DNA from: Erysipelotrichales bacterium
GTDB taxonomy: Bacteria; Bacillota_I; Bacilli_A; Acholeplasmatales; WRBM01
Length of the DNA stretch: 64,000 nt
Direction of reading: 5' to 3'
NCBI GenBank assembly: GCA_009784525.1
Contig: WRBM01000006.1
Span: 1 to 64,000, forward strand
Below are positions 1 to 64,000 of this stretch, in pieces. The translations under genes were made by a program, and so were the position numbers. The notes beneath the pieces were generated by a model. The model worked only from the letters and a program-made list of their open reading frames with translations, was not told the origin of the DNA and ran no database searches. The number at the start of each line of letters is the position of its first letter. The first letter of the stretch is position 1.

Positions 1-69
1 GATGAAGTAATTCAGAGTTTGAGGAATAGCGGTCTAACAATACCTTTACGATTACAAGTTCAACTGTAA
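1..69 (+). CDS. C-terminal tail of a plus-strand gene cut by the left edge (possible)
   Basis: Frame 1 is open from the first base and ends at a TAA at 67-69, giving 22 residues that end in IPLRLQVQL. The codons look ordinary for this genome and a hairpin follows at once, as expected at a gene end. The product cannot be recognised from 22 residues. It converges on the large minus-strand gene. An accidental open frame is possible. Confidence 0.35.
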   Translation, partial: DEVIQSLRNSGLTIPLRLQVQL

Positions 70-75
70 CTTCGT

Positions 76-95
76 AAAAAAGGGGCATCGGCCCC
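76..95 (-). terminator. Rho-independent terminator of the large membrane-protein gene
   Basis: A perfect 5-bp GC stem (GGGGC at 82-86 with GCCCC at 91-95, 4-nt loop) is followed on the minus strand by six T. It lies just beyond the stop of the minus-strand gene ending at 128. The GC stem might also stop the converging plus-strand transcript, although no T run follows in that direction. Confidence 0.75.
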
Positions 96-127
96 GTATC
101 GAAAATTTATTTTCGTTTTGTTCATTG

Positions 128-3100
128 TTACAAGCCACTTCTTATATGATTTAAAGTATCCATAAAAATAATCGAATTTTTAACTGGATCAAAGGCTGTT
201 GAATCACCACTATCATAACTTATAATCATATTTATTAAGACGCTTAAAGTATTTGGTGAAGTTAATTCCGTTAAAGATATATCACTACCAAAAAGATTGA
301 TTGCGGCAATAATAAATTCATTTAACTCATCAGACCAATTTGCCCAATACTGTAAAGACGGATTTGTCTTAACAAAAACAGGTGCTCCAGTATTTATATC
401 AGGAATTCTTTGGATAAAGGTTTCTTTTAAAAGAATTGAAGCAAAGATTATATCACGATTGGCCTCTTTACTTAATGGTGATAAGCTATTAATGTTTAAA
501 CTGAAAATTTGACCTTCTGTATAATCACTTGTAGATGCATCAAAGTCAATTAAAATACTTATGCCCATCAGAACTCTATCAAGTTCACTTTCGCCATCAC
601 GATTTGCACGATACCAATCAATTGGTAAAAATATACTAGCATCATTATAATTATTAATATCTTCTTCTCTAACTAATCTTAAAGAGCCATTATTAATGCG
701 ATTTCTAAGATTATAGACAGCGGTTTCTTCAATAACTAATGACCTTAATAAAATCAAACGATTCGCATTGCTTAAAAAGGCATCATATTTAAAAATAAAA
801 CTATCCATATCTTCATCCGCAATAATAATTTCTGCAGCTCTAAAAAAGTAAGGTAATTCAATATCCCAATTATTTTCCAATGAAGCCCGTGAAGACATTA
901 GTAATGGACTTTCTTCGATGCTTTTTATAATAGAGTCACGCACAACTAAAGATTGTAATAAAATATTTTGATTATTTAAATCATAAAATTTTTGAATTTT
1001 TCTATTAAGATTTAATTCAGTCATAACACCATCAGGAACTAATATTTGAGCCGCATCAATTAGTTTTCTCAGTTCACCAATCATTATGACATTTCCTTCT
1101 GAATCAAGTGTATCATGCCACTCGTTTCGATCAGTTGGAAAGACTAACTGATTATTAGTGTCTCCAAGCTGAATGATTCTTTCGATCAGCGTTTCTTTAA
1201 TCAATACTGAGCGCAATATGATATCTCTTGTTTCATATGGATTTTCCGCATTTGAGTTAGCGTAAAGTTTCATAAAAGAATCATTAGTATTGAAGTTATC
1301 TAAATCAATTCTACCATCATAATCAGGCACAAGAATTTCTCTTATAGAATATAAGAAATCAACTAAATCATTCTTATAAAAGTCATTTCTAACATCTATT
1401 CCTTCACTTCTAAGATATAGTGGAAGAAATAATACTTTAGAATTTACCATTGTGTCCATTTGATCAATAATCATTCTTGTCAATAATACTGATTTAACTG
1501 TTTCCTGAACATTAAGATTGACCAATAAATCGCCAATCTGCAGATTATCAGTATTTTCCAGACCTCTAAAAGCTCTTATCATATGTCTAAGCTCTGACTC
1601 CCAGACTAAACCTTCAAAATCTACCCTTAAACCAATTCTGCCCATATTCTGTCTGATTGCTGGTTTAATAAAATTATCAATCAAAATCAGCGAGTTACCA
1701 GCATTCTTCGCAAAATCGTCTATATAAGCATCTTGCATTCTAGCAATTTGCATAATATTAGTAGATAAAGCAGTCAAATCCAAATCAGCAATAATCGCCA
1801 ATCTAACTACGTTCAAAAGATAAGTATTTTCTTGAAGCCAGTCAATCTGCTCGTAAACAATAATATCATCTTCAATTAATACGCTAATTAATAATAAACC
1901 AAAAACATCGGGTGCAGATTGATAGGTTTGTAGATTCTTTAATAATCTGACAATCTCATCAAAATCTTCTAAAGAAATTGATTTTAAAAAATCGGCATCA
2001 AGCTGCAACTCAAATGATTCACTATTATTAACATTTAAAACTACCCAAAACAATCTAAGTAATGTCTTAGTTTCTTCCGCAAAATCAAAGTCAATAAAAA
2101 TTTCTTCGTTAATATTTCTTAATTGCTCATGTGAGTTAAAAGCAAACCTAACAGTTAAAGGAATAATCGCTGAAAAGAGCTTTGATTCAAAACAAGCATC
2201 AATCAAATCTTCCAATAATCCGAGTTGATATTCAGTTAATTCGGCAATTGATCCTAAATCTTGAAAACTAGTAAAACCAACTTGCAAGAATTTATCATAG
2301 GCATTTCCCCAGGCTTCTAGTTCATTAGGACCAAACAGATTAGCAATATATTCTAATTCATATCTAGTTGCGAAATCTTCAGTTAGTTCTAAAATAAACT
2401 CATGATTCAAAAGTACTTGTAGCGATGTTGGGACTAAAATATTAATAAATAAATTTGAGCTACCAAGAGCATTTAAAATATTATGGACTCTTTGCGGATT
2501 AATTTCTAAATAATCGGCATCTTCAAAAGTAATATCATTTAAACCAATGCCTAAATCAAGCAACATTCCATAGATATTAATCGCAATAATTCCGATTTGT
2601 TCAAATTCATGGTTAAAATTAAATCCTGCCAAGTCTGCTTGAAGTTTAGCTAAATCAATATTAAAATTATTAGCCCAATCAGTAATAAAATCAACTTGAT
2701 GCATTCCTAAGATAGCGACTTGCGCTAAAGGATCAATTAATTCCAATCTAGTTATTGTTTTAACAAAAAAAGTAAAATCTTCTTCTGACATCTCTAACAA
2801 AAATTCCATAAAATCCTGATCTGTTGTATAGTCACGCAAAATATATTCAAATGCTGTATAGATTTCATTTAATTCCGTAACCAGATTAATTCTTTGATTA
2901 TTTGCTTCAATAAAAAACAATCTGTTAGCTGAAAATCGATCTAAACCAAATAGACTACCAACAAAACCTCTGCGAGCACCCCTAGCCGCATCTGATATTT
3001 GAGTAAGATAAAAATCTTCTCCATCATTTAAAGACTGTGAATGCGATACTGGAACCTCACTATTTGGTACAGCTATTGATAGCAAACCACTTAATGGCAT

Positions 3101-3706
3101 CATTAAGATTACACCAAAGATTAAACCATATGTAGCGCCAGTTAAAGCCCCTAATAACCTTCTTTTTCTAAAGGTTTTATCAGTAACACCCTGACGTCTT
3201 TTTTCTTCTAATTTTCTTTTATACTTTTTATCTCTGAATTTAAAGTGCCATATTATAGAACAAATAAATTTTATCAGCGGAAAAATGATTATTAAAAGGA
3301 ATATCGCAACAGCTAATCTGACAAAAATCATCGCAACGCTATCTAGAACACTTAATGCCTCTGGTGTCATAATAAAACTATTTGATTCAAAATAGGCATG
3401 GACTAAACCTTGGATATTTATCGAACCAGGAAATCTTTCCGACGAATAAAACTCCGCAAAAAAGGACAGTTCACCGATTCTGTTCATAATAAATCTGATA
3501 TTCATTGAATAAACAAATCTGCTAATTGGATTCAATAGAAATAAAAATAAAATCACAAATATTATCAGATTAGAGATTGCTTTAAATCTTTGTTTTCTAA
3601 AACCTCTAATAAAACCAATCACAAAATAAGGGACAAAAAATAATAAGGCAAATGAATATAGTATCAATAAATTATATCTATAAAGATTATCTATTATCTG
3701 TTGCAT
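128..3706 (-). CDS. Very large membrane-anchored protein of unknown function, CvpA-like N-terminus
   Basis: This encodes about 1192 residues. Four hydrophobic segments lie in the first ~215 residues (about 12-35, 43-60, 125-150 and 187-212), with a charged Lys/Arg-rich loop before the fourth. The topology and the glycine-rich fourth helix resemble CvpA-type membrane proteins, but this is only a resemblance. The remaining ~970 residues are hydrophilic and helical-looking, rich in Asn, Asp, Leu and Ile, with loosely repeated stretches of the kind I(L)LR(S)LVI(K/R)ET, seen for example in the last 500 residues. No catalytic motif was recognised. The ATG at 3706 was preferred to an upstream TTG (3721) because AGAGGAGC lies 4-11 bases before it; the TTG would start on top of that site. 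It is a single-gene unit with its own promoter and terminator. Confidence 0.85.
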   Translation of the reverse strand: MQQIIDNLYRYNLLILYSFALLFFVPYFVIGFIRGFRKQRFKAISNLIIFVILFLFLLNPISRFVYSMNIRFIMNRIGELSFFAEFYSSERFPGSINIQGLVHAYFESNSFIMTPEALSVLDSVAMIFVRLAVAIFLLIIIFPLIKFICSIIWHFKFRDKKYKRKLEEKRRQGVTDKTFRKRRLLGALTGATYGLIFGVILMMPLSGLLSIAVPNSEVPVSHSQSLNDGEDFYLTQISDAARGARRGFVGSLFGLDRFSANRLFFIEANNQRINLVTELNEIYTAFEYILRDYTTDQDFMEFLLEMSEEDFTFFVKTITRLELIDPLAQVAILGMHQVDFITDWANNFNIDLAKLQADLAGFNFNHEFEQIGIIAINIYGMLLDLGIGLNDITFEDADYLEINPQRVHNILNALGSSNLFINILVPTSLQVLLNHEFILELTEDFATRYELEYIANLFGPNELEAWGNAYDKFLQVGFTSFQDLGSIAELTEYQLGLLEDLIDACFESKLFSAIIPLTVRFAFNSHEQLRNINEEIFIDFDFAEETKTLLRLFWVVLNVNNSESFELQLDADFLKSISLEDFDEIVRLLKNLQTYQSAPDVFGLLLISVLIEDDIIVYEQIDWLQENTYLLNVVRLAIIADLDLTALSTNIMQIARMQDAYIDDFAKNAGNSLILIDNFIKPAIRQNMGRIGLRVDFEGLVWESELRHMIRAFRGLENTDNLQIGDLLVNLNVQETVKSVLLTRMIIDQMDTMVNSKVLFLPLYLRSEGIDVRNDFYKNDLVDFLYSIREILVPDYDGRIDLDNFNTNDSFMKLYANSNAENPYETRDIILRSVLIKETLIERIIQLGDTNNQLVFPTDRNEWHDTLDSEGNVIMIGELRKLIDAAQILVPDGVMTELNLNRKIQKFYDLNNQNILLQSLVVRDSIIKSIEESPLLMSSRASLENNWDIELPYFFRAAEIIIADEDMDSFIFKYDAFLSNANRLILLRSLVIEETAVYNLRNRINNGSLRLVREEDINNYNDASIFLPIDWYRANRDGESELDRVLMGISILIDFDASTSDYTEGQIFSLNINSLSPLSKEANRDIIFASILLKETFIQRIPDINTGAPVFVKTNPSLQYWANWSDELNEFIIAAINLFGSDISLTELTSPNTLSVLINMIISYDSGDSTAFDPVKNSIIFMDTLNHIRSGL

Positions 3707-3734
3707 AAATGCTCCTCTCAATAAACACCTAAAA

Positions 3735-3743
3735 ATTATATCA
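3735..3743 (-). promoter_or_regulatory. Extended -10 promoter for the large membrane protein
   Basis: On the minus strand the sequence reads TGATATAAT, an extended -10, about 30 bases before the ribosome binding site of the gene starting at 3706. No good -35 hexamer is visible at 17 bases, which is common for extended -10 promoters. Confidence 0.55.
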
Positions 3744-3848
3744 CAAAAAATCGAACTTTACGAGTTTTATCTTTATTTTTAGTATATTGTATATTTATAT
3801 ACTTTCAAAAGTTTAAAAAGCATTCAAATTATTAAGTATGCATTAAGA

Positions 3849-5117
3849 TTAATCCTTTAAACATCCTAAAGGTACTACTAATACGCCATCAGACCTTCTA
3901 TAAGCATAACCTGTAGCAGTAATTATCATTAAAAATGTTGGTTGTTTCATAACATCCAAATCAATAGATTCTTTTATCGCCAGTAATGTTTTAGCTGCCT
4001 TCTCAACAGCTTCTTCTCCACCTAGTTTTATCTCTATTAGCCCCCATTTTCCGTTGTCAAGATGAACTATTGCGTCAGCTTCCAAACCTCTTGAATCCCG
4101 ATAATTATATATTTTACCTTCTATGCTTTCTGCATATATTCGTAAATCCCTGATGCAAAGTGATTCAAATAATAAGCCAAATGTATTCAAATCATTGACT
4201 AAATCCATTGGATTTGCGTCTAAAACAGAAGCCGCAATTGAAGGACATGTAAATTGTCTTGTATCTGATGTTCTTAATGTCGCTTTACTTCTAAGTCTTG
4301 GACTCCAAGCTTCAATATCTTCTAAGATAAATAATTTTTTAAGAGCATTTATATAGGACTCAATTGTTCTTACATCAAGTGTCTCATTATTAGTTTGCAT
4401 ATCTTTTTGCAGTGTCTGTAGTTTAGCAGGGGCAGAGATATTTCTGGCATAAGTTCTGATGATTGTTCTTGCTCTTGAAGCGTTTCTTTTGATACCATCA
4501 ACTTCTACGATGTCTGTTTCTACTAATGATGAAACATAATCTTTAGCAATTTTTAATGCAATACTGGAATCAGATATTGTTACAGCTTCGGGCCAACCAC
4601 CTCGACAGATGATAAAAGCAATGTCTTTTAACGACTTTTCTTCCTTACCTGCTATTTGTATATCGCCAGAAAATAAACTCTTTAAAGAAACACTGCCAAT
4701 AGATTCTTCTGATTCAAATAAAGACATTGGTCGCATAACCAGTTTCTTCATTCGACCAATACCTGTATGTCTGCCTTCATTTTCTACTGGCTTAGCTGAT
4801 CCAGTAAGTATGAAATGCCCTTTACCGCCTAAATCATCAATTTCCGCCCGAATATACTCCCATAAATCAGGAATTTTTTGCCATTCGTCAAACATTAAAG
4901 GCTTTTCTCCTTGAAGTAAAGCAACATCTCCATTATCTGAATATAATTTATATACTTTGAATGTATTTGGACGCTGAAGTTCAACTATTGTTTTGGCAAA
5001 TCTTTTCGCAGTAGTTGATTTTCCACACCATTTTGCCCCTTCAACAACAACACAACCTGCCGTTTTTAATGCAAGTTCAAAACTTTTATCAATTAATCTA
5101 TCATAATATTTTGACAT
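3849..5117 (-). CDS. AAA_14 / DUF4143 family ATPase with C-terminal nuclease-like domain
   Basis: This 422-residue P-loop ATPase has Walker A GAKWCGKST at about 27-35, Walker B-like LMFDEWQ near 75-81 and a sensor-type TGSA motif near 105. These are the marks of the AAA_14 domain followed by DUF4143, a family scattered widely in anaerobes with no settled function. The C-terminal part carries ADAIVHLDNGKWGLIEIKLGG-like residues (D, E-x-K), the core of a PD-(D/E)xK fold, but nuclease activity is not shown. The second ATG (5117) was chosen because the upstream ATG sits only one base after GGAG, while 5117 has a normal spacing. It stands alone with its own promoter. A second intact paralogue lies at 54683-55984 and a remnant of a third at 30303-30426. 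Confidence 0.88.
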   Translation of the reverse strand: MSKYYDRLIDKSFELALKTAGCVVVEGAKWCGKSTTAKRFAKTIVELQRPNTFKVYKLYSDNGDVALLQGEKPLMFDEWQKIPDLWEYIRAEIDDLGGKGHFILTGSAKPVENEGRHTGIGRMKKLVMRPMSLFESEESIGSVSLKSLFSGDIQIAGKEEKSLKDIAFIICRGGWPEAVTISDSSIALKIAKDYVSSLVETDIVEVDGIKRNASRARTIIRTYARNISAPAKLQTLQKDMQTNNETLDVRTIESYINALKKLFILEDIEAWSPRLRSKATLRTSDTRQFTCPSIAASVLDANPMDLVNDLNTFGLLFESLCIRDLRIYAESIEGKIYNYRDSRGLEADAIVHLDNGKWGLIEIKLGGEEAVEKAAKTLLAIKESIDLDVMKQPTFLMIITATGYAYRRSDGVLVVPLGCLKD

Positions 5118-5139
5118 AACAATCATTCTCCATAGTTAT

Positions 5140-5170
5140 ATTATACCACAGATAATACGCAAAATGTCAA
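5140..5170 (-). promoter_or_regulatory. Promoter for the AAA_14 gene
   Basis: On the minus strand TTGACA (5165-5170) and TATAAT (5140-5145, extended by TGG) are 19 bases apart, slightly wide. The -35 is part of a 16-base direct repeat (see 5163-5201). Confidence 0.6.
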
Positions 5171-5201
5171 CTTTATCAAGATTTTAATGCTGACTTTATC
5201 A
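5163..5201. repeat. Two 16-base direct repeats around the AAA_14 promoter
   Basis: AATGTCAACTTTATCA (5163-5178) and AATGCTGACTTTATCA (5186-5201) match at 13 of 16 positions with a 23-base period. The first copy contains the -35 box of the AAA_14 gene. This could be a binding site pair for a regulator or a small duplication. Confidence 0.5.
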
Positions 5202-5272
5202 TGTTCTCAATGTAGATTTTGTAAAAAACGCTTTTCAAACAAATAAAAACCTGTAATAACTATAAATAATGC

Positions 5273-5301
5273 TTGAAATTTAGTCATTTTTATGATAAAA
5301 T
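5273..5301 (+). promoter_or_regulatory. Promoter for tRNA-Trp
   Basis: TTGAAA (5273-5278) and TAAAAT (5296-5301) are exactly 17 bases apart, and the tRNA starts 17 bases further on. Confidence 0.65.
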
Positions 5302-5317
5302 TTTATAGCATCAAAAT

Positions 5318-5392
5318 AGGAACATGGTGTCAACGGTAGCACAGAGGTCTCCAAAACCTTTAGTACGGGTTCGAATCCTGTTGTTCCTGCCA
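5318..5392 (+). tRNA. tRNA-Trp (anticodon CCA)
   Basis: A full cloverleaf can be folded: the 7-bp acceptor AGGAACA/TGTTCCT, a D arm GTGT...GCAC, an anticodon stem GAGGT/ACCTT with loop CTCCAAA giving anticodon CCA, a T arm ACGGG/CCTGT with loop TTCGAAT, discriminator G and encoded CCA. The G discriminator fits bacterial tRNA-Trp. CCA reads only UGG, which agrees with UGA being used as a stop in this window. Confidence 0.95.
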
Positions 5393-5484
5393 TATTTAAA
5401 ATAACGGTGTATTACGCTGTTTTTATTTGCGATTGCCAAAATAATTGCCTAAAATAGCCTTAAAATCATAAATATAATCAAATA

Positions 5485-5520
5485 AAAAGCCCTAAACTTA
5501 ATGGAATAGGACTTTTTTTA
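5485..5520. terminator. Bidirectional terminator between tRNA-Trp and the PNPOx gene
   Basis: A 10-bp stem with one mismatch pairs AAAAGCCCTA (5485-5494) with TAGGACTTTT (5507-5516), and T runs flank it in both directions. It can end the tRNA transcript and the converging PNPOx/GNAT transcript. A weaker hairpin ACGGTG/CGCTGT with a T run lies directly after the tRNA near 5402-5423. Besides these and the palindrome at 5551, the 230-base gap 5393-5622 shows nothing coding. Confidence 0.65.
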
Positions 5521-5550
5521 TTATTAAATTACCTATATCGAAATTAATAT

Positions 5551-5572
5551 CGTGTCCAAATTTATGGTCACG
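5551..5572. repeat. Imperfect 22-base palindrome downstream of the tRNA
   Basis: CGTGTCC (5551-5557) and GGTCACG (5566-5572) form an inverted repeat with one mismatch around an AT core. There is no T run, so it does not look like a terminator. A protein-binding site or a remnant end of a mobile element next to a tRNA gene are both possible. Confidence 0.4.
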
Positions 5573-5622
5573 CTTACTTTTTATTTGTTATATTTTTTAA
5601 AAAAATTAATTTATTTTAAGCC

Positions 5623-6045
5623 TTATAAATCAAAGTCATCTACAGAAAAATTTGCATAAAGTCTACCTGATTTAGCTGTGAATTTCAACAAGCAAAAATC
5701 AGGATCACGAAAAGATTTTTCCAAATAGGCATTCTTATACTTTTCTTGCCAAAATTTCTCTTTGATTGTTAAATCAGATACTATTTCCATTATCCCTTTT
5801 AAAGTACAACCTTGCCAAACAAGTAATTTTCGGCTGTAAAAATAAACGGTTGCCTTTGAATTCTCTGATATTGCAGCTACAAATTTAGATGAAGTATTTG
5901 TCGCAAAATATAATTCATTTATCGAATCTCTGTATTTGCCTGGAACTACGGCTTTTGTTAGTGGATATCCATCGCTATCAACACATGATAATATAAATGT
6001 ATTAACTTTTTTATGAAGTTTTTCAGCTTTTTCTTTTATTCTCAT
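5623..6045 (-). CDS. Pyridoxamine 5'-phosphate oxidase-like (PNPOx) flavin-binding family protein
   Basis: This 140-residue protein fits the small split-barrel PNPOx-like family, many of which bind FMN, F420 or haem. Visible family features are the opening strand FILSCVDSDGYPLTKAVVPG (near 18-37), the LYFATNTSSKFVAAI segment where flavin phosphate is usually held, and KATVYFYSR followed by a turn and GIMEIV. True pyridoxamine phosphate oxidases are longer, so a vitamin B6 role is unlikely; a general redox or binding role is inferred. It overlaps the preceding GNAT gene by 4 bases (ATGA), so the two are co-translated. Confidence 0.85.
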   Translation of the reverse strand: MRIKEKAEKLHKKVNTFILSCVDSDGYPLTKAVVPGKYRDSINELYFATNTSSKFVAAISENSKATVYFYSRKLLVWQGCTLKGIMEIVSDLTIKEKFWQEKYKNAYLEKSFRDPDFCLLKFTAKSGRLYANFSVDDFDL

Positions 6046-6626
6046 TTTTTTTCTCCAAAATCCTTAGACTGTGATGCAGCCCATTTTTCTCTTGTAATAC
6101 CATATCGAACAACATCCTGAAACACACCCTTAATTTTAAGCTCTTGTTTTCCGATACCTTCAAATTCCATTCCACATTTTTTCATTACCGCACCAGAGCC
6201 TTCATTGCCAACATAAAAACAAGATTCAACCCGATTTAACTCCAATTTTTCAAAACAAAGTTTTAATAAAGTTGCTAAAGCTTCTGACATATAACCTTTG
6301 TTCCAATATTGACGATTTAATACATAGCCAAAACCAGATTTCTCGTGTTCTGGGATTATTCTTAAATCAATACAACCAATGCACTTCTTTTCTGCTTTTA
6401 ATTCAATCGCAAAGATGCCTGGCCTTGACCAATAAAAATCTGTAATGTTAAAGATAATTTCATCAACTGTCTTTACTCCTTGCCAATCCAGAAATTTTAA
6501 TGTTTCTGTATCAGTAGCGTATTCATAAATATCGGCAATATCACTTTTTAAGAATTTTCTTAAAATCAGTCTTTCTGTTTCAATAGTTTCGTTGTCATAT
6601 AAAACTTCATTATAGTTTGCGACCAT
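6042..6626 (-). CDS. GNAT family N-acetyltransferase (RimJ/RimL type)
   Basis: This 194-residue protein opens with the ETERLILRKF motif typical of RimJ/RimL-like acetyltransferases. It contains GFGYVLNRQYWNKGYMSEAL, the acetyl-CoA binding strand-loop-helix, and NRVESCFYVGNEGSGAVMKKCGMEFEG, the conserved C-terminal half with the NxxS/GxxxxxKxGF pattern. The family acetylates N-termini of ribosomal proteins or small molecules; the substrate here cannot be told. A GAGAGGGG site precedes the ATG. It is the first gene of a two-gene operon with the PNPOx-like gene. Confidence 0.88.
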   Translation of the reverse strand: MVANYNEVLYDNETIETERLILRKFLKSDIADIYEYATDTETLKFLDWQGVKTVDEIIFNITDFYWSRPGIFAIELKAEKKCIGCIDLRIIPEHEKSGFGYVLNRQYWNKGYMSEALATLLKLCFEKLELNRVESCFYVGNEGSGAVMKKCGMEFEGIGKQELKIKGVFQDVVRYGITREKWAASQSKDFGEKK

Positions 6627-6685
6627 ACTTATCCCCCTCTCTTTCTTAGAATCTGACTTTCGTTTCTAATAAATGATTTAGTTAA

Positions 6686-6694
6686 ATTATAACA
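6686..6694 (-). promoter_or_regulatory. Extended -10 promoter for the GNAT/PNPOx operon
   Basis: The minus strand reads TGTTATAAT about 60 bases before the GNAT start. No clear -35 is seen. Confidence 0.5.
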
Positions 6695-6724
6695 TATTTA
6701 TATTACTTTTAAAATGATAGTTTT

Positions 6725-6752
6725 AAAAAGCACCACTCTTTAGTGATGGTGC
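6725..6752 (-). terminator. Terminator of the pst-pho operon
   Basis: A GC-rich stem (GCACCA at 6730-6735 with TGGTGC at 6747-6752) is followed by five T on the minus strand, 22 bases after the phoR stop. Confidence 0.75.
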
Positions 6753-6773
6753 CTTTAAATTTAAAAGCTTATT

Positions 6774-8489
6774 TTACTTTTCATTAGCTATAAATGAAAC
6801 AGTTATATTTGTGCCTACCCCTACTTTACTTTCCAGCTTGATTTGAGCATTATAATAATTACAAATATGTTTGACTATTGATAGTCCTAAGCCTGTTCCG
6901 CCTTCAGATTTAGTTCGGGCTTTATCAACACGATAAAACCTCTCAAAAATTCGCGGCAGATCTTTTTGTGGAATGCCTATTCCATTATCAATAACTTTTA
7001 AGATAACATTATTTGTTAGCTTTCTAACAGAAACAATAATTTCTCCATCTTCATTAGTATACTTAATCGCATTATCAATAAGATTGGAAACTACTTCCGT
7101 AATCTTTTCATAATTTGCACTAATGACACTCTTGTCTAGTTCCTGAATGATTTTTATATTCTTAGTTTTTGCTTTTGGTGCTAAAGCACTTATAACCTGG
7201 ATTACAATTTTTTCTAAATTTATATCTTCATCAACTAGCAATTTATTTTCTTCTAACTCAGAAATTTTAAGCATATCTTCAATAAGTAATTTCATTCTTA
7301 ACGATTCTCTGTTAATTGTTTCTAAAAAAGCAATATTGATATTTTCATCTTTTAACATAACCTCGCTGTAACCGACTATTGATGATAGTGGTGTATTTAA
7401 CTCATGACCAGCATTCGCGAAGAATTCTTGTTTTTCGATTGCTATTTTTCTGATATCAGTTACATTTTGTACCGCTATAATCAAGCTTATTTTATCAAGA
7501 GATACTGGTAAAAACCTAACTTGAAAGATTTCTCCATTAGCTCTAGTGTGATCGTAAAATATCAAATTCTTCTTTTCTATAGCACTCTTTAGATTTTCGA
7601 GAACAGTAAGATTACGCACAACTTTTTTTATTTCTATAGGTCCATTGTATTCGAAACAGAAAAATTCTTCGGCCATTTTATTACAGGAAATTATGATACC
7701 TTCATTATTTAAAGCAACAATACCTTGATCGATATTCCCTAAAATTAAATCTAACTTTTGTTTTTCAGCAGTGCTTTGCGATAAAGCGTTTCTTAATTTT
7801 TCACTTATCTCATCAATTTCAATAAGCATTTTATTAATCTCATCATGCCGCGTCAACCGTAAAGGATTTTTATTATCTTTTCCTATACTTTCTAATTTTT
7901 CTTTAATCATAAAAATCGGTTCAGTAACACTTTTTGTTAGTTTGGGAGTAATTAGTAATACGGCTAGCATTGTTACTATAAACATACCTAGCATTAATCC
8001 GACAAGTGGCCATAAATAATTATTGATTGTAGCAACAGGTATTGCGATTCTAAGGACTATCTGAAAATCCTCAACATTTACCACTCGGGCCATATACAAA
8101 TAATCAATTCTAAAGGTCTCGCTTCGCCTAATATCTTGCCCCTCACCATAAATTAGAGCATTAATTACTTCCTGGCGATTACTCCTATTTTCCAAACTAG
8201 CAACGTCACTAGAGAGAGTATCTGCTAATACAGTTCCATCAATCGCAATAACGGTAATTCGTAAATCGCCATCTGTCAATCTAACAAGATTATTAAAGTT
8301 ACTGCTTGTTTTCAAGTAATTCTCATAAATTGCTAAATGGTTTCTAGCAGAATTTCTTGCGTTTTGTCTGTTTGTTGCGCTGATAACAAATACCATTGCA
8401 ACAATAAAAACAAGCAACGTTATAGCAACTATAAACATTATTTTTAAAGCAGTAGCCCTATTTAAACTTTTAACATTATCTGTTTTCAT
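6774..8489 (-). CDS. phoR: Phosphate-responsive sensor histidine kinase PhoR
   Basis: This 571-residue membrane kinase has a transmembrane helix at about 14-37, an extracytoplasmic sensor domain to ~160, a second helix at ~162-184, a HAMP linker, a PAS domain (~250-345) and a full kinase core. The H box reads HELNTPLSS with the phospho-accepting His at 362, the N box NLIDNAIKYT, the G1 box DNGIGIP, the F box ERFYRVDKAR and the G2 box GGTGLGLS. Domain order matches the PhoR/WalK class; the assignment to phosphate rests on its place at the end of the pst operon. Its ATG overlaps the phoP stop by 4 bases (ATGA), after AGGAGC, so kinase and regulator are co-translated. Confidence 0.93.
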   Translation of the reverse strand: MKTDNVKSLNRATALKIMFIVAITLLVFIVAMVFVISATNRQNARNSARNHLAIYENYLKTSSNFNNLVRLTDGDLRITVIAIDGTVLADTLSSDVASLENRSNRQEVINALIYGEGQDIRRSETFRIDYLYMARVVNVEDFQIVLRIAIPVATINNYLWPLVGLMLGMFIVTMLAVLLITPKLTKSVTEPIFMIKEKLESIGKDNKNPLRLTRHDEINKMLIEIDEISEKLRNALSQSTAEKQKLDLILGNIDQGIVALNNEGIIISCNKMAEEFFCFEYNGPIEIKKVVRNLTVLENLKSAIEKKNLIFYDHTRANGEIFQVRFLPVSLDKISLIIAVQNVTDIRKIAIEKQEFFANAGHELNTPLSSIVGYSEVMLKDENINIAFLETINRESLRMKLLIEDMLKISELEENKLLVDEDINLEKIVIQVISALAPKAKTKNIKIIQELDKSVISANYEKITEVVSNLIDNAIKYTNEDGEIIVSVRKLTNNVILKVIDNGIGIPQKDLPRIFERFYRVDKARTKSEGGTGLGLSIVKHICNYYNAQIKLESKVGVGTNITVSFIANEK

Positions 8490-9175
8490 ATTTGCTCCTG
8501 TATTAAAATATAACCGATGCCACGAATAGATTGGATCGCCTCACCAGCAACTCCTAATTTTTCCCTAAGATTTTTCATATGAATATCAATAGTCCGAGTC
8601 TCTCCAAAATATTCATAACCCCAAATCTCTTTTAATAATAACTCCCGCTCAACAACATTGCCCACACTAAGCATTAAGAATTTCAAAAGCTCAAATTCCT
8701 TATTAGTTAATGCTATCTTCTTTTCCCCAACTAAAACGATTCGACTTTCTTGATTTAAAATAATCGAATTTACTTTAATTTCATTATTTGAGATAGATAT
8801 AGTTTTTTTCCTAAGGTTTGCCCTAATTCTTGCCATAAGTTCCAAGACAGAAAATGGCTTAGTAATATAATCATCTGCTCCGGCATCTAGTCCAGTAATC
8901 TTGTTTATTTCACTTGCTTTTGCGGTCAACATAATAATAGCTGTACCTGCTGATTTGTATTTTCCTCTAAATATCTTTAGTGCCTCAATACCATCAGTAC
9001 CGCTCATCATTATATCTAGGAGTATAAGATCAGGAATTCTTTTTTCACATTCTGACAAAAGTATGTCGGCATCAGAAAAAGCCATTACATCATATCCTTC
9101 ATTTGTAAGGGCATAACAAATAAGTTCTTTTATTGATTCATCATCTTCAGCTGTATATATAAGTTGCTTTTTCAT
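8486..9175 (-). CDS. phoP: Response regulator PhoP (OmpR family)
   Basis: This 229-residue regulator has a receiver domain with acidic pocket AEDDE (9-13), phospho-accepting Asp54 in LLLDIMM, the TAK switch motif near 87-90 and the KPF lysine near 107. A winged-helix DNA-binding domain follows (ALTNKEFELLKFL ... RTIDIHMKNLREKLG), which places it in the OmpR/PhoB class. It is expected to bind TTTACA-type direct repeats, and such repeats lie before pstS at 14023-14049. It lies between phoU (20 bases upstream) and phoR (overlapping), so the operon likely feeds back on itself. Confidence 0.93.
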   Translation of the reverse strand: MKKQLIYTAEDDESIKELICYALTNEGYDVMAFSDADILLSECEKRIPDLILLDIMMSGTDGIEALKIFRGKYKSAGTAIIMLTAKASEINKITGLDAGADDYITKPFSVLELMARIRANLRKKTISISNNEIKVNSIILNQESRIVLVGEKKIALTNKEFELLKFLMLSVGNVVERELLLKEIWGYEYFGETRTIDIHMKNLREKLGVAGEAIQSIRGIGYILIQEQI

Positions 9176-9195
9176 CTCTGTCAGTCCTTCTTTGT

Positions 9196-9855
9196 TTAAA
9201 TTATTTTGATATTTTTATGTTTTCCTGTTTTAGAGTAGATAACCCATTCCGCAATATTTTCTGCATGGTCACCAATTTTTTCCAAATGTTTACCAACCAT
9301 TAATAAATAAATAGCCTGATCAGCAAAACTCGGTTTCTCCTTAATCAATTTTATCATTTTCTGCTTTAGTTTGTCAAATAAATTATCAATTAAATCATCG
9401 GTTTCAATTGTTTTTGCGGCTAATTCTAAATCTTGTTTGACAAAACTATTAACACAGTCATAGACCATTTGCCTTGTTAGTTCAGCCATTTGTGGTAAAA
9501 TCTCTAACTTAATCTGATAGTTTTCTTCACACAAATTAAAGACTATTTCACATATATCTCTTGCTTGTCCGGCAATTCTTTCTAAGTCAATAATCATCTT
9601 TAAGGCTGTTGATATTTTTCTTAAATCCGAGGCTACTGGTTGTTGCATCAAAATGATCTTAAGAGCTTTTGATTCAATTTCTGCTTTTAAGATATTAACA
9701 TCATCTTTATAGGCTATAACTTTTTCACATAGCACTTTATCCTGAGTAGTTAAAGCCATAGAACTTTCGCCGATGATTCGCTCTATCAAAGCGACCATGC
9801 CAAGCAACTCTTGTCCAAGTAATTCTAATTCTTTTTGGAATTTATTTCTTAACAT
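9196..9855 (-). CDS. phoU: Phosphate signalling complex accessory protein PhoU
   Basis: This 219-residue, all-helical protein is made of two PhoU repeats. Each has the metal-binding pattern E/D-x-x-x-D: DLERIAGQARDI in the first half and KHLEKIGDHAENI in the second. PhoU proteins couple the Pst transporter to the PhoR kinase and damp phosphate uptake when phosphate is ample. The start ATG shares one base with the pstB stop (TAATG), preceded by GGGAGG, so translation is coupled to pstB. Length is normal for the family. Confidence 0.95.
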   Translation of the reverse strand: MLRNKFQKELELLGQELLGMVALIERIIGESSMALTTQDKVLCEKVIAYKDDVNILKAEIESKALKIILMQQPVASDLRKISTALKMIIDLERIAGQARDICEIVFNLCEENYQIKLEILPQMAELTRQMVYDCVNSFVKQDLELAAKTIETDDLIDNLFDKLKQKMIKLIKEKPSFADQAIYLLMVGKHLEKIGDHAENIAEWVIYSKTGKHKNIKII

Positions 9856-10661
9856 TAGCCAAACCTCCCTGTAATATAATTTTCACATTTTTCATTTTTA
9901 GGATTAGAAAATAGCTCTTCTGTCGGAGCAATCTCTAACATTTCACCAAGTAAGAAAAACGCTGTTTTATCGGATATACGTGTTGCTTGTTGCATATTGT
10001 GGGTTACTATTATAATTGTGTAGTGCTGCTTTAGCTCTTCGCATAATTCTTCAATAATACCCGTGCTTATTGGATCTAAAGCACTTGTTGGTTCATCCAT
10101 GAGTAAGATTTTTGGTTTAACCGCCAAAGCTCTGGCAATGCACAGTCTCTGTTGTTGCCCCCCAGATAATTGTAAGCCAGACTGATTAAGCTTATCTTTA
10201 ACTTCATTCCAAAGGCCTGCCTGCATAAGACTTTCAGTAACAATTTTATCTAAATAAGCTTTTTTCCTTATTCCATAAGTACGTGGACCAAAAGCAATAT
10301 TATCATAAATGCTCATCGGAAAGACATTGGGTTTTTGAAAAACCATACCAACATCTTTTCTTAACTTATTTAAATTGAATTTTTGCTTTTTTTCTTGATT
10401 TATTAGCTCATCTTTTAAATCAAGATCATTAAATAATTCTGTGCCATTTATTTTAATGCTTCCTTTAACATTACAGCCTTCAATTAAATCAATCATTCGG
10501 TTGAAGCATTTCAACAATGTAGTTTTACCGCAACCAGAAGGTCCGATAAAGGCTGTAATTTCATTTTCCATTATATCCATGTTAATATTCTTTAAGGCTT
10601 GGAATTCTCCGTAGAATAAATCTAAATCCCTAACTTTAATTATTACATTTTTTTCTTTCAT
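9855..10661 (-). CDS. pstB: Phosphate ABC transporter ATP-binding protein PstB
   Basis: This 268-residue ATPase powers phosphate import. It has Walker [10 protein letters not shown] (40-48), a Q-loop in [18 protein letters not shown], which is the PstB-specific sequence, the signature [16 protein letters not shown], and Walker [14 protein letters not shown] followed by the H-loop IIVTHNM. It lies 18 bases after pstCA and overlaps phoU by one base. Two copies assemble with the fused PstCA permease at the inner face of the membrane. Confidence 0.97.
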
Positions 10662-10679
10662 TTCTTTTCTCCAAACATT

Positions 10680-12914
10680 TTATTTTGCGTAGGCTTTTTT
10701 CTTAAGTAATTTAGCAATAAATGTTGCGCCAATATTTAGCGCTAGTACAATTAATATCAGAATGCTCGCAGCCGCAAATGCCTCATTTTCTCTTCCTGGA
10801 ATTCTAACTAGCGCATAAAATGCTACAGCCAATGTAGTTCCTGATGAAGTATATCCTAATGGGGCTGGTCCTAAACTTGAACCCATCGTAAACATCAAAC
10901 TTGCTGTTTCGGCGACCATTCTGCCAATCCCTAAAATAATCATTGTAACAATACTTGGGAGCGCCGAAGGTAAAACAATACGAAAAATTGTTCTTACTCT
11001 ACCAGCCCCTAAGGCATACGCACCTTCCCGATAAGAATCAGGCACAGACTTTAAACCTTCTTGGGTTGCTCTGACAGTGAGTGGTAATATCATTAGTGAA
11101 ACGACTATGGAACCTGATGTAATTGACAATCCTAAACCTAAGACAGTTACAAATAAAATCATCCCGAATAATCCATAAACAATTGAAGGAATGCCTGCTA
11201 GTGTTTCCAAAGCCAATTCAATAATTTTAGCTAGTTTGCTACCTTTTTTAGCATACTCCTGTAAAAACACTGCTGTTAAAATACCTATCGGAAATGCTAT
11301 TATACTAGTAAGCAGCACATACATCAAAGTCGTTATTATAGCTGGCCTTAAAGTAATTGGATGATTTCTGCCAAAACCAGTAAATTCTCCAGTAAGTAAA
11401 CGCCAGTTTATTTGACTTAAACCGTTTATCAGAACATAAAAAATCATCGATCCTAAAAAAAATAAAGAAAATACTAACATTACAAATGATATAATTTTTG
11501 CAATTTTAGGCAATATGTTGATTAATTTTGTTAATATTGATTCTGAAATCATCTCATCAAAACTTAAAGAATCCTTAACATCTTTATTCTTTTGTCTCAG
11601 AAAAAGTTTACTAATAAATCGCTTTATCGAAGGCATGATAATCGGATTTTTATTTGCTTTTTTATTGCCTTTAATTAAATTAAATATCAAGTTAATAATC
11701 AGAACAAATATTAGTAAAACAACACCAGTACCAACAAGGGCCCCTTGATGAAGAGAGCCGGGTTCAGAATATGCCATTTCAAAAACAATATTTACCGTAA
11801 GAGTACGAAAAGGTTGAAACAGGCCGCCTGGCATTTGCGCAATATTGCCAGCGACCATAATAACTGCCATCGTTTCCCCAACAGCTCTACCAATTCCCAA
11901 TATAAGTGAGGCAAAAATACCTGATTTGGCAGCTGGCACTACCGCTTTAAAAACTGTTCTTTCTTTACTTGCACCAAGTGCTACACCAGCTTCAAAATAT
12001 GAACTGCTAACAGCTTCAATGCTATTTACAGAAATTGAAACAACCGTAGGTAAAATCATCATCCCCAATACTATAGCTACTGCTAGCGGACCTGAACCAC
12101 CACTAGAACTAATAGCTGCCAGAATCGGCAAGAGCACTTGCATTCCAAAGAAACCAAAAATTACCGAAGGTATACCTGCCAAAAGTGCGATAGCTTGCAA
12201 AACAAAAGGCTTTATTTTCTTCGGACAAAACCATACTATGCACACCGCCGTAAGAACTCCTAAGCCACCACCGATTATTAACGCTCCCAAAGCCGCAACA
12301 ATCGTGCCTACAATCATCGGCAAAACGTTATAGATACTTCTGATACTTGGATCATTAGGATTGTGCCCCCAATAAGCCGGAGAGTCTGGATCATGAATCC
12401 AGGTTCTACCAAAAATAAACCTAATGAATCCTATTTCACGGATTGCTGGCATTCCCTCTAATACAAGAAAGAAAAAAATAGTAAATACAGCTAGTATCGC
12501 TATTATTGCTGAGATAAGGAAGCCAACTTTAAAAGAAAGTTCTTTATCATATACAGCAATCAGGCTTAAAGTTGAAATTATGATTGCGATTACTAAAGCT
12601 AAGACAAGGGCTAAAATAAAAGGAAATCCAAACCAGCCAGCAATGAAAAAGGCTAAAAACGCTGATATAGTTGCTGTCAGAAGACAAGTCCAAATTATTG
12701 TAAACCATAAGGCAATTAACAGTCTTTTATCTGATGTTTTGGCAAACTCTAACATACTATTGGCGTTAGAATTTTCTTTATACCCTTTAATCTTAAGATA
12801 TGCCATAATCAAAAATGGCGGAAATAAGCCAAATAATGCCATAAAAAATATTCTGCTTATACTTTTTTTATCTATGTTAAAATTTATATTTTGATTTTCA
12901 TTTAAATTCTTCAT
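10680..12914 (-). CDS. pstCA: Fused phosphate ABC transporter permease PstC-PstA
   Basis: One frame encodes about 744 residues with two complete permease domains. The N-terminal ~160 residues add extra hydrophobic segments. The PstC-like half ends near residue 415 and holds the cytoplasmic coupling loop EAGVALGASKERTVFKAVVP. A polar linker of ~50 residues follows, then the PstA-like half with EGAYALGAGRVRTIFRIVLP. In most bacteria these are separate genes; here a single chain would form the whole transmembrane channel. The start is uncertain: a GTG at 12956 lies inside a hairpin, while the ATG at 12914 lacks a ribosome site but overlaps the stop of a 15-codon leader frame by ATGA, so translational coupling is likely. 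I chose 12914. Confidence 0.92.
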   Translation of the reverse strand: MKNLNENQNINFNIDKKSISRIFFMALFGLFPPFLIMAYLKIKGYKENSNANSMLEFAKTSDKRLLIALWFTIIWTCLLTATISAFLAFFIAGWFGFPFILALVLALVIAIIISTLSLIAVYDKELSFKVGFLISAIIAILAVFTIFFFLVLEGMPAIREIGFIRFIFGRTWIHDPDSPAYWGHNPNDPSIRSIYNVLPMIVGTIVAALGALIIGGGLGVLTAVCIVWFCPKKIKPFVLQAIALLAGIPSVIFGFFGMQVLLPILAAISSSGGSGPLAVAIVLGMMILPTVVSISVNSIEAVSSSYFEAGVALGASKERTVFKAVVPAAKSGIFASLILGIGRAVGETMAVIMVAGNIAQMPGGLFQPFRTLTVNIVFEMAYSEPGSLHQGALVGTGVVLLIFVLIINLIFNLIKGNKKANKNPIIMPSIKRFISKLFLRQKNKDVKDSLSFDEMISESILTKLINILPKIAKIISFVMLVFSLFFLGSMIFYVLINGLSQINWRLLTGEFTGFGRNHPITLRPAIITTLMYVLLTSIIAFPIGILTAVFLQEYAKKGSKLAKIIELALETLAGIPSIVYGLFGMILFVTVLGLGLSITSGSIVVSLMILPLTVRATQEGLKSVPDSYREGAYALGAGRVRTIFRIVLPSALPSIVTMIILGIGRMVAETASLMFTMGSSLGPAPLGYTSSGTTLAVAFYALVRIPGRENEAFAAASILILIVLALNIGATFIAKLLKKKAYAK

Positions 12915-12958
12915 ATTATAACGTAAGAACATGTGTATAGCTTTTTTGCCATACACAT
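12911..12958 (-). promoter_or_regulatory. Intercistronic hairpin and possible 15-codon leader peptide between pstS and pstCA
   Basis: A 10-bp stem (12932-12941 with 12948-12957, one wobble pair, 6-A loop on the transcript) lies between pstS and pstCA. No T run follows it, so it is not a classic terminator; it could stabilise the pstS message and set pstS above pstCA. A short frame ATG at 12958 (MCMAKKLYTCSYVII) follows AAAGGA and ends in TGA that overlaps the pstCA ATG by 4 bases. Confidence 0.55.
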
Positions 12959-12980
12959 ATTACTTTTATCCTTTATAGTC

Positions 12981-13916
12981 TTATTCTAAAATAATATCTG
13001 CCCATTCTCTGATTTCACCAGTATAGATCGCAAATAATTGAGCCATAGTAATGCTAGTTAATGGATTATTACTATTAACAACAACAGCCATCGTATCTTG
13101 AGCTAAAAAGAATGTTCTAGCGTTAGTTGTTGTTATATGAGCAGCATTAGAACTCATACCAATCGTTCTATTTGGTTCACTACCTTGAATTGTGCCACCG
13201 CTACCTGCTGTCACACCTTGACCGCTGCCACCAGCATGAAAATCAAAATCAGCGACTGTTGCCCAGCTAACTAAAGCAATAAAACCGTCAATAAGTTCAC
13301 TCATAACTTCTTCTACAGATGTTGATCCTCTAATTTGAATTGGTTCTGACTGACCTTCTGGTCTTGTGGCTGGCGCCGTAAAGCTAACTGGATTTTCTAC
13401 GCTAAAATCATAACCTTCAGCTTCTACAATTGCTTGAGCCTGACTAGATTGAATAAAATCTAAAAACAATTGACTAAGCGGTAATAATTCTGCATTTTCA
13501 TATGTTAAAATTACATAATCCCTTGCTAAGGCTGCAGGATAACCTGCTATACCAGGAGCTACTCCGTCAATATTAAGCACTCTTAAATTATTATCATTTG
13601 CTACTGCAGATAATGAAGCATAACCAATAGCATTACGTTGACTTCTAACTCTGGTTAATACACCAGGTTGACCATGTTGCTCTTCACCTGCTAATGAATT
13701 ACCAGCTAACGCTAACCAGCTTGCCAAAGTAGCTCGATTGTCGCCATCTAATCCATTATGAATTGAAGTATTCCATTGAGTTCTTGTCCCAGAACCACTC
13801 TCTCTTGATACGGCAATAATCTGCATATCTCTTACATCGCTAGAACAAGCAGTAAGTCCCAAACATGTAAAAACCCCTAAAGAAACTATCGCAATTAATT
13901 TTGTTATTTTTTTCAT
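12981..13916 (-). CDS. pstS: Phosphate ABC transporter substrate-binding lipoprotein PstS, permuted domain order
   Basis: This 311-residue lipoprotein has a signal peptide with lipobox LTAC (Cys24), so it is held on the outer face of the membrane. It binds phosphate for the Pst system. The two lobes are in unusual order: the chain opens with the ISRESGSGTR-type segment (here VSRESGSGTRTQW, ~36-48), normally in the second half of PstS, and the segment IRGSTSVEEVMSEL ... GGSGQGVTAG ... LFAIYTGEIREW, normally at the N-terminus, comes last (~198-308). The phosphate-contacting pieces GSTSV, SGSGTR and GSGQG are all present, so it should be functional. It heads the pst operon, after AGGAGA-like and PhoP-box sequences, 22 bases before the hairpin ahead of pstCA. 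Confidence 0.92.
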   Translation of the reverse strand: MKKITKLIAIVSLGVFTCLGLTACSSDVRDMQIIAVSRESGSGTRTQWNTSIHNGLDGDNRATLASWLALAGNSLAGEEQHGQPGVLTRVRSQRNAIGYASLSAVANDNNLRVLNIDGVAPGIAGYPAALARDYVILTYENAELLPLSQLFLDFIQSSQAQAIVEAEGYDFSVENPVSFTAPATRPEGQSEPIQIRGSTSVEEVMSELIDGFIALVSWATVADFDFHAGGSGQGVTAGSGGTIQGSEPNRTIGMSSNAAHITTTNARTFFLAQDTMAVVVNSNNPLTSITMAQLFAIYTGEIREWADIILE

Positions 13917-13983
13917 TATTTTATTCTCTTCTCCTAAGAATTATTTTTACAAAATTATGCAAGGCAAAATTCTGTATGCTTAA

Positions 13984-14049
13984 ATTATACTATAAAGTTT
14001 TGACAAAAATCAGCAAGATTCCGTAAAGTTTCTGTAAAGTTTTGTAAAG
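13984..14049 (-). promoter_or_regulatory. pst operon promoter with three PhoP-box-like repeats
   Basis: On the minus strand CTTTACA, CTTTACA and CTTTACG occur at 14044-14049, 14034-14039 and 14023-14028 (11- and 10-base periods), with a degenerate fourth copy CTTGC near 14013-14018. TATAAT follows at 13984-13989. No proper -35 is present, as expected for a promoter that PhoP activates by binding tandem TT(A/T/C)ACA repeats. Confidence 0.8.
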
Positions 14050-14071
14050 ATTATCAAAATTAATTTAAAAT

Positions 14072-14106
14072 AAAAAACGCAGAATCTTCAATAATGAATT
14101 TCCTGC
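14072..14106 (-). terminator. Terminator of the ger operon
   Basis: A 12-bp stem with a two-base internal mismatch (14079-14090 with 14095-14106) is followed by six T on the minus strand. It lies between the ger operon and the pst promoter and after the short HAD fragment. Confidence 0.7.
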
Positions 14107-14113
14107 ATTTTAT

Positions 14114-14213
14114 TTATAAAACATTTCTTATTATCCAGTCGGCAATACCATCAGAATCATTATCTAGGCAATGATAGCTAGCAATCTCTTTTATTTCGAT
14201 TTTGTTCAGCAGT
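14114..14213 (-). pseudogene. C-terminal fragment of a Cof-type HAD phosphatase
   Basis: The minus-strand frame after gerC reads KEIASYHCLDNDSDGIADWI then IRNVL and a TAA at 14114-14116. This aligns without gaps with the usual end of Cof-type HAD hydrolases (A-N-F-V-T-x-x-N-x-E-D-G-V-A-x-x-I-E-K). Only about 33 codons remain, with no start codon or ribosome site of its own, so it is a remnant. A calcium-binding DxDxDG repeat is a weaker alternative reading. Confidence 0.5.
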
Positions 14214-15263
14214 TTATCCTCTGAAATTGAAGTTTATTCTCAGTTCAATGTCTCTGTAATCTAACCGAGTATAATCCATATGTCTTTGAAATAATATTCT
14301 TCGAAAACCAAAGAAATCAAAACCATCCCTAATACCAAGCTCAATAAGTTCGTTAAAATGTCTGCTCATTTCCTCTTTTAGTTTCTCAATAAGAAAAGTC
14401 ATAGGATGATTTTCAATATTAATAAGTGGTATGACATGGGCCCTGATATTAATCACAAAAACATTTCTTTCAATTCTTAAGTTATAACGGTAATTTGATA
14501 ATCTCAGTGTCACATCATCAATCGGCATAATGATAGTCTGCCTATTTTCCAAGAAAAAAAGTGCTTTATGTTCTTCCATGTGATAACATTTTATACTCTC
14601 GCCGATAAAGCATTGTCTTTGAATAGCCGCTGTATTAAATTCTTCACCAGCTTGGCTGATTCTTGCTTCGCCAATTTCTATTTTTGGCAGAATAAGATCA
14701 GAATAACTTTGATGAAACATCAACGCAAAATTAATGAAATGAATGCCAGATAGTCCAAATGCTGCATATCTGTTACTTCTTGGATTATTAAAGATACTAT
14801 GAAACATACTGTATTCATCGGGATTTCTTGTATCATAAATTTCCTCAATGTCTTCCGATGTAAAGAAAACAAAAAAGTTATTAGGAATTCTTGAGGTTAA
14901 TCTAATAAATTCTAAAAATGTCGCGATATTTCTTTCGTTCATAAAGCTTTCATGTAGGATTACTGATTGAATATGCCTTAACTCAACTTTCTGATCGACT
15001 GAACGTTCCAGTTCTTCAAAAAGCATTGCTAAATTTCTATGTTCAGTAATAATTAAACCATATTGAAAACCTCTATTATTATCTGTTTTACCGATATCAG
15101 CATTACTTGGATAAAAAGCTGTAATCCTGAAAACAGAGTTTTCTTCTTCATATTCTAAAGCGAATGAAGTAACAAGTAAAAATTCATTAATGCCAACTTT
15201 ATTGAAACAGCCTTGTAAAATTAAAATAAAGGCAAAGATAAATATCAGTGATAATTTCTTCAT
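14214..15263 (-). CDS. Spore germination lipoprotein GerC (Ger(x)C family)
   Basis: This 349-residue protein has a short signal peptide ending in a lipobox (LQGC, Cys19), as all GerC subunits do. The N-terminal domain contains the family run FLLVTSFALEYE and the HRNLAMLFEELERSVDQKVELRHIQSVILHESF stretch; the C-terminal domain ends in ELRINFNFRG. GerC works with the GerA and GerB subunits as a germinant receptor in the inner spore membrane. It is the last gene of the operon and overlaps gerA by 4 bases. It is a little shorter than the B. subtilis subunits (~370). Confidence 0.9.
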   Translation of the reverse strand: MKKLSLIFIFAFILILQGCFNKVGINEFLLVTSFALEYEEENSVFRITAFYPSNADIGKTDNNRGFQYGLIITEHRNLAMLFEELERSVDQKVELRHIQSVILHESFMNERNIATFLEFIRLTSRIPNNFFVFFTSEDIEEIYDTRNPDEYSMFHSIFNNPRSNRYAAFGLSGIHFINFALMFHQSYSDLILPKIEIGEARISQAGEEFNTAAIQRQCFIGESIKCYHMEEHKALFFLENRQTIIMPIDDVTLRLSNYRYNLRIERNVFVINIRAHVIPLINIENHPMTFLIEKLKEEMSRHFNELIELGIRDGFDFFGFRRILFQRHMDYTRLDYRDIELRINFNFRG

Positions 15264-16684
15264 GATTTGTTCTTCCTCTTACCATCTAAAGGTTCTAAAA
15301 CATCCGGACGGTTGCCTTGTTGGCGACTTGATTTTGTTTGAAAGAATTGGACAAAATCGGGTCGGTTAAAAGGCACAAACGGATGAAGAAAAGAAACATT
15401 AAGAAATTTATGCCGACAAACATAGCTAAATAAAATTATTGTGGCGATACTTAAACCAAAGACACCAAACAATAGACTAGCAAAAAGCATAATCAAACGT
15501 AAAAAGGAAATTGTTATTAAAAAATTAATATCGGAAGTAACTGTAAAAGCGGCTAAGAAAGAGAAAGCAGTAACTACCATAACAACGATACCTACTAGAC
15601 CTGAAGCTACCGTTGCCTGTCCCATTAAGATACCACCAACTACTATGACTATCGACTGAACAGTAAAACCAGGACTTCTTAAGCCAACTAATTGATAGAG
15701 CTCAAAGAGCAATAAAAGAATTAATATCTCATTGAAGGCTGAAAAAATTACACCTCTTTGCGTCACTTGCAAGGTCGCAATCATCAAAAGTGAGAGATTT
15801 GTACTGTGAAAGGTATAAAAGCTAGCCATAATACCAAGCCAAAATACAGAGATGAATAAAGCGACTAAAACATAAAACCTTAAAAAAGTGCTGTAATAAG
15901 ATGGTGCCTGCATATCTAAGCGGAGTTTTGTTATAAAAAACAGGGAAGTCGGCAAAATTAAAGCATTAGGAATGCGGTCAATCATAATAACAACCTGACC
16001 CTTATAAATCGCTTCTGCGGCCATTTCCGGGCTTCCGACGTAAGATGTCGTTGGAAAGATTCGTTTATTATTGAAATAAGTTGTCAAGTCTGATAACGTT
16101 AAAATACTTTCTGCTTCAATTTTTTGAACTATTTTCTTTATTTTGTTCAAAAGATGGGTATTGGTAATATCAGTCATACTTAGAATATTAATCCTTGTCT
16201 GGCTTCGCTCGCCAAGAACGTATTCATCAATCTTAAACTTCTCACTTTTGATTCTAGTTCTGATTAGCTGAATGTTTGTATTCAAACTTTCAATGAAACC
16301 ATCTCTCGAGCCAAAAATATTATTAGGTTCACTCATTGAATCAGTGATACCACGTTCTTTAGGGCTTGGCAAAGCTACCGCATAAACTGTCTTATTTTTA
16401 ACAATAATAATAAAACCATTAAAAATCTGATTTCTGATTTGTTCCATCGTTTCCTTTAAAGCACCAAGATTGATTTTAGTAACAATATTTGGAAGAATTT
16501 TATCAATCTCTTTTACATTTTTAATCATTGGCAAATAAAACTTTTCAAAATTATCTATATTAGCCATTTCTTCCTGATAATAAATTGAAAAAGTCTCATC
16601 TCCCTGATATTCTTTTTTCTTAACATCTTTGGAATCAGCGAAATATTTTTTTATTTCATTGTTAATAAAGTATTTAAGTAACAT
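15260..16684 (-). CDS. Spore germination receptor subunit GerA (GerABKA family)
   Basis: This 474-residue protein is a membrane subunit of the germinant receptor. The N-terminal soluble domain (~1-260) contains the family-defining stretch SRDGFIESLNTNIQLIRTRI (near 125-145), a slightly altered form of the usual RGPREGFxE motif, and GRVLTD-like segments are replaced by RIPNALILPT near 237. Five or so transmembrane segments follow, including LVGLRSPGFTVQSIVIVVGGILMGQATVASGLV, highly characteristic of the family, and a basic tail. GGAGG precedes the ATG. It overlaps gerB by 11 bases and gerC by 4, so the receptor is made as one unit. No germinant can be inferred. Confidence 0.93.
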   Translation of the reverse strand: MLLKYFINNEIKKYFADSKDVKKKEYQGDETFSIYYQEEMANIDNFEKFYLPMIKNVKEIDKILPNIVTKINLGALKETMEQIRNQIFNGFIIIVKNKTVYAVALPSPKERGITDSMSEPNNIFGSRDGFIESLNTNIQLIRTRIKSEKFKIDEYVLGERSQTRINILSMTDITNTHLLNKIKKIVQKIEAESILTLSDLTTYFNNKRIFPTTSYVGSPEMAAEAIYKGQVVIMIDRIPNALILPTSLFFITKLRLDMQAPSYYSTFLRFYVLVALFISVFWLGIMASFYTFHSTNLSLLMIATLQVTQRGVIFSAFNEILILLLLFELYQLVGLRSPGFTVQSIVIVVGGILMGQATVASGLVGIVVMVVTAFSFLAAFTVTSDINFLITISFLRLIMLFASLLFGVFGLSIATIILFSYVCRHKFLNVSFLHPFVPFNRPDFVQFFQTKSSRQQGNRPDVLEPLDGKRKNKS

Positions 16685-17708
16685 CAGGCGGCCTCCTTCT
16701 TATAATCAGATAAAGATAACTAGGTAATAAAAGAATGATAAAGACTAGAAAAATCATCTCAAAACTTCTCTGTAAAACATGGAAGTACTGATTGAGTAAA
16801 AATGTACACAAACCTATAATAAATACTAGCGTGATAGTATAGGTTTTTCGGTTTTTCAAATTAGTAACCATTCTAAAATTTATTAAGTTGAAACTACATT
16901 TTACGATACAAATAACTGTTAAGAATATTATCTTGAAAAAGTTTATATCGCCAAAGTAACTATAATTGTTTTGAATATTGAGGATCGTCATGCCTAAAAA
17001 TTCAAAGTTACGCAAAAATAATGTATCAAAGATTGAAGTAAAGTCAAAGGTAAATAAAGATATCGCCACTCCGAAGAAAACAAATGGATAGAAAAGCGTT
17101 CTTTTCCTAAATTTTTCTGAATAGAAATCTTTTAGGTAATAACCAATAAAGATATCTAAGGGCACGTAAAGCAATAACAAGACCGCCAAGTTATTGGAGT
17201 TTAAGGATATAGGAATTATCGGTAATAGTAAATCAAATTGCCTTAGTGGCATATCACTAAAGAAAATCAAGAAATAACCGCCAATTAAAAATAACAAAAA
17301 AATTATTGATATATGAAATAAATTCATAATTCCATTACGACAAAGATAAAATAAAGCTACAAGCAAACCAATAATAAACAGTATTTCTGTATAATCATAA
17401 AAAATTAATGTTACGAGAATCCTAACAGTCATGCTTAAAAGAATAACAGTCTGTAAGAAAAAATAAGCTGCCAAAGAAATTCTTAAAAGATAATTATTTG
17501 TATAACTTTTTAATAGTGGCAGTTTTGTGACTGAACGGCTAATTGGTAAATATAGCAAAAAAGAAAACAAAATAAAATAAACACCTGTCTGCCAGGTATT
17601 GTTTCCAAAATGATTATCGAGATACGGCATAAAAAAATAAAGGAATATTGTAATATTCATCATTGTAAAGAAAACTATTATGCTTATGTTCCCAACCTTA
17701 GAATTCAT
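16674..17708 (-). CDS. Spore germination receptor subunit GerB (amino-acid permease-like)
   Basis: This 344-residue, ten-helix membrane protein belongs to the GerAB subfamily of the APC superfamily, which forms the germinant-binding channel-like subunit of the receptor. It begins in the membrane after a short polar start and keeps the regular helix-loop pattern to residue ~335; a basic tail (RRRPPD) ends it. Sequence motifs of this family are weak, so assignment relies on size, topology and its position directly before gerA, which it overlaps by 11 bases. B-A-C is one of several known ger gene orders. The ATG has no strong ribosome site; GGGCG is the nearest purine-rich run. Confidence 0.85.
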   Translation of the reverse strand: MNSKVGNISIIVFFTMMNITIFLYFFMPYLDNHFGNNTWQTGVYFILFSFLLYLPISRSVTKLPLLKSYTNNYLLRISLAAYFFLQTVILLSMTVRILVTLIFYDYTEILFIIGLLVALFYLCRNGIMNLFHISIIFLLFLIGGYFLIFFSDMPLRQFDLLLPIIPISLNSNNLAVLLLLYVPLDIFIGYYLKDFYSEKFRKRTLFYPFVFFGVAISLFTFDFTSIFDTLFLRNFEFLGMTILNIQNNYSYFGDINFFKIIFLTVICIVKCSFNLINFRMVTNLKNRKTYTITLVFIIGLCTFLLNQYFHVLQRSFEMIFLVFIILLLPSYLYLIIRRRPPDVT

Positions 17709-17754
17709 ATAAATCGCCCGTATATAGTTTTCTTCTGTTATTCAGTTGATATAC

Positions 17755-17787
17755 AAAAAAAAGTCCGCTAAAATACGACTTTTTTTG
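17755..17787 (-). terminator. Terminator after the aldo/keto reductase gene
   Basis: An A-rich/T-rich stem around AGTC/GACT with a loop TATTTTAG-like core is followed by a T run on the minus strand, 10 bases beyond the stop at 17798. T runs on both sides suggest activity in either direction. Confidence 0.6.
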
Positions 17788-17797
17788 TATAGTAAAT

Positions 17798-18919
17798 TTA
17801 TTTAAGTATTGTATCGACTTTCCTTAGGTCTTCGCGAATTTTTAATTTCTGCGGACAGATATCTTCGCAAATCCCACAATCTGTACAACTTTCAACCTGA
17901 CCATTTTTGGCATTTTGCAAATAAGCCTTATATTGTGACTTGCCAGCTTCTTCCAAACCATAAACATGATGGAAAATATAAGCATTAAAGATTTTGTCGA
18001 TTTTAATATTTTGCGGACACTTATTACAGTAATTACAGCCGGTACAAAATAAATCTTTCAGTTTCCTTAAATTGCTTAGATTATTTTCTAACATTTGCCA
18101 CTCTGTTGTTGATAACTGTTTAAACTCGGAAGCAATTTTTAAATTCTTATCTAGTTCTTCAATATTTTCCATACCCGATAAAGCTGAGGCAACATGCGGA
18201 TTATTCAAGACAAATTTAAAGGCTAACTCATAAGTTGATACATCTGTATTTCCTAATAATTTTTCTGCTAGCGCTGCTGGGTGTGCCAGCTTTCCACCCG
18301 CTACCGGTCCCATTACAATAACACCTAACCCTTTTTTAGCCGCATATTCAATCATTGGTTCGTGTTCCCGATTCAAAAGATTATATTGAATTAAAAGGGT
18401 CTCAAAACAATAAGCTTTATCGATTATTTCATAAAGGTTTTTAGGATCATCATGAAATGAAAAAGCTATATGTTTAATTAAGCCTTCTTTTTTTAAGATT
18501 TCAGCTTCTTCAAGTAAATTAAAGCCAAGTACTTTTTCATTAAAAGTTTTAATATTTAAAGCCCAAAAATGATAATAATCAATATAATCAGTTTGTAGTC
18601 TCTCTAACTGAATATTTAGGAATTTGCGCATATCGCTTCTTTCTTTGACTTCACTGACCGGAAACTTAGTTGCTATAGCCACCTTATCGCGAAAAGGCTT
18701 TAAAGCAATCCCAACAGCTGCTTCTGAATTATTATGACAATAATAGTAGGCTGTATCAAAATAATTGACACCTGCCTCATAAGCTTTTTTTAGCATTACA
18801 TTTACTTTTTCCTGGTCGATAGTAAATTTACCATCTGCCTCTATTTCCGGCAACCGCATACAGCCAAAGCTTAAAGTACTTATTTCAAAACCGGTATTGC
18901 CAAGTTTACGATATTGCAT
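17798..18919 (-). CDS. Aldo/keto reductase with C-terminal ferredoxin-like 4Fe-4S domain
   Basis: This 373-residue protein has an aldo/keto reductase barrel (catalytic set D-Y-K-H: FDTAYYYCHN near 52-61, IATKFP near 85, DYYHFWAL near 114) followed by a C-terminal region with two cysteine clusters, CTGCNYCNKCP and CTDCGICEDICP, each fit for a 4Fe-4S cluster. Such fused reductases are common in anaerobes; the electron donor is probably the cluster domain, the substrate is unknown. The start at 18919 was chosen over two upstream ATGs because AAGGATGAG lies before it and it follows the ankyrin gene stop by one base; both genes share one transcript. Confidence 0.92.
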   Translation of the reverse strand: MQYRKLGNTGFEISTLSFGCMRLPEIEADGKFTIDQEKVNVMLKKAYEAGVNYFDTAYYYCHNNSEAAVGIALKPFRDKVAIATKFPVSEVKERSDMRKFLNIQLERLQTDYIDYYHFWALNIKTFNEKVLGFNLLEEAEILKKEGLIKHIAFSFHDDPKNLYEIIDKAYCFETLLIQYNLLNREHEPMIEYAAKKGLGVIVMGPVAGGKLAHPAALAEKLLGNTDVSTYELAFKFVLNNPHVASALSGMENIEELDKNLKIASEFKQLSTTEWQMLENNLSNLRKLKDLFCTGCNYCNKCPQNIKIDKIFNAYIFHHVYGLEEAGKSQYKAYLQNAKNGQVESCTDCGICEDICPQKLKIREDLRKVDTILK

Positions 18920-18920
18920 A

Positions 18921-19880
18921 TCAATTCTCATCCTTATCAAATAATTTTTTTATATCATCTGGACTATCCGCAATTAACTCTGTTAAACTAACGTTAAAGC
19001 TATCTAGTTCCGGATAATTTTTTCTTTCTTTTAAATAAACCTTTACCTTTTCATAATTTTCAATTTTTAAATAACAGTGTAAAGGATAACTCTGCCAATA
19101 ATGATTATATTTATAGGAATTAAGTCGTTTCTGTAAATATTCAAAAATTGGGTTTTCCTCATCATAGATATTCATTACTACTTTATTATCTTTATTAACA
19201 TTTTCCAGTAAAGCGCCATTGTCAATTAAAAGCTGACACATCTCTAAATTTTCATTTCTGACTGCGCTAAACAAAGGAGTCTCTAACTGATTATTAACTT
19301 TGAAGGGTCTAACGTTCTGTCCGATTAAATAAGCTGTTACAGTCAATGAGTTAGCTTTAACTGCAATATGAAGCAAACTATCTTTACGAAAATTGACAGT
19401 ATTTACATTCAGATCAGTCTTTTGAAGAAGATAAGTTAGCATGGAAACTGATCCACTTCTAACAGCATAAAACAAAATATTCTCCTGATCATGATTGCTT
19501 CTTCGATAATCCGTCTCTTCCTCAAAGAAAAGCGCAACAGCTTCAATGTTTCCTTTTAAAACGGCTAAAAATAAAGGTATCTCGCCTTTATTATTCAATA
19601 GATAATTATTTGCTTTAAATTTAAGCAATAATTTAAGGAAATTAATTTTGCCAAGCTGAGCAGCAAAATGTAAGGCACTATTGCCGTTAAGGTCTGTCTT
19701 ATCGATTGCAATCTTAGCATTAACAAGTAACAAGGCAATTTCAAAATTGTCATAAATAACTGCATAATGAAGTAAAGTTTTTCCGGTATTGTCAGTGACA
19801 TCAGGGCTACCATGCTTCAGATATTTTTTCATTTCTTCAATTGAATTTTCTATTAGCAACCGAAAGGGATCAACAAACAT
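18921..19880 (-). CDS. Ankyrin-repeat protein
   Basis: This 319-residue protein consists of about six ankyrin repeats between residues 28 and 235, with clear G-x-T-x-L-H-x-A and G-x-x-x-x-V-x-x-L-L motifs (GKTLLHYAVIYDNFEIALLL, GNSALHFAAQLGKINFLKLL, ETPLFSAVRNENLEMCQLLI). The last ~80 residues are polar and not recognised. There is no signal peptide, so it is cytoplasmic, and its role should be protein-protein binding. It is co-transcribed with the Fe-S aldo/keto reductase (stop and start one base apart), which makes that enzyme a candidate partner; this is inference only. Confidence 0.88.
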   Translation of the reverse strand: MFVDPFRLLIENSIEEMKKYLKHGSPDVTDNTGKTLLHYAVIYDNFEIALLLVNAKIAIDKTDLNGNSALHFAAQLGKINFLKLLLKFKANNYLLNNKGEIPLFLAVLKGNIEAVALFFEEETDYRRSNHDQENILFYAVRSGSVSMLTYLLQKTDLNVNTVNFRKDSLLHIAVKANSLTVTAYLIGQNVRPFKVNNQLETPLFSAVRNENLEMCQLLIDNGALLENVNKDNKVVMNIYDEENPIFEYLQKRLNSYKYNHYWQSYPLHCYLKIENYEKVKVYLKERKNYPELDSFNVSLTELIADSPDDIKKLFDKDEN

Positions 19881-19906
19881 TATATCAACTCAATTCTTCT
19901 TTAAAT

Positions 19907-19935
19907 ATTATACAATAATATTTGAACAAAAGCAA
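19907..19935 (-). promoter_or_regulatory. Promoter for the ankyrin/aldo-keto reductase operon
   Basis: On the minus strand TTGCTT (19930-19935) and TATAAT (19907-19912) are exactly 17 bases apart, about 27 bases before the ankyrin ATG. Confidence 0.7.
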
Positions 19936-19960
19936 AATAAATTCGCCTTAAATAAACGTT

Positions 19961-20022
19961 TTTTTCTTTATAAGAATTTCCATAATCTATAAGATGAAAA
20001 GAAAATTCTTATAAAGAAAAAA
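19961..20022. repeat. Perfect 19-bp inverted repeat upstream of the ankyrin promoter
   Basis: TTTTTCTTTATAAGAATTT (19961-19979) is repeated inverted at 20004-20022 with a 24-base spacer. T runs lie outside the left arm only in the wrong orientation for a terminator on the minus strand. It sits between the HU terminator and the ankyrin promoter, so it may be an operator, a second bidirectional terminator or the trace of a small inverted-repeat element. Confidence 0.7.
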
Positions 20023-20026
20023 GCAA

Positions 20027-20053
20027 TTCCCCGCAAAACTTGCGAGGAATTAT
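20027..20053 (-). terminator. Terminator of the first HU gene
   Basis: A stem AATTCC(T)CGCAA / TTGCG(G)GGAATT with a short loop is followed by GCTTTTTT on the minus strand, directly after the HU stop at 20062. Confidence 0.85.
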
Positions 20054-20061
20054 TTTTCATA

Positions 20062-20337
20062 TTATTTATTTACTGCGTCCTTTAATGCCTTAGCAACTTT
20101 AAAGCCAACAGAATTTGATGCTTTAATCTTAATTGTTTCTCCGGTTGCCGGATTTCTGCCTTCACGTTCCGGGCGTAATTTAGATTCGAAAACCCCTAAT
20201 CCATTAACCTGAACACGATCATTATTCGCTAATGCGTCAGAAACTACAGAAACGAAACTATCTAAAGTTAACTCAACATCCTTTTTAGTTAATCCCGTTT
20301 TAGCGCTGACCGCTTCTACGTATTCTGCTTTAGTCAC
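20062..20337 (-). CDS. hup: HU family DNA-binding protein
   Basis: This 91-residue protein is a typical HU subunit: helical N-terminal half (MTKAEYVEAVSAKTGLTKKDVELTL), then GLGVFESKLRPEREGRNPATGETIKI, where the beta arm with the RNPATG tip inserts into the DNA minor groove. It bends and compacts the chromosome as a dimer. The start is a GTG after AAGGAGGG with ideal spacing. Its place just downstream of a second HU gene and spoIVA-side genes matches the hbs gene next to spoIVA in B. subtilis, although here there are two copies. Confidence 0.95.
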   Translation of the reverse strand: MTKAEYVEAVSAKTGLTKKDVELTLDSFVSVVSDALANNDRVQVNGLGVFESKLRPEREGRNPATGETIKIKASNSVGFKVAKALKDAVNK

Positions 20338-20431
20338 GACTTCCCTCCTTTCTCAATCTACCATAAACTCCTCAAAGGGTTAGGATCATAATATTTTACT
20401 TTTGTATTTTCTTGATGTATTTTATAAGGAT

Positions 20432-20707
20432 TTACTGGCGTAAAAAATCTTTTAAGGATTTTCCAGCAATAAAAGCGGGAGTCTTAATTGGCGGAATGGT
20501 AATTTGTTGTCCAGTACGCGGATTCCTTCCCTGTCTTCCTACTCTTTTGCGAACCTCAAAAGTTCCTAAACCTGTAATGACCACTTTTTCTCCGGTTTGG
20601 AGTGTCTCTCCGACTAAAAGCGAGAACCCTTCAATTATCTTCTCAATGTCTTTTTTAGGAATGCTTGTTCTTTCGTTTAAGATTGAAATTACTTCAGAAC
20701 GATTCAT
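20432..20707 (-). CDS. Second HU/IHF family DNA-binding protein
   Basis: This 91-residue HU-like protein begins MNRSEVISILNERTS and keeps the arm region GLGTFEVRKRVGRQGRNPRTGQQITIP. Several arm residues differ from the neighbouring HU (GRQGRNPRTG in place of EREGRNPATG), so the two could form heterodimers or act at different times. The start at 20707 is fixed by AAGGAGG just before it and by a promoter whose -35 lies at 20756-20761, which rules out an 18-residue longer version starting inside the promoter. The first HU gene follows 94 bases downstream. Confidence 0.93.
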   Translation of the reverse strand: MNRSEVISILNERTSIPKKDIEKIIEGFSLLVGETLQTGEKVVITGLGTFEVRKRVGRQGRNPRTGQQITIPPIKTPAFIAGKSLKDFLRQ

Positions 20708-20732
20708 TAAATTTCCTCCTTGTATGTATACC

Positions 20733-20761
20733 ATTATAATACAAAAAAGAAATAAAATCAA
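20733..20761 (-). promoter_or_regulatory. Promoter for the second HU gene
   Basis: TTGATT (20756-20761) and TATAAT (20733-20738) on the minus strand are exactly 17 bases apart, 26 bases before the start codon. Confidence 0.75.
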
Positions 20762-20849
20762 TAAGAAATATTTTTATTTTTATTTTTGTCATTATTTGTC
20801 GTATACGGTCGAAAGCTTATTTTTTTATAAAAACTACAAATTATTCGTA

Positions 20850-20879
20850 GAAAAAGCCAATCCAAGGCTAGATTGACTT
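20850..20879 (-). terminator. Terminator of spoIVA
   Basis: A 9-bp stem with one wobble (20854-20862 with 20871-20879) and a T run on the minus strand lie directly after the spoIVA stop. Confidence 0.75.
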
Positions 20880-20886
20880 TGCTTTT

Positions 20887-22350
20887 TTAAAGAATTATCG
20901 CTATCATTCCACCAGATTGGTTGTTCACAACTTTTTCAAGAGTTTCGCGGAATTTAGACTGTGCCTTAGCTGGCATTGTATGTAATTTCGCTCTGATACC
21001 GTCATTTACAACTTCCGAAAGTTTGCGTCCAAAGATTTCTGATTCCCAAACTCCTGATTCATTGCCAAGCAGATTGTCCAGTAGTAATTTACTTTGTTCT
21101 TCTGTCCCGATAATTGGTTCAAATGTTGAGGAAACATCAACTCTAATCATGTGAATCGAAGAAGCTACTGCTTTTAATTTAACGCCATAACGATTACCAT
21201 GTCTGACAACAGCTGGATTATCTAAAGTCATATCTGCTAAATCTGGTAGCGCTACTCCATAACCAGTATGTTTTACGCTAGTTAAGGCCTCTTTAAAGCG
21301 GGCATATTCTCTTCTGCATACTTGATAGTCCTGAAGCATCCTTAAGAAGTCCGCTTTATCATCTAAGTTAAAATCTAATAGTTCATCGATTATTGCCTGA
21401 TAAAGTTCTTCTTTAAGTTCAATCTCAATTGTTGCCCGACCAATGCTTGGATCAAGATTTGTTAAATTGACATTCTCAAAAAATGGGCTTTCTCTTAAAT
21501 GGTCTTTAATCTGGTTAACATCGCGGATTTTTTTGTAATTTTGCGTAGCTGAGGCAATTAATGTATCAATGTCCTTTTTTAAAGGATAGTTTTCATCTAA
21601 AGAATTTACCCAGGCAGGAAATTTAATTTCTAATTCCACAATGCTAAACTCATTTAATGCTTCCCTTAAAATATTATCGATATCCGCATCATTTAGATCC
21701 TGGACATTACAGACAACGACTGAAACCTGATATTTTGCTTCAAGTTCAATCCTTAATTCCATTACTTCCTGTGAAGCTGGAGCCGTAGAGTTCATTACCA
21801 TCACAAATGGTTTATCTAACGCCCTTAGCTCCTCGACTAGTCTTTCTTCAACTTCTGCAAACTCAGCACGCGTGAATTCGCCAAACGAGCCATCAGAAGT
21901 CATTAGAATTCCTAGCGTTGAATGATTAGTAATGACTTTTTTAGTTCCGATTTCTGCCGCATCCTTAAAGGAGATGCTCTCAGAGAACCATGGAGTCTTT
22001 ACCATGCGTGGTCCGGAGTCTGTCATATAACCAACTGCCGAAGGAATGATATAGCCAACTGAATCTACTAGTCTGACATTCATTTCCAATTCATTCTCGA
22101 TTAGAATACTTACCGCATTTGATGGAATAAACTTCGGCTCAACGGTCATAATCGTTTTTCCGTGCGCACTTTGCGGTAATTCATCGATAATTTTGTTGCG
22201 GACAAATTCATCATCAATATTTGGTAATACTTTATTTTCCATAAATTTTTTGATGAATGTCGATTTTCCGCATCTGACGCTTCCGACGATTCCTAGATAA
22301 AATTCGCCTTTTGTTCTCGTCAAGAAATCTTTCAATATATTTTTGTTCAA
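20887..22350 (-). CDS. spoIVA: Stage IV sporulation protein A (spore coat basement ATPase)
   Basis: SpoIVA hydrolyses ATP to polymerise on the forespore surface and form the base on which the coat is laid. The 487-residue product has Walker A GSVRCGKST (23-31; GxVRTGKST in relatives), the SpoIVA-specific run LPNIDDEFVRNKIIDELPQS, HGKTIMTVEPKFIP, RLVDSVGYIIPSAVGY (Walker B) and the long helical middle and C-terminal domains of the family. Length agrees with the usual ~490. I chose a TTG start at 22350 (MNKNILKDF) over the ATG at 22380, because AGAGG lies at the right distance and family members begin at this point. It lies just upstream of two HU genes, as in B. subtilis. Presence implies endospore formation. 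Confidence 0.95.
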   Translation of the reverse strand: MNKNILKDFLTRTKGEFYLGIVGSVRCGKSTFIKKFMENKVLPNIDDEFVRNKIIDELPQSAHGKTIMTVEPKFIPSNAVSILIENELEMNVRLVDSVGYIIPSAVGYMTDSGPRMVKTPWFSESISFKDAAEIGTKKVITNHSTLGILMTSDGSFGEFTRAEFAEVEERLVEELRALDKPFVMVMNSTAPASQEVMELRIELEAKYQVSVVVCNVQDLNDADIDNILREALNEFSIVELEIKFPAWVNSLDENYPLKKDIDTLIASATQNYKKIRDVNQIKDHLRESPFFENVNLTNLDPSIGRATIEIELKEELYQAIIDELLDFNLDDKADFLRMLQDYQVCRREYARFKEALTSVKHTGYGVALPDLADMTLDNPAVVRHGNRYGVKLKAVASSIHMIRVDVSSTFEPIIGTEEQSKLLLDNLLGNESGVWESEIFGRKLSEVVNDGIRAKLHTMPAKAQSKFRETLEKVVNNQSGGMIAIIL

Positions 22351-22420
22351 AAAAATAACCTCTTTCTTTTCGCTATTCATTTAAGAATATTCAAAAGAAT
22401 GAGGTTTAATGCCTATTTTT

Positions 22421-22657
22421 TTATAACAAATCCAAAATACTGGAGCTTATTCCTTCTTTTTTAATTTTTTGTACAATCTTTTCTTCAAGCTCAGCATCGA
22501 TATTTTTATTCGCAACCTTAGCCGCCTGCTTAACTAAACGCCTGATATTATCTTCATCACTTAAATCCATTGTCTTAACCGCATCAACTAAAGCAAAGAC
22601 TTGTTGCTTATCGATATTCTTATCATTAAGAATACTAAATATCTTGGAAAAATCCAT
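22421..22657 (-). CDS. SpoVIF-family small sporulation protein
   Basis: This 78-residue protein fits the SpoVIF family: a first half with FSKIFSILNDKNIDKQQVFALVDAV, then DEDNIRRLVKQAAKVANKNIDAELEEKIVQKIKKEGI, the conserved core in which relatives show the pattern VRxVIRxVAxxANKxVxxxxEDxIVxxI. Family members act in spore coat assembly. It lies between gpsA and spoIVA, the place of a small gene (yphE) in B. subtilis. GAAGGGAG precedes the ATG. Confidence in the family is fair; it is short. Confidence 0.8.
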   Translation of the reverse strand: MDFSKIFSILNDKNIDKQQVFALVDAVKTMDLSDEDNIRRLVKQAAKVANKNIDAELEEKIVQKIKKEGISSSILDLL

Positions 22658-22706
22658 AAAAAAACTCCCTTCATACTCATAATATGCAAGAGAGCGTGTT
22701 AGTTGC

Positions 22707-23696
22707 CTATTCTTTTTTAAGATCGCGCATTAAAAGTTCATTTAAAGCCTCACCGATTGTCTGCTCACCTTTAATTATTCGATAACAACCATCGATTAAC
22801 GGTAAGCGTAAATTATACTTTAGGCCAATATTATGGACTGCTTCAATTGTTCTTAAACCCTCAACGACCATTTTGGCATTAGAAAGAACATTTTCACAAG
22901 ATTCACCTTCACCAATTTTTTTACCAGCTACGAAATTACGACTATGAAAACTTGAGCAAGTAACAATTAAATCACCAATACCCGCTAAACCATAAACAGT
23001 TTCTTTAGAGCCACCCATAACCTTAACAATTTGTAATATTTCAACTGCCCCTCTAGTTATTAAAGCTGCTCTGGCATTTTCGCCCATCCCATATCCATAG
23101 GCAATGCCACTAGCAACCGCAATTATATTCTTAACAGAAGCTGCGATTTCTGCGCCTATTACATCATCTGATGTATATATACGTAAATATTTATTAGAAA
23201 ATGCTACCTGAATTTCTTGTGCTAAGTTCTGATCTTTTGAAAAACTGACCATTGTCGTTATTTTGCGAACGAATAATTCTTCCGCATGACAAGGTCCTGA
23301 TAAATAAACAAAACCTTTTAAATTTTTAGGAGTAATTTCTGTTTCGGTTATTTCGCTTGTCCGAAATAGACTTTCCGGCTCTAAACCCTTAGAAACTGAA
23401 ACAAAAACACTTGGTAACTTAAGTAAAGAATTAATGTTTTTTAGAATAGCTCTGATAGCCTTAGCTGGTGTAGCAATAATAAAATAATTAGAGAATGCTA
23501 TAACTTCCTCAAGTTTTTGGGTCGCTTTTATCTCTTTAGAAAGCGGACCATCAAAAAAAGGATGCTTATTTTCCTGATTAATTTTTTTAACAAAATCAGC
23601 ATTTATATCATAAATCATTACAGTGTGCCCATTATCAACTAAAACTTGTGCTAAAGTTGTGCCAAAAGACCCGCCACCAATGATACTGAATTTCAT
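22707..23696 (-). CDS. gpsA: NAD(P)-dependent glycerol-3-phosphate dehydrogenase
   Basis: GpsA reduces dihydroxyacetone phosphate to sn-glycerol 3-phosphate for phospholipid synthesis. The 329-residue product has the N-terminal Rossmann motif GGGSFGTTLA (7-16), SVSKGLE, LSGPCHAEE and the catalytic Lys region AASVKNIIAVASGIAYG, ending in PLIDGCYRII. Length is normal. Its ATG directly follows the der stop, with GGGAGATG as ribosome site, so it belongs to the cmk-S1-der-gpsA transcript. Confidence 0.96.
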   Translation of the reverse strand: MKFSIIGGGSFGTTLAQVLVDNGHTVMIYDINADFVKKINQENKHPFFDGPLSKEIKATQKLEEVIAFSNYFIIATPAKAIRAILKNINSLLKLPSVFVSVSKGLEPESLFRTSEITETEITPKNLKGFVYLSGPCHAEELFVRKITTMVSFSKDQNLAQEIQVAFSNKYLRIYTSDDVIGAEIAASVKNIIAVASGIAYGYGMGENARAALITRGAVEILQIVKVMGGSKETVYGLAGIGDLIVTCSSFHSRNFVAGKKIGEGESCENVLSNAKMVVEGLRTIEAVHNIGLKYNLRLPLIDGCYRIIKGEQTIGEALNELLMRDLKKE

Positions 23697-25019
23697 TTAT
23701 ACATCTCCCTTGTCTTTATTTCTGAGAATAATTTTGACTGGTGTGCCAGTAAGTTCGAAATTTTTGCGTAAAGTATTTTCTAAATAGCGAATATAGGAAA
23801 AATGGAATAAATCCTCATCATTAACAAAAAGCACAAAAGTTGGTGGTTTTGTTTCTACTTGTGTAGCATAAAGGATTTTACCTTTTCCTCTAGGTGTTAA
23901 AGGTGTTGGGTTCATTGCGACCGCATCGCTAACGACCTGATTTAAAAGTCCAGTTGAAATACGCATATTATAACTTGTATGCAAGACATCCAGCTCATCA
24001 TAAATTGTTTGAATTCTTTTATTGTACTTTGCTGAAATAAAAACAATCGGCGCATAATTAATAAACTGAAAATTCTCTCTAATTTCTTCGGTCCATTTTT
24101 TCATGGTTTTTGTATCTTTTTCAACTAAATCCCATTTATTAACAACAATTAAACAAGCTTTATAGGCATCTTTAACATAACCGGCCACATGCTTATCCTG
24201 TTCTAAAATCCCTTTTTCGGCATCAATCAGAACCAATCCGATATCACTTCTGTCAATCGCATCTAAAGCTCTTATAACACTATATTTTTCGGCATTTTCA
24301 TAAACTTTACCACTTTTTCTGATGCCGGCTGTATCAATAACGACATATTTACGTTTATTGTAAGTTAAAACCGTATCCACTGCGTCTCTTGTTGTGCCTT
24401 CAATTGGGCTGACAATAACGCGCTCTTTACCAGTCAAAACATTAAATAAAGAGCTTTTTCCGACATTAGGCCTGCCGACAATAGAAAATTTTATCATATC
24501 ATCGGGATAGGTCTCATCTTTTTTGTCTGAAGGCAGATGTTTAATCACCTCATCAAGGATATCCCCTAAACCAATACCATGGGCTCCGGATACCGGATAA
24601 GGATCACCGAGTCCTAAACTATAAAATTCATAAATCATATCCTGAAATTTCTGGTCATCGACCTTATTGACAACGGGAATAATCGGTTTTGTGACCGAAT
24701 AAAGCATTTTGGCAATAACCAAATCCTCATCTGTTAAGCCAGAACGACATTCAGTAACGAAAAGAATAACATCGGCTTCATCTATCGCAATTTGAGCCTG
24801 GGCCTTTATTTCCGCCAAAAAAGGGGCATCGGATATTTCGATTCCCCCGGTATCAATTAAATTGAAACTTCTGGAAAGCCATGTCGCTTTAGCATAAATC
24901 CGATCTCTGGTTATGCCTTTTGCATCATCGGTAATCGATAAGCGAGACCCGATAATTCGGTTAAAAAGCGTTGATTTACCGACATTAGGCCTTCCTACAA
25001 TCGCAACTTTCGGAAGCAT
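23697..25019 (-). CDS. der: Ribosome assembly GTPase Der (EngA)
   Basis: Der is an essential GTPase for 50S subunit maturation. The 440-residue product has two GTPase domains in tandem, each with its G1 GRPNVGKS(T/S) (8-16 and near 180-188), DTGG/DTAG G3 and NKVD/NKWD G4 motifs, and a C-terminal KH-like domain (TPLTPRGKGKILYATQ onwards). The gene keeps its usual neighbours, the S1-domain gene 8 bases upstream and gpsA immediately downstream. Confidence 0.97.
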   Translation of the reverse strand: MLPKVAIVGRPNVGKSTLFNRIIGSRLSITDDAKGITRDRIYAKATWLSRSFNLIDTGGIEISDAPFLAEIKAQAQIAIDEADVILFVTECRSGLTDEDLVIAKMLYSVTKPIIPVVNKVDDQKFQDMIYEFYSLGLGDPYPVSGAHGIGLGDILDEVIKHLPSDKKDETYPDDMIKFSIVGRPNVGKSSLFNVLTGKERVIVSPIEGTTRDAVDTVLTYNKRKYVVIDTAGIRKSGKVYENAEKYSVIRALDAIDRSDIGLVLIDAEKGILEQDKHVAGYVKDAYKACLIVVNKWDLVEKDTKTMKKWTEEIRENFQFINYAPIVFISAKYNKRIQTIYDELDVLHTSYNMRISTGLLNQVVSDAVAMNPTPLTPRGKGKILYATQVETKPPTFVLFVNDEDLFHFSYIRYLENTLRKNFELTGTPVKIILRNKDKGDV

Positions 25020-25027
25020 TAATTCAC

Positions 25028-26494
25028 CTACTTTTTAAGAACATCCTTAAACATATCGCCAAGTGTAGTTTTATTATCACTATTTTCCGCTTCTTGTTTC
25101 TCAAGGTAGTTATCAAAATTTTTTCTTTCTTCCTCTTCCTGAAGACGTTTGATACTTAAACTTAAAATCCATTCTGCTTTATTTAACTCGACAATCTTCG
25201 CTTTGACAGTATCGCCAACTGCAAAAAAATCTTCAATTTTAGCTATTTTTTGTGTTGATAATTCATTAATCAGGATTACGCCTTCAACTTCTTGAACTTC
25301 AACAATCAAACTTTTACCTGGGACAATACTAACAATTTTCACTTCAACATCATCACCAAGCTGATGTGTCAATTTCCCCCAAGGATTGTCTTCCAAGGCT
25401 TTTTTACTGAGATTGATTCTTTCTTTAGCTATATCAATATTCTGTAAAACCAAAGTTAACTCATCACCGATTTTAACACCAGCCGCAAAATTAGAATTCG
25501 GATTCCAGGAATATTCACTCTTATGTAATAAACCAGTAACACCATCAGTTAGCTGTAAAATAATTCCAAATGGTAACTTTTGAATCACAGTCCCCGTAAC
25601 TTCACTACCAATTTTATGATTTTCTGCATATTCTTTATGTGGTGTAGGTGTTAAAGCCTTAACTGATAAATCAATCTGACCAGCATCTTTTTTGATAACT
25701 TGCACTTCTAAAGAATCACCGATTTTAACAAAATTATTCGGATCAATATTTTTCAAATGAGAAAGTTGTGAAGTGCGCACTAAACCATGACAAACCTCAA
25801 AGCGGACAAAAACACCGTATTTTTCAATTTTAAAGACAGTACCTGTTTTAACATCACCGACTAAAATATCATTATACTCTTTTTCTTTAGCTTCTTGATA
25901 TGCCAATTTTTCTGCGCTTCTTCTTTCAATCATTTCTGTATAATCAGCTTTTTTCTTTTTATAGTATTCATCGCGTAAATGTTCGCGGCGAGAAACTGTA
26001 AATCGTCTTTTTTTCTCATCCAACTCAACGATTTTAACATCAAGCTCTTTACCTTTATAAGTTTCTAAGCTTACTTTAGTTTCTAAATCTGGAAACTCAA
26101 TTTGGCTTTCATGAAGAAAAAAATCAAAGCTTTTATAGTTAACCATTAAACCTTTTGGCACAACTTTACTGACTTTGGCCTTAACGATGGTTTTATTATT
26201 AAAATCTTCCTTGACTTCTTCGTAAAGATCTTTTTTCAGTAAAGGCAAACGGCTTAAAAGAATCAGCACCGAATCATCGCGTTCGCTGATTTTTTTGACA
26301 ACCGCGGTCATAACATCGCCGACTTTAATAAAGTCTTTAAAACTTTCCTTTTTATCATAGGAATATGCATCAAGATACATTGTTCCTTCAGTCATATAGT
26401 TAAGGTCTAATAAGAGTTCCCTATCTTTAACTGACACAACAGTTGCGGTAACAATTGTGCCGGCACTTAATTCTTTTATTTTGACATCTAACAT
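25028..26494 (-). CDS. S1 RNA-binding domain protein (30S ribosomal protein S1 homologue)
   Basis: This 488-residue protein consists of about five S1 domains, from residue ~12 to ~450, with the typical GxxVxGxVxxxxxxGxxVxxxxxxGLxxxSxL pattern best seen in GDVKTGTVFKIEKYGVFVRF and GSEVTGTVIQKLPFGIILQL. Two charged helices (~165-205 and the C-terminus) flank the domains. Like B. subtilis YpfD it probably binds mRNA or the ribosome; a full role as ribosomal protein S1 in translation initiation is uncertain in low-GC Gram-positives. It lies 3 bases after cmk and 8 before der. Confidence 0.9.
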   Translation of the reverse strand: MLDVKIKELSAGTIVTATVVSVKDRELLLDLNYMTEGTMYLDAYSYDKKESFKDFIKVGDVMTAVVKKISERDDSVLILLSRLPLLKKDLYEEVKEDFNNKTIVKAKVSKVVPKGLMVNYKSFDFFLHESQIEFPDLETKVSLETYKGKELDVKIVELDEKKRRFTVSRREHLRDEYYKKKKADYTEMIERRSAEKLAYQEAKEKEYNDILVGDVKTGTVFKIEKYGVFVRFEVCHGLVRTSQLSHLKNIDPNNFVKIGDSLEVQVIKKDAGQIDLSVKALTPTPHKEYAENHKIGSEVTGTVIQKLPFGIILQLTDGVTGLLHKSEYSWNPNSNFAAGVKIGDELTLVLQNIDIAKERINLSKKALEDNPWGKLTHQLGDDVEVKIVSIVPGKSLIVEVQEVEGVILINELSTQKIAKIEDFFAVGDTVKAKIVELNKAEWILSLSIKRLQEEEERKNFDNYLEKQEAENSDNKTTLGDMFKDVLKK

Positions 26495-26497
26495 AAA

Positions 26498-27154
26498 TCA
26501 AAACATCCTTTCATGTATTAGCTTGATTATTTCAGCACAGACTTCATTGATAGAAAGTTCTGTAGTATCAATAGTAACCGCATCATCTGCTTTTTTTAAT
26601 GGTGCATATTTTCTTGTCGCATCTGTGTGATCTCTTAAAGCAATTTCCTCTAATAATTCTTTAAGACTACTTTTGATACCTGCAGCCTGATTCTCCAAAA
26701 AACGCCGATTAGCCCGGCACTCAATCGTTGCGGTCAAAAAAACTTTAAGATTGGCATTAGGCAATACATTAGAGCCAATATCTCTTCCATCTAAAATAAC
26801 TTGTCCATTACTAGCAATCTTTTGTTGAAAATCTTTCATTTTTATTCGCACTGATTTATTTTTGGCAACAGTAGAAACATTATTTGTTACATTTGGCTTT
26901 CTGATTTCTAAAGATACATCTTTACCGTTTAAATACATTTTATCATTTTTATACTCTAATTTAAGTTTTTCGATAAACTGATAAGCGGTATCGTCTTCAA
27001 GATTTATCTTTAAAGCTAAAGCCTGATAGGTGATGGCTCTGTACATAGCTCCTGTATCAAGATACTGGAATTTCAACTCTTTCGCAATTAGTTTACTGAT
27101 AGTTGATTTTCCTGAGCCAGCCGGTCCGTCGATTGCGACCTGAAAATTCTTCAA
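26498..27154 (-). CDS. cmk: Cytidylate kinase
   Basis: Cmk phosphorylates CMP and dCMP for nucleotide recycling. The 218-residue product has Walker A GPAGSGKST (10-18), YLDTGAMYRAIT, the ILDGRDIGSNVLPNANLKVFLTA segment and the lid helix RDHTDATRKYAPLKKADDAVTIDTT, all specific for Cmk. The start is a TTG (27154) preceded by GGGAGG at good spacing; no in-frame ATG is available at this position. It is the first gene of the cmk-S1-der-gpsA-spoVIF-spoIVA run with a strong promoter upstream. Confidence 0.96.
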   Translation of the reverse strand: MKNFQVAIDGPAGSGKSTISKLIAKELKFQYLDTGAMYRAITYQALALKINLEDDTAYQFIEKLKLEYKNDKMYLNGKDVSLEIRKPNVTNNVSTVAKNKSVRIKMKDFQQKIASNGQVILDGRDIGSNVLPNANLKVFLTATIECRANRRFLENQAAGIKSSLKELLEEIALRDHTDATRKYAPLKKADDAVTIDTTELSINEVCAEIIKLIHERMF

Positions 27155-27178
27155 AATGCCATCCTCCCAACTCTAAAT

Positions 27179-27207
27179 ATTATAACATAGTAGATTATAT
27201 ATCACAA
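27179..27207 (-). promoter_or_regulatory. Promoter for the cmk operon
   Basis: TTGTGA (27202-27207) and TATAAT with a TGT extension (27179-27184) on the minus strand are 17 bases apart, about 25 bases before the cmk TTG start. Confidence 0.75.
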
Positions 27208-27234
27208 ATATTTTTTGCGCTTTTTTTGTTATTA

Positions 27235-27981
27235 TTACGTATTTTCTGTCTTTTTACGTGATTTAGCTAGAGCATAGAGAGTTTTGACCTCGTGAATTTT
27301 CAACTCCCGATAAAGACCCCGAGCTAAATCTTTGGCTTCGATGCCAGCAAATTTAATACGATTAAGCTTTTTTACCGGATGGCCAATAAAATTCATCATA
27401 TCTTTAACTTGATGATTTCTGCCCTCAGTTAAAACAATCCTGATTAATGATGAATGATTTTCTGTGTCTTTACTTATCAGATAAGCTGTACAAGGTTTTG
27501 TCATAACGCCATCAAGCATAATGCCTTTAGTTAACTTCCTTAAAGCAGTTTCTGAAATCAGACCTTCAACCCTGACCTGATATTCTTTTTCAATCTCATT
27601 TTTAGGATGAATCAGAATATTGCTTAGTTCACCATCATTAGTAAGTAAAATTACCCCGGTTGTATCAATATCAAGTCTTCCGACTGGATAAATTCTTTTC
27701 TTCAAATGGGCAGGTGCAAATAAATCCAAAATTGTTTTTCTGTCTAATTCATCTTTTACTGTCGAAATATAACCTGCTGGTTTATTCAAAAGATAATAAA
27801 CTTTGTCTTCTATAAGTATCTTTTTTCCATCAAAAAGTATCTCATCTTTAGCAGTTACTTTTGTGCCAAGTTCTCTAACTATCTTGCCATTTACCGTAAC
27901 TCTGCCTTCTAAAATATATTCTTCGCATTTTCTTCTTGAGCCAATTCCATGTGCGGCTAAAGTTTTCTGTAATCTTTCCAT
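27235..27981 (-). CDS. rluB: 23S rRNA pseudouridine synthase RluB-type (RsuA family)
   Basis: This enzyme converts a uridine of 23S rRNA to pseudouridine. The 248-residue product has an N-terminal S4 RNA-binding domain (MERLQKTLAAHGIGSRRKCEE ... GRVTVNG) and an RsuA-type catalytic domain with GRLDIDTTGVILLTNDG, where Asp104 is the expected nucleophile. GRNHQVKDM follows. It sits after spmB as in B. subtilis. Whether it modifies the exact RluB position is inference from family and context. Confidence 0.93.
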   Translation of the reverse strand: MERLQKTLAAHGIGSRRKCEEYILEGRVTVNGKIVRELGTKVTAKDEILFDGKKILIEDKVYYLLNKPAGYISTVKDELDRKTILDLFAPAHLKKRIYPVGRLDIDTTGVILLTNDGELSNILIHPKNEIEKEYQVRVEGLISETALRKLTKGIMLDGVMTKPCTAYLISKDTENHSSLIRIVLTEGRNHQVKDMMNFIGHPVKKLNRIKFAGIEAKDLARGLYRELKIHEVKTLYALAKSRKKTENT

Positions 27982-28054
27982 TAGTTACCAATCCTTAATA
28001 TTAAATATTCTATCAAATAATGAAATTAAATACAAGTTTATCGCCATAAAAAAG

Positions 28055-28078
28055 CAAAAAAACCAAGAAAATTCTTGG
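28055..28078 (-). terminator. Terminator of the dac-spmA-spmB operon
   Basis: A perfect 7-bp stem (CCAAGAA at 28063-28069 with TTCTTGG at 28072-28078) is followed by seven T on the minus strand, between spmB and rluB. Confidence 0.85.
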
Positions 28079-28110
28079 ATTTAAATTGTTTTTCGCTATA
28101 AGATAAAATT

Positions 28111-28611
28111 TTATAAGATAAAGAAGTAAAAAGCCAAGCAAAGAAAAAAGCCAAATATATCCGATAATAAAGAAACTGGCAGAGCATATTTATATTTGGT
28201 AATGCCTACACTACCAAAGTAAAGCGCGCATACATAAAAAGTTGTATCTGTGCTTCCAAATAATAAAGAGGCTGTAATTCCTTCTCTGGAATCAACACCA
28301 TAAATCTCAAAGGTTTGAAGCATTAATACTAACGAACCATTTCCCGATATGGGCTTAAAGATTCCCTGCATCGCAATTTCTAACGGTAAATGTTGAAAAT
28401 TACGAAATGTATCTAATAAAAAGCCAGAAGCCTTTAACATCTCCACCGCAAAAATCATGGCCAAAACGTAAGGAAAAACTTTAACGGCCATATCTATTCC
28501 TTCTGAGGCTCCATCAGTAAAAGATTTAAAAGCATTAGTTTTATTTTTTAAAGCAAAAAGTGCGGCTAACAACACAAAGACCGGCAATAAATAAAAACTT
28601 ATATTCATCAT
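28111..28611 (-). CDS. spmB: Spore maturation protein B
   Basis: This 166-residue membrane protein is the second half of the SpmA-SpmB pair needed for proper spore core dehydration. It contains the family stretch FTDGASEGIDMAVKVFPYVLAMIFAVEML (about 31-59), the GNGSLVL run and the FGSTDTTFYVCALYFGSVGI motif near 120-140. These are nucleoside-transporter gate-like (Gate) domain features. Its ATG overlaps the spmA stop (ATGA). Confidence 0.93.
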   Translation of the reverse strand: MMNISFYLLPVFVLLAALFALKNKTNAFKSFTDGASEGIDMAVKVFPYVLAMIFAVEMLKASGFLLDTFRNFQHLPLEIAMQGIFKPISGNGSLVLMLQTFEIYGVDSREGITASLLFGSTDTTFYVCALYFGSVGITKYKYALPVSLLSDIFGFFLCLAFYFFIL

Positions 28612-29186
28612 TTGTAAAACCTACCAAATACAAAATTAAGAGTTAATGCAAAAGCGGTCGTTAAAAAAGAGATTAAGAGAATCCAGGGAATCAAGGATAA
28701 ATTTACTTGCGCATTATAACTTCTTCTAAAAGCTAAAATTGAAGTTGGCAATAAAGTAAATGATGTTGAGTTTAAAGTCACTAAAGTAATCATCGCTTTA
28801 CTAGGTTTCTTTTTATCTTCATTTGTTTTATCAAGTTCCTGCATCGCTTTTAAACCTAAAGGCGTTGCGGCACTTCCTAAACCAATTAAATTTGCACATA
28901 GGTTAGCACTGATATAATCTAAAGCCGGATCATTTTTATCTAATTCTTTAAACAACGGTCTGATGATTTTTTTTATATATTTAGTTATTACATTCAAGAA
29001 ACCCGAATCTTTAGTCATTCTTAAAATTCCATTCCAAAAAGTCATAAAAATAATGAATTCTACAAAGATTCTGAAAGCTGTTTGTGGGGCTTCCATAATC
29101 GCATCGTTTAAAGGAATCATATTAAAGGTTAATATGCCATAGATTAAACTAATAATTATCAAAAAAAGCCAGATTTTATTAATCAT
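28608..29186 (-). CDS. spmA: Spore maturation protein A
   Basis: This 192-residue membrane protein of the Gate-domain family is paired with SpmB. Conserved runs include IFVEFIIFMTFWNGILRMTKDSGF, NLCANLIGLGSAATPLGLKAMQEL and ALVTLNSTSFTLLPTSILAFR (here MITLVTLNSTSFTLLPTS), the last being a signature of the family. It overlaps both the dac gene and spmB by 4 bases, so all three are translated together. Mutants of relatives make spores with reduced heat resistance. Confidence 0.95.
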   Translation of the reverse strand: MINKIWLFLIIISLIYGILTFNMIPLNDAIMEAPQTAFRIFVEFIIFMTFWNGILRMTKDSGFLNVITKYIKKIIRPLFKELDKNDPALDYISANLCANLIGLGSAATPLGLKAMQELDKTNEDKKKPSKAMITLVTLNSTSFTLLPTSILAFRRSYNAQVNLSLIPWILLISFLTTAFALTLNFVFGRFYK

Positions 29187-30250
29187 GTAAAAAGTCTCCT
29201 GAGAAAGCGCCAGAAATGTTGATTATCTGATTGTTCAATACAATAATCTAATAGTTCTACTTGCCGGACTACTTCTCCATCAGCTAAAATAATAAGATAG
29301 ACATTACTACCTATTCTTTCGAATCGAGATGTAATTACAGGATTATCAACTCTATTGACCATAATAAAAACATCTTCAGTAACTTCTTTTAATTTAACTT
29401 CGCCATCTTCTCTTACTCTAATTATTCCTTGCCTCATAAATACTTGTTTATCATATCTTTTAAAGCCTGCCTGGAATAAAGCCTGATGTTCTCTGAAATC
29501 ACCTGTTGAGCCTTTAAAGGTCACAACGACTAAATTGACATTCTCAAAAGTTGCGGTAGTTACTAAAGTTCTTCCTGCTGCTCTAGTAAAACCAGTTTTT
29601 CCACCATTATAGATAGACTGTTGGTTGATTAAGCGATGTTTATTCTGGAAAGTATGTTTAGTTTCCGTAGCAAGCGTTGTAAAGCTATGGGTTTTTGTAT
29701 TATTGATTTCCCTAAATAACGGATTATCCATGGCATAACTCATTAGTAATGCCATATCAAAACTAGTCGAGAAATTTTGGGTTTCTGAATCTAAACCAGA
29801 GGGATTAGCAAACCGACTGTTCTTCATACCAATCTCTTCAGCTTTCCGATTCATCAAAACAGCAAACTCTTCCACTGAGCCAGCGACCGCTACCGCAATA
29901 GCATGAGCCGCATCATTGCCACTTCTAAGCATTAAGCCATAAAGCAAATCCTTCAAATAAACTTCTTCACCTTCCGGTAAATATATAGCTGATCCTTCAG
30001 CTAAAATATCTTCTCTAGTGATTGTCACAACAAAATTAAGCGGCTTTTCTTCTATCGCGATTAAACAAGTCATAATTTTAGCGATGGAAGCTGTTAAAAA
30101 GCGGGTATGCATATTTCTTTGATAAATTACTTGTTTAGTATCCATATCCATTAAAATGCCACTTTGACTCCAGATGTTTTGGGAGTAAACGTTTCTGCTT
30201 GTAATTAAAATTAAAAATGCACATAAAAGTGGTAATAGGATTTTTTTCAT
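29183..30250 (-). CDS. dacB: Sporulation-type D-alanyl-D-alanine carboxypeptidase (DacB/DacF)
   Basis: This enzyme trims the terminal D-Ala of peptidoglycan stem peptides and in spores controls cortex cross-linking. The 355-residue product has a signal peptide (1-23), the catalytic SxxK motif SIAK (55-58), SGN in RSGNDAAH near 112-119 and KTG in NGGKTGFTRAAGRT near 217. A C-terminal beta domain follows. The operon with spmA and spmB is the same as dacB-spmA-spmB in B. subtilis, which argues for DacB rather than a vegetative DacA; by sequence alone DacF is possible. AGGTGA precedes the ATG. Confidence 0.93.
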   Translation of the reverse strand: MKKILLPLLCAFLILITSRNVYSQNIWSQSGILMDMDTKQVIYQRNMHTRFLTASIAKIMTCLIAIEEKPLNFVVTITREDILAEGSAIYLPEGEEVYLKDLLYGLMLRSGNDAAHAIAVAVAGSVEEFAVLMNRKAEEIGMKNSRFANPSGLDSETQNFSTSFDMALLMSYAMDNPLFREINNTKTHSFTTLATETKHTFQNKHRLINQQSIYNGGKTGFTRAAGRTLVTTATFENVNLVVVTFKGSTGDFREHQALFQAGFKRYDKQVFMRQGIIRVREDGEVKLKEVTEDVFIMVNRVDNPVITSRFERIGSNVYLIILADGEVVRQVELLDYCIEQSDNQHFWRFLRRLFT

Positions 30251-30302
30251 ATAAAGTCACCTATTTAAAGAATATGTGCATTAACTTTTATTAATGAGTG
30301 AA

Positions 30303-30426
30303 TTATTTATTCAATAACCATTCAATTATATTTACTACTTTTATTCCCTTAAAACTACCTGTTCCAAACCGATCCAAAACAAGTAAATATTTTTCATAGT
30401 TGTCATTTATGCTTTGTAAAGGTTTA
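30303..30426 (-). pseudogene. C-terminal remnant of an AAA_14/DUF4143 ATPase gene
   Basis: The minus strand encodes SINDNYEKYLLVLDRFGTG then SFKGIKVVNIIEWLLNK and a TAA at 30303-30305. The pattern Y-x-K-x-L-L-x-x-D followed by G-I-K-x-x-N-x-x-x-(F/W)-L-L is the usual end of AAA_14 ATPases. Only ~40 codons remain and nothing upstream continues them; a terminator hairpin now interrupts the reading frame at 30428-30447. It is a third member of the family in the window. The rest of the ~300-base gap 30251-30548 holds only hairpins. Confidence 0.7.
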
Positions 30427-30427
30427 A

Positions 30428-30447
30428 TAAAAATCCCCAAACGGGGA
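30428..30447 (-). terminator. Hairpin with T run, one of two similar GGGGAT hairpins
   Basis: TCCCC-GTTT-GGGGA followed by TTTTT on the minus strand. A related arm (TCCCCGAATGGGA) lies 40 bases upstream around 30474-30487, so the short region holds tandem hairpins. Confidence 0.55.
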
Positions 30448-30509
30448 AAAACTTTCTATTTTCATAAATATATTCCCATTCGGGGATTTTAAAATGTAAA
30501 TTTTATTTT

Positions 30510-30541
30510 AAAAAATCACTCTGATTTTAAAATCAAAGTGA
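30510..30541 (-). terminator. Terminator of the dps-queD-azoR-pirin operon
   Basis: A near-perfect hairpin (30516-30541, TCACT-xx-GATTTT / AAAATC-xx-AGTGA) followed by a T run on the minus strand begins 8 bases after the pirin stop. Confidence 0.8.
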
Positions 30542-30548
30542 CTCATTC

Positions 30549-31253
30549 TTAATCTTTTTTCATTTCAATAAATAATAAATGCGATAAATCTGAGGTTGCT
30601 GCAATTTTCAAATCCTCTTCTATAGCTTCCATCGCGTCTCGATCTTTTAAAGCAATTCCATTTATTAGGGAACTACCTTCAACTTGAACGATATAACATT
30701 GCCTGCCTTTAGGCAAAGGAAATTTAATTGTTTTATTGTTATCTAACTCAATAGCGTAAATATTTACGTCTTGGTGCAACTTGACTAAAGCATTACCTTC
30801 TTGCGGTGAGACTAAATGCAATAAATTGTTCTTTCTGTCATTCCAGTTAAATTTATATTCACCATAATTCGGTTTCAAATTTCTAGCATTAGGAATTACC
30901 CATATTTGCAGTAATCTAACTACCTCATCACCTTCATTTATCTCTGAATGATAAATTCCTGTGCCAGCACTCATATATTGCACTTCACCACGCCTAATAA
31001 CTCCTTCATTTCCTAAAGAGTCTCTATGGGTTAAGGCGCCTTTAACAACATATGAAATAACTTCCATATCTTTATGTGGATGTGTTTGAAAACCATTATG
31101 AGCAGCAATTAAATCGTCATTTAGAACTCTTAATGCTCCAAAGTTCATATTTTGAGGATTATAATATTCCGCAAAAGAAAAATGATGGATAGCATCTAAC
31201 CAGTTTATTGGTCTGGCATTATACATATTTTCTACTTTCAAATGCTTAAGCAT
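30549..31253 (-). CDS. Pirin family protein
   Basis: This 234-residue cupin protein has the pirin N-terminal metal site GFQTHPHKDMEVISYVVKG (His pair and Glu ligands near 56-65) and HRDSLGNEGVIRRGEVQYMSAGTGIYHSE, the second half of the site, with H near 102. Bacterial pirins such as YhhW show quercetin 2,3-dioxygenase activity and bind Fe; the physiological role is unclear and may be a redox response. It is the last gene of the dps operon, 6 bases after azoR. Confidence 0.92.
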   Translation of the reverse strand: MLKHLKVENMYNARPINWLDAIHHFSFAEYYNPQNMNFGALRVLNDDLIAAHNGFQTHPHKDMEVISYVVKGALTHRDSLGNEGVIRRGEVQYMSAGTGIYHSEINEGDEVVRLLQIWVIPNARNLKPNYGEYKFNWNDRKNNLLHLVSPQEGNALVKLHQDVNIYAIELDNNKTIKFPLPKGRQCYIVQVEGSSLINGIALKDRDAMEAIEEDLKIAATSDLSHLLFIEMKKD

Positions 31254-31259
31254 ATTAAA

Positions 31260-31874
31260 TCAAAACTCCCTTCCAATTTTACTAGCTTTATCTTTGCCTT
31301 GAGAAATAATTTCTGAGCCTTTATCTGGCATTTCCTCATGACCTTCAATAAGCAAAGTTTTCATATCCTCAATCCCGATAAAATTTAAAATTTCTTTCAA
31401 ATAACGATCAGCATAAGCGCCTTTATATACACCACCGCTAGCGTGAATATGCAAGGCCTTTTTGTTTTTCACTAATCCTTCTACCCCATTTTTTGTATAA
31501 TGAAATGTTTTACCTGAGACACACAAAGCATCAAGATAGGATTTCAAACGTGCCGGAAACATGAAATTCCAAAGCGGTGTAATGAAAACATATTTGTCAT
31601 GATTTAAAAATTCCGTTAAAATCTCATTACTAGCATTAAGTTGTTTTTGTTGATCTAGATTTAGATTAGTAAATTCTTTGCCTTCTTCTAAAGCACTCCA
31701 AGCAACTAGCATATTTTTATCAACTTCAGGAACAAAGCGCTCAAACAAATTTATTTCTGTTATCACATCGTTTGGATTTTTTTCCTTATAAGCTTTTAAA
31801 AATGCTTCACCGACAGTTAGCCCAATTGAAAGTTCAGTTGGCTTAGGATTTGCTTTTATAAATAGCAACTTCAT
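31260..31874 (-). CDS. azoR: FMN-dependent NADH:quinone/azo oxidoreductase
   Basis: This 204-residue flavodoxin-fold enzyme transfers electrons from NADH through FMN to quinones or azo compounds, protecting against thiol stress. The family run FITPLWNFMFPARLKSYLDALCVSGKTFHYT (about 97-126) and HASGGVY (near 143-149), which hold FMN, are intact. It begins two bases after the queD-like gene and precedes pirin; the operon as a whole looks like a redox-stress unit. Confidence 0.93.
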   Translation of the reverse strand: MKLLFIKANPKPTELSIGLTVGEAFLKAYKEKNPNDVITEINLFERFVPEVDKNMLVAWSALEEGKEFTNLNLDQQKQLNASNEILTEFLNHDKYVFITPLWNFMFPARLKSYLDALCVSGKTFHYTKNGVEGLVKNKKALHIHASGGVYKGAYADRYLKEILNFIGIEDMKTLLIEGHEEMPDKGSEIISQGKDKASKIGREF

Positions 31875-31875
31875 T

Positions 31876-32379
31876 TTATTCGTAACTTCTTGAGGCAGCG
31901 TTAAGTGAAGATGATCTAAATGTAATCTTCTTGATATTCAATTTATCTTTTAATAATTCATAAAACATTTCACAAAAATTCTCACAAGATGAAACTTTTT
32001 TCGTTACAGATACGCGACATTCAGGATATGATTTGACAAGCGAATGATCAAGCTTTTTAGGTGGTGTAGTATTTGGTGCACCATTACGGATGCCGGCCTT
32101 TACATATCCTGAAAGCACTAAATCAAGAAGCGGATCTCCTTCTTGGAAAAGCGTACCATGATGAAAATTATCAGCTATCTCCCAAATTAATTTTTGTGCT
32201 TCTTTAATTGGATAAGCAAAGCCAGTTCTTTCATCAACTTCTCCACCTATTTCAACTTCCAGTAACCCTGAATGGCCATGTAAGTATTGTGCTTCACCTG
32301 GGTAATACATAAAACGATGAGCATACTGAAAGTCCACTCTTACAATGGCATTTGCATAATTGTTTCCATTTTTTTTCAT
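31876..32379 (-). CDS. queD: 6-pyruvoyl-tetrahydropterin synthase / QueD family protein
   Basis: This 167-residue product belongs to the T-fold family of zinc enzymes that includes QueD (6-carboxy-tetrahydropterin synthase, queuosine pathway). The zinc histidines are visible in FQYAHRF (near 17-21) and YLHGHSGLLEVEIGGEV (near 33-36). The catalytic triad is less clear; the Cys in SSCENFCEMFYELL is a candidate. It is longer than QueD (~120 residues), with an insert around 75-115 (APNTTPPKKLDHSLVKSYPECRVSVT). Queuosine biosynthesis genes are not beside it, so a different pterin role is possible. The second ATG (32379) fits AAAGGAG better than the first. Confidence 0.8.
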   Translation of the reverse strand: MKKNGNNYANAIVRVDFQYAHRFMYYPGEAQYLHGHSGLLEVEIGGEVDERTGFAYPIKEAQKLIWEIADNFHHGTLFQEGDPLLDLVLSGYVKAGIRNGAPNTTPPKKLDHSLVKSYPECRVSVTKKVSSCENFCEMFYELLKDKLNIKKITFRSSSLNAASRSYE

Positions 32380-32401
32380 AATCATTTCTCCTTTATAAAA
32401 T

Positions 32402-32839
32402 TTATTTTGCTAAATATGACTTTAACATCCAGCTCAATTTTTCATACTGAGCTAACAAGTCGCTAAACATATCAACTGTACCAATATCATTTTCGGCTTC
32501 CGCAAGTTTGATTATTTCTTTAGTACTTTTGATCCACCACTCGGTATCTTTTTCTAAAATTTCCACCGTTTTTTCAGAGTTTACCGGAATTGATTCTAGT
32601 TCTTTTACTTTCGTAAGTTTTAACGCACCTTGTAGGCTACCGACTGGTGATGCGCCAATCATCAGCATCCGTTCAGCGACTTCGTCAATTGTTTCTGCTG
32701 TTGCGTTATAAAGTTCCTCCAGCTTAGCATGTAGCGTAAAAAAACCATTTCCTTTAATATACCAATGCAAATTGTGCAATTTGATATACATAGTCATTTG
32801 ATTCGCTAAATACTCATTCATTTTATCATGTAATTTCAT
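32402..32839 (-). CDS. dps: Dps family ferritin-like protein
   Basis: Dps forms a 12-subunit shell that oxidises Fe2+ with peroxide and protects DNA. The 145-residue product has the characteristic LHNLHWYIKGNGFFTLHAKLEELYNATAETIDEVAERML run (about 21-59): the His, Asp-equivalent and Glu ferroxidase ligands at the dimer interface are there (H in LHWY, E in AETIDEVAER). GGAGG precedes the ATG. It is the first gene of the operon dps-queD-azoR-pirin, with a clean palindrome 76 bases before the start. Confidence 0.95.
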   Translation of the reverse strand: MKLHDKMNEYLANQMTMYIKLHNLHWYIKGNGFFTLHAKLEELYNATAETIDEVAERMLMIGASPVGSLQGALKLTKVKELESIPVNSEKTVEILEKDTEWWIKSTKEIIKLAEAENDIGTVDMFSDLLAQYEKLSWMLKSYLAK

Positions 32840-32914
32840 ATTTTTCCTCCTAGTTTATTTTTTCATCATTCTTATTGTCTCCAGACATCAAGTTAATATG
32901 CAAAAATAGGAGAA

Positions 32915-32933
32915 AGAATAATCTTATTATTCT
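32915..32933. promoter_or_regulatory. Perfect 19-bp palindrome upstream of dps (possible PerR/Fur-type operator)
   Basis: AGAATAAT-CTT-ATTATTCT, 76-94 bases before the dps ATG. The inner 15 bases resemble the 7-1-7 layout of PerR/Fur boxes. A weak TTGACT is visible about 50 bases further upstream on the minus strand. A second short inverted repeat AACTAT/ATAGTT lies at about 32943-32964. The rest of 32840-33163 shows no coding signal. Confidence 0.6.
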
Positions 32934-33163
32934 AGAAATGGAAAACTAACTATTTTGAGATAGTTCAGGTAATATTTATAGTCAAAAAGTCTGTTTTTTT
33001 CATTATTTTAAATGCATTAAATCTTGTGTACATTATAGCATTAATATTAAAAGAAATCAAGGGCACTCACTACTTCTTCATTTGTGCTAAAAATGCCTAA
33101 AATTACTCTTTAAAAACAAGGTTTTAAGCTTGATTTTGAGCAAAGTTTCTCGCCTTTAAAAAC

Positions 33164-33196
33164 AAAAAAGGCACAACGAAATTAATCATTGTGCCT
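33164..33196 (-). terminator. Terminator of the nfeD-floA operon
   Basis: A stem AGGCACAA / TTGTGCCT (one wobble; 33169-33176 with 33189-33196) is followed by six T on the minus strand, 6 bases past the small gene's stop. Confidence 0.85.
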
Positions 33197-33201
33197 AGTT
33201 A

Positions 33202-33384
33202 TTAACGTATATTTTTGTTTCCTGATTTTCCTTTCGGAGTCGCAATTGCCTGAGAAATTATCATTGTTCTTAGAAAATCCTGATCAAGAACAATTTTCTC
33301 ATTCTCATCTTTTATTTCTGTTTCCTCAATAGAGGTTTGCCTCTCACGATGAACAGCGGTTTTTCTACTAGTCTTCTGATTCAT
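33202..33384 (-). CDS. Small charged protein of the floA operon, unknown function
   Basis: This 60-residue protein is rich in charged residues (Lys, Arg, Glu) with no cysteine and no membrane segment. No family was recognised. It starts 6 bases after floA, after AAGGAATAAG, and is followed by the operon terminator, so it is expressed with floA. B. subtilis also has a small third gene (yqfB) after the floA homologue; sequence similarity cannot be judged here. Confidence 0.7.
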   Translation of the reverse strand: MNQKTSRKTAVHRERQTSIEETEIKDENEKIVLDQDFLRTMIISQAIATPKGKSGNKNIR

Positions 33385-33390
33385 TTAATC

Positions 33391-34371
33391 TTATTCCTTA
33401 GATTTTTTTGAGTCGTTCTTATTGCCACCTAAAGAATTTCGCATATTAGTGTCTGATTGAACATTCTGCATATTGTAATAGTCCATTACACCAAGTTTAC
33501 CTGCACGTAATGCTTCAGCAATTGCTTTTGGAATTTCTGCTTCCGCCGCAACAACCATTGCCTGCATCTCTTGTGTTTTAGCGCGCATTTCTTGTTCGTT
33601 TGCGACAGCTAACGCTCTTTTTTCTTCCGCTCTTGCTTGGGCAATTTTTTTATCTGCTTCAGCTTGATCCATCTGCAATTGAGAACCGATATTTTTACCA
33701 ACATCAATATCTGCGACATCGACTGATAAAATTTCAAATGCTGTACCAGCATCTAAACCTTTACTTAAGATTTTTTTAGAAATCGAATCTGGATTCTCTA
33801 AAACATCAGTATGCTTAACAGATGAACCGATTGTCGTAACAACCCCTTCACCAACACGGGCAATAATCGTTTCTTCACCAGCTCCACCGATAAGTCTTTC
33901 AATATTTGCTCTGACAGTAATTTTAGCTCTTACTCTAAGTTCAATACCATCTTTAGAAACAGCCGAGACAATTGGTGTTTCAATAACCTTTGGATTAACT
34001 GATACTTTAACAGCATTTAAAACATCTCTACCAGCTAAGTCAATGGCCATTGCCGTTCTAATATCTAAAACAATATTAGCGCTATGAGCACTTATTAAAG
34101 CGTCAATAACTGTTCCGACGTTACCTTTAGCCATATAGTGAGTTTCTAATGTTTCAATTCTAATATCTAATCCTGCTTTTTTACCAGTAATAAAGGCATC
34201 AACAAGTTTAGTAACACCAACTCGTCTTAAGCGCATACCAATAAGTCTGCCGATTCCGATACGGGCACCCGATACCCAAGCTCTAAACCAAATTCCAATC
34301 GGTACAAAGATAATAAAAAGTATAAATAAAAAGACTGCTCCTGCGATAAGACCTATTAACCATGGTTCCAT
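33391..34371 (-). CDS. floA: Flotillin-like protein FloA (SPFH domain)
   Basis: FloA proteins scaffold functional membrane microdomains. The 326-residue product starts with a membrane hairpin (about 3-30, [24 protein letters not shown]), has the SPFH domain with [38 protein letters not shown] and [28 protein letters not shown], then the Ala/Glu/Lys-rich coiled coil [22 protein letters not shown] start at 34371 was chosen because AGGAGG precedes it; the in-frame 14-residue extension would sit on that site. NfeD is encoded just upstream. Confidence 0.95.
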
Positions 34372-34428
34372 AATTTTAATTCCTCCTAGTTTTTGTTTTA
34401 TTATAATAGACAACTATTGCCTTTATAA

Positions 34429-34962
34429 TCAATTTTGTTCCTTTATCCGAACTACTGAAATTCTGACACCTTCAACAGCTGAAACTTTAACTTTAGCACC
34501 TTCTTCTATAAAGACACTTCCTGCATTAACATCATAAAGTTTTCCGTTGATTTCAGCTTTGCCAATCGGCCTTAAATAAGAAAATACAATACCTTCTGCG
34601 CCCACTAAATGGCCATAATCAGCTGTACCAGCCGAAAAGTCTTTATTAACTGCCGTTTCTCCTTGTACAAGCCAACTATGATTGATCCAGCCCTTTTTAG
34701 AAAGCCAATAAACAATCAGAAAGCCTACACCAGCTAATATTGCTTGTATTACTAATAATAACACCGCTTGCGCAATCATACTTCCATCGCCAACCATTAC
34801 TCTTAAAACAATTCCGACAATAGTAAAGATTACTCCACTTATACCAAATATCCAGGTACCTAAAAAAAGTTCTTCAATAAACAATAACAATAAACCAATA
34901 ATCAAGAAAATAAGTACTGGTGTTGTCATGCCGGAAAACAAAGTCGAGATTTCATTAAACAT
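34429..34962 (-). CDS. NfeD family membrane protein
   Basis: This 177-residue protein has four transmembrane segments in the first ~105 residues (VLIFLIIGLLLLFIEELFLGTWIFGISGVIF and following) and a C-terminal OB-fold domain (VGAEGIVFSYLRPIGKAEINGKLYDVNAGSVFIEEGAKVKV). It corresponds to the short, protease-lacking NfeD that partners flotillins (YqeZ without its N-terminal ClpP-like part). The ATG at 34962 follows GGGGG at good spacing; the upstream TTG is rejected. It is first in the nfeD-floA operon. Confidence 0.92.
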   Translation of the reverse strand: MFNEISTLFSGMTTPVLIFLIIGLLLLFIEELFLGTWIFGISGVIFTIVGIVLRVMVGDGSMIAQAVLLLVIQAILAGVGFLIVYWLSKKGWINHSWLVQGETAVNKDFSAGTADYGHLVGAEGIVFSYLRPIGKAEINGKLYDVNAGSVFIEEGAKVKVSAVEGVRISVVRIKEQN

Positions 34963-35083
34963 ATTTAACACCCCCAAAGTTTATTTTATTTAAGATTTAG
35001 GCATTTATACTGCTTGAACAGTCTATTTATCATATGTGAAAGTTTCTAAAAAATTCAATCAATACAATGCTTTTTCATCATTT

Positions 35084-35111
35084 ATTATAACATTTTTAGA
35101 TAAAATGTCAA
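35084..35111 (-). promoter_or_regulatory. Strong promoter for nfeD-floA
   Basis: TTGACA (35106-35111) and TATAAT with TGT extension (35084-35089) are 16 bases apart. About 110 bases of untranslated leader follow before nfeD, without an obvious structured element. Confidence 0.8.
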
Positions 35112-35229
35112 TATTTTTTCATCATAGCTTTGTGCTTATCTTGAAGATGAATTTTTAGAAATAGCATTTTAATAAGAAAAACTAATAAAAAAAAGAAAAT
35201 TTACAGCTAATTGTCTAATTTTATTGTAT

Positions 35230-35558
35230 AAAAAATTATACTCTTTTAGTATACGACTTGCCCACTTTCTAAAATGCATCTCTATGCGACTTTACCCTGT
35301 AACCCACTGCCAAAATTGCATCAAGATTATATAAGTTTGTCGGTTTTGTCGGTTATTAGATAATTCGGTATTTCCGAATTTTCTTTTTACTTCCTCTTCA
35401 TCTATTTCGCTTTCTGCAAATATATTCTTCAAATGCTCAACGGTAACTTAATGCGTTGAAAAAGCTCGCCTATCCTGTCTTGGGTTAGCCATACTGTATC
35501 GCCATCAAACATTTCATCAACCTTTGTGTTGCCGTCTTTGGTCCACGAAAGTTTGGAT
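35230..35558 (-). pseudogene. Decayed RhuM-family (virulence RhuM) gene, N-terminal half with three frame breaks
   Basis: Four consecutive pieces in shifting minus-strand frames match RhuM: FDGDTVWLTQDRIGELFQR, then HLKNIFAESEIDEEEVKRKF then GNTELSNNRQNRQT, then YNLDAILAVGYRVKSHRD, then FRKWASRILKEY. The order and spacing match the first ~110 residues of intact RhuM proteins, which are widespread accessory genes of unclear function. The frame breaks, an in-frame stop and the missing C-terminal half mark it as dead. It occupies most of the 747-base gap between nfeD and the deacetylase gene; 35112-35229 shows nothing else. Confidence 0.8.
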
Positions 35559-35571
35559 GAGTTCTGAAAAA

Positions 35572-35625
35572 CAAAAAAGAGCCAAACTCAGACACTAAAT
35601 TTTAAGTTTAGAATCGATTTGACTC
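35572..35625 (-). terminator. Terminator of the polysaccharide deacetylase gene
   Basis: An 8-bp stem with one wobble (GAGTCAAA at 35618-35625 with TTTGGCTC at 35579-35586 as read on the minus strand) encloses a 31-base loop and is followed by six T. It separates the deacetylase gene from the RhuM remnant. Confidence 0.7.
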
Positions 35626-35724
35626 TATAAAAATTAAGAGTTACACTACAAACATTTTTTTCTGTTGTGTTTAATGATTTAACTCACTAAAGATCTTTTT
35701 CTCTCTGTATATGAAAATATTTTA

Positions 35725-36552
35725 TTACATATTGAAATCTTTCAAAATTTTTTCGATGCCTAAGCCACTAGGACGATTATTACGCTTCAAAACAAAAATT
35801 GTATCTAATCTATTTGCTTCAATTTTATTAATTCCTCCATAACAAGAAAGACTACTTTTAAATCCCGCTTCAATAAGCGATGCATAAGATTCTTTGGAAA
35901 TTTTGCCAAAAGGATAAGTAAAAGTAGTCGGCTCTAGCCCAATCTTTTCATTCATAATAGTCTGAAGTTTTAACAAATCATCTTTAAATCGTGTCTGATA
36001 AGCTTCTGTAGTTTCGCTACTACGCTTTAAACTGCCATTAACTCCATGTAAGTTATAGCTATGATTTTGAAATTCTACAAGACTAGAATTTGCCATTTCT
36101 TCAATTTGTTCCCATGTTAGATGCGGTTGTCTGATTCCTTGTTGCTCAGGAGCTGAACATTCATCAGTGGATTTACCAATAATCGAAAGAACTGCTTTCA
36201 GATCATATTTATTTAAAAGCGGAAAAAGTACTTCATAATCACTACGATTGCCGTCATCAAAGGTCAAAACAATTGGCTTTTCTGGAAGTGGAATATTATT
36301 ATAAACAAAATCAATTAAATCCTGCATTAAAACAGTATTATAACCCTTTTCTTGTAAATATCTAAAATCTTCTTCCAACTCAATTGGGGAAATATTATGT
36401 TCGCCTTTACTTTGATAATCATAAACCCGGTGATACATTATTATCGGAACTAAAGCTGAATCAACTTCTGCACAAGTTTGATTAAATTCTATATTACTAA
36501 ATATTAACATTGCTGAAAAAACAATAAACAAAATTTTAGTATTGCGCATCAT
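35725..36552 (-). CDS. Secreted polysaccharide deacetylase (NodB domain)
   Basis: This 275-residue protein has a signal peptide or anchor (about 6-27) followed by a carbohydrate esterase 4 domain: VPIIMYHRV, the catalytic and zinc Asp pair in IVLTFDDGNRSDYEVLFPLL (motif 1), the His motif FQNHSYNLHG (motif 2, NHSxxLHG in place of the usual HSxxH) and FTYPFGK (motif 3). It should remove acetyl groups from cell-wall or extracellular glycans. Length and architecture agree with the PgaB/PdaA-like short members. It is a single gene with its own terminator. Confidence 0.92.
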   Translation of the reverse strand: MMRNTKILFIVFSAMLIFSNIEFNQTCAEVDSALVPIIMYHRVYDYQSKGEHNISPIELEEDFRYLQEKGYNTVLMQDLIDFVYNNIPLPEKPIVLTFDDGNRSDYEVLFPLLNKYDLKAVLSIIGKSTDECSAPEQQGIRQPHLTWEQIEEMANSSLVEFQNHSYNLHGVNGSLKRSSETTEAYQTRFKDDLLKLQTIMNEKIGLEPTTFTYPFGKISKESYASLIEAGFKSSLSCYGGINKIEANRLDTIFVLKRNNRPSGLGIEKILKDFNM

Positions 36553-36702
36553 ATTATTTAAAACCTCTTCTTAAAATAATATGGACAAAATTTTAATTTT
36601 CATTTATTATAAAAGCGTTTTTCAGATTATCAACAAATTATGCATTATTAATTTATTCCTTGACAATCCAACGATTACTTTTTCTAGATCATTCGCACTG
36701 AA

Positions 36703-36777
36703 TTAAGCCAAGTTCTTTGTTCTTTCTAAACGATTATTTAATTCCCGCTTAAATTCAACACGATTGTTTTCTTGCAT
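36703..36777 (-). pseudogene. N-terminal fragment of an AlbA_2 (Schlafen-like) gene
   Basis: ATG at 36777 follows AAGAGGTG and gives MQENNRVEFKRELNNRLERT before KNLA and a stop. (Q)EN-x-x-(V)EFK(R/x)EL is the start of many AlbA_2-domain ATPase/regulator proteins found near accessory genes. Only 24 codons remain. The rest of the ~320-base gap 36553-36872 contains the terminator of the CNNM gene and no further coding signal. Confidence 0.6.
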
Positions 36778-36821
36778 TCGAATCACCTCTTAGAAAGTTT
36801 AAATTATATCATTTAACAAGC

Positions 36822-36856
36822 AAAAACAAGCGAGGAAATGTCCTTCCCCGCCTGTT
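36822..36856 (-). terminator. Terminator of the CNNM/CBS protein gene
   Basis: A long stem with a few mismatches (AACAxGCGxGGAA / TTCCxCGCxTGTT) is followed by TTTTTG on the minus strand, 16 bases past the stop. Confidence 0.8.
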
Positions 36857-36872
36857 ACTTATTATCTAAAAA

Positions 36873-38249
36873 TTAATTTTTTTCTGGTTCAACTTCACTG
36901 ACAAGCAGTCGACAACACATTATTCTTCTTTCCGTAATTTCTAAAATCTCAAATTCCAGATTCTTAATCACCGAAATAAAATCATTCTTTTCTTCATCAA
37001 AATGATTGTCAGCTAACTGGTAATTTATTTTTGTGCCTGCTTCAGGAAAACTTTCTGATAATTCTAGTAACCAGCCAGTTAACTTTTGAAACTGATGGTT
37101 TTCAGGTGTATCAAGATTTAACATTTCAAATAATTCATCAACTTCCAAATCAGCGTCCAATAAATATTCATTATCACTAATCTTCTGAAAATTAGTTCTT
37201 TCCAATTCATCGTGCTCATCGTAAATTTCTCCGACAATTTCTTCTAAAGCATCTTCCATTGTGACTAAGCCATCAGTACCACCAAATTCATCAGTAACAA
37301 TCGCCATATGACTTTTATTCTTACGTAATAATTGAATCAATGCATCAACTTTCATTGTTTTTGGGACATGATGTACGGTTCTCATGACATTACGAAGAAC
37401 AATTTTCTGACCCTTCAATAATTTAGTAAAAAAATCTCTTTCATATAAAACCCCAATAACATTATCTTTATCTTCAGAATAAACAGGAATCCTGGAATAT
37501 TTTTCTTCAAAAAACAACTTCTTAACATTATCAATTTCTTCTTTAACACTAATCGCTGTCATATCAACACGAGGTACCATAATGTCCGAAACCGTTTTAT
37601 CATTTAAGGTTAAAACACATTGAATAAGTTCATTTTCTTCCGATTCTAAAATCCCTTTTTCTTCCATCGAATCTAAAATAGCTTCAAGCTCATCTTCATT
37701 AGCGGGAATCTCGCCTTCGTTTTGATTCTTGTTTTTACCTATTAAATTTTTAAGTGGTTTGAAGATCCAAGTTAAAGGGGTCATGATAAAAACAATCAAA
37801 TAAAGTATTGACGCTACCTTTAAAGCAATATAATCTGGATGTTCTTTCGCTAAGGCCTTTGGTAAAAATTCACCAATCATGAGAACTACTAAGGTTGTGA
37901 CTGATAAAGAAATGATTTCGATTGCCACTGTTGAAACAGAATCTCTTAATATACTAATAAAAAAACCAACTGCGATTGTCGCTATGGAAATATTGAGCAT
38001 ATTACTGCCAATCAGAATCGCTGAAATTGTTTTATCATAACGTTCTGAAAGATGAATTAATTTCTGAGCTTTTTTATTACCATCTTCCGCTAAAAGTTTA
38101 ATTCTTACTTTATTCATTGCGGAGACAGCTGTTTCACAAGCCGAGAAAAAGCCTGATACTAAAACCAGAACTAATAAAAGTATTAAAATACTATAATTAA
38201 CATTACTTAATGCTGTAAAAAACCCTATTGATCCGAGAACTTCGTCCAA
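36873..38249 (-). CDS. CNNM/CBS domain membrane protein (HlyC/CorC family)
   Basis: This 458-residue protein has an N-terminal DUF21/CNNM membrane domain with four helices (to ~195, including FFSACETAVSAMNKVR and GEFLPKALAKEHP), two CBS domains (~220-335, VSDIMVPRVDMTAI to RNVMRTVHHVP) and a C-terminal transporter-associated domain (~370-450) after EDALEEIVGEIYDEHDE. The family is thought to move Mg2+ or to regulate magnesium export. It starts with TTG (38249) after GAGGTGG; no better ATG lies nearby. Its promoter and terminator frame it as a single unit. Confidence 0.92.
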   Translation of the reverse strand: MDEVLGSIGFFTALSNVNYSILILLLVLVLVSGFFSACETAVSAMNKVRIKLLAEDGNKKAQKLIHLSERYDKTISAILIGSNMLNISIATIAVGFFISILRDSVSTVAIEIISLSVTTLVVLMIGEFLPKALAKEHPDYIALKVASILYLIVFIMTPLTWIFKPLKNLIGKNKNQNEGEIPANEDELEAILDSMEEKGILESEENELIQCVLTLNDKTVSDIMVPRVDMTAISVKEEIDNVKKLFFEEKYSRIPVYSEDKDNVIGVLYERDFFTKLLKGQKIVLRNVMRTVHHVPKTMKVDALIQLLRKNKSHMAIVTDEFGGTDGLVTMEDALEEIVGEIYDEHDELERTNFQKISDNEYLLDADLEVDELFEMLNLDTPENHQFQKLTGWLLELSESFPEAGTKINYQLADNHFDEEKNDFISVIKNLEFEILEITERRIMCCRLLVSEVEPEKN

Positions 38250-38271
38250 GGCTCAACCACCTCTTCATAAT

Positions 38272-38300
38272 ATTATAACATTTAAAAAAGATTTATGCAA
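38272..38300 (-). promoter_or_regulatory. Promoter for the CNNM/CBS protein gene
   Basis: TTGCAT (38295-38300) and TATAAT with TGT extension (38272-38277) on the minus strand are 17 bases apart. It begins directly after aroQ, which has no visible terminator. Confidence 0.75.
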
Positions 38301-38325
38301 ATAATTGCTCCTATTTAAATATATT

Positions 38326-38757
38326 TTACAACAATTTTAGCTTTTTTCGGATGAATTCCATTGCTTCCAGATAACTTTCACTATGTTTTCCCATAAAACT
38401 ATTATCAACAACATCACTAATTACATTCACTCTTCTAAATTCTTCTCTTGCCTTTAGATTTGATAAATGCACTTCTACTTTAATTATCGGTAGTAATTCT
38501 AAAGCGTCTCTAATCGCAATTGAAGTATGAGTAAAAGCACCAGGATTAATAACTAAGGCATCAAATTTAAAAGCTTCATGAATTTTATCAATGATATAAC
38601 CCTCATGGTTAGACTGGAAAAATTCAAAGTTGAATTCTTTAAATCTATTTTTAATTAAATTTTCGATTTCTGCTAAAGTTTGGTTTCCATAATTTTTTGC
38701 ATCTCTAACTTTTAGCATATTTAAATTTGGTCCATTAATGACTAGTATTTTTTTCAT
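38326..38757 (-). CDS. aroQ: 3-dehydroquinate dehydratase, type II
   Basis: AroQ makes 3-dehydroshikimate, third step of the shikimate pathway. The 143-residue product has NGPNLNML (8-15), the conserved active-site Tyr in YGN (near 23), SNHEGYIIDKIHEA, INPGAFTHTSIAIRDAL and VEVHLSNLKAREEFRR. The usual R in the NGPNLNLLGxREPxxYG loop is KVRDAKNYGN here. It overlaps aroK by 4 bases. Only aroK and aroQ of the pathway lie in this window. Confidence 0.95.
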   Translation of the reverse strand: MKKILVINGPNLNMLKVRDAKNYGNQTLAEIENLIKNRFKEFNFEFFQSNHEGYIIDKIHEAFKFDALVINPGAFTHTSIAIRDALELLPIIKVEVHLSNLKAREEFRRVNVISDVVDNSFMGKHSESYLEAMEFIRKKLKLL

Positions 38758-39248
38758 TGATTATCTCCTATTGTTGAAAGAATTTTAGCAATTATTTCAT
38801 TATTATTAACCGAGTTATCAATCACAAGATCAGCTAATGCTAGGTATTTATCTTTTCTAGCCTTAAAAAGTTCTTCTAAACTACGCAAAGCTAAAAGCGG
38901 TCTTACTTTAATGCTTGCTTTATTTCTTGTTTCTAAAAGGGCAATTTCCGACTTTAAATAAATAACAAAACCCGTATTTAAATAAAGCTCATTCTTTTGA
39001 TTTGTGATTATACCGCCGCCAGTTGCGATAACCGCATTCTTTTCTTTACTTAAATTGTGGAGAACTTCTGTTTCAAGTTCTCTAAACTTATTTTCGCCAA
39101 AATCTTTAAAGATTTCATCAATAAACATCGAAGCATTCTTTTCAATTTCTGCATCCGTATCAAAAAAATTAAATCCAAGTGCCTCAGCTAATTCTTTCCC
39201 AAATGTTGTTTTTCCTGATAAAGGCATACCTATAATATATATCAACAT
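38754..39248 (-). CDS. aroK: Shikimate kinase
   Basis: AroK phosphorylates shikimate. The 164-residue product has Walker A GMPLSGKTT (7-15), FFDTDAEIE, where Asp binds shikimate, FRELETEVL and ATGGGIITN, all family motifs, and a lid region with RPLL. Length is normal. It overlaps the M28 peptidase gene by 7 bases and aroQ by 4, so it is in the mutL-miaA-M28-aroK-aroQ operon. Confidence 0.95.
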   Translation of the reverse strand: MLIYIIGMPLSGKTTFGKELAEALGFNFFDTDAEIEKNASMFIDEIFKDFGENKFRELETEVLHNLSKEKNAVIATGGGIITNQKNELYLNTGFVIYLKSEIALLETRNKASIKVRPLLALRSLEELFKARKDKYLALADLVIDNSVNNNEIIAKILSTIGDNQ

Positions 39249-40150
39249 AGTCCCAATAAGATTTCCTTAATCTTCTCCATCTTATCAAGCTCTAATACCG
39301 TATCTTTACTTGTATGAATATTTTCCATGATAAATCGCTTCTTTTTCTTTGTCTCTAAACATAACATAAGCGCCTTATAACGTCTTAACGTATAATGATC
39401 ACTAGCTTTAGTAATTTTCATTTTCAAAGAGTTGATTGGCAAATCAAAACCTTCTACTTTCTGGGCACTCTCTCTTATAGCTTGAAAGACTAAAGGATTA
39501 TTGCCATAGACATTTAAATTATCGCCGATTCCGACACAATCTAAATTAATAATATTTTTACCATCAAGTTTTTTACGATGAAAAGCTTGAAAAAATTTAC
39601 TCCCAAACAAGCCCTTCTCTTCATTATCAAAAAAGACAAAACAATAATCATTGCGATTTTCTGCATCCTTTAAAGCTTCCATCATTTCTAACAACATAAT
39701 TACGCCACTTGAATTATCATTATAGTTATTCTTATTGCCTTTACCCATAAAACCCATTATATAGATAAAAGGAATAAAACCAATAATTAATACCAATATT
39801 CTCAAACTAATCCGTAATATGGCATTATCTCTGATAAAAAGGGGAAAAAAGAAAGGAATCACAAATAAAAAGACAATATAGATAAATTGAATAAAAAGAA
39901 AAAAAATCTGATTTTTGACTAGAAAAGCCGGCATTGCTGGTGGTGTATCATAATGAGCTGTAAAAATATATTTTGCATTCCTTACTGAGCCAACAACCGC
40001 ATTCTGGGCTAAGGTATTCTTTTCAATCACAACCGGATAGCTATTTTCTGCCGCAAATGTTTTCACATACTCCAAAAATTCATCTTTATCTTTTCTTTTC
40101 ATTCGCCTGTTAAAACGTTTTGTAACATTATCAATAGTAACTTTATTCAT
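39242..40150 (-). CDS. M28 family zinc peptidase with two membrane helices
   Basis: This ~302-residue protein carries the M28 aminopeptidase fold with all expected metal ligands visible: TAHYDTPP (His), NYNDNSSGV (bridging Asp), FFDNEEKGLFGS (Glu pair), NLDCVGIGD (Asp) and KASDHYTL (His). Two hydrophobic helices are inserted between the first and second ligand (~83-105, 110-135), so it is a membrane protein with the active domain around them. The substrate is unknown. The ATG at 40150 is at a better distance from GGAGG than the upstream TTG/ATG. It follows miaA closely. Confidence 0.88.
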   Translation of the reverse strand: MNKVTIDNVTKRFNRRMKRKDKDEFLEYVKTFAAENSYPVVIEKNTLAQNAVVGSVRNAKYIFTAHYDTPPAMPAFLVKNQIFFLFIQFIYIVFLFVIPFFFPLFIRDNAILRISLRILVLIIGFIPFIYIMGFMGKGNKNNYNDNSSGVIMLLEMMEALKDAENRNDYCFVFFDNEEKGLFGSKFFQAFHRKKLDGKNIINLDCVGIGDNLNVYGNNPLVFQAIRESAQKVEGFDLPINSLKMKITKASDHYTLRRYKALMLCLETKKKKRFIMENIHTSKDTVLELDKMEKIKEILLGLC

Positions 40151-40152
40151 CA

Positions 40153-41031
40153 TCAAGCCTCCAAAAAGCGATCAATTGCGGCTTTTGCTTGTTCAATCGC
40201 ATTAGAAAAATTATCCGGATCAACAGTTATTTTTGTTAGTTCAAACTGATTGTTAAAAAATGTATTTTGCCTTTTAATAAAATGACGGGTATTTTTTTTT
40301 ATTTCTTCTTTGGCAAAATCCAGATTTATTTCGCCTTCAAAAAAAGGAATTAATTCCCGGTAACCGATGGGAATCAAAGGATAATTTCTGCGCCACAAAT
40401 TTTCTGCTTCTGACACAAGACCATTTTCAATCATTTTTTCTACTCTATTATCAGTTAATTGATACAATTTCTCTCGCTTAATATCCAAATAAATGATTAA
40501 TGGCTCATAAAGAAGTTTATTGGCATCATTTCTTTCACTTCTTGATTTTTCACTTTTCGCAAGTGTTAGTGCTCTTAAAACCCTTACCCGATTATTTGGA
40601 TGAATCTTTTCACAAGCCTTAGGATCTTTCAGCATTAATAGCTGATATAATTCTTCATTTGTTAAATTTTGAAAACTTAAGTCTAATTCTCTTTCTCCGC
40701 CTTTGAATTCATAGTCATAAAGAACAGCACGAATATAAAAGCCTGTTCCGCCAACAATTAACGGTAAAGAAAAATCATTTATTTTAGCGCGAACAAGCTT
40801 TTGATAATCCGACACTGAAAATTCTTCCGTTATTGATTTTATATCAAACAGATGATGCTTTATCCCTTGCATTTCATCTTCTTTAATTTTTGCGCTACCG
40901 ATATTTAATTCTTTATAGATTTGAACTGAATCTCCATTAATTACTTCTAATCCATAATGCTTAGCTATCGCAAGCGATAAAGCCGTTTTACCGCTTCCAG
41001 TCGGGCCAGCAATAACAATTACTTTCTTCAT
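40153..41031 (-). CDS. miaA: tRNA dimethylallyltransferase
   Basis: MiaA adds an isopentenyl group to A37 of tRNAs that read codons starting with U. The 292-residue product has Walker A GPTGSGKTAL (8-17), INGDSVQIYKELNIGSAK, LFDIKSITEEFSVSDYQ, VGGTGFYIRAVLYDY and the NRVRVLRAL segment, all diagnostic. Its start overlaps the mutL stop by one base (TGATG), an arrangement that repeats the mutL-miaA neighbourhood common in bacteria. It ends with TGA. Confidence 0.96.
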   Translation of the reverse strand: MKKVIVIAGPTGSGKTALSLAIAKHYGLEVINGDSVQIYKELNIGSAKIKEDEMQGIKHHLFDIKSITEEFSVSDYQKLVRAKINDFSLPLIVGGTGFYIRAVLYDYEFKGGERELDLSFQNLTNEELYQLLMLKDPKACEKIHPNNRVRVLRALTLAKSEKSRSERNDANKLLYEPLIIYLDIKREKLYQLTDNRVEKMIENGLVSEAENLWRRNYPLIPIGYRELIPFFEGEINLDFAKEEIKKNTRHFIKRQNTFFNNQFELTKITVDPDNFSNAIEQAKAAIDRFLEA

Positions 41032-42767
41032 CAGACTAATCTCTTAAAAAGCTTTTCAATCTCATTTTGGGTTAAACGAATATAGGTAGGTCTTCCATGT
41101 GGGCAAAAATAAGGGGTTTCACATTTATTTAAATCCTCAATCAAACAAAGAGCTTCTGTATTAGATAAAAACTTATTTGCCTTTACAGAATTTTTACAAC
41201 TAATTAGTTTAGCAGTTTCATCAATAATATCTGTAATCTTAAAGTCCTTTTGTCTTAAAATAAAATTGATTAGACGTTCTAAGGTTTCATCTAAATCTTC
41301 GTGCAAAAGATATAAAGGTACTTCCCTTAAAAAAAAACTTTTCGGACCAGATTCTTCAAAGACAAAACCCAGTTCTTGAATTTTATTGCTTTGTTCTTTA
41401 ATTAAATGAAACTGACTAGCTGGAAATTCTAAGTTAAGCGGAATTAATAATTCCTGTCTCAACTGATTATCAGTCGCTAATTTTTTAAGATAATATTCAT
41501 ATTTAATTCTTTCTGCGACAGCGTGCTGATCAAAAAGAATTAATCCGCTTTCATTTTGAAATAAAAGATATGTGCCCATATATTGGCCAATATAGCTAAT
41601 ATTATCAACAGCTAAATAAACTTCACTATCTTCTTTGACAACCGGGCTCTCATAGGTGAATAAATTATAATTTTTATCAAAAGTTTCTTTTGGCTTTTCT
41701 TTTTCCACTAAAGCTTCTTTAAAATCGCTTTTTTGATATTCAAGAACATTTGGTTTATTAACCTCACTAAAAACTTTTTTCAAAGATTGCGTAATTGTCT
41801 CTTTGATAACCTTACTGATAAAGCCTGACAAAGCTTTTTCATTAGCAAATTTTATCTCAGTTTTAGCCGGTGAAACATTAACATCAAAAAGCATTGGGTC
41901 AATCTTTATATTAAGTACAACAAGCGGATAACGAGAAGCGGGAATAAAATCCTGATAAGCCTCTGTTATAGCCATAAAAATTTCCTTACTTCTTACTAAG
42001 CGTTTATTAACAAAAAGTGTTAAAAAGCTATTACGACTTTTATAAAGATTATTATCAGAAATAAAGCCCGATAAATTAATATTATCAAAGCTTGCTTCGA
42101 TTGCTAATAAATGTTTAAAGACATCAAGTCCGTAAATCTGATTTAGTACAGCTTTGATATCTCCTGAACCATTAGTTTGAAAAATAACCTTTCCGTCATG
42201 CATTAATTTGAAAAAAACCTCAGGATGGGAAAGTGCCTCTTTTTCAATTAAGTTAATCACATTAGTCAGCTCTGTCGAAAGACTTTTTATGTATTTTAAA
42301 CGAGCCGGAGTATTATAAAATAAATTATTAATGATAATATGTGTTCCTTTATTCATCGCAACAGCTTGCTCGCTAACTTTTTTACCAGCTTTATAAATAA
42401 TCTGATAACCTTCATCGTTCATTTTTTTAGTGCGCAAAATGAATTCACTTACCGAAGCAATGGAAGGAATCGCTTCACCTCTGAAACCTAAAGAACTAAT
42501 CCGATAAAGATCAAACTCTGTTTTAATCTTTGAAGTTGCATGCCTTAAAAAAGCCATTTGGGCATCCTCTTTTGTCATTCCAAAGCCGTTATCAATGACT
42601 TCTATTTTTTTCATGCCACTTTCTAAAAGATTTATTTCGACATAAGTACTTGCGGCATCCAAAGAATTTTCGATTAACTCTTTTACAACCGAATATGGAT
42701 TTTCTACGACTTCGCCCGCCGCAATTAAATTACTTAAATGTTCGGATAATTTTATGATTTGACTCAA
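41031..42767 (-). CDS. mutL: DNA mismatch repair protein MutL
   Basis: MutL links mismatch recognition by MutS to strand incision. The 578-residue product has the GHKL ATPase domain with IAAGEVVENPYSVVKELIENSLDA, DNGFGM and GFRGEAIPSIASVS, and a C-terminal domain with DQHAVAERIKYE, the DQHA(X)2E(X)4E metal-binding motif of endonuclease-type MutL, plus CPHGRPT near the end. So this MutL is expected to nick DNA itself, as in species lacking MutH. MutS is not in the window. The start is TTG (42767) after AGGAGGTG, with somewhat long spacing. Confidence 0.95.
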   Translation of the reverse strand: MSQIIKLSEHLSNLIAAGEVVENPYSVVKELIENSLDAASTYVEINLLESGMKKIEVIDNGFGMTKEDAQMAFLRHATSKIKTEFDLYRISSLGFRGEAIPSIASVSEFILRTKKMNDEGYQIIYKAGKKVSEQAVAMNKGTHIIINNLFYNTPARLKYIKSLSTELTNVINLIEKEALSHPEVFFKLMHDGKVIFQTNGSGDIKAVLNQIYGLDVFKHLLAIEASFDNINLSGFISDNNLYKSRNSFLTLFVNKRLVRSKEIFMAITEAYQDFIPASRYPLVVLNIKIDPMLFDVNVSPAKTEIKFANEKALSGFISKVIKETITQSLKKVFSEVNKPNVLEYQKSDFKEALVEKEKPKETFDKNYNLFTYESPVVKEDSEVYLAVDNISYIGQYMGTYLLFQNESGLILFDQHAVAERIKYEYYLKKLATDNQLRQELLIPLNLEFPASQFHLIKEQSNKIQELGFVFEESGPKSFFLREVPLYLLHEDLDETLERLINFILRQKDFKITDIIDETAKLISCKNSVKANKFLSNTEALCLIEDLNKCETPYFCPHGRPTYIRLTQNEIEKLFKRLV

Positions 42768-42881
42768 CTTAAAAATTCACCTCCTCCATTTTTAAGTTTT
42801 TTTCTAATTGTCTAAAAAATTCTATTTTCATTTTATAACAACATTTATAAAGAGGTATAGCGTTTCTTTAGGCGAATTTAT

Positions 42882-44546
42882 TTACATTAAACCCGTAACT
42901 AAGAAATCATCATCGATATCAATTTTTTCGGCCTGTGGTTCTTTTGGTAAACCTGGCATCGTCATGATATCCCCCGCAAATCCAATAATAAAACCAGCCC
43001 CAGCTGAAACTCTTACGCTATTAATCGTAATTTTAAAACCTTTTGGCCGATTAAGTAATTTTGGATTATCAGAAATAGATAAAGGAGTTTTTGCCATACA
43101 AAGCGGAAACTCTTTAAACTCTGACTTCTGAAGTCGATTTATTTCTCTTGTTGCCTCAAGAGAAAACACAACATCATCAGCGCCATAAACATTTTTAGCG
43201 ATACGCTTAAATTTTTCTTTAATTAACATTGAATCTTCATAAATTAGTTTAAAGTCATTTTTTTCCGTTTCGATGGCTTTTAAGACTTTCTCCGCTAAAT
43301 CAATACCACCTTTTCCGCCTTTAGCGAATACTTCACTTAAAGATAAAGAAACATTTTTTTCTTTAGCCCAGGCAGTCACAAACTGAATTTCTGCTTCAGT
43401 ATCACTATAAAAACGGTTTAAACAGACAACTTTAGGTAAGCCGAATTTTTCAATTGTTTCTAAATGATGTTCCAGATTTTCCATACCTGATTTTAAGTGC
43501 TCAATGCCTGCTTCATTAAGTTTATCATATTCGGCACCACCATGCATCTTAAGTGCTCTGATTGTTGCGACTAAAACAACACAAGCTGGCTTTAAGTTAT
43601 TTAAACGGCACTTGATATCTAAAAACTTTTCCGCACCTAAATCAGCCGCAAAACCAGCTTCAGTAATCGTATAATCACTTAACTTCAAGGCTAATTTAGT
43701 CGCGATTACCGAATTACAACCATGAGCAATATTCGCAAAAGGACCACCATGAATTAAAACTGGTGTATTCTCTAAGGTTTGAACAAGATTTGGCTTAAAT
43801 GCGTCTTTTAACAATAATAACAAAGCCCCTGTTATTTTAAGATCATTAACCGTAATTGCTTTTTTAGCAGAGGAATAAGCAACAATAATCCGACCAAGGC
43901 GAACTCTTAAATCTTTAAAGTCTTTAGCTAAACATAAGACTGCCATAATCTCGCTCGCAACCGTAATGATAAAATGATCTTCCCGGACTACGCCATTACC
44001 TTTACCTAAACCTACAATAATATCTCTTAATGATCGGTCATTAGAATCAAGACATCTTTTCCAAGTAATATTCTTAGAATCAATATTTAAAGGATTGCCT
44101 TGGTGAAGTGAGTTATCAATAATATTGCTGATTAAATTATTAGCCGTTGTGACAGCATGAATATCACCAGTAAAATGTAAATTGATTTCTTCAGAAGGAA
44201 CTACCTGTGCATGTCCGCCACCATTAGCGCCACCTTTAATACCCATAACAGGTCCAAGGCTTGGTTCTCTTATGACGATAAAGGCATTCTTTTTCAATAG
44301 CTGTAAAGCACAACCTAAACCAATAGTTGTAGTTGATTTACCTTCACCAGCTTTTGTCGGTGTAATAGCGGTAACCAAGATTAACTTACCATCTTTATTT
44401 TTGGCTGTTCTTTTAAAAGCCTGATCGTTAATTTTAGCTTTATAATGTCCATAAAATTCTACTTCTTCTGATAATAATCCAGCTTTTTTAGCTATTTCAC
44501 TAATCGGCAACATCTTAGCTTTGCGGGCAATTTCTAAATCTGTCAT
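42882..44546 (-). CDS. fhs: Formate-tetrahydrofolate ligase
   Basis: Fhs joins formate to tetrahydrofolate using ATP, feeding one-carbon metabolism, and is typical of anaerobes. The 554-residue product shows TPTKAGEGKSTTTIGL (near 61-76, nucleotide-binding), REPSLGPVMGIKGGANGGGHAQV, FTGDIHAVTTANNL and HGGPFANIAHGCNSVIATK, all conserved in the family. Length agrees. It is the last gene of the dagK-typA-dipeptidase-fhs operon, 19 bases after the dipeptidase gene, with GGGAGAG before the ATG. Confidence 0.97.
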   Translation of the reverse strand: MTDLEIARKAKMLPISEIAKKAGLLSEEVEFYGHYKAKINDQAFKRTAKNKDGKLILVTAITPTKAGEGKSTTTIGLGCALQLLKKNAFIVIREPSLGPVMGIKGGANGGGHAQVVPSEEINLHFTGDIHAVTTANNLISNIIDNSLHQGNPLNIDSKNITWKRCLDSNDRSLRDIIVGLGKGNGVVREDHFIITVASEIMAVLCLAKDFKDLRVRLGRIIVAYSSAKKAITVNDLKITGALLLLLKDAFKPNLVQTLENTPVLIHGGPFANIAHGCNSVIATKLALKLSDYTITEAGFAADLGAEKFLDIKCRLNNLKPACVVLVATIRALKMHGGAEYDKLNEAGIEHLKSGMENLEHHLETIEKFGLPKVVCLNRFYSDTEAEIQFVTAWAKEKNVSLSLSEVFAKGGKGGIDLAEKVLKAIETEKNDFKLIYEDSMLIKEKFKRIAKNVYGADDVVFSLEATREINRLQKSEFKEFPLCMAKTPLSISDNPKLLNRPKGFKITINSVRVSAGAGFIIGFAGDIMTMPGLPKEPQAEKIDIDDDFLVTGLM

Positions 44547-44565
44547 TTTTTCTCTCCCATTAATC

Positions 44566-45498
44566 TCAATTTAGGATTTCTTCCACCACGCGGGCAAAGT
44601 TCCCATAAAGAATTTTTTCGATTTCTGTTTTATTATAGCGTCTTTCAACTAATTCATCAATGATTTTATTTGTATGCCGGAAATTAAATAAACCATTCAA
44701 ATTTCCTGCATTTTCACCATTAAAACCCATATAGTCCATTCCTAATCCGACATGATCAATGCCTACTAGTTTTATAATATAATCAATATGATCACAAAAA
44801 CCTTCAACGTTACGCTTTTTCAAATTATCGGAAATAAAGTTTGCGACTGCTGTAACACCGATTACTCCACCTGTTGCCGCAATCTCTTTGATTTGCTCAT
44901 CAGTTAGATTTCTGCGGTGATCACATAATGCCTTAACATTCGAGTGACTACAGATAACTGGTTTCTTAACTAACTGAATTATATCATAAAAAGTATGTTC
45001 ATTAGTATGGGAAAGATCAATAATCATGCCAAGTTCTTCCATTTTCAGAATAAATTCTTTTCCCTTCGGCTTTAGTCCCGTTATCGCTTCAGTAGCTCCT
45101 ACTCCGGTTGCCAACTCATTTTCTTCATTCCAGGTAAGCATACCATGTCTTAAACCCTTTTGATAAAAATCTTCTAAAATCGCCACTTCAAATTGAATGG
45201 CTGTCATACTTTCAGCGCCAAGGATTACTTTAACACGGTCACTTTTACGCAAGAAATCCTCCCGCGTTTTGACAATTTCAAAATGATCGCTTTCTAAAAC
45301 ATCTTTACGACCAACTTCAAACATTTCCTTAAAATTATCAAAAGTCTGATTTTTTGGCTCAAGATAAACGACAAAGATACCTGCTTTCGTACCTGACTCT
45401 TGAAACTGATCATAATATCTGTCTAAGATAAATCTTTGACCGCGATTATGTCTTTCTATGACTTCCATAAAAATATCTGTATGCGCATCAAAAATCAT
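44566..45498 (-). CDS. Membrane dipeptidase (renal dipeptidase, M19 family)
   Basis: This 310-residue metallopeptidase has the M19 zinc ligands: FDAHTDI (HxD near 4-6), GAESMTA (Glu), IDLSHTNEHTFYDI (His), CSHSNVKALCDHRRNLTD (His, with substrate Arg) and GLGMDYMG (Asp). The family hydrolyses dipeptides, often D,L or with cell-wall residues. The ATG at 45498 was chosen because TGGAGG lies just before it; the longer frame begins within typA's tail. It is between typA and fhs in the operon. Confidence 0.92.
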   Translation of the reverse strand: MIFDAHTDIFMEVIERHNRGQRFILDRYYDQFQESGTKAGIFVVYLEPKNQTFDNFKEMFEVGRKDVLESDHFEIVKTREDFLRKSDRVKVILGAESMTAIQFEVAILEDFYQKGLRHGMLTWNEENELATGVGATEAITGLKPKGKEFILKMEELGMIIDLSHTNEHTFYDIIQLVKKPVICSHSNVKALCDHRRNLTDEQIKEIAATGGVIGVTAVANFISDNLKKRNVEGFCDHIDYIIKLVGIDHVGLGMDYMGFNGENAGNLNGLFNFRHTNKIIDELVERRYNKTEIEKILYGNFARVVEEILN

Positions 45499-45500
45499 GA

Positions 45501-47330
45501 TTATTCCTCCATTTGCCATTTCCTTTGGCTATCGATTTTTTTCCGTTCATTAGTATTTAATACTTTTTTTCTGATTCTGATTGCTTTAGGTGTAACTTCC
45601 ACAAGTTCATCTTCGTTTAAATAATCAAGACTTGCCTCTAAAGAAAACGTCCTTGGACTCTTTAAAGTTACCGTCGCATCTTTTCCAGCCGCACGCATGT
45701 TAGTCAAAGCCTTTTGTTTAGCAGCGTTAACTGCTAAATCATCAACTCTATTACATTCACCAATAACCATTCCCTCATAAACCCGACAACCAGGTTCGAT
45801 AAAAAGCACACCGCGTTCTTCTAAACTGCCTAAGCAATAAGCTGTAGCTTTTCCAGTATCAAGCGCCACTAAAACACCATAAGGTCTTCTGTAAGCTGAT
45901 TTTTTCTTATAAGGGCGATATTCAAAAAAATTATGACTTGTGATTCCATATCCTTTAGTAAGTGTCATAAAATCGGAAGTAAAGCCAATTAATCCTTGTG
46001 AAGGAATAATAAAATAAAGATTTACTCCCCGTTGGGTATTATCCATACTTAATAACTCACCAGATCTTTGACCGATGGCTTCCATAATATTACCAAGATA
46101 CTCTTCAGGAACAGAAATATAAAGTTTTTCATAAGGCTCGTATTTAATACCCGCAATTTCCTTAAGAATTACTTCCGGTTTGGAAACTTGTAACTCAAAA
46201 CCTTCACGGCGCATATTTTCAATTAAAATTCCTAAATGCAATTCACCACGACCACTAACTAAAAAACTTTCCGAAGCTTCTAGGCGACTGAATTTTAAAG
46301 ACACATCTCTTTCGGCTTCTTTTAATAATCGTTCTTCGATTTTACGAACCGTCAATAGCTTACCGTCTTCTCCGGCAAAAGGAGACGTATTTGGTCCAAA
46401 AGTCATCTGCATCGTTGGTTCATTGATAGCAATTGGTGGCAAAGGATCGTGTTCGTTTAATTTATTGATCGTTTCACCAACCGAAATATCAGCTAATCCG
46501 GCAATCAAAACAATATCACCAGCTGAGGCACTCTTTAATTCAACTTGGCGGATGCCGTTATAAGCAATAATTTTCATTACCCGAAAATTTTTCTTAGAGC
46601 CATCATTACGAATGCAAGTAACCATCTCATTTAAGTTAATAGTGCCCTTAGTTATTAAACCAATTCCCATTCTGCCTAAATAATCATTATAGTCCAGTAA
46701 AGCAATCTGTAATTGAAGATTTTCCTGAGGGGAAACTTTAGGTGCTGGAATCGTCTCGATAATGGTTTTAAAAACACAACTCATATCGGTTGTTTGTGTT
46801 TCTGGATCAGAATCAGAACTTGCTGTTCCTTTTAAGGCTGATAAATAAAGAATAGGAAAATCCAGATCTTCTTCATTGGCGCCAAGTTCGATAAATAATT
46901 CATAAACCTCATCGATTACTTCTTTAATTCTAGCATCACGTCTGTCGACTTTATTAATAATAACAACCGGTTTTAGTTTACTCAACAAAGCTTTTTGTAA
47001 AACAAATCTTGTTTGTGGCATCGTTCCTTCGGCTGCATCAACAACTAAAAGCACACCATCAACCACATGCATAATTCTTTCAACTTCTCCGGAAAAATCA
47101 GCATGTCCTGGTGTATCAACGATATTAATGCGATAATCATCAAAATTGATTGCTGTTGTTTTAGCCAGAATTGTCATGCCGCGTTCTTTTTCCAAATCAT
47201 TGGAATCCATAACTCTTTTTTCAACTTCTTCGTTTTCTCTGAAACTTTCTGATTGTTTTAATAACTGGTCAACTAAGGTTGTCTTTCCGTGGTCAACATG
47301 GGCGATGATTGCGATATTTCTGATTTTCAA
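45501..47330 (-). CDS. typA: Ribosome-associated GTPase TypA/BipA
   Basis: This 609-residue translational GTPase has G1 AHVDHGKTT (10-18), ERGMTILAKTTAI (switch I), DTPGHADFSGEVER (G3), NKVDRRDAR (G4) and the SALKG G5, followed by EF-G-like domains III and V and the BipA-specific C-terminal domain (SLDYLNEDELVEVTPKAIRIRKK). It assists ribosome assembly and stress translation. The start is TTG (47330) after GAGGAC, three bases after the dagK stop. Confidence 0.96.
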   Translation of the reverse strand: MKIRNIAIIAHVDHGKTTLVDQLLKQSESFRENEEVEKRVMDSNDLEKERGMTILAKTTAINFDDYRINIVDTPGHADFSGEVERIMHVVDGVLLVVDAAEGTMPQTRFVLQKALLSKLKPVVIINKVDRRDARIKEVIDEVYELFIELGANEEDLDFPILYLSALKGTASSDSDPETQTTDMSCVFKTIIETIPAPKVSPQENLQLQIALLDYNDYLGRMGIGLITKGTINLNEMVTCIRNDGSKKNFRVMKIIAYNGIRQVELKSASAGDIVLIAGLADISVGETINKLNEHDPLPPIAINEPTMQMTFGPNTSPFAGEDGKLLTVRKIEERLLKEAERDVSLKFSRLEASESFLVSGRGELHLGILIENMRREGFELQVSKPEVILKEIAGIKYEPYEKLYISVPEEYLGNIMEAIGQRSGELLSMDNTQRGVNLYFIIPSQGLIGFTSDFMTLTKGYGITSHNFFEYRPYKKKSAYRRPYGVLVALDTGKATAYCLGSLEERGVLFIEPGCRVYEGMVIGECNRVDDLAVNAAKQKALTNMRAAGKDATVTLKSPRTFSLEASLDYLNEDELVEVTPKAIRIRKKVLNTNERKKIDSQRKWQMEE

Positions 47331-47332
47331 AG

Positions 47333-48211
47333 TTAGTCCTCATTTCCCGGTACCAAAAGCTTAAAACAAGCTTTCTCGACTGTTACGGTAAAATCTGTTT
47401 CAATTATTTTTTCACCGTCATTTGACCATTCATGGTCTTTATTCTTTCCTGCAATAACTGTAAGTTCTTCTAAATTATATTTTCTGATTCTCCGACTTTT
47501 TTTGACAACTCTGTCACCAAAAATAAAGAACCTTAAAACATGAAGAAAGCTTTTTTCAAAAAGATAAAGCTGAAAGTTATCTTTACTTGGTTTTTTGCGT
47601 ATTTTCAGACCCGCAACATAATTACTGTTAGTAATTAAAACTAAGGAATAAACCTTTTTTTCAGCAATACCTTCACCCTTAAATTCCAGTTTGATTCGAT
47701 TGATTGTAAAAAGTTCTTTCATCGAAGAAAAATAATAAGCAAATTTACCGATAACACGCTTTAAAATACTGTGAGTTGCATAGCTTATTTTAACAAACTT
47801 GCCCTTCGCAAAGGCATATGTGCAATAATAATCGTTAACTTTTAAAACATCAACTGGCTCAGAGTTCTGAGCTGTTATTATGTCCAAAGCCTTATTAATA
47901 TTTCTTGTCAAACGAAATTTTCGCATATTATCGCATACAGTTCCACTAGCGATATAACCAATAATCGGCTTTTGTTCAAGTCTTGCGACTTCATTAGCCA
48001 TCAGATTAAAGGTTCCGTCTCCCCCAGTAATGATTACATAATCAAAGTTTTTTGCTTGCTCGCGAAAAAAAAGGCAAAATTCTTCAACGCTTTTTGAAGG
48101 ATAAATCAAAACCTCGGAAAAGCTTTGTTTAAGCTTCTCTTCAATCATTTTGATTTTTTTATAGACTTTGCAGTTTTTCCGTTTAACATCATAGATAAAT
48201 GCGCACTTCAT
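47333..48211 (-). CDS. Diacylglycerol/lipid kinase family protein
   Basis: This 292-residue protein belongs to the DagK/YegS-like lipid kinases. The nucleotide-binding GGDGTFNLMANEVAR (near 80-94) and IIGYIASGTVCDNMR, a variant of the usual GTxND motif (here VCDNMR), are visible. It probably phosphorylates diacylglycerol or a related lipid; the altered motif means the substrate could differ. It is the first gene of its operon, with AGAGG before the ATG. Confidence 0.88.
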   Translation of the reverse strand: MKCAFIYDVKRKNCKVYKKIKMIEEKLKQSFSEVLIYPSKSVEEFCLFFREQAKNFDYVIITGGDGTFNLMANEVARLEQKPIIGYIASGTVCDNMRKFRLTRNINKALDIITAQNSEPVDVLKVNDYYCTYAFAKGKFVKISYATHSILKRVIGKFAYYFSSMKELFTINRIKLEFKGEGIAEKKVYSLVLITNSNYVAGLKIRKKPSKDNFQLYLFEKSFLHVLRFFIFGDRVVKKSRRIRKYNLEELTVIAGKNKDHEWSNDGEKIIETDFTVTVEKACFKLLVPGNED

Positions 48212-48245
48212 AATTAACCTCTCGGACTGTTTTTATGTATAATTT

Positions 48246-48254
48246 ATTATACCA
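48246..48254 (-). promoter_or_regulatory. Extended -10 promoter for the dagK-typA-dipeptidase-fhs operon
   Basis: The minus strand reads TGGTATAAT, about 35 bases before the dagK ATG. The -35 position holds only TTAAGC. Confidence 0.55.
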
Positions 48255-48399
48255 TAAATGGCTAATAAGCTTAAATATTTTTTGCGAAAATCGGAAAAAA
48301 ATGCATTTTTCGACTATAACTCACAAGTCCTGGTTACTAATCTTATGATTGATAAGTTATTATTTTTACTTTTCAGTTGCGAAAACCAAACAATAAAAA

Positions 48400-48432
48400 C
48401 AAAAAAGGCAGTTCAACTCAGGAATGCCTTTT
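48400..48432 (-). terminator. Terminator of the ABC exporter operon
   Basis: A stem AAAAGGCA / TGCCTTTT with a 14-base loop is followed by TTTTTTG on the minus strand, 14 bases past the permease stop. Confidence 0.8.
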
Positions 48433-48445
48433 CGATATTTAATTT

Positions 48446-49342
48446 TTAGTTACTAGTTTTTTTGGATTTTTTGAAGTAATAAATAAAGACACTTAGCCCG
48501 ACAAAAACAAAGATGGAAACAATCAGATAAATCCACTGTACTGATAAATTTGCCAGTCCGCCAAAGAAATTAAGGCTAAGATCATAATTAGTAGTAATCA
48601 AGTCTGCTATTTGATAACCCGCTAATTCCCTGACTTCGCCAATTGCGTTAGTTAGAAAAACATTTCTGAAAATCGCTGTTGCATGGGAAGCTGGCACACT
48701 ATTCATGACATTTTGAACCGGAAGGGCAAAAGTGGAAACCGGCATATAAGCACCAATTATAAAACCACCTAAGGCACTAATGATTCCGACAAAGGCAGAG
48801 GCTGCATTAAGAGTTTTAAAAAATCTTAAAATAAATGTTACAAAAGCTGAAGCTGATAAAGTAGCTACAAATAAAGCTAAAATACCAATTATAATTTCCA
48901 TTACACTAAAGCTTCCGCCATTAGCGATTAGAAAAACAAAAGCGGAAATAAGTACAAGCAAACAAATTAAAAAGGTAATCACAAAAGCCGCAAGCCAATA
49001 AGATATATCAATCATATAAGATTTAATCGGCGCCACTATTAAATCATCTTTAGAGCCAATCTCTGAATCTTTAACTCTAATCATTGCACAAGAGAACGCA
49101 ACCGTTATACAAGAAATACTAATTATACCCGCAAACATATAGCCATCAACAATTCTTGCCAGCACTGCCCTTTCGACATAGTCACCAGCATGAAAGATTA
49201 AATTATTGATTTGCATATTCCTTAGAAATAAAAGATTTAATAAAAGAATGATTAATGGTGATAAGAGACTAAAAAATAAAGTAGCTCGATCTTTGACAAA
49301 AACTTTGATATTTCTAAGTGTTAATCTATATAACATATTCAT
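48446..49342 (-). CDS. ABC-2 type exporter permease
   Basis: This 298-residue protein has an N-terminal helix after a basic start (TLRNIKVFVKDRATLFFSLLSPLIILLLNLLF), a large extracytoplasmic loop, five further helices from ~70 to ~190, and a last helix before the basic end (FIYYFKKSKKTSN), the ABC-2 layout. It pairs with the ATPase encoded directly upstream, overlapping it by ATGA. The substrate (drug, lipid, or peptide) cannot be told. Confidence 0.9.
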   Translation of the reverse strand: MNMLYRLTLRNIKVFVKDRATLFFSLLSPLIILLLNLLFLRNMQINNLIFHAGDYVERAVLARIVDGYMFAGIISISCITVAFSCAMIRVKDSEIGSKDDLIVAPIKSYMIDISYWLAAFVITFLICLLVLISAFVFLIANGGSFSVMEIIIGILALFVATLSASAFVTFILRFFKTLNAASAFVGIISALGGFIIGAYMPVSTFALPVQNVMNSVPASHATAIFRNVFLTNAIGEVRELAGYQIADLITTNYDLSLNFFGGLANLSVQWIYLIVSIFVFVGLSVFIYYFKKSKKTSN

Positions 49343-50253
49343 CCGTTAAGCACCTCACCTGTCACAGCTAAAAATACATCATCCATATCGCCCTTTAAGA
49401 CTTCAAAATCAGGATATTTTTGGCGATATTTCGTTAAATAACTATAAGCTTCTTCCGCACTTTTGGCATTTATACGATAAGCACCATTGTTATAAGAAAA
49501 TTTTAAATTATCTTTTTCAAAGAATTCTCTATTTTCATCAGTCTCCGGTGTTATAAAACTAACACTGATATTCGTATATTTTTCTTTTAATTCGTATGGC
49601 GTACCAGAGGCAGCTATCTGACCTTTAGAAAGAATCAAAACCTGATCAGCCGCGTTAACTTCTTCCATATAATGAGTAGTCAAGAATATTGTTATGCCTT
49701 TTTCTTTCAATGCTATAATTGCTTCCCAGACACTTTTTCTAGTTGCTGGGTCAAGTCCTGTAGTTGGCTCATCAAGAAAAAGAATCAATGGTTTATGCAA
49801 TAATGCTCTGGCAATATCTGTCCTTCGTTTTTGACCGCCAGAAAGCTTTCCGTATGGACGCTTGATAATATCATTCAAAGTAAAGATTTTATCTAATTCA
49901 GCGATACGGTCTTTAATCTCTTTTGTACTAAAGCCATATAAAGCACTTTTGCATAATAAATTATCATAAACTGTTAAATAGTCATCTAAGATTGAGCCCT
50001 GAAAAACAACGCCAATCTTTTTCTTAATAGCTTCTATATTATTTTCAATATTAATGCCGTCAATAATCACTGATCCGCTATCTTTTTTTAGTAAAGAACA
50101 AATAATGCGAACTGTCGTAGTTTTACCAGCTCCGTTTTGTCCTAAAAAGGCAAAAAGCGAACCCCTTTTAACCGAGAACGATAAATCCTGCACAGCCTTT
50201 ACTTCGCCAAACGTTTTATACAAATTTTTAACTTCAATTATGGTATCTTCCAT
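49339..50253 (-). CDS. ABC-2 type exporter ATP-binding protein (DrrA-like)
   Basis: This 304-residue ATPase has Walker A GQNGAGKTT (38-46), Q-loop in GVVFQGSILDDYLTVYDNL, signature LSGGQKRRTDIARALL, Walker B LILFLDEPTTGLDP and the H-loop TTHYMEE. A C-terminal extension of ~80 residues ends in a DDVFLAVTG segment typical of the DrrA/CcmA group that powers multidrug or lipid export. It is first in a two-gene operon with the permease. Confidence 0.94.
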   Translation of the reverse strand: MEDTIIEVKNLYKTFGEVKAVQDLSFSVKRGSLFAFLGQNGAGKTTTVRIICSLLKKDSGSVIIDGINIENNIEAIKKKIGVVFQGSILDDYLTVYDNLLCKSALYGFSTKEIKDRIAELDKIFTLNDIIKRPYGKLSGGQKRRTDIARALLHKPLILFLDEPTTGLDPATRKSVWEAIIALKEKGITIFLTTHYMEEVNAADQVLILSKGQIAASGTPYELKEKYTNISVSFITPETDENREFFEKDNLKFSYNNGAYRINAKSAEEAYSYLTKYRQKYPDFEVLKGDMDDVFLAVTGEVLNG

Positions 50254-50280
50254 CTTTATACCTCTCTTTAATTTCTTTTA

Positions 50281-50289
50281 ATTATAACA
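50281..50289 (-). promoter_or_regulatory. Extended -10 promoter for the ABC exporter operon
   Basis: The minus strand reads TGTTATAAT (50281-50289) about 30 bases before the ATPase gene, between the FAD gene stop (50300) and the ATPase start. Confidence 0.55.
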
Positions 50290-50299
50290 TTTTTTTAAA

Positions 50300-51880
50300 T
50301 CATTTGTCCGCAACTTTTGGCTGCGTTTCAAAATTTTCTATAATCTTTAATGCCGTATTTATTCCGTCTATCGCCGAACTCATGATTCCTCCAGCATAAC
50401 CAGATCCTTCACCACAAGGATAAATTCCAGCAATTGATGACTGATAATTTTCATCTCTTGTCAGTCTTACAGGTGAAGATGAGCGAGTCTCAACTCCTGA
50501 TAATAATGCATCATCATTTAAAAAACCTGGCAACTTCCGATTAAAGTCCTTTAATCCTTCTTTAATGCTTTCTGCAATAAAACTTGGATAAAAGTTTTTT
50601 AGCTCAGCTAAGTAATAACCCTTACTATAACTAGGTATAACTTTGTTCAGCTTTGCCGTTTTTCGATCATTAAGGAAATCATTAGCTAACTGCACAGGAA
50701 GTAAATAATTCTTAAAAGCTTTTTTCTCAATACACTTTTGGAAAAGAAAACCGTCTAAAGGATGATTACGATAATAATCAGAAACATTGATATTAACTAA
50801 AATGGCACTGTTAGAGTTACGACCGTCACGGTTTTTATAACTCATGCCGTTAATCACGAATTCATTTTCTTCTGAAGCGCTCATCACTAATTCGCCACCA
50901 GGACACATACAAAAAGTAAAAACACTGCGACCATTACTTAAATGAGTACTTAACTTATAAGTTGCAGGTGGTAAGCGGTAGGCCTCCTTGCCAAACTGCA
51001 AATAATCAATATCTTTTCTTAAATGCTCAATTCTATAACCCATCGCAAAATTTTTAGGCTCTACAAATAGCCCTTTATTATAAAGCATTTCAATAGTATC
51101 CTTGGCACTATGTCCGGTAGCCAGAATAATTTTATCAGCACTGATAACTTCTTCTTGACTGTTTTTCAGATAATGAACTCTGAAGTTATTTTTTTGTTTT
51201 TCAAAATTAGAAAATTTAGCTTTAAAGATGATTTCTCCACCAAGCCTAATGATTTCCTGACGAATATTTTTAACAACTTTTATCAGATAATCAGTACCAA
51301 TATGCGGAGTATAATCATAATAAATATCTTCTGGTGCGCCAAATTCAATTAAAGTCTTTAAGACAAAGCGCAAATAAGGACTTTTAATTCCTGTTGTTAG
51401 TTTGCCATCGGAAAATGTGCCTGCTCCGCCTTCACCATAAACAATATTGGATTCTTTATTAAATGTAGAATTCTCCTCAAAAAGTTTTAAATCTTCGATT
51501 CGCTCATCAACAGCGCATCCTCGTTCTAGAATTATCGGCTTTAAACCACTTTTAGCTAAAATTAAACCCGCAAACATACCAGCTGGCCCAAAACCAACAA
51601 TTACAACTTTAGCCGGACTTCCAATTCTCTTAACTTCGATGTCTTCTTTAAGTTCTCCAAGTAAAATATCACTTGATGTTTGGATAGAAACATTAGTTTC
51701 AACATAAAAATTATTGATAAAGCTAATATTCTTTTTATTACGGGCATCAATAGCTCTTCTGATTAACTTTAAAGAAATAAGTTCCTTATCCGAGATAGCT
51801 AATTTCTCTAATACCAATCTTTTTAAATCCGCATCACTTGTTTTTAGGTTAGTTCTGATATTATTAACAAAGTATCTCAT
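50300..51880 (-). CDS. FAD-dependent dehydrogenase (COG2509-type flavoprotein)
   Basis: This 526-residue flavoprotein has an N-terminal ~90-residue domain, then the FAD Rossmann motif VIVGFGPAGMFAGLILAKSG (near 92-111), GEGGAGTFSDGKLTTG, ATGHSAKD and CMCPGGELVMSASE (conserved Cys pair), and near the C-terminus GIYPCGEGSGYAGGIMSSAIDG (second FAD motif). Proteins of this group are widespread and uncharacterised; redox chemistry on an unknown substrate is expected. It overlaps the upstream flavoprotein gene by 4 bases. Confidence 0.9.
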   Translation of the reverse strand: MRYFVNNIRTNLKTSDADLKRLVLEKLAISDKELISLKLIRRAIDARNKKNISFINNFYVETNVSIQTSSDILLGELKEDIEVKRIGSPAKVVIVGFGPAGMFAGLILAKSGLKPIILERGCAVDERIEDLKLFEENSTFNKESNIVYGEGGAGTFSDGKLTTGIKSPYLRFVLKTLIEFGAPEDIYYDYTPHIGTDYLIKVVKNIRQEIIRLGGEIIFKAKFSNFEKQKNNFRVHYLKNSQEEVISADKIILATGHSAKDTIEMLYNKGLFVEPKNFAMGYRIEHLRKDIDYLQFGKEAYRLPPATYKLSTHLSNGRSVFTFCMCPGGELVMSASEENEFVINGMSYKNRDGRNSNSAILVNINVSDYYRNHPLDGFLFQKCIEKKAFKNYLLPVQLANDFLNDRKTAKLNKVIPSYSKGYYLAELKNFYPSFIAESIKEGLKDFNRKLPGFLNDDALLSGVETRSSSPVRLTRDENYQSSIAGIYPCGEGSGYAGGIMSSAIDGINTALKIIENFETQPKVADK

Positions 51881-53010
51881 ATAATTGCCTCCGCCGCAAT
51901 CAGACCTGATAAAAAGGCAAACATCAAATTATAACCACCACATAAGCCATCAACATCTAGTATTTCACCAGTCACAAAAAGTCCAGGAACTTTTTTTAAC
52001 ATCATAGTCTCTAAATCTATTTCCGTTAAGTCTAGGCCACCAACCGAAACCTGAGCCTCTTTGATGGGATAAAAATCAGCAATTTTGAAATTAGTTTCTG
52101 TAATGCTCCTTAAAATTCCTTTAGCCTCTAGATTTTGCGCTTTAAAGTAATTTAATAATTTTTCTGGTAAGATGCCTTGAAAATGTTTAGTTTTATTATA
52201 TATGTCACTAATCTCATTTAGTTTTCCAGCACTTAAATCCAGACTTAACTTAAAGCTATCAGGCTTTTTATTACTTCTGGCAATTACTGAAGCAATGTTC
52301 ATAATGACAATTCCCGATAAGCCATCATCTTTAAACTGTACCTCTCCTTGTTCTTCATAAAACTTTTCTTCATTAAACAATAACTTTACTTTAGCTTCAA
52401 GACGTAAACCAGAAAGTATTTTTGGGCTTTCAATTGTTTTTAAAGCCGAAAGACCTGGCAGGATTTTTTTAGTTTTAATTCCTAAAGATAAAAAGACGTT
52501 ATTTAAGACGTCTGAATTTTCATATTTAAAATAGCTTTTTCCGCCTGTCGCAATAATTAAATAATCAAAAAATTGCGTTGAGTCACCAACCTTCACAAAA
52601 AACTTATCCATTCTGCGCCCAAAATCAGTAACTGTCTGTGATAGCTTTATTTCTGTATTGTAATCTTTTAAAATGCCAGTTAAAAGCTGAACAACCATTT
52701 GCGCACTCTCAGAAAAAGGATAAAGCCTGCCATCATTATCTTCTTTGATAAGCAAGCCAATATCTTCTAGAAATTGTTGAAATTTATAGTTTTTTTCGCG
52801 GACTAATTTGGAAATTTCCAGTTTATTATAACTATAATCACTAATATATCTATTGCCTAAATTACAGCGGCCATTACCACTGACTTTAATCTTTTTTCCT
52901 AATGCATTTTCTTTTTCGATAATCGTTACTTTGATATCTGGTCTGCTAGTCTTAATTTTAAGTGCTGCAATAAGACCTGAAGCACCCCCGCCAATGATTC
53001 CTACTGTCAT
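51877..53010 (-). CDS. HI0933/YhiN family NAD(P)/FAD-dependent oxidoreductase
   Basis: This 377-residue protein begins with a GxGxxG FAD motif (IIGGGASGLIAAL, 4-16), then LGKKIKVSGNGRCNLGN (family motif with conserved Cys), TGGKSYFKY and GLFVTGEILDVDGLCGGYNLMFAFLSG at the end. It belongs to the HI0933/YhiN/BaiN group, FAD proteins of unclear chemistry (BaiN acts on bile acids in some gut bacteria). It is the middle gene of a three-gene operon, after DUF445 and before the COG2509 flavoprotein. Confidence 0.9.
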   Translation of the reverse strand: MTVGIIGGGASGLIAALKIKTSRPDIKVTIIEKENALGKKIKVSGNGRCNLGNRYISDYSYNKLEISKLVREKNYKFQQFLEDIGLLIKEDNDGRLYPFSESAQMVVQLLTGILKDYNTEIKLSQTVTDFGRRMDKFFVKVGDSTQFFDYLIIATGGKSYFKYENSDVLNNVFLSLGIKTKKILPGLSALKTIESPKILSGLRLEAKVKLLFNEEKFYEEQGEVQFKDDGLSGIVIMNIASVIARSNKKPDSFKLSLDLSAGKLNEISDIYNKTKHFQGILPEKLLNYFKAQNLEAKGILRSITETNFKIADFYPIKEAQVSVGGLDLTEIDLETMMLKKVPGLFVTGEILDVDGLCGGYNLMFAFLSGLIAAEAII

Positions 53011-53020
53011 AATTTTATCC

Positions 53021-53875
53021 TTATATAAGAAAAATATTTACTATTCCGATTATGCCGCCTAATACAGCCCCAAAATAAGTGATCATTTTCAATTCTTTAT
53101 TAATTATTTTTAATAATACTTTTTCAAATTCTGTGATATCAAGATCGTTCATTTCTTTCTCGATAATTTGTTTAATATTAATCTTGGAAAAAATGAAATC
53201 GGTAAATACAGTCATTAAGGTCGCATAAAAATTATCAATGATATGAGCATAATTTTCTGATAGTTTTTTAGTTACTGTATTAATTGGCTGGTTTTCCAAT
53301 TTCGACAATTCTGCCTTAAACATTTCTTTGACTTCATTAATACCATCTGTTTTAATATATTCAGTTAATTTCTCTTCAAAAAAGCCATTAAGGTTATTAA
53401 AGATTCCTCCTAGGAAACCTAACATTGGTCCAAGACTTTTGATAATTGATTCCGTAATCTTTTGATAGAATAAACCTTCATCAAATTTCTTTAGAATAAA
53501 GTTTCCAAATAATTCAGTCGCATAAACCTTAAAACTTTCAATCTTTTCATCTGTTACTTTTGCGTGCAGAATATCTTTTAAGACGAGATTCTCCGGAATA
53601 AAGTTTTCCAGATTTTTAACAAAGTTATTGATTTCATAATCAAACTTCAAATTCTTTTTGATTATTTCATCATTTAAAAACTTTTCCTCGATTGTTTCAG
53701 CTAGTGCGGCAGCGATCCGATGTCGGTTTTTAGGAATAATCCCCGGCGTAAATGGAATTCGCTTTTTAAATATATATATAGGTTTCCTTGGTCTGAAAAG
53801 CATTTTGATCGCTAGATAATTAGTTGAACCGGCAATAAAAGCCGAAACCAAAATTATCAGAATACTATTAAGCAT
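53021..53875 (-). CDS. DUF445 family membrane protein
   Basis: This ~284-residue protein starts with a membrane helix (about 2-18) and the motif STNYLAIKMLFRPRKPIYIFKKRIPFTPGIIPKNR, the signature of the DUF445 family, then a helical domain to ~255 and a final membrane helix (MITYFGAVLGGIIGIVNIFLI). The function is unknown. The ATG at 53875 fits GAGGG at 9 bases; an upstream TTG is too close to it. It is first in an operon with two flavoproteins. Confidence 0.88.
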   Translation of the reverse strand: MLNSILIILVSAFIAGSTNYLAIKMLFRPRKPIYIFKKRIPFTPGIIPKNRHRIAAALAETIEEKFLNDEIIKKNLKFDYEINNFVKNLENFIPENLVLKDILHAKVTDEKIESFKVYATELFGNFILKKFDEGLFYQKITESIIKSLGPMLGFLGGIFNNLNGFFEEKLTEYIKTDGINEVKEMFKAELSKLENQPINTVTKKLSENYAHIIDNFYATLMTVFTDFIFSKINIKQIIEKEMNDLDITEFEKVLLKIINKELKMITYFGAVLGGIIGIVNIFLI

Positions 53876-53897
53876 AAACAATCGCCCTCTATTACTT

Positions 53898-53906
53898 ATT
53901 ATATCA
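53898..53906 (-). promoter_or_regulatory. Extended -10 promoter for the DUF445/flavoprotein operon
   Basis: TGATATAAT on the minus strand, about 25 bases before the DUF445 ATG. It lies in the divergent region shared with the MntR-like gene. Confidence 0.55.
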
Positions 53907-54057
53907 CAAACAGCCTATTATGAAACCTATTTGCTGTTAAATGTCCTTAAAAGTTTTAATTTTTAGCTAAATAATTATCTCTGTAAGTCAAATTGACCTG
54001 TGTTTTTCCTATTTCTCATAATTTCTTTGTTTTTGAATATATTGAATTAAGTAAGTA

Positions 54058-54073
54058 ATTAGTCATAACTAAT
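54058..54073 (+). promoter_or_regulatory. Palindrome ATTAGT-N4-ACTAAT before the MntR-like gene (likely operator)
   Basis: A perfect 6+6 palindrome lies 20 bases before the ATG of the metalloregulator. DtxR/MntR-family sites are palindromes of this size, so it is a likely autoregulatory operator. No strong promoter hexamers were seen; the AT-rich run upstream (TTGTTT, TTGAAT) could serve. Confidence 0.6.
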
Positions 54074-54092
54074 CCAAAAGGGGAAATAAAAC

Positions 54093-54521
54093 ATGGAAAA
54101 TAATGCTTTTAAAAAAACATTTAGAGAGCACGTCAAAGAAACCTCTTATCTTTCCTACAATGAAGAAGATTATTTAGAAGCTATCTTTAATCTTATTCAA
54201 GATAATCGACCACTGACAAATAAAGAGTTAGCCGATTACTTAAACATTTCCAGACCTTCTGTTACTCATATGATTAACAGACTTCAAAAAAAAGAAATTC
54301 TTATCAAAAACGATAATATCATTTATCTTTCTGAAACAGGTTTTAAAATTGGTGCTTTTTTAGCTGAGCGTCATAAAGAAACCGAAAAATTTTTAAGTCT
54401 AATTGGTATTCAGGATAAAAAACTAGAAAAAGCAGAAAAGCTTGAGCATGTACTTGATAAAGAACTCTTAGAAAGAATCAAAAAATTAAATGCTTTTCTG
54501 GAAACCTCTGCTTATGAATAA
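54093..54521 (+). CDS. MntR/DtxR family metal-dependent transcriptional regulator
   Basis: This 142-residue regulator (the usual length for MntR) has a winged helix-turn-helix at ~26-70 (ELADYLNISRPSVTHMINRLQKK) and a helical dimerisation domain. The manganese ligands of B. subtilis MntR line up: Asp and Glu in EEDYLEAIF, His in AERHKETEKFL, and Glu, Glu, His in KAEKLEHVL. The Met and Cys ligands of iron-type DtxR are absent, so Mn2+ (possibly also Fe2+) is the likely effector. It is one of two plus-strand genes and overlaps the next gene by 8 bases. Confidence 0.92.
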   Translation: MENNAFKKTFREHVKETSYLSYNEEDYLEAIFNLIQDNRPLTNKELADYLNISRPSVTHMINRLQKKEILIKNDNIIYLSETGFKIGAFLAERHKETEKFLSLIGIQDKKLEKAEKLEHVLDKELLERIKKLNAFLETSAYE

Positions 54522-54681
54522 AAATATATGTGATTTATGCAATAAAAACGATGCAAGCATTCAATTAGATTTAGAGGCCATTTGCGATGATTGTTTTAAT
54601 GAGTTTGGCAAAGAGTGCTCTAGATGTGAAAAAAAGCTAATACAGGCAGAAACATGTGAATGCCTAGGGGATTTAATTTAA
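54514..54681 (+). CDS. Small eight-cysteine protein overlapping the MntR-like gene
   Basis: This 55-residue protein has cysteines at 6, 9, 24, 27, 35, 38, 48 and 50: three CxxC pairs (CDLC, CDDC, CSRC) and a final CEC. The first two pairs fit a zinc ribbon. The rest is acidic. The ATG at 54514 overlaps the mntR stop (TATGAATAA), so it is coupled to the regulator; a longer start 24 bases upstream lies deep in the regulator gene. No family was recognised. A role in metal handling is suggested only by context. Confidence 0.75.
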   Translation: MNKNICDLCNKNDASIQLDLEAICDDCFNEFGKECSRCEKKLIQAETCECLGDLI

Positions 54682-54682
54682 T

Positions 54683-55984
54683 TTAAAAGTCCATCGAGTC
54701 TTCTTCCAACAAAAATTGTTCAATACCGATATATAGTATCCCTTTCTCATCATGCCAGGGAATAATATCATCTTTTACAACGATGATTTTTTTGAACGAG
54801 TCGTCTATACGATATAAGGAATTAGTTTCTTGCCTTCTTTTCTTCTCATCTGAAACCGAAAGTGCTGATTGAAGATAATAACGTTTATTGCTTTTATTAG
54901 CTAAAAAATCCACTTCAAGTTGTGATCGTTGACTTAATCCATTTATATTTTTGTGATTATACTCGACAACACCAACATCAATACTAAAACCTCGCGCAAC
55001 AAGTTCATTATAGACTATATTTTCCATAATGTGATTCTCTTCCTGTTGGCGAAAATTCAATCGTGCATTTCGTAATCCGACATCCGCAAAATAATATTTC
55101 AAAGGAGTATTAATATATTTTTTACCTTTTATGTCGTATCTATATGATTTTAAAATAAGAAATGCATCAATAAAGTAATCTAAATAGTTATTGATTGTTG
55201 TTGAAGCTATATTTAATCGCTTAATGCTTTTAAAAGTATTAGAAAGTTTAGTGGGGTTTGTTAGTGAGCCAATTGATGATGATATAACATTTAAAAGCTC
55301 TTCTAATATCTCACTGTCTCTTGTGATTTTATGTCTTTCAATAATATCCGTAATATATGTTTTGGTTATAAGATCTTTAAGATATTTGCTTTTTTCTGCA
55401 TGAGTTTGCTTAAACAAAACTGCAGGCATTCCACCATAAGTAAAGTATTCTTTCCATGCATTTCGTTTATCGCCGATATAGGCTTTATAGAACTCCTTGA
55501 AAGTTAAAGGATTAACTTTGATTTCATCGCCTCTATCTTTAAATTCTGTTAAAATATCAGATGAGAGCATTTTTGAATTACTGCCAGTCACATATAAATC
55601 AACATTTTTGATTTTCATTATCCCTAAAAGAACATCAACAAAGCCAATCTTGGCATCTTGATTATCAATATAAGGATTTTGCATTTCGACAACTTTTTGA
55701 ATTTCATCAAGAAAAACATAATACATTACATTTTTATCAGAAGTTTGCTCTCTGATTTTTTTGTCAAGTTCCAAAGGATTTCTATATCTTGCATTTCCCG
55801 CTTCATCTAGTGCTATTTCAATAATGTGCTTATCACTAACATTTTCTGATATTAAATAATCGCGATAAAGGCGAAAAAGCAGAAATGACTTTCCACTTCT
55901 ACGCATACCAGTAATGACTTTGATAAAACCATTATTTTTTTTATTTTTTAGCTTTTCCAAATACATTGGTCTTTCAATTATCAT
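54683..55984 (-). CDS. AAA_14 / DUF4143 family ATPase
   Basis: This 433-residue ATPase begins ERPMYLEKLKN and has Walker A GMRRSGKSF (26-34), Walker B VFLDEIQKV (near 93-101), TGSNSKML (sensor) and the DUF4143 half with FKEFYKAY, YFTYGGMP and LSYRYDIKGKK-like runs. The C-terminal region (SQLEVDFLANK ... YYLQSALSVSD) has the D-x-x-x-Q pattern of a PD-(D/E)xK fold. It is a paralogue of the gene at 3849-5117 but of a different subgroup (Walker A GMRRSGKS). It ends one base from the cysteine-rich gene's stop, on the opposite strand, with no terminator in between. Confidence 0.9.
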   Translation of the reverse strand: MIIERPMYLEKLKNKKNNGFIKVITGMRRSGKSFLLFRLYRDYLISENVSDKHIIEIALDEAGNARYRNPLELDKKIREQTSDKNVMYYVFLDEIQKVVEMQNPYIDNQDAKIGFVDVLLGIMKIKNVDLYVTGSNSKMLSSDILTEFKDRGDEIKVNPLTFKEFYKAYIGDKRNAWKEYFTYGGMPAVLFKQTHAEKSKYLKDLITKTYITDIIERHKITRDSEILEELLNVISSSIGSLTNPTKLSNTFKSIKRLNIASTTINNYLDYFIDAFLILKSYRYDIKGKKYINTPLKYYFADVGLRNARLNFRQQEENHIMENIVYNELVARGFSIDVGVVEYNHKNINGLSQRSQLEVDFLANKSNKRYYLQSALSVSDEKKRRQETNSLYRIDDSFKKIIVVKDDIIPWHDEKGILYIGIEQFLLEEDSMDF

Positions 55985-55998
55985 ATAGTCCTCCTAAC

Positions 55999-56022
55999 AA
56001 AAATGCGGATATACGCATTTTT
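55999..56022 (-). promoter_or_regulatory. 9-bp hairpin with T run in the leader of the AAA_14 gene
   Basis: AAAAATGCG (55999-56007) and CGCATTTTT (56014-56022) form a perfect 9-bp stem with a 6-base loop. On the transcript it is GC-poor but followed by U, starting ~12 bases after the -10 and ending just before the ribosome site (AGGAGG). It could act as an attenuator, translational block or operator. Confidence 0.65.
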
Positions 56023-56033
56023 ATTACGAGCTA

Positions 56034-56062
56034 ATTATATCACGCGAATTTATTAAAGTCAA
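56034..56062 (-). promoter_or_regulatory. Strong promoter for the AAA_14 gene
   Basis: TTGACT (56057-56062) and TATAAT with TG extension (56034-56039) are 17 bases apart on the minus strand. Confidence 0.8.
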
Positions 56063-56104
56063 TGTTTTTTAAATTAAACCCAAGCATTAATGATGAAAAC
56101 TTTA

Positions 56105-56746
56105 TTAAAATTTATCGATAATTTTTAATTTAACTATATATCCATAAATAACTGATGTTAGAATAATCAGATGAAAATAAACAAGATAACTTCTAATTGG
56201 GATTATAACTCTATGACCAAAACGAACAAAAGATATTCCTAAGAATATAAACATTAAACAAAATATTATGAACATGACTATTGTTAGTAACAATCTATCT
56301 TTTCTTAAATAAACGAAAATCAGATCAACTACCGCTAACAATATAATAATTCCCGCAACTACAAAAGTTACAATATCTTTATAGGACATAATTATATTAC
56401 TATTACCGAGCACATCAAATAGTGATAATGCAAAAAGATACATAACTAATCCTGATAACAGGATAAGAATATGAAGCATTAGTAGCGGCAATCTTAAATT
56501 TAAAACATAATAATTTGTACTTTTAAATAGTGAGTTTTTTAGGCTCTCTTTGTTATTTTTAATTAAATCATCAAGTGATATGCCATAAAATTCAGCTAAT
56601 ACATTTAAGGCTACAATATCTGGTAAGCATTCACCACGTTCCCACTTAGAGATAACTTTGTCACTATAATTAATCTTTTTGGCAAGCTCAACTTGCGTCA
56701 AATCAGCATTTCTTCTTAATTCAATTAGTTTATTTCTGATATCCAT
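56105..56746 (-). CDS. XRE family regulator with membrane helices
   Basis: This 213-residue protein has an N-terminal Xre/Cro helix-turn-helix (LIELRRNADLTQVELAKKINYSDKVISKWERGE, about 6-38), a short linker and four or five membrane helices from ~78 to ~205. Such membrane-bound XRE regulators occur in Bacillota and are thought to respond to envelope or membrane state. The ATG at 56746 was chosen because GGAGG lies 8 bases upstream, rather than the TTG at 56752. Its promoter and a perfect palindrome upstream (56839-56854) suggest autoregulation. Confidence 0.85.
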   Translation of the reverse strand: MDIRNKLIELRRNADLTQVELAKKINYSDKVISKWERGECLPDIVALNVLAEFYGISLDDLIKNNKESLKNSLFKSTNYYVLNLRLPLLMLHILILLSGLVMYLFALSLFDVLGNSNIIMSYKDIVTFVVAGIIILLAVVDLIFVYLRKDRLLLTIVMFIIFCLMFIFLGISFVRFGHRVIIPIRSYLVYFHLIILTSVIYGYIVKLKIIDKF

Positions 56747-56766
56747 TTTCAAATCCTCCTATATTT

Positions 56767-56795
56767 AGTTTAGCAAAAAAATGAAGACAATGCAA
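56767..56795 (-). promoter_or_regulatory. Promoter for the XRE membrane regulator
   Basis: TTGCAT (56790-56795) and TAAACT (56767-56772) on the minus strand are 17 bases apart. Confidence 0.65.
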
Positions 56796-56838
56796 TACAA
56801 AAGCATCTCGAATTTATTGAGAAACCTAACTCTATATT

Positions 56839-56854
56839 CTGTAGAATTCTACAG
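56839..56854. promoter_or_regulatory. Perfect 16-bp palindrome CTGTAGAATTCTACAG
   Basis: This lies 44 bases upstream of the -35 of the XRE gene and a few bases from the terminator of the TVP38 gene. An extra half site TGTAG is nearby (56856-56860). It is a good candidate operator, perhaps for the XRE regulator itself. Confidence 0.6.
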
Positions 56855-56861
56855 GATGTAG

Positions 56862-56895
56862 AAAAAAGTCGCTAACCATTACTTAGGCAAGCGAC
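56862..56895 (-). terminator. Terminator of the TVP38-family gene
   Basis: A stem GTCGCT / AGCGAC (56868-56873 and 56890-56895) with a partly paired loop is followed by six T on the minus strand, about 20 bases past the stop at 56915. Confidence 0.8.
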
Positions 56896-56914
56896 CTTTT
56901 ATTGAGAAATTAGT

Positions 56915-57853
56915 TTAGGCACTTTCTCTACTTTCGACTTCAATCATATAATCAGCTTTTACTTTTTTATATTCTTTACCGAGGATTGTTTTTTTGAAAA
57001 TTTTAATCAATAACTTATGATATTGGATTAAGGCAATAAATACTAAAACAACTCCCGTCACAAAAAATATCTGATTCATTAGTATTTGAGTTGAAAATAA
57101 ATTGTAATAATATTCGATCAAATAGCCATCAGCACAATAAAAAAGCGCCCGGCCAAAACCCATATAATTCCAAAAATCGAGAAAAACGCCATCAATGAAT
57201 TGATATTGCAGCCAAATTACTACTGACTCAATTGGTCTAAATATCACAACAATTAAAATAAAATGCAGAGGTTTCATTTTGATAGTTCCGCAAAACATAC
57301 ATAATAAATCATTTGGCATAAAAGGTACTAAAAATAACCAAGGAATAACTTTTGTTCCATATAAAGATATTTTAGCAAGCCGCTTCTCAACTTTTTCTTT
57401 ACCGAAGATCCAATACATCAACTTACTACCGCCAAACCAGCCAATCATATAAAGAATTATCGCTGTAATAAGTTTGGCAATAATCACAACGAATATTCCT
57501 ATCCAAACAGTCGGAAAGATTGTAAATCCTAAAATAGTAAATACGGTAGTAGTTCCGGGAATAAAACTTAAGAATACTGCGGCTACTACATACATCGACA
57601 CAAAGATTGCGGCTACCCCTATTATTGTGCCCCCGGCCAATCTTTCTTCCATCGAAGCTTGACTTCCTTCTCCGACTAACCCTAAAGAGTTTAATACGAA
57701 CCAAACACCAATCGAAAAGCCAATAGCGATAGCTAATGCAATCAACATTTTTATAGTTTGCGGTTTCTTAAAAAAATTCACAAAACCATTCACAACCACT
57801 TTAAAAGAAAGCGCAGGTTTTTTATTGTTTATTTCATTTTCGTTATTTTCCAT
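56915..57853 (-). CDS. TVP38/TMEM64 (VTT/SNARE-associated) family membrane protein
   Basis: This 312-residue protein has a first helix at ~37-58, then the VTT domain (~80-235) with the conserved core AVFLSFIPGTTTVFTILGFTIFPTVWIGIF and GGSKLMYWIFGKEKVEKRLAKISLYGTKVIPWLFLVPFMPNDLLCMFCG, where the PxFMPNDLL-type motif matches the DedA/TVP38 re-entrant loop. A last helix is at ~265-283. Relatives act as lipid scramblases or membrane homeostasis proteins. It follows the 498-residue protein gene (20 bases between stop and start). Confidence 0.9.
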   Translation of the reverse strand: MENNENEINNKKPALSFKVVVNGFVNFFKKPQTIKMLIALAIAIGFSIGVWFVLNSLGLVGEGSQASMEERLAGGTIIGVAAIFVSMYVVAAVFLSFIPGTTTVFTILGFTIFPTVWIGIFVVIIAKLITAIILYMIGWFGGSKLMYWIFGKEKVEKRLAKISLYGTKVIPWLFLVPFMPNDLLCMFCGTIKMKPLHFILIVVIFRPIESVVIWLQYQFIDGVFLDFWNYMGFGRALFYCADGYLIEYYYNLFSTQILMNQIFFVTGVVLVFIALIQYHKLLIKIFKKTILGKEYKKVKADYMIEVESRESA

Positions 57854-57873
57854 GCTTTAAATCCTCTTTTTCA

Positions 57874-59370
57874 CTATGCTATAAATTCAACAATATATTT
57901 TTCCATCTCTTGGACAAATTCATTGTCTAAGATTTCCCGTTCTTTTTCTGAAAAACTTTTAAAGAACTCAGTAATAATATCGGTAATTTCTTCAGTTTCG
58001 GCATTAATCAAGTTTTTATAGAAATCTTCAAATTTTATTTTATTTAAACCATAATATAAATCCTCAAACTCTATCGCTAAGCCTGAAAAAATTAATTCCA
58101 ACTGTGTAAAGAAATATTCTTTTGGCGCAAAATTATTTTTATTGTTTTTATTATTTAATAATAACTGATAAGTTTTTGTTTTTATATTATAAGTTTTCTG
58201 AAGTTCTTTTTTTGCAGTTGCTTTAGCACTATCCAGATTTGTTTCAGTGGCGCCTTTACCTAAGGGTTCCCAAATATAAAACTGATCACTGAATATTCCG
58301 TTATTATGAATAAAGACTAATTGTTCTTTTTGAATGAAATATAATTCTTGTTTCTTTTCAATTTTCGAGCGATAAAAATTATTATCACTAAAAATAAAGT
58401 CTTGATTAGCTTCAAGTTTATCATACTCTAAATCCAGAATTAAATTTACCTTATTTGTTAGATTAGCTCTGCTATCTGTTTGAACTGAATATTCTTTGGC
58501 AGCTAATTTTTTTCGATCTTTTGTTGCTAAAAATAAAGCATAATAATTTGGTAAATATTTTATGATACCTATATCGAAAATACATCTGTTTCCTTTTACT
58601 TCTATTATCTCTAAAAGATGCGATTCAACAGTTTGCTTATTAGAACGAACAACCGCAATATTAACTTGCTTTTTAGCTTTAATATTCCCAGGATAAGAAT
58701 CAAAAATATTGACACCATTAACAAAAAATTTCTCATTGAATGCCAAAGCATAAAAATCATTTGTTAATAAATCGGAACCAGAGTTATCAATAATATCTAC
58801 AGATAAAGCATTTGAACTAATAATTTTCTTTAATTCCTCGATTATCTGTTGCTCAAAAGGATAAGTTAATATTTCTTTGCCAACAAACTGAATAAATTGC
58901 TTGTTATAATAAATAACAGTTAAATCTTGCCATGCTAAAATCTTGACTGATTTACTACGATAAGTTATATTATCTTCTGTCATAATAAGTTCTTCATTTG
59001 TTGCTTTACCGATATATTTTGGCGCACCGACCATAACTATACTGACAATTGTTGCGATAATTCCAGGAATAATTTCTGCCGCAAATCCAATAATGATAAC
59101 AATTGTGAGTAAGAATATGTAAGTTGCCGGCTCCTTACTTTCCGCTATCCTAAAAAGCAGTAGCGCTGATAAAACTAAAGTGCCTATGGCGATAAAACCT
59201 GTAAGCTGATTATGATCACCTGTTATTGGATTGGAATTAGTAAAAGCCATATATATTAAAAATGCAATTACTAGAGCCGCTAAAAAACAAAAAAAGATAA
59301 TAACCAAATTTCTTAACGTTTTCTTTAAAGATTGCATTTCTTTTTGATGATGAAAGTACAATTTTTCCAT
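57874..59370 (-). CDS. Membrane protein with PH-like and long soluble domain, unknown
   Basis: This 498-residue protein has a basic start, three to four membrane helices (~17-43, 57-75, 82-118), then a region (~125-175, LIMTEDNITYRSKSVKILAWQDLTVIYYNKQFIQFVG) reminiscent of bacterial PH-type domains. The last ~320 residues are soluble and rich in Lys, Asn and Glu with no recognised motif, ending in an acidic helix. No family assigned. ACGAGGAAAG precedes the ATG. It is upstream of the TVP38-family gene, so the two may be transcribed together. Confidence 0.8.
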   Translation of the reverse strand: MEKLYFHHQKEMQSLKKTLRNLVIIFFCFLAALVIAFLIYMAFTNSNPITGDHNQLTGFIAIGTLVLSALLLFRIAESKEPATYIFLLTIVIIIGFAAEIIPGIIATIVSIVMVGAPKYIGKATNEELIMTEDNITYRSKSVKILAWQDLTVIYYNKQFIQFVGKEILTYPFEQQIIEELKKIISSNALSVDIIDNSGSDLLTNDFYALAFNEKFFVNGVNIFDSYPGNIKAKKQVNIAVVRSNKQTVESHLLEIIEVKGNRCIFDIGIIKYLPNYYALFLATKDRKKLAAKEYSVQTDSRANLTNKVNLILDLEYDKLEANQDFIFSDNNFYRSKIEKKQELYFIQKEQLVFIHNNGIFSDQFYIWEPLGKGATETNLDSAKATAKKELQKTYNIKTKTYQLLLNNKNNKNNFAPKEYFFTQLELIFSGLAIEFEDLYYGLNKIKFEDFYKNLINAETEEITDIITEFFKSFSEKEREILDNEFVQEMEKYIVEFIA

Positions 59371-59533
59371 AGCTTCTTTCCTCGTTTCTTAGTTTTTAAA
59401 ATCAATATAAATATTATATATTTTTATGCAACAAAAATCAATAAAGAAAGCTCTACTGAAAACAAAACAAAGATACTTTTCAAGAAATTTCCGCAATTTT
59501 TGAAACAAAAGCAACGCTTTTTCCAAAAAACTT

Positions 59534-59568
59534 TAAAAAAAGAGCTATAATGAACAATCATCATAGCT
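59534..59568 (-). terminator. Terminator of the radical SAM-ABCF-EF-P operon
   Basis: A strong 11-bp stem with one wobble (59543-59553 with 59558-59568) is followed by six T on the minus strand, 8 bases past the efp stop. Confidence 0.85.
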
Positions 59569-59576
59569 ACTTTTAT

Positions 59577-60134
59577 TTATTTTTCCCGGGAAACATATTC
59601 CTTTGTATTAGTATTAACGATAACTCTTTCGCCTTCTTCAATAAACATCGGAACCTTAATTAAAAAGCCAGTTTCCAGGTAAGCATCTTTTAAGGCATTG
59701 GTTTTCGTATCTCCCTTAATTGCCGGATCAGTTTTTGAAACAGTCACTGTAACTTTATCAGGTAAATTAACCCCAAGTGTTTCACCTTTATACTGAATAA
59801 CCTCTACTTCCTGATTCTCCACTAAAAAAGGCAATTCATTTTCCAGATTTTTCTTTTCAATTGGTACTTGATCGTAAGTATCGTTATCCATAAACCAATA
59901 AAAGTGACCATCATTATATTGATAAGTCATGCTTAATCTATCAATCATTGCTTTAGGAATCTTAATTCCATTATTAATTGTCCGCGAAACTGTCGCCCCT
60001 GTGCGCAGGTTTTTTAATTTTACACGCACAAAAGCCGTTTTATTTTGAAGGACATGCTGGAACTCAAGTACAACATAAATCTCACCTTCAAATTCAATTG
60101 TTACATTAGTACTTAAATCATTAGAGCTAATCAT
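59577..60134 (-). CDS. efp: Elongation factor P with shortened tip loop
   Basis: EF-P binds between the P and E sites of the ribosome and rescues stalling at proline runs. The 185-residue product has all three barrel domains (KOW-like, OB central with LPDKVTVTVSKTDPAIKGD, and the C-terminal domain ending in KVPMFIEEGERVIVNTNTKEYVSRE). The tip loop that reaches the P-site tRNA reads HVLQNKTAFVR against HVKPGKGxAFVR in relatives: the Lys32 that carries the modification in B. subtilis is kept, but the PG and GxA residues are gone and the loop is one residue shorter. It overlaps the ABC-F gene by 4 bases. Confidence 0.93.
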   Translation of the reverse strand: MISSNDLSTNVTIEFEGEIYVVLEFQHVLQNKTAFVRVKLKNLRTGATVSRTINNGIKIPKAMIDRLSMTYQYNDGHFYWFMDNDTYDQVPIEKKNLENELPFLVENQEVEVIQYKGETLGVNLPDKVTVTVSKTDPAIKGDTKTNALKDAYLETGFLIKVPMFIEEGERVIVNTNTKEYVSREK

Positions 60135-61723
60135 TTTTTGTTCTCCTTGCGTTCTAAATTCTCTAGATAGTCTTCATAAGAAATTAATTTATCATAAACA
60201 ACTGTGTCTTTTATCACAATAATTCTATTCGCTACTGTATTAATTAGCTCAGTATCATGGGAAGTAAATAAAAGATTACCTTTAAAGCGAATCATCCCCT
60301 GATTCAAAGCTTGTATCGCTTCTAAGTCTAAGTGATTTGTCGGATCATCTAAAAGGATAACATTAGCGTAAGATAACATGACTTTTGTTAACATGCATCT
60401 AACCTTTTCGCCACCCGATAAGACATTTGCTTTTTTTAAGGACTCCTCCTGAGAAAAAAGCATTCGCCCTAGCCAACCACGAATAAAGGTTTCTGTCTGG
60501 TCATCTTTAGACCATTGACGAACCCAGTCAATCAGATTAATATCTTTTTGAAAATATTCTTTATTATCAGAAATCAAGTAATCCTGCGTTACTGTAACTC
60601 CCCATTTAAATTCTCCGGAATCAGCTTTTTCAATACCTGCCAAACAATTAAAAAGCATTGTTATACTAAGCGAGTTATCAGATAAAAAACAGATTTTATC
60701 ATCTTTACTAACTGTAAAACTAATATTCTCAAAAAAGCCTTTTTTAGTCAAATTCTTAACTTCTAAAATCTCTTTACCAACTTCACGCGATGGTTTGAAA
60801 TCAATGAAAGGATATTTTCTGTTAGAAGGTTTAATATCATTAAGTACAATTTTATCAAGCGCTCTTTTGCGGCTTGTGGCCTGTTTACTTTTTGAAAGAT
60901 TAGCTGAAAAGCGCGCAATAAATTCTTCTAACTCTTTAATTTTTTGTTCTGATTTTTTATTTTGATCTTTGGCTTGTTTTTGCGCTAATTGGCTAGTTTC
61001 ATACCAAAATTCATAGTTACCTTGATAAATGTCTATCTTACCAAAATCAACATCACAAATATGAGTACAAACCCGATTCAAGAAATGACGGTCATGCGAA
61101 ACTACTAAAACCGTATTATCAAAATTCATTAAAAAATTTTCTAACCAACGGGCACTCATCGCATCAAGATTATTTGTTGGCTCATCTAATAATAAAATAT
61201 CCGGATTACCGAAAAGACTTTGCGCTAAAAGTACTTTAACTTTGATTTTCGGATCAAGATCAGCCATCAAAACATCATGATACTGTTCTTTAACACCTAA
61301 ACCGTGGAGTAGAGTAGCTGCATCACTTTCGGCTTCCCAGCCATTCATTTCCGCAAAGTCGCCTTCAAGTTCCGCTGCCTTTAAGCCATCAGCCTCGTTA
61401 AAGTCTGGCTTAGCATAGATTGCTTCTCTCTCTTCCATAATTCTAACTAAATCCGCATGCCCTAAAAGTACTGTTTTAATCGCACTATAATCGTCATAGG
61501 CATTTTGATTTTGTTTCAAAACCGACATTCTTGTATTCTTTTCCAGAATAACCGATCCGGCTGTTGACTGTATTTCTCCGGAAAGTATCTTCAGAAAAGT
61601 TGATTTACCGGCCCCATTGGCACCAATGATTCCATAACAGTTCCCTTTAGTAAAATTGATATTTACATCATCAAAAAGTTTACGGCCACCAAACTGTAGT
61701 CCTAAATTAATTGTTTTTAACAT
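60131..61723 (-). CDS. ABC-F family ATPase (YbiT/YkpA type)
   Basis: This 530-residue protein has two ABC domains in one chain without membrane segments: Walker A GANGAGKST (~36-44) and SDNSLSIT (degenerate, second domain), signatures are weak in the first (DPKIKVKVLLAQSLF) and LSGGEKVRC in the second, and Walker B LLLDEPTNNLDA and LLDDPTNHLDL. The linker (~240-305, SANLSKSKQATSRKRALDKI) matches YbiT/YkpA. ABC-F proteins bind the ribosomal E site and help stalled ribosomes. The second Walker A departs from GxxGxGKS, so ATP use in that half may be changed. It sits between the radical SAM gene and efp. Confidence 0.93.
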   Translation of the reverse strand: MLKTINLGLQFGGRKLFDDVNINFTKGNCYGIIGANGAGKSTFLKILSGEIQSTAGSVILEKNTRMSVLKQNQNAYDDYSAIKTVLLGHADLVRIMEEREAIYAKPDFNEADGLKAAELEGDFAEMNGWEAESDAATLLHGLGVKEQYHDVLMADLDPKIKVKVLLAQSLFGNPDILLLDEPTNNLDAMSARWLENFLMNFDNTVLVVSHDRHFLNRVCTHICDVDFGKIDIYQGNYEFWYETSQLAQKQAKDQNKKSEQKIKELEEFIARFSANLSKSKQATSRKRALDKIVLNDIKPSNRKYPFIDFKPSREVGKEILEVKNLTKKGFFENISFTVSKDDKICFLSDNSLSITMLFNCLAGIEKADSGEFKWGVTVTQDYLISDNKEYFQKDINLIDWVRQWSKDDQTETFIRGWLGRMLFSQEESLKKANVLSGGEKVRCMLTKVMLSYANVILLDDPTNHLDLEAIQALNQGMIRFKGNLLFTSHDTELINTVANRIIVIKDTVVYDKLISYEDYLENLERKENKK

Positions 61724-61725
61724 TA

Positions 61726-62526
61726 TTATCTCCTTCTATAAAAATTACATCGCAAACACAAAGCATGATCTTTTTTATGATTTTTAATCTTATCCTGAAA
61801 CTCAATAAATTTATTTGATGCTAAAATATCTATTAATGATTCCCGGAAAATATTCCCAAAGTTGATTATTCCTTTAGAATCCAAACAACAAGGCACAACC
61901 GTTCCGTCAACTAAGATACCAATTTGAGTAATCGTCCCCTGACAAGTTTTGGAATTACTGATTATTTCATTTTTAAGATCCGGCCAAATAAATGGCTGTT
62001 CCTTAGAAATAAACAAATTATCGGTAAGCTTTTTTTGAGAAAAGATTTCGTTTGATTTAATATTAAATTCAGTTTCCAGAAAAATATCAAGTTTACGGTT
62101 TTGTTCTTCTGTCCAAAGTCTGAGATTAATAATTTTATTTTTATTAAAATCAATAAATTCCTTTAAAGCTTTCAGATAATCTTCGATATCTAACTGATAA
62201 TTAATACTCTGTAAGGAAATATTTATCTGTCTGATTGCTTGATGACTTAATAGTAATTCCTTTTTGACATTCAGATATGAACCATTAGTAGTAATAATAA
62301 TCTGAAGCTTATTTTTAGCGCACTCATCAAGGATTTTGGCGAACTCAGGATGAGCTGTTGGTTCACCTTTAATGTGTAAATACAGATAGTCAGTTAATTG
62401 TTTTAATTCTGGCAGAATCCCCTTAATATCATTCAAGCTCATTAACATTGTGCCTTTTTTATCAAAACAAAATTGACACTGTAAATTACAAATATCTGTT
62501 ATCTCCAGATAAATTCTTTTAAACAT
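61726..62526 (-). CDS. Radical SAM/SPASM-like domain protein
   Basis: This 266-residue protein has the CX3CX2C cluster motif (Cys13, 17, 20 in DICNLQCQFCFDKKG) that binds the SAM-cleaving 4Fe-4S cluster, KGEPTAHPEF (SAM-binding GEP-like) and a C-terminal cysteine set (KTCQGTITQ, VVPCCLDS, LCLRCNFYR) typical of a short SPASM domain for further clusters. Substrate unknown. The ATG has a distant ribosome site (GAGGG, 14 bases), so the true start is somewhat open. First gene of the radical SAM-ABCF-EF-P operon. It is tempting to link it with the modification of EF-P or the ribosome, but this is inference. Confidence 0.88.
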   Translation of the reverse strand: MFKRIYLEITDICNLQCQFCFDKKGTMLMSLNDIKGILPELKQLTDYLYLHIKGEPTAHPEFAKILDECAKNKLQIIITTNGSYLNVKKELLLSHQAIRQINISLQSINYQLDIEDYLKALKEFIDFNKNKIINLRLWTEEQNRKLDIFLETEFNIKSNEIFSQKKLTDNLFISKEQPFIWPDLKNEIISNSKTCQGTITQIGILVDGTVVPCCLDSKGIINFGNIFRESLIDILASNKFIEFQDKIKNHKKDHALCLRCNFYRRR

Positions 62527-62559
62527 TTTGGCAATAATTACACCCTCTTGACCTTAAAA

Positions 62560-62588
62560 ATTATATCATATATAAAAAATCTTGTCAA
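62560..62588 (-). promoter_or_regulatory. Strong promoter for the radical SAM-ABCF-EF-P operon
   Basis: TTGACA (62583-62588) and TATAAT with TG extension (62560-62565) on the minus strand are 17 bases apart. Confidence 0.85.
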
Positions 62589-62592
62589 CGAA

Positions 62593-62617
62593 AATAGAAA
62601 ATCGGCCATAGCCGATT
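62593..62617 (-). terminator. Terminator of the gene ending at 62622
   Basis: A perfect 7-bp stem AATCGGC-TATG-GCCGATT followed by a T-rich run on the minus strand, directly after the stop. Confidence 0.75.
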
Positions 62618-62621
62618 ATTT

Positions 62622-63020
62622 TTATTTATTTTTTGTTTTTTCCAAAATAAAAGCAACTTCAGCAAATGATTTTTCCTGTTTTTGATGATATAAACTAAGA
62701 AAGTCATTAAAAGAAAATTTCGCACGAATTTCCTTTAAGGAAAGCTTATATTTTTGGCGGTAACAATCCATAAGTTGACCCGCCCAATACTCTTCTGTAT
62801 TATTTAAGAAAAATCTTAAACTCATTGGTGGCGTTGGTCTGCCACTTAATTGATAAATCTCACAAAATAATGTTTGACCAGTATAATTAGTTAATTCGCC
62901 TTTTTCAAACTTTTTTGCTAATCCACAAGCCAGAAATAAATCAAAAGTTTCATCCGCATCTTTTAAGCAATAACAGACAGCGAATTCAAAAAGATCTCCT
63001 AATAAATTAAATTCTCTCAT
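62622..63020 (-). CDS. Conserved-looking cytoplasmic protein, unknown
   Basis: This 132-residue protein begins MREFNLLGDLFEFAVCYCLKD and is helical and soluble, with motifs FLACGLAKKFEKGELTNYTGQTL and RPTPPMSLRFFLNNTEEYWAGQLMDCYRQKY. No family recognised. The ATG at 63020 overlaps the stop of the upstream membrane gene by one base (TAATG), so it is translated with it; a TTG 12 bases upstream is rejected. The unit ends with a clear terminator. Confidence 0.75.
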   Translation of the reverse strand: MREFNLLGDLFEFAVCYCLKDADETFDLFLACGLAKKFEKGELTNYTGQTLFCEIYQLSGRPTPPMSLRFFLNNTEEYWAGQLMDCYRQKYKLSLKEIRAKFSFNDFLSLYHQKQEKSFAEVAFILEKTKNK

Positions 63021-63532
63021 TAGCGCAAACAATAATGGGAAATTACGAAGATAACAAACAAATTGATTACTAAATAAGAACTAATAATTAAAAGATAAAA
63101 CAGCCAATTTTTCTGATTATCATCTTTAAACGATAATCGTCTATATAACCAAAAAACATGCCAACAGGTAGAAAAAAGAATCACAAATAATAGAAACTGC
63201 AGATGAATAGAAAAAAGCATCAATCCTCTTGCTTCATCACTATAGATTCCCACAACTAAAAGGATTAGCATATTAATAAATGAAAAGAATACTGCCTGAT
63301 TAACTACTGACTTATAATTACCTTCGGTAATCTTTATCCGGAAAAATATTCTTAATAAAAGAGCTGCGACAAACGAACCGATAATCATAGTTCCAGTTAG
63401 GATATTAATAATGATATTACTTTCCTCAGGCTCAATTATTTCTCCAAGTGAAGCTATAATCAGCCCTAAAAGAAAAATAAAGGCTAACAGAAAAAATATT
63501 TCTAAACGCAATGCTTTCTTCTCAGTTTTCAA
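63020..63532 (-). CDS. Small membrane protein, unknown
   Basis: This 170-residue protein has four or five membrane helices (about 9-27, 42-65, 80-98, 104-122, 143-165) and no recognised motif. Its ATG lies 5 bases after the queuosine-transporter-like gene and it shares one base with the next gene, so the three form an operon. Function unknown. Confidence 0.7.
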   Translation of the reverse strand: MKTEKKALRLEIFFLLAFIFLLGLIIASLGEIIEPEESNIIINILTGTMIIGSFVAALLLRIFFRIKITEGNYKSVVNQAVFFSFINMLILLVVGIYSDEARGLMLFSIHLQFLLFVILFSTCWHVFWLYRRLSFKDDNQKNWLFYLLIISSYLVINLFVIFVISHYCLR

Positions 63533-63537
63533 GTATA

Positions 63538-64000
63538 TTATTCTCCTTCCACTATTTCCTTTTTCCCAAATTCTTTACCAGTGAAAAGATAAAAAAATGG
63601 TGTTTCCGTAATCGTTACGATTACTTTAACTAAAAAACTAGCTACAATTATGTCTAGTAAAACAATGTTAAAACCAACAATATTACTAAGTCCAAAACCA
63701 ATAACCGAAAAGATTACTGTATCGATAAACTGACTTAAAATCGTACTTACATTATTACGAAGCCATTTGTGCTTAGTATTTGTTTTGGCTCTGATGTAAA
63801 AGAAAATATGAACATCTGTCCATTTAGAAACCAAATAAGCAGTAAGACTACCTGTAACGATTAACCAATTCATTCCTAATAACTCACGATATGCATCTTG
63901 ACGATGAGCAAAAGCTTCTGAAGCTGGTATGACAAAACCAATTAAAATCAGAATGCTCGCAAATACTTGCGCAAAAAAACCATATAGAATCAATCTTTGT
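63538..64000 (-). CDS. Queuosine precursor transporter (VUT/YhhQ family), 5' end cut by the window
   Basis: At least 154 residues are seen, and the frame stays open to the right edge, so the gene start lies beyond it; relatives are ~210-230 residues. The visible part has the conserved YxxSQxxDVxIFxxIRxxT-like run (LVSKWTDVHIFFYIRAKT), WLRNNVSTILSQFIDTVIFSVIGF and helices to the end at TPFFYLFTGKEF, all strong for the VUT/YhhQ family that imports queuosine precursors such as preQ0/preQ1. It shares an operon with two unknown small genes downstream. Confidence 0.88.
   Translation of the reverse strand, partial: QRLILYGFFAQVFASILILIGFVIPASEAFAHRQDAYRELLGMNWLIVTGSLTAYLVSKWTDVHIFFYIRAKTNTKHKWLRNNVSTILSQFIDTVIFSVIGFGLSNIVGFNIVLLDIIVASFLVKVIVTITETPFFYLFTGKEFGKKEIVEGE

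Follow-up and report, generated by a model that had tools for sequence, protein, structure and literature searches.

The pstS gene of the 64,000-nucleotide stretch of DNA analysed here, which we call the window, codes for a true circular permutation of PstS: both halves are present once and are complementary, and the C-terminal half precedes the N-terminal half. We consider it very likely that the product is a phosphate-binding lipoprotein whose circularly permuted chain originated, and is being turned over, by tandem duplication, fusion and trimming. It is also probable, though we hold this with somewhat less confidence, that the permutation is reversible and ongoing in the window's taxonomic order, single permuted genes giving gene-converted C-N-C-N doubles and these giving trimmed permutants, including scarred revertants with the canonical order. 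Natural circular permutations are usually known as end points, and the duplication-and-trimming route is deduced. With a permuted gene, a fused double, another cut and a way back in one family and one order, both the route and whether it is reversible can be tested directly. New here are the in-frame doubles (six intact), the shifted permutant (one) and the apparent canonical-order revertants (three) of the window's order.

The window gene is a single unbroken ORF preceded by a ribosome-binding site-like AGGAGA. Its parts and the genes that follow it in the operon are listed below.

12981..13916, minus strand: permuted pstS, 311 residues (locus L001, the window copy), from profile matches, with the C-half followed by the N-half according to the half-profiles.
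13845..13916, minus strand: signal peptide and lipobox with the lipid cysteine at residue 24, from the sequence; Cys24 is invariant in 14 permuted proteins.
13392..13826, minus strand: former C-terminal half, residues 31-175 (SRESGSGTR ... IGYASL ... DFIQSSQAQAIVEAEGYD), from the C half-profile and, in part, PF13531 (84-169).
13347..13391, minus strand: new linker from the old C-terminus to the old N-terminus, residues 176-190, from the printed termini and linkers of the permuted ORFs.
12996..13346, minus strand: former N-terminal half, residues 191-307 (GSTSV ... GSGQG ... IGMSS ... IYTGEIREW), from PF12849 (189-307) and the N half-profile.
10680..12956, minus strand: fused PstC-PstA permease, 758 residues, from TIGR02138 (142-430) and TIGR00974 (484-752), both above cut-off.
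9855..10661, minus strand: PstB ATPase, from the sequence; as a query it finds PstB in related operons.
9196..9855, minus strand: PhoU, from sequence and position; as a query it finds PhoU in related operons.
8486..9175, minus strand: PhoB-like response regulator, from PF00072 and PF00486.

In 4q8r and other PDB chains, the canonical order of the motifs is GSTS, GSxxG, TGKITNW and SREDGSGTR. In the window protein SRESGSGTR is found at residues 37-45, and GSTSV, GSGQG and IYTGEIREW all lie within the last third; the linear order of the family, from N-half to C-half, is thus inverted. With canonical PstS (TIGR02136 or PF12849; 4q8r, 4gd5, 1twy), the window protein shares motifs, halves and operon partners, but the halves are reversed. 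A reading of the sequence alone had claimed such a permutation of the lobes and proposed a family search as a check, and the Pfam and NCBIfam matches are indeed split and in reversed order. PF12849 aligns residues 189-307 with its positions 8-125 (62.4 bits, cut-off 27), and PF13531 separately matches residues 84-169 of the C-half at 24.2 bits, slightly below its cut-off of 25. TIGR02136 splits over the protein, its best stretch joining residues 189-308 to profile positions 37-155; as the score of 100 bits is below the cut-off of 206.6, this model would not name the protein. Using phmmer, 4h1x is aligned in one stretch (33-307 to 11-263), whereas the alignments of the canonical 1twy and 4q8r each break into two pieces in exchanged order. 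A profile of the 14 permuted relatives matched 22 PDB sequences, among which 4h1x is the sole full-length single stretch (28-307), and the ten other chains among the eleven best matches align in two stretches.

The same sequence-only reading held that the TGEIREW end and the SRESGSGTR start are contiguous in normal PstS. The termini and linkers of the permuted ORFs, L001 included, confirm that the chain is opened in the TGEIxxW/SREGSGTR loop and that the old termini are joined. A PstS from a separate metagenome-assembled genome (L004), 75% identical in its best segment, has the same half order over residues 1-309, so the order in the window is not an assembly artefact.

Permuted PstS is a recurring variant, as had been supposed for other anaerobic Bacillota. 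A TIGR02136 search of the window's order matched 32 of 61 genomes, and row-by-row reading assigned single permuted genes to 25 of them, doubles to five, a shifted permutant to one and a canonical-order paralogue alone to one (G037). In the phylum, the permuted profile, which favours permuted proteins, matched 137 of 295 genomes, 64 of them with weak or partial rows alone that were left out of the classes; by row reading, 56 of the 295 have permuted-type PstS (51 single, four doubles and one shifted) and in 18 canonical PstS was recognised from a pair of half-rows in N-C order, with one of these 18 (G270) having a permuted gene as well. Half-profile analyses over all loci yielded 71 C-N, 37 N-C, five C-N-C-N and one C-N-C unique ORFs, and with added loci 92, 40, seven and one, respectively, the seventh C-N-C-N being the frameshifted gene of G390. 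In a further search 73 of 160 genomes were matched, and five could not be placed as having an intact gene: G390 (L207) has a double with a frameshift in its first half, the pstS of G380 (L208) is scattered across several frames, and G325, G339 and G383 harbour fragments. Two equal-scoring permuted copies are found ~99 kb apart in G335 (contig C1, positions 1631916 and 1730846).

Beyond the phylum, permuted PstS is encoded on plasmids of Monoglobus pectinilyticus and Treponema saccharophilum and, in material without an assigned lineage, in human-faecal records filed as phage (five of nine matched records cover at least 80%) and on two IMG/VR contigs. On the latter (L066 and L067, filed as viral), the permuted pstS adjoins genes for a PnrA-like lipoprotein and a ribonucleotide reductase. 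A viral scan with the Monoglobus PstS as the query found nothing.

We then asked how many permutations these proteins represent. For the PstS tree, four of 119 half-profile units were dropped because a half was shorter than 90 residues, and 30 of the remaining 115 rows were dropped as long branches or near-copies. The tree of the rotated alignment contains a clade A of 50 rows (100/95) and a clade B of 10 rows with 4h1x (98/93); the window pair is a long branch apart from both. In the tree of PstC, PstA and PstB, clade A is recovered (98/99) and the window joins clade B, the Monoglobus/Treponema/gut group (100/99). A single clade for the permuted-PstS operons of A and B is rejected by the transporter tree (p-AU 0.0136, with 42 of 60 rows kept and 18 dropped as long branches or near-copies), although such a clade for all permuted PstS remains acceptable on the PstS tree (p-AU 0.157); for this reason it is favoured, but not proven, that the same loop was opened in two separate permutations. 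A single permutation ancestral to all permuted PstS, the canonical-order groups between the permuted clades being misplaced, is possible but appears rather doubtful to us. The identical cut site in all permuted clades and the PstS tree are compatible with it; the transporter tree speaks against it, as does the length of the first PstA loop, which varies by clade (120-145, 16 and 20 residues).

In clade A this loop contains an insert of ~115 residues in all 29 operons, making it 120-145 residues long versus 9-18 in all 20 canonical operons. The insert carries a conserved YFSxKWGIA...YIDxNSP pattern, and the loop presumably faces outward, given the topology of PstA. No solid match was obtained in the PDB and none among known families; an assignment to PDZ did not hold up, since PDZ_2 (E 0.051) and PDZ_6 (E 0.18) each matched one of 15 members. 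A link between the insert and the permutation was rejected: the three revertants described below retain the insert, while clade B and the window are devoid of it, and it thus marks the lineage rather than the PstS order. In L215 (G329), the PstA ORF of 509 residues apparently has the insert twice.

The order of the window operon is pstS, fused PstC-PstA, PstB, PhoU and PhoB-like regulator, and among the 60 operons of the transporter tree the PstC-PstA fusion is limited to the window and L004. Complete pst operons also surround permuted PstS in M. pectinilyticus, T. saccharophilum and other genomes. The plasmid-borne proteins of the two named species (L068 and L131) are permuted and head pstC-pstA-pstB-phoU operons that the transporter tree groups with that of the window, but pstC and pstA are separate genes there in contrast with the window fusion; the Monoglobus PstS is 31% identical to the window protein. 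Beside the window operon are spore germination genes (Spore_GerAC_N and GerA, 14214-16684), followed by an ORF (16674-17708) with no match in a Pfam search; an ankyrin-repeat protein is encoded at 18921-19880.

The joining of the old N- and C-termini by a linker, with new termini opened in the TGEIxxW/SREGSGTR loop, should leave the two-lobed fold and its binding cleft the same. The window PstS is therefore predicted to capture phosphate, to dock and to deliver its ligand to the fused PstCA/PstB transporter, with its lipid anchor probably moved to the other lobe by the permutation. R38, S42, G43, T44, S198, S231 and S256, which we take to be the equivalents of the phosphate contacts of E. coli PstS, are invariant in the 14 permuted proteins, like Cys24, in line with the earlier claim that the ligand-contacting parts are kept. 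We regard it as improbable that the protein, although permuted, serves another anion or sensing alone rather than phosphate uptake. The residue that follows IGMSS is Asn, where nearly all relatives have Arg (IGMSSN in place of IGxxSR), and the host genome also codes for another, distant permuted PstS, whose pstC and pstA genes are separate; both observations could fit such a role. However, the gene sits with pstCA, pstB, phoU and a response regulator gene, and the contact-equivalent residues are invariant.

As for how the permuted order arises, we propose that tandem duplication of pstS would be followed by in-frame fusion and by trimming at new ends, and that this process continues in related lineages, where it would also give doubles, a new permutant and a reversion to the canonical order. 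The sequence-only reading had not anticipated tandem, re-cut or reverted forms in relatives. Among the loci examined, none represents a direct intermediate of the first permutation. Intact in-frame C-N-C-N genes are present in six genomes (G006, G007, G022, G032, G041 and G323). In the five that were measured, the repeat bodies within a gene are 84-99% identical and the last 40 residues 51-82%. Between G007 and G032, the bodies are 66-68% identical, as against 89-99% within each gene, and the tails in the same position are 57 and 66% identical, as against 47 and 49% crosswise. Bodies alike within a gene and tails alike by position between genomes fit an old double whose repeats have been homogenised through gene conversion. 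Of the eight genomes of genus g6, three have doubles, four have singles and one has a fragment. One pst operon, in L091 (G317, 4496-6514), contains two permuted pstS genes that are separate but adjacent, and such a side-by-side pair is a possible forerunner of the fused doubles.

The shifted permutant, in G050, is composed of the C-tail, the N-half and the C-head; the tail carries the fused signal peptide, and the next gene is pstC. In a first transporter tree its operon formed a sister pair with the operon of the G041 double (100/100). In a larger tree its nearest relative is the single permuted gene of G326, then G041 (99). As the nearest PstS is a single permuted gene, a tandem step for G050 rests on its wider kinship with G041.

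Three genomes of the window's order, G397, G412 and G413, have pstS in N-C order. These proteins fall within clade A, next to doubles, both in a 14-row group of the PstS tree (100/100) and in the transporter tree (100). Two of them (L211 and L212) extend beyond the canonical end into a stretch that resembles the linker of permuted proteins (E 1.5e-6 and 5.8e-6), and inside their junctions lies FDTSKKI or FDTSKQI, a spacer located after the lipid cysteine in permuted relatives. The third (L204) also extends past the canonical end, but its linker match (E 1.6) is not significant, the best of 37 canonical proteins giving 1.0, and no lipoprotein spacer was found in its junction. Among the other N-C junctions, 34 of 37 contain a GG pair or a [GN]Gx[DEN] turn, which is present in none of seven doubles; among the three proteins, only L212 has GG, within its spacer. 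They therefore look like revertants with scars, namely a linker tail (significant in two of three) and a lipoprotein spacer in the junction (two of three). It is very improbable that they kept the ancestral order while permuted neighbours arose around them: their order is canonical and L204 has no significant linker scar, but a tree in which they join canonical PstS is rejected (p-AU 0.0012), the transporter tree places them beside tandems, their tails overrun the canonical end and their junctions are devoid of the ancestral turn.

Structure prediction, another check proposed at the outset, gave a concordant picture. An AlphaFold2 model of the window protein (model residue i being protein residue i+24) was built from an alignment of nine rows, namely the window protein, L004, L066 and the halves of L143, L144 and L005; a single-sequence model was set aside (pLDDT 32). 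The model has a pLDDT of 69.5 and a pTM of 0.63, with pLDDT <50 at 42 of 287 residues (206-245, in the N-half). The lone Foldseek match in the PDB under E 1e-3 is 4H1X (1.7e-16). With VIA-align, 4H1X aligns end to end with model residues 7-285 (220 residues, Z 18.3, rmsd 5.2 Å), whereas the next 11 chains, all PstS-type, have Z of at most 8.4. Seven of these are confined to model residues 1-148, matched by their own C-terminal parts, and the other four have ranges extending to residues 176-229, with 95-147 residues aligned. The model is thus not linear with canonical PstS over its whole length, and the end-to-end alignment of 4H1X versus partial alignments of the other chains is the pattern expected from circular permutation. 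As regards the Type I (cluster B) sugar-binding fold, the best structure matches in the PDB are PstS-type, 4H1X first. It is extremely improbable that the window chain is a tandem of two PstS-like domains, unrelated or partial. Its profile matches do fall in two stretches, but these complement each other within a single profile (37-156 and 159-292), the alignment with 4H1X spans the entire chain as a single fold, and no such tandem is seen in the chain.

Judging from this model, the permuted PstS architecture is already solved, as 4H1X, the PstS2 of Streptococcus pneumoniae (SP_2084), which has the same half order as the window protein and 24-30% identity. Pst2 of S. pneumoniae is a working second phosphate transporter (PMC4913102), and that paper contains no word beginning with 'permut'. 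In the open-licence full-text literature we found no description of permuted PstS and no mention of 4H1X. The title of PDB entry 9l8j mentions an 'evolutionary hotspot', but no corresponding paper was found. A naturally permuted, tethered substrate-binding lipoprotein is known from treponemes and Gram-positives, MglB-2 of Treponema pallidum (Tp0684), classified as 'Type Ic / Cluster Bc' (PMC4990184). It differs from the PstS relatives described here in that the available portion of PMC4990184 mentions neither tandem nor reverted forms of it, and it has a glucose-binding Type I fold with a cut site different from that of the window PstS.
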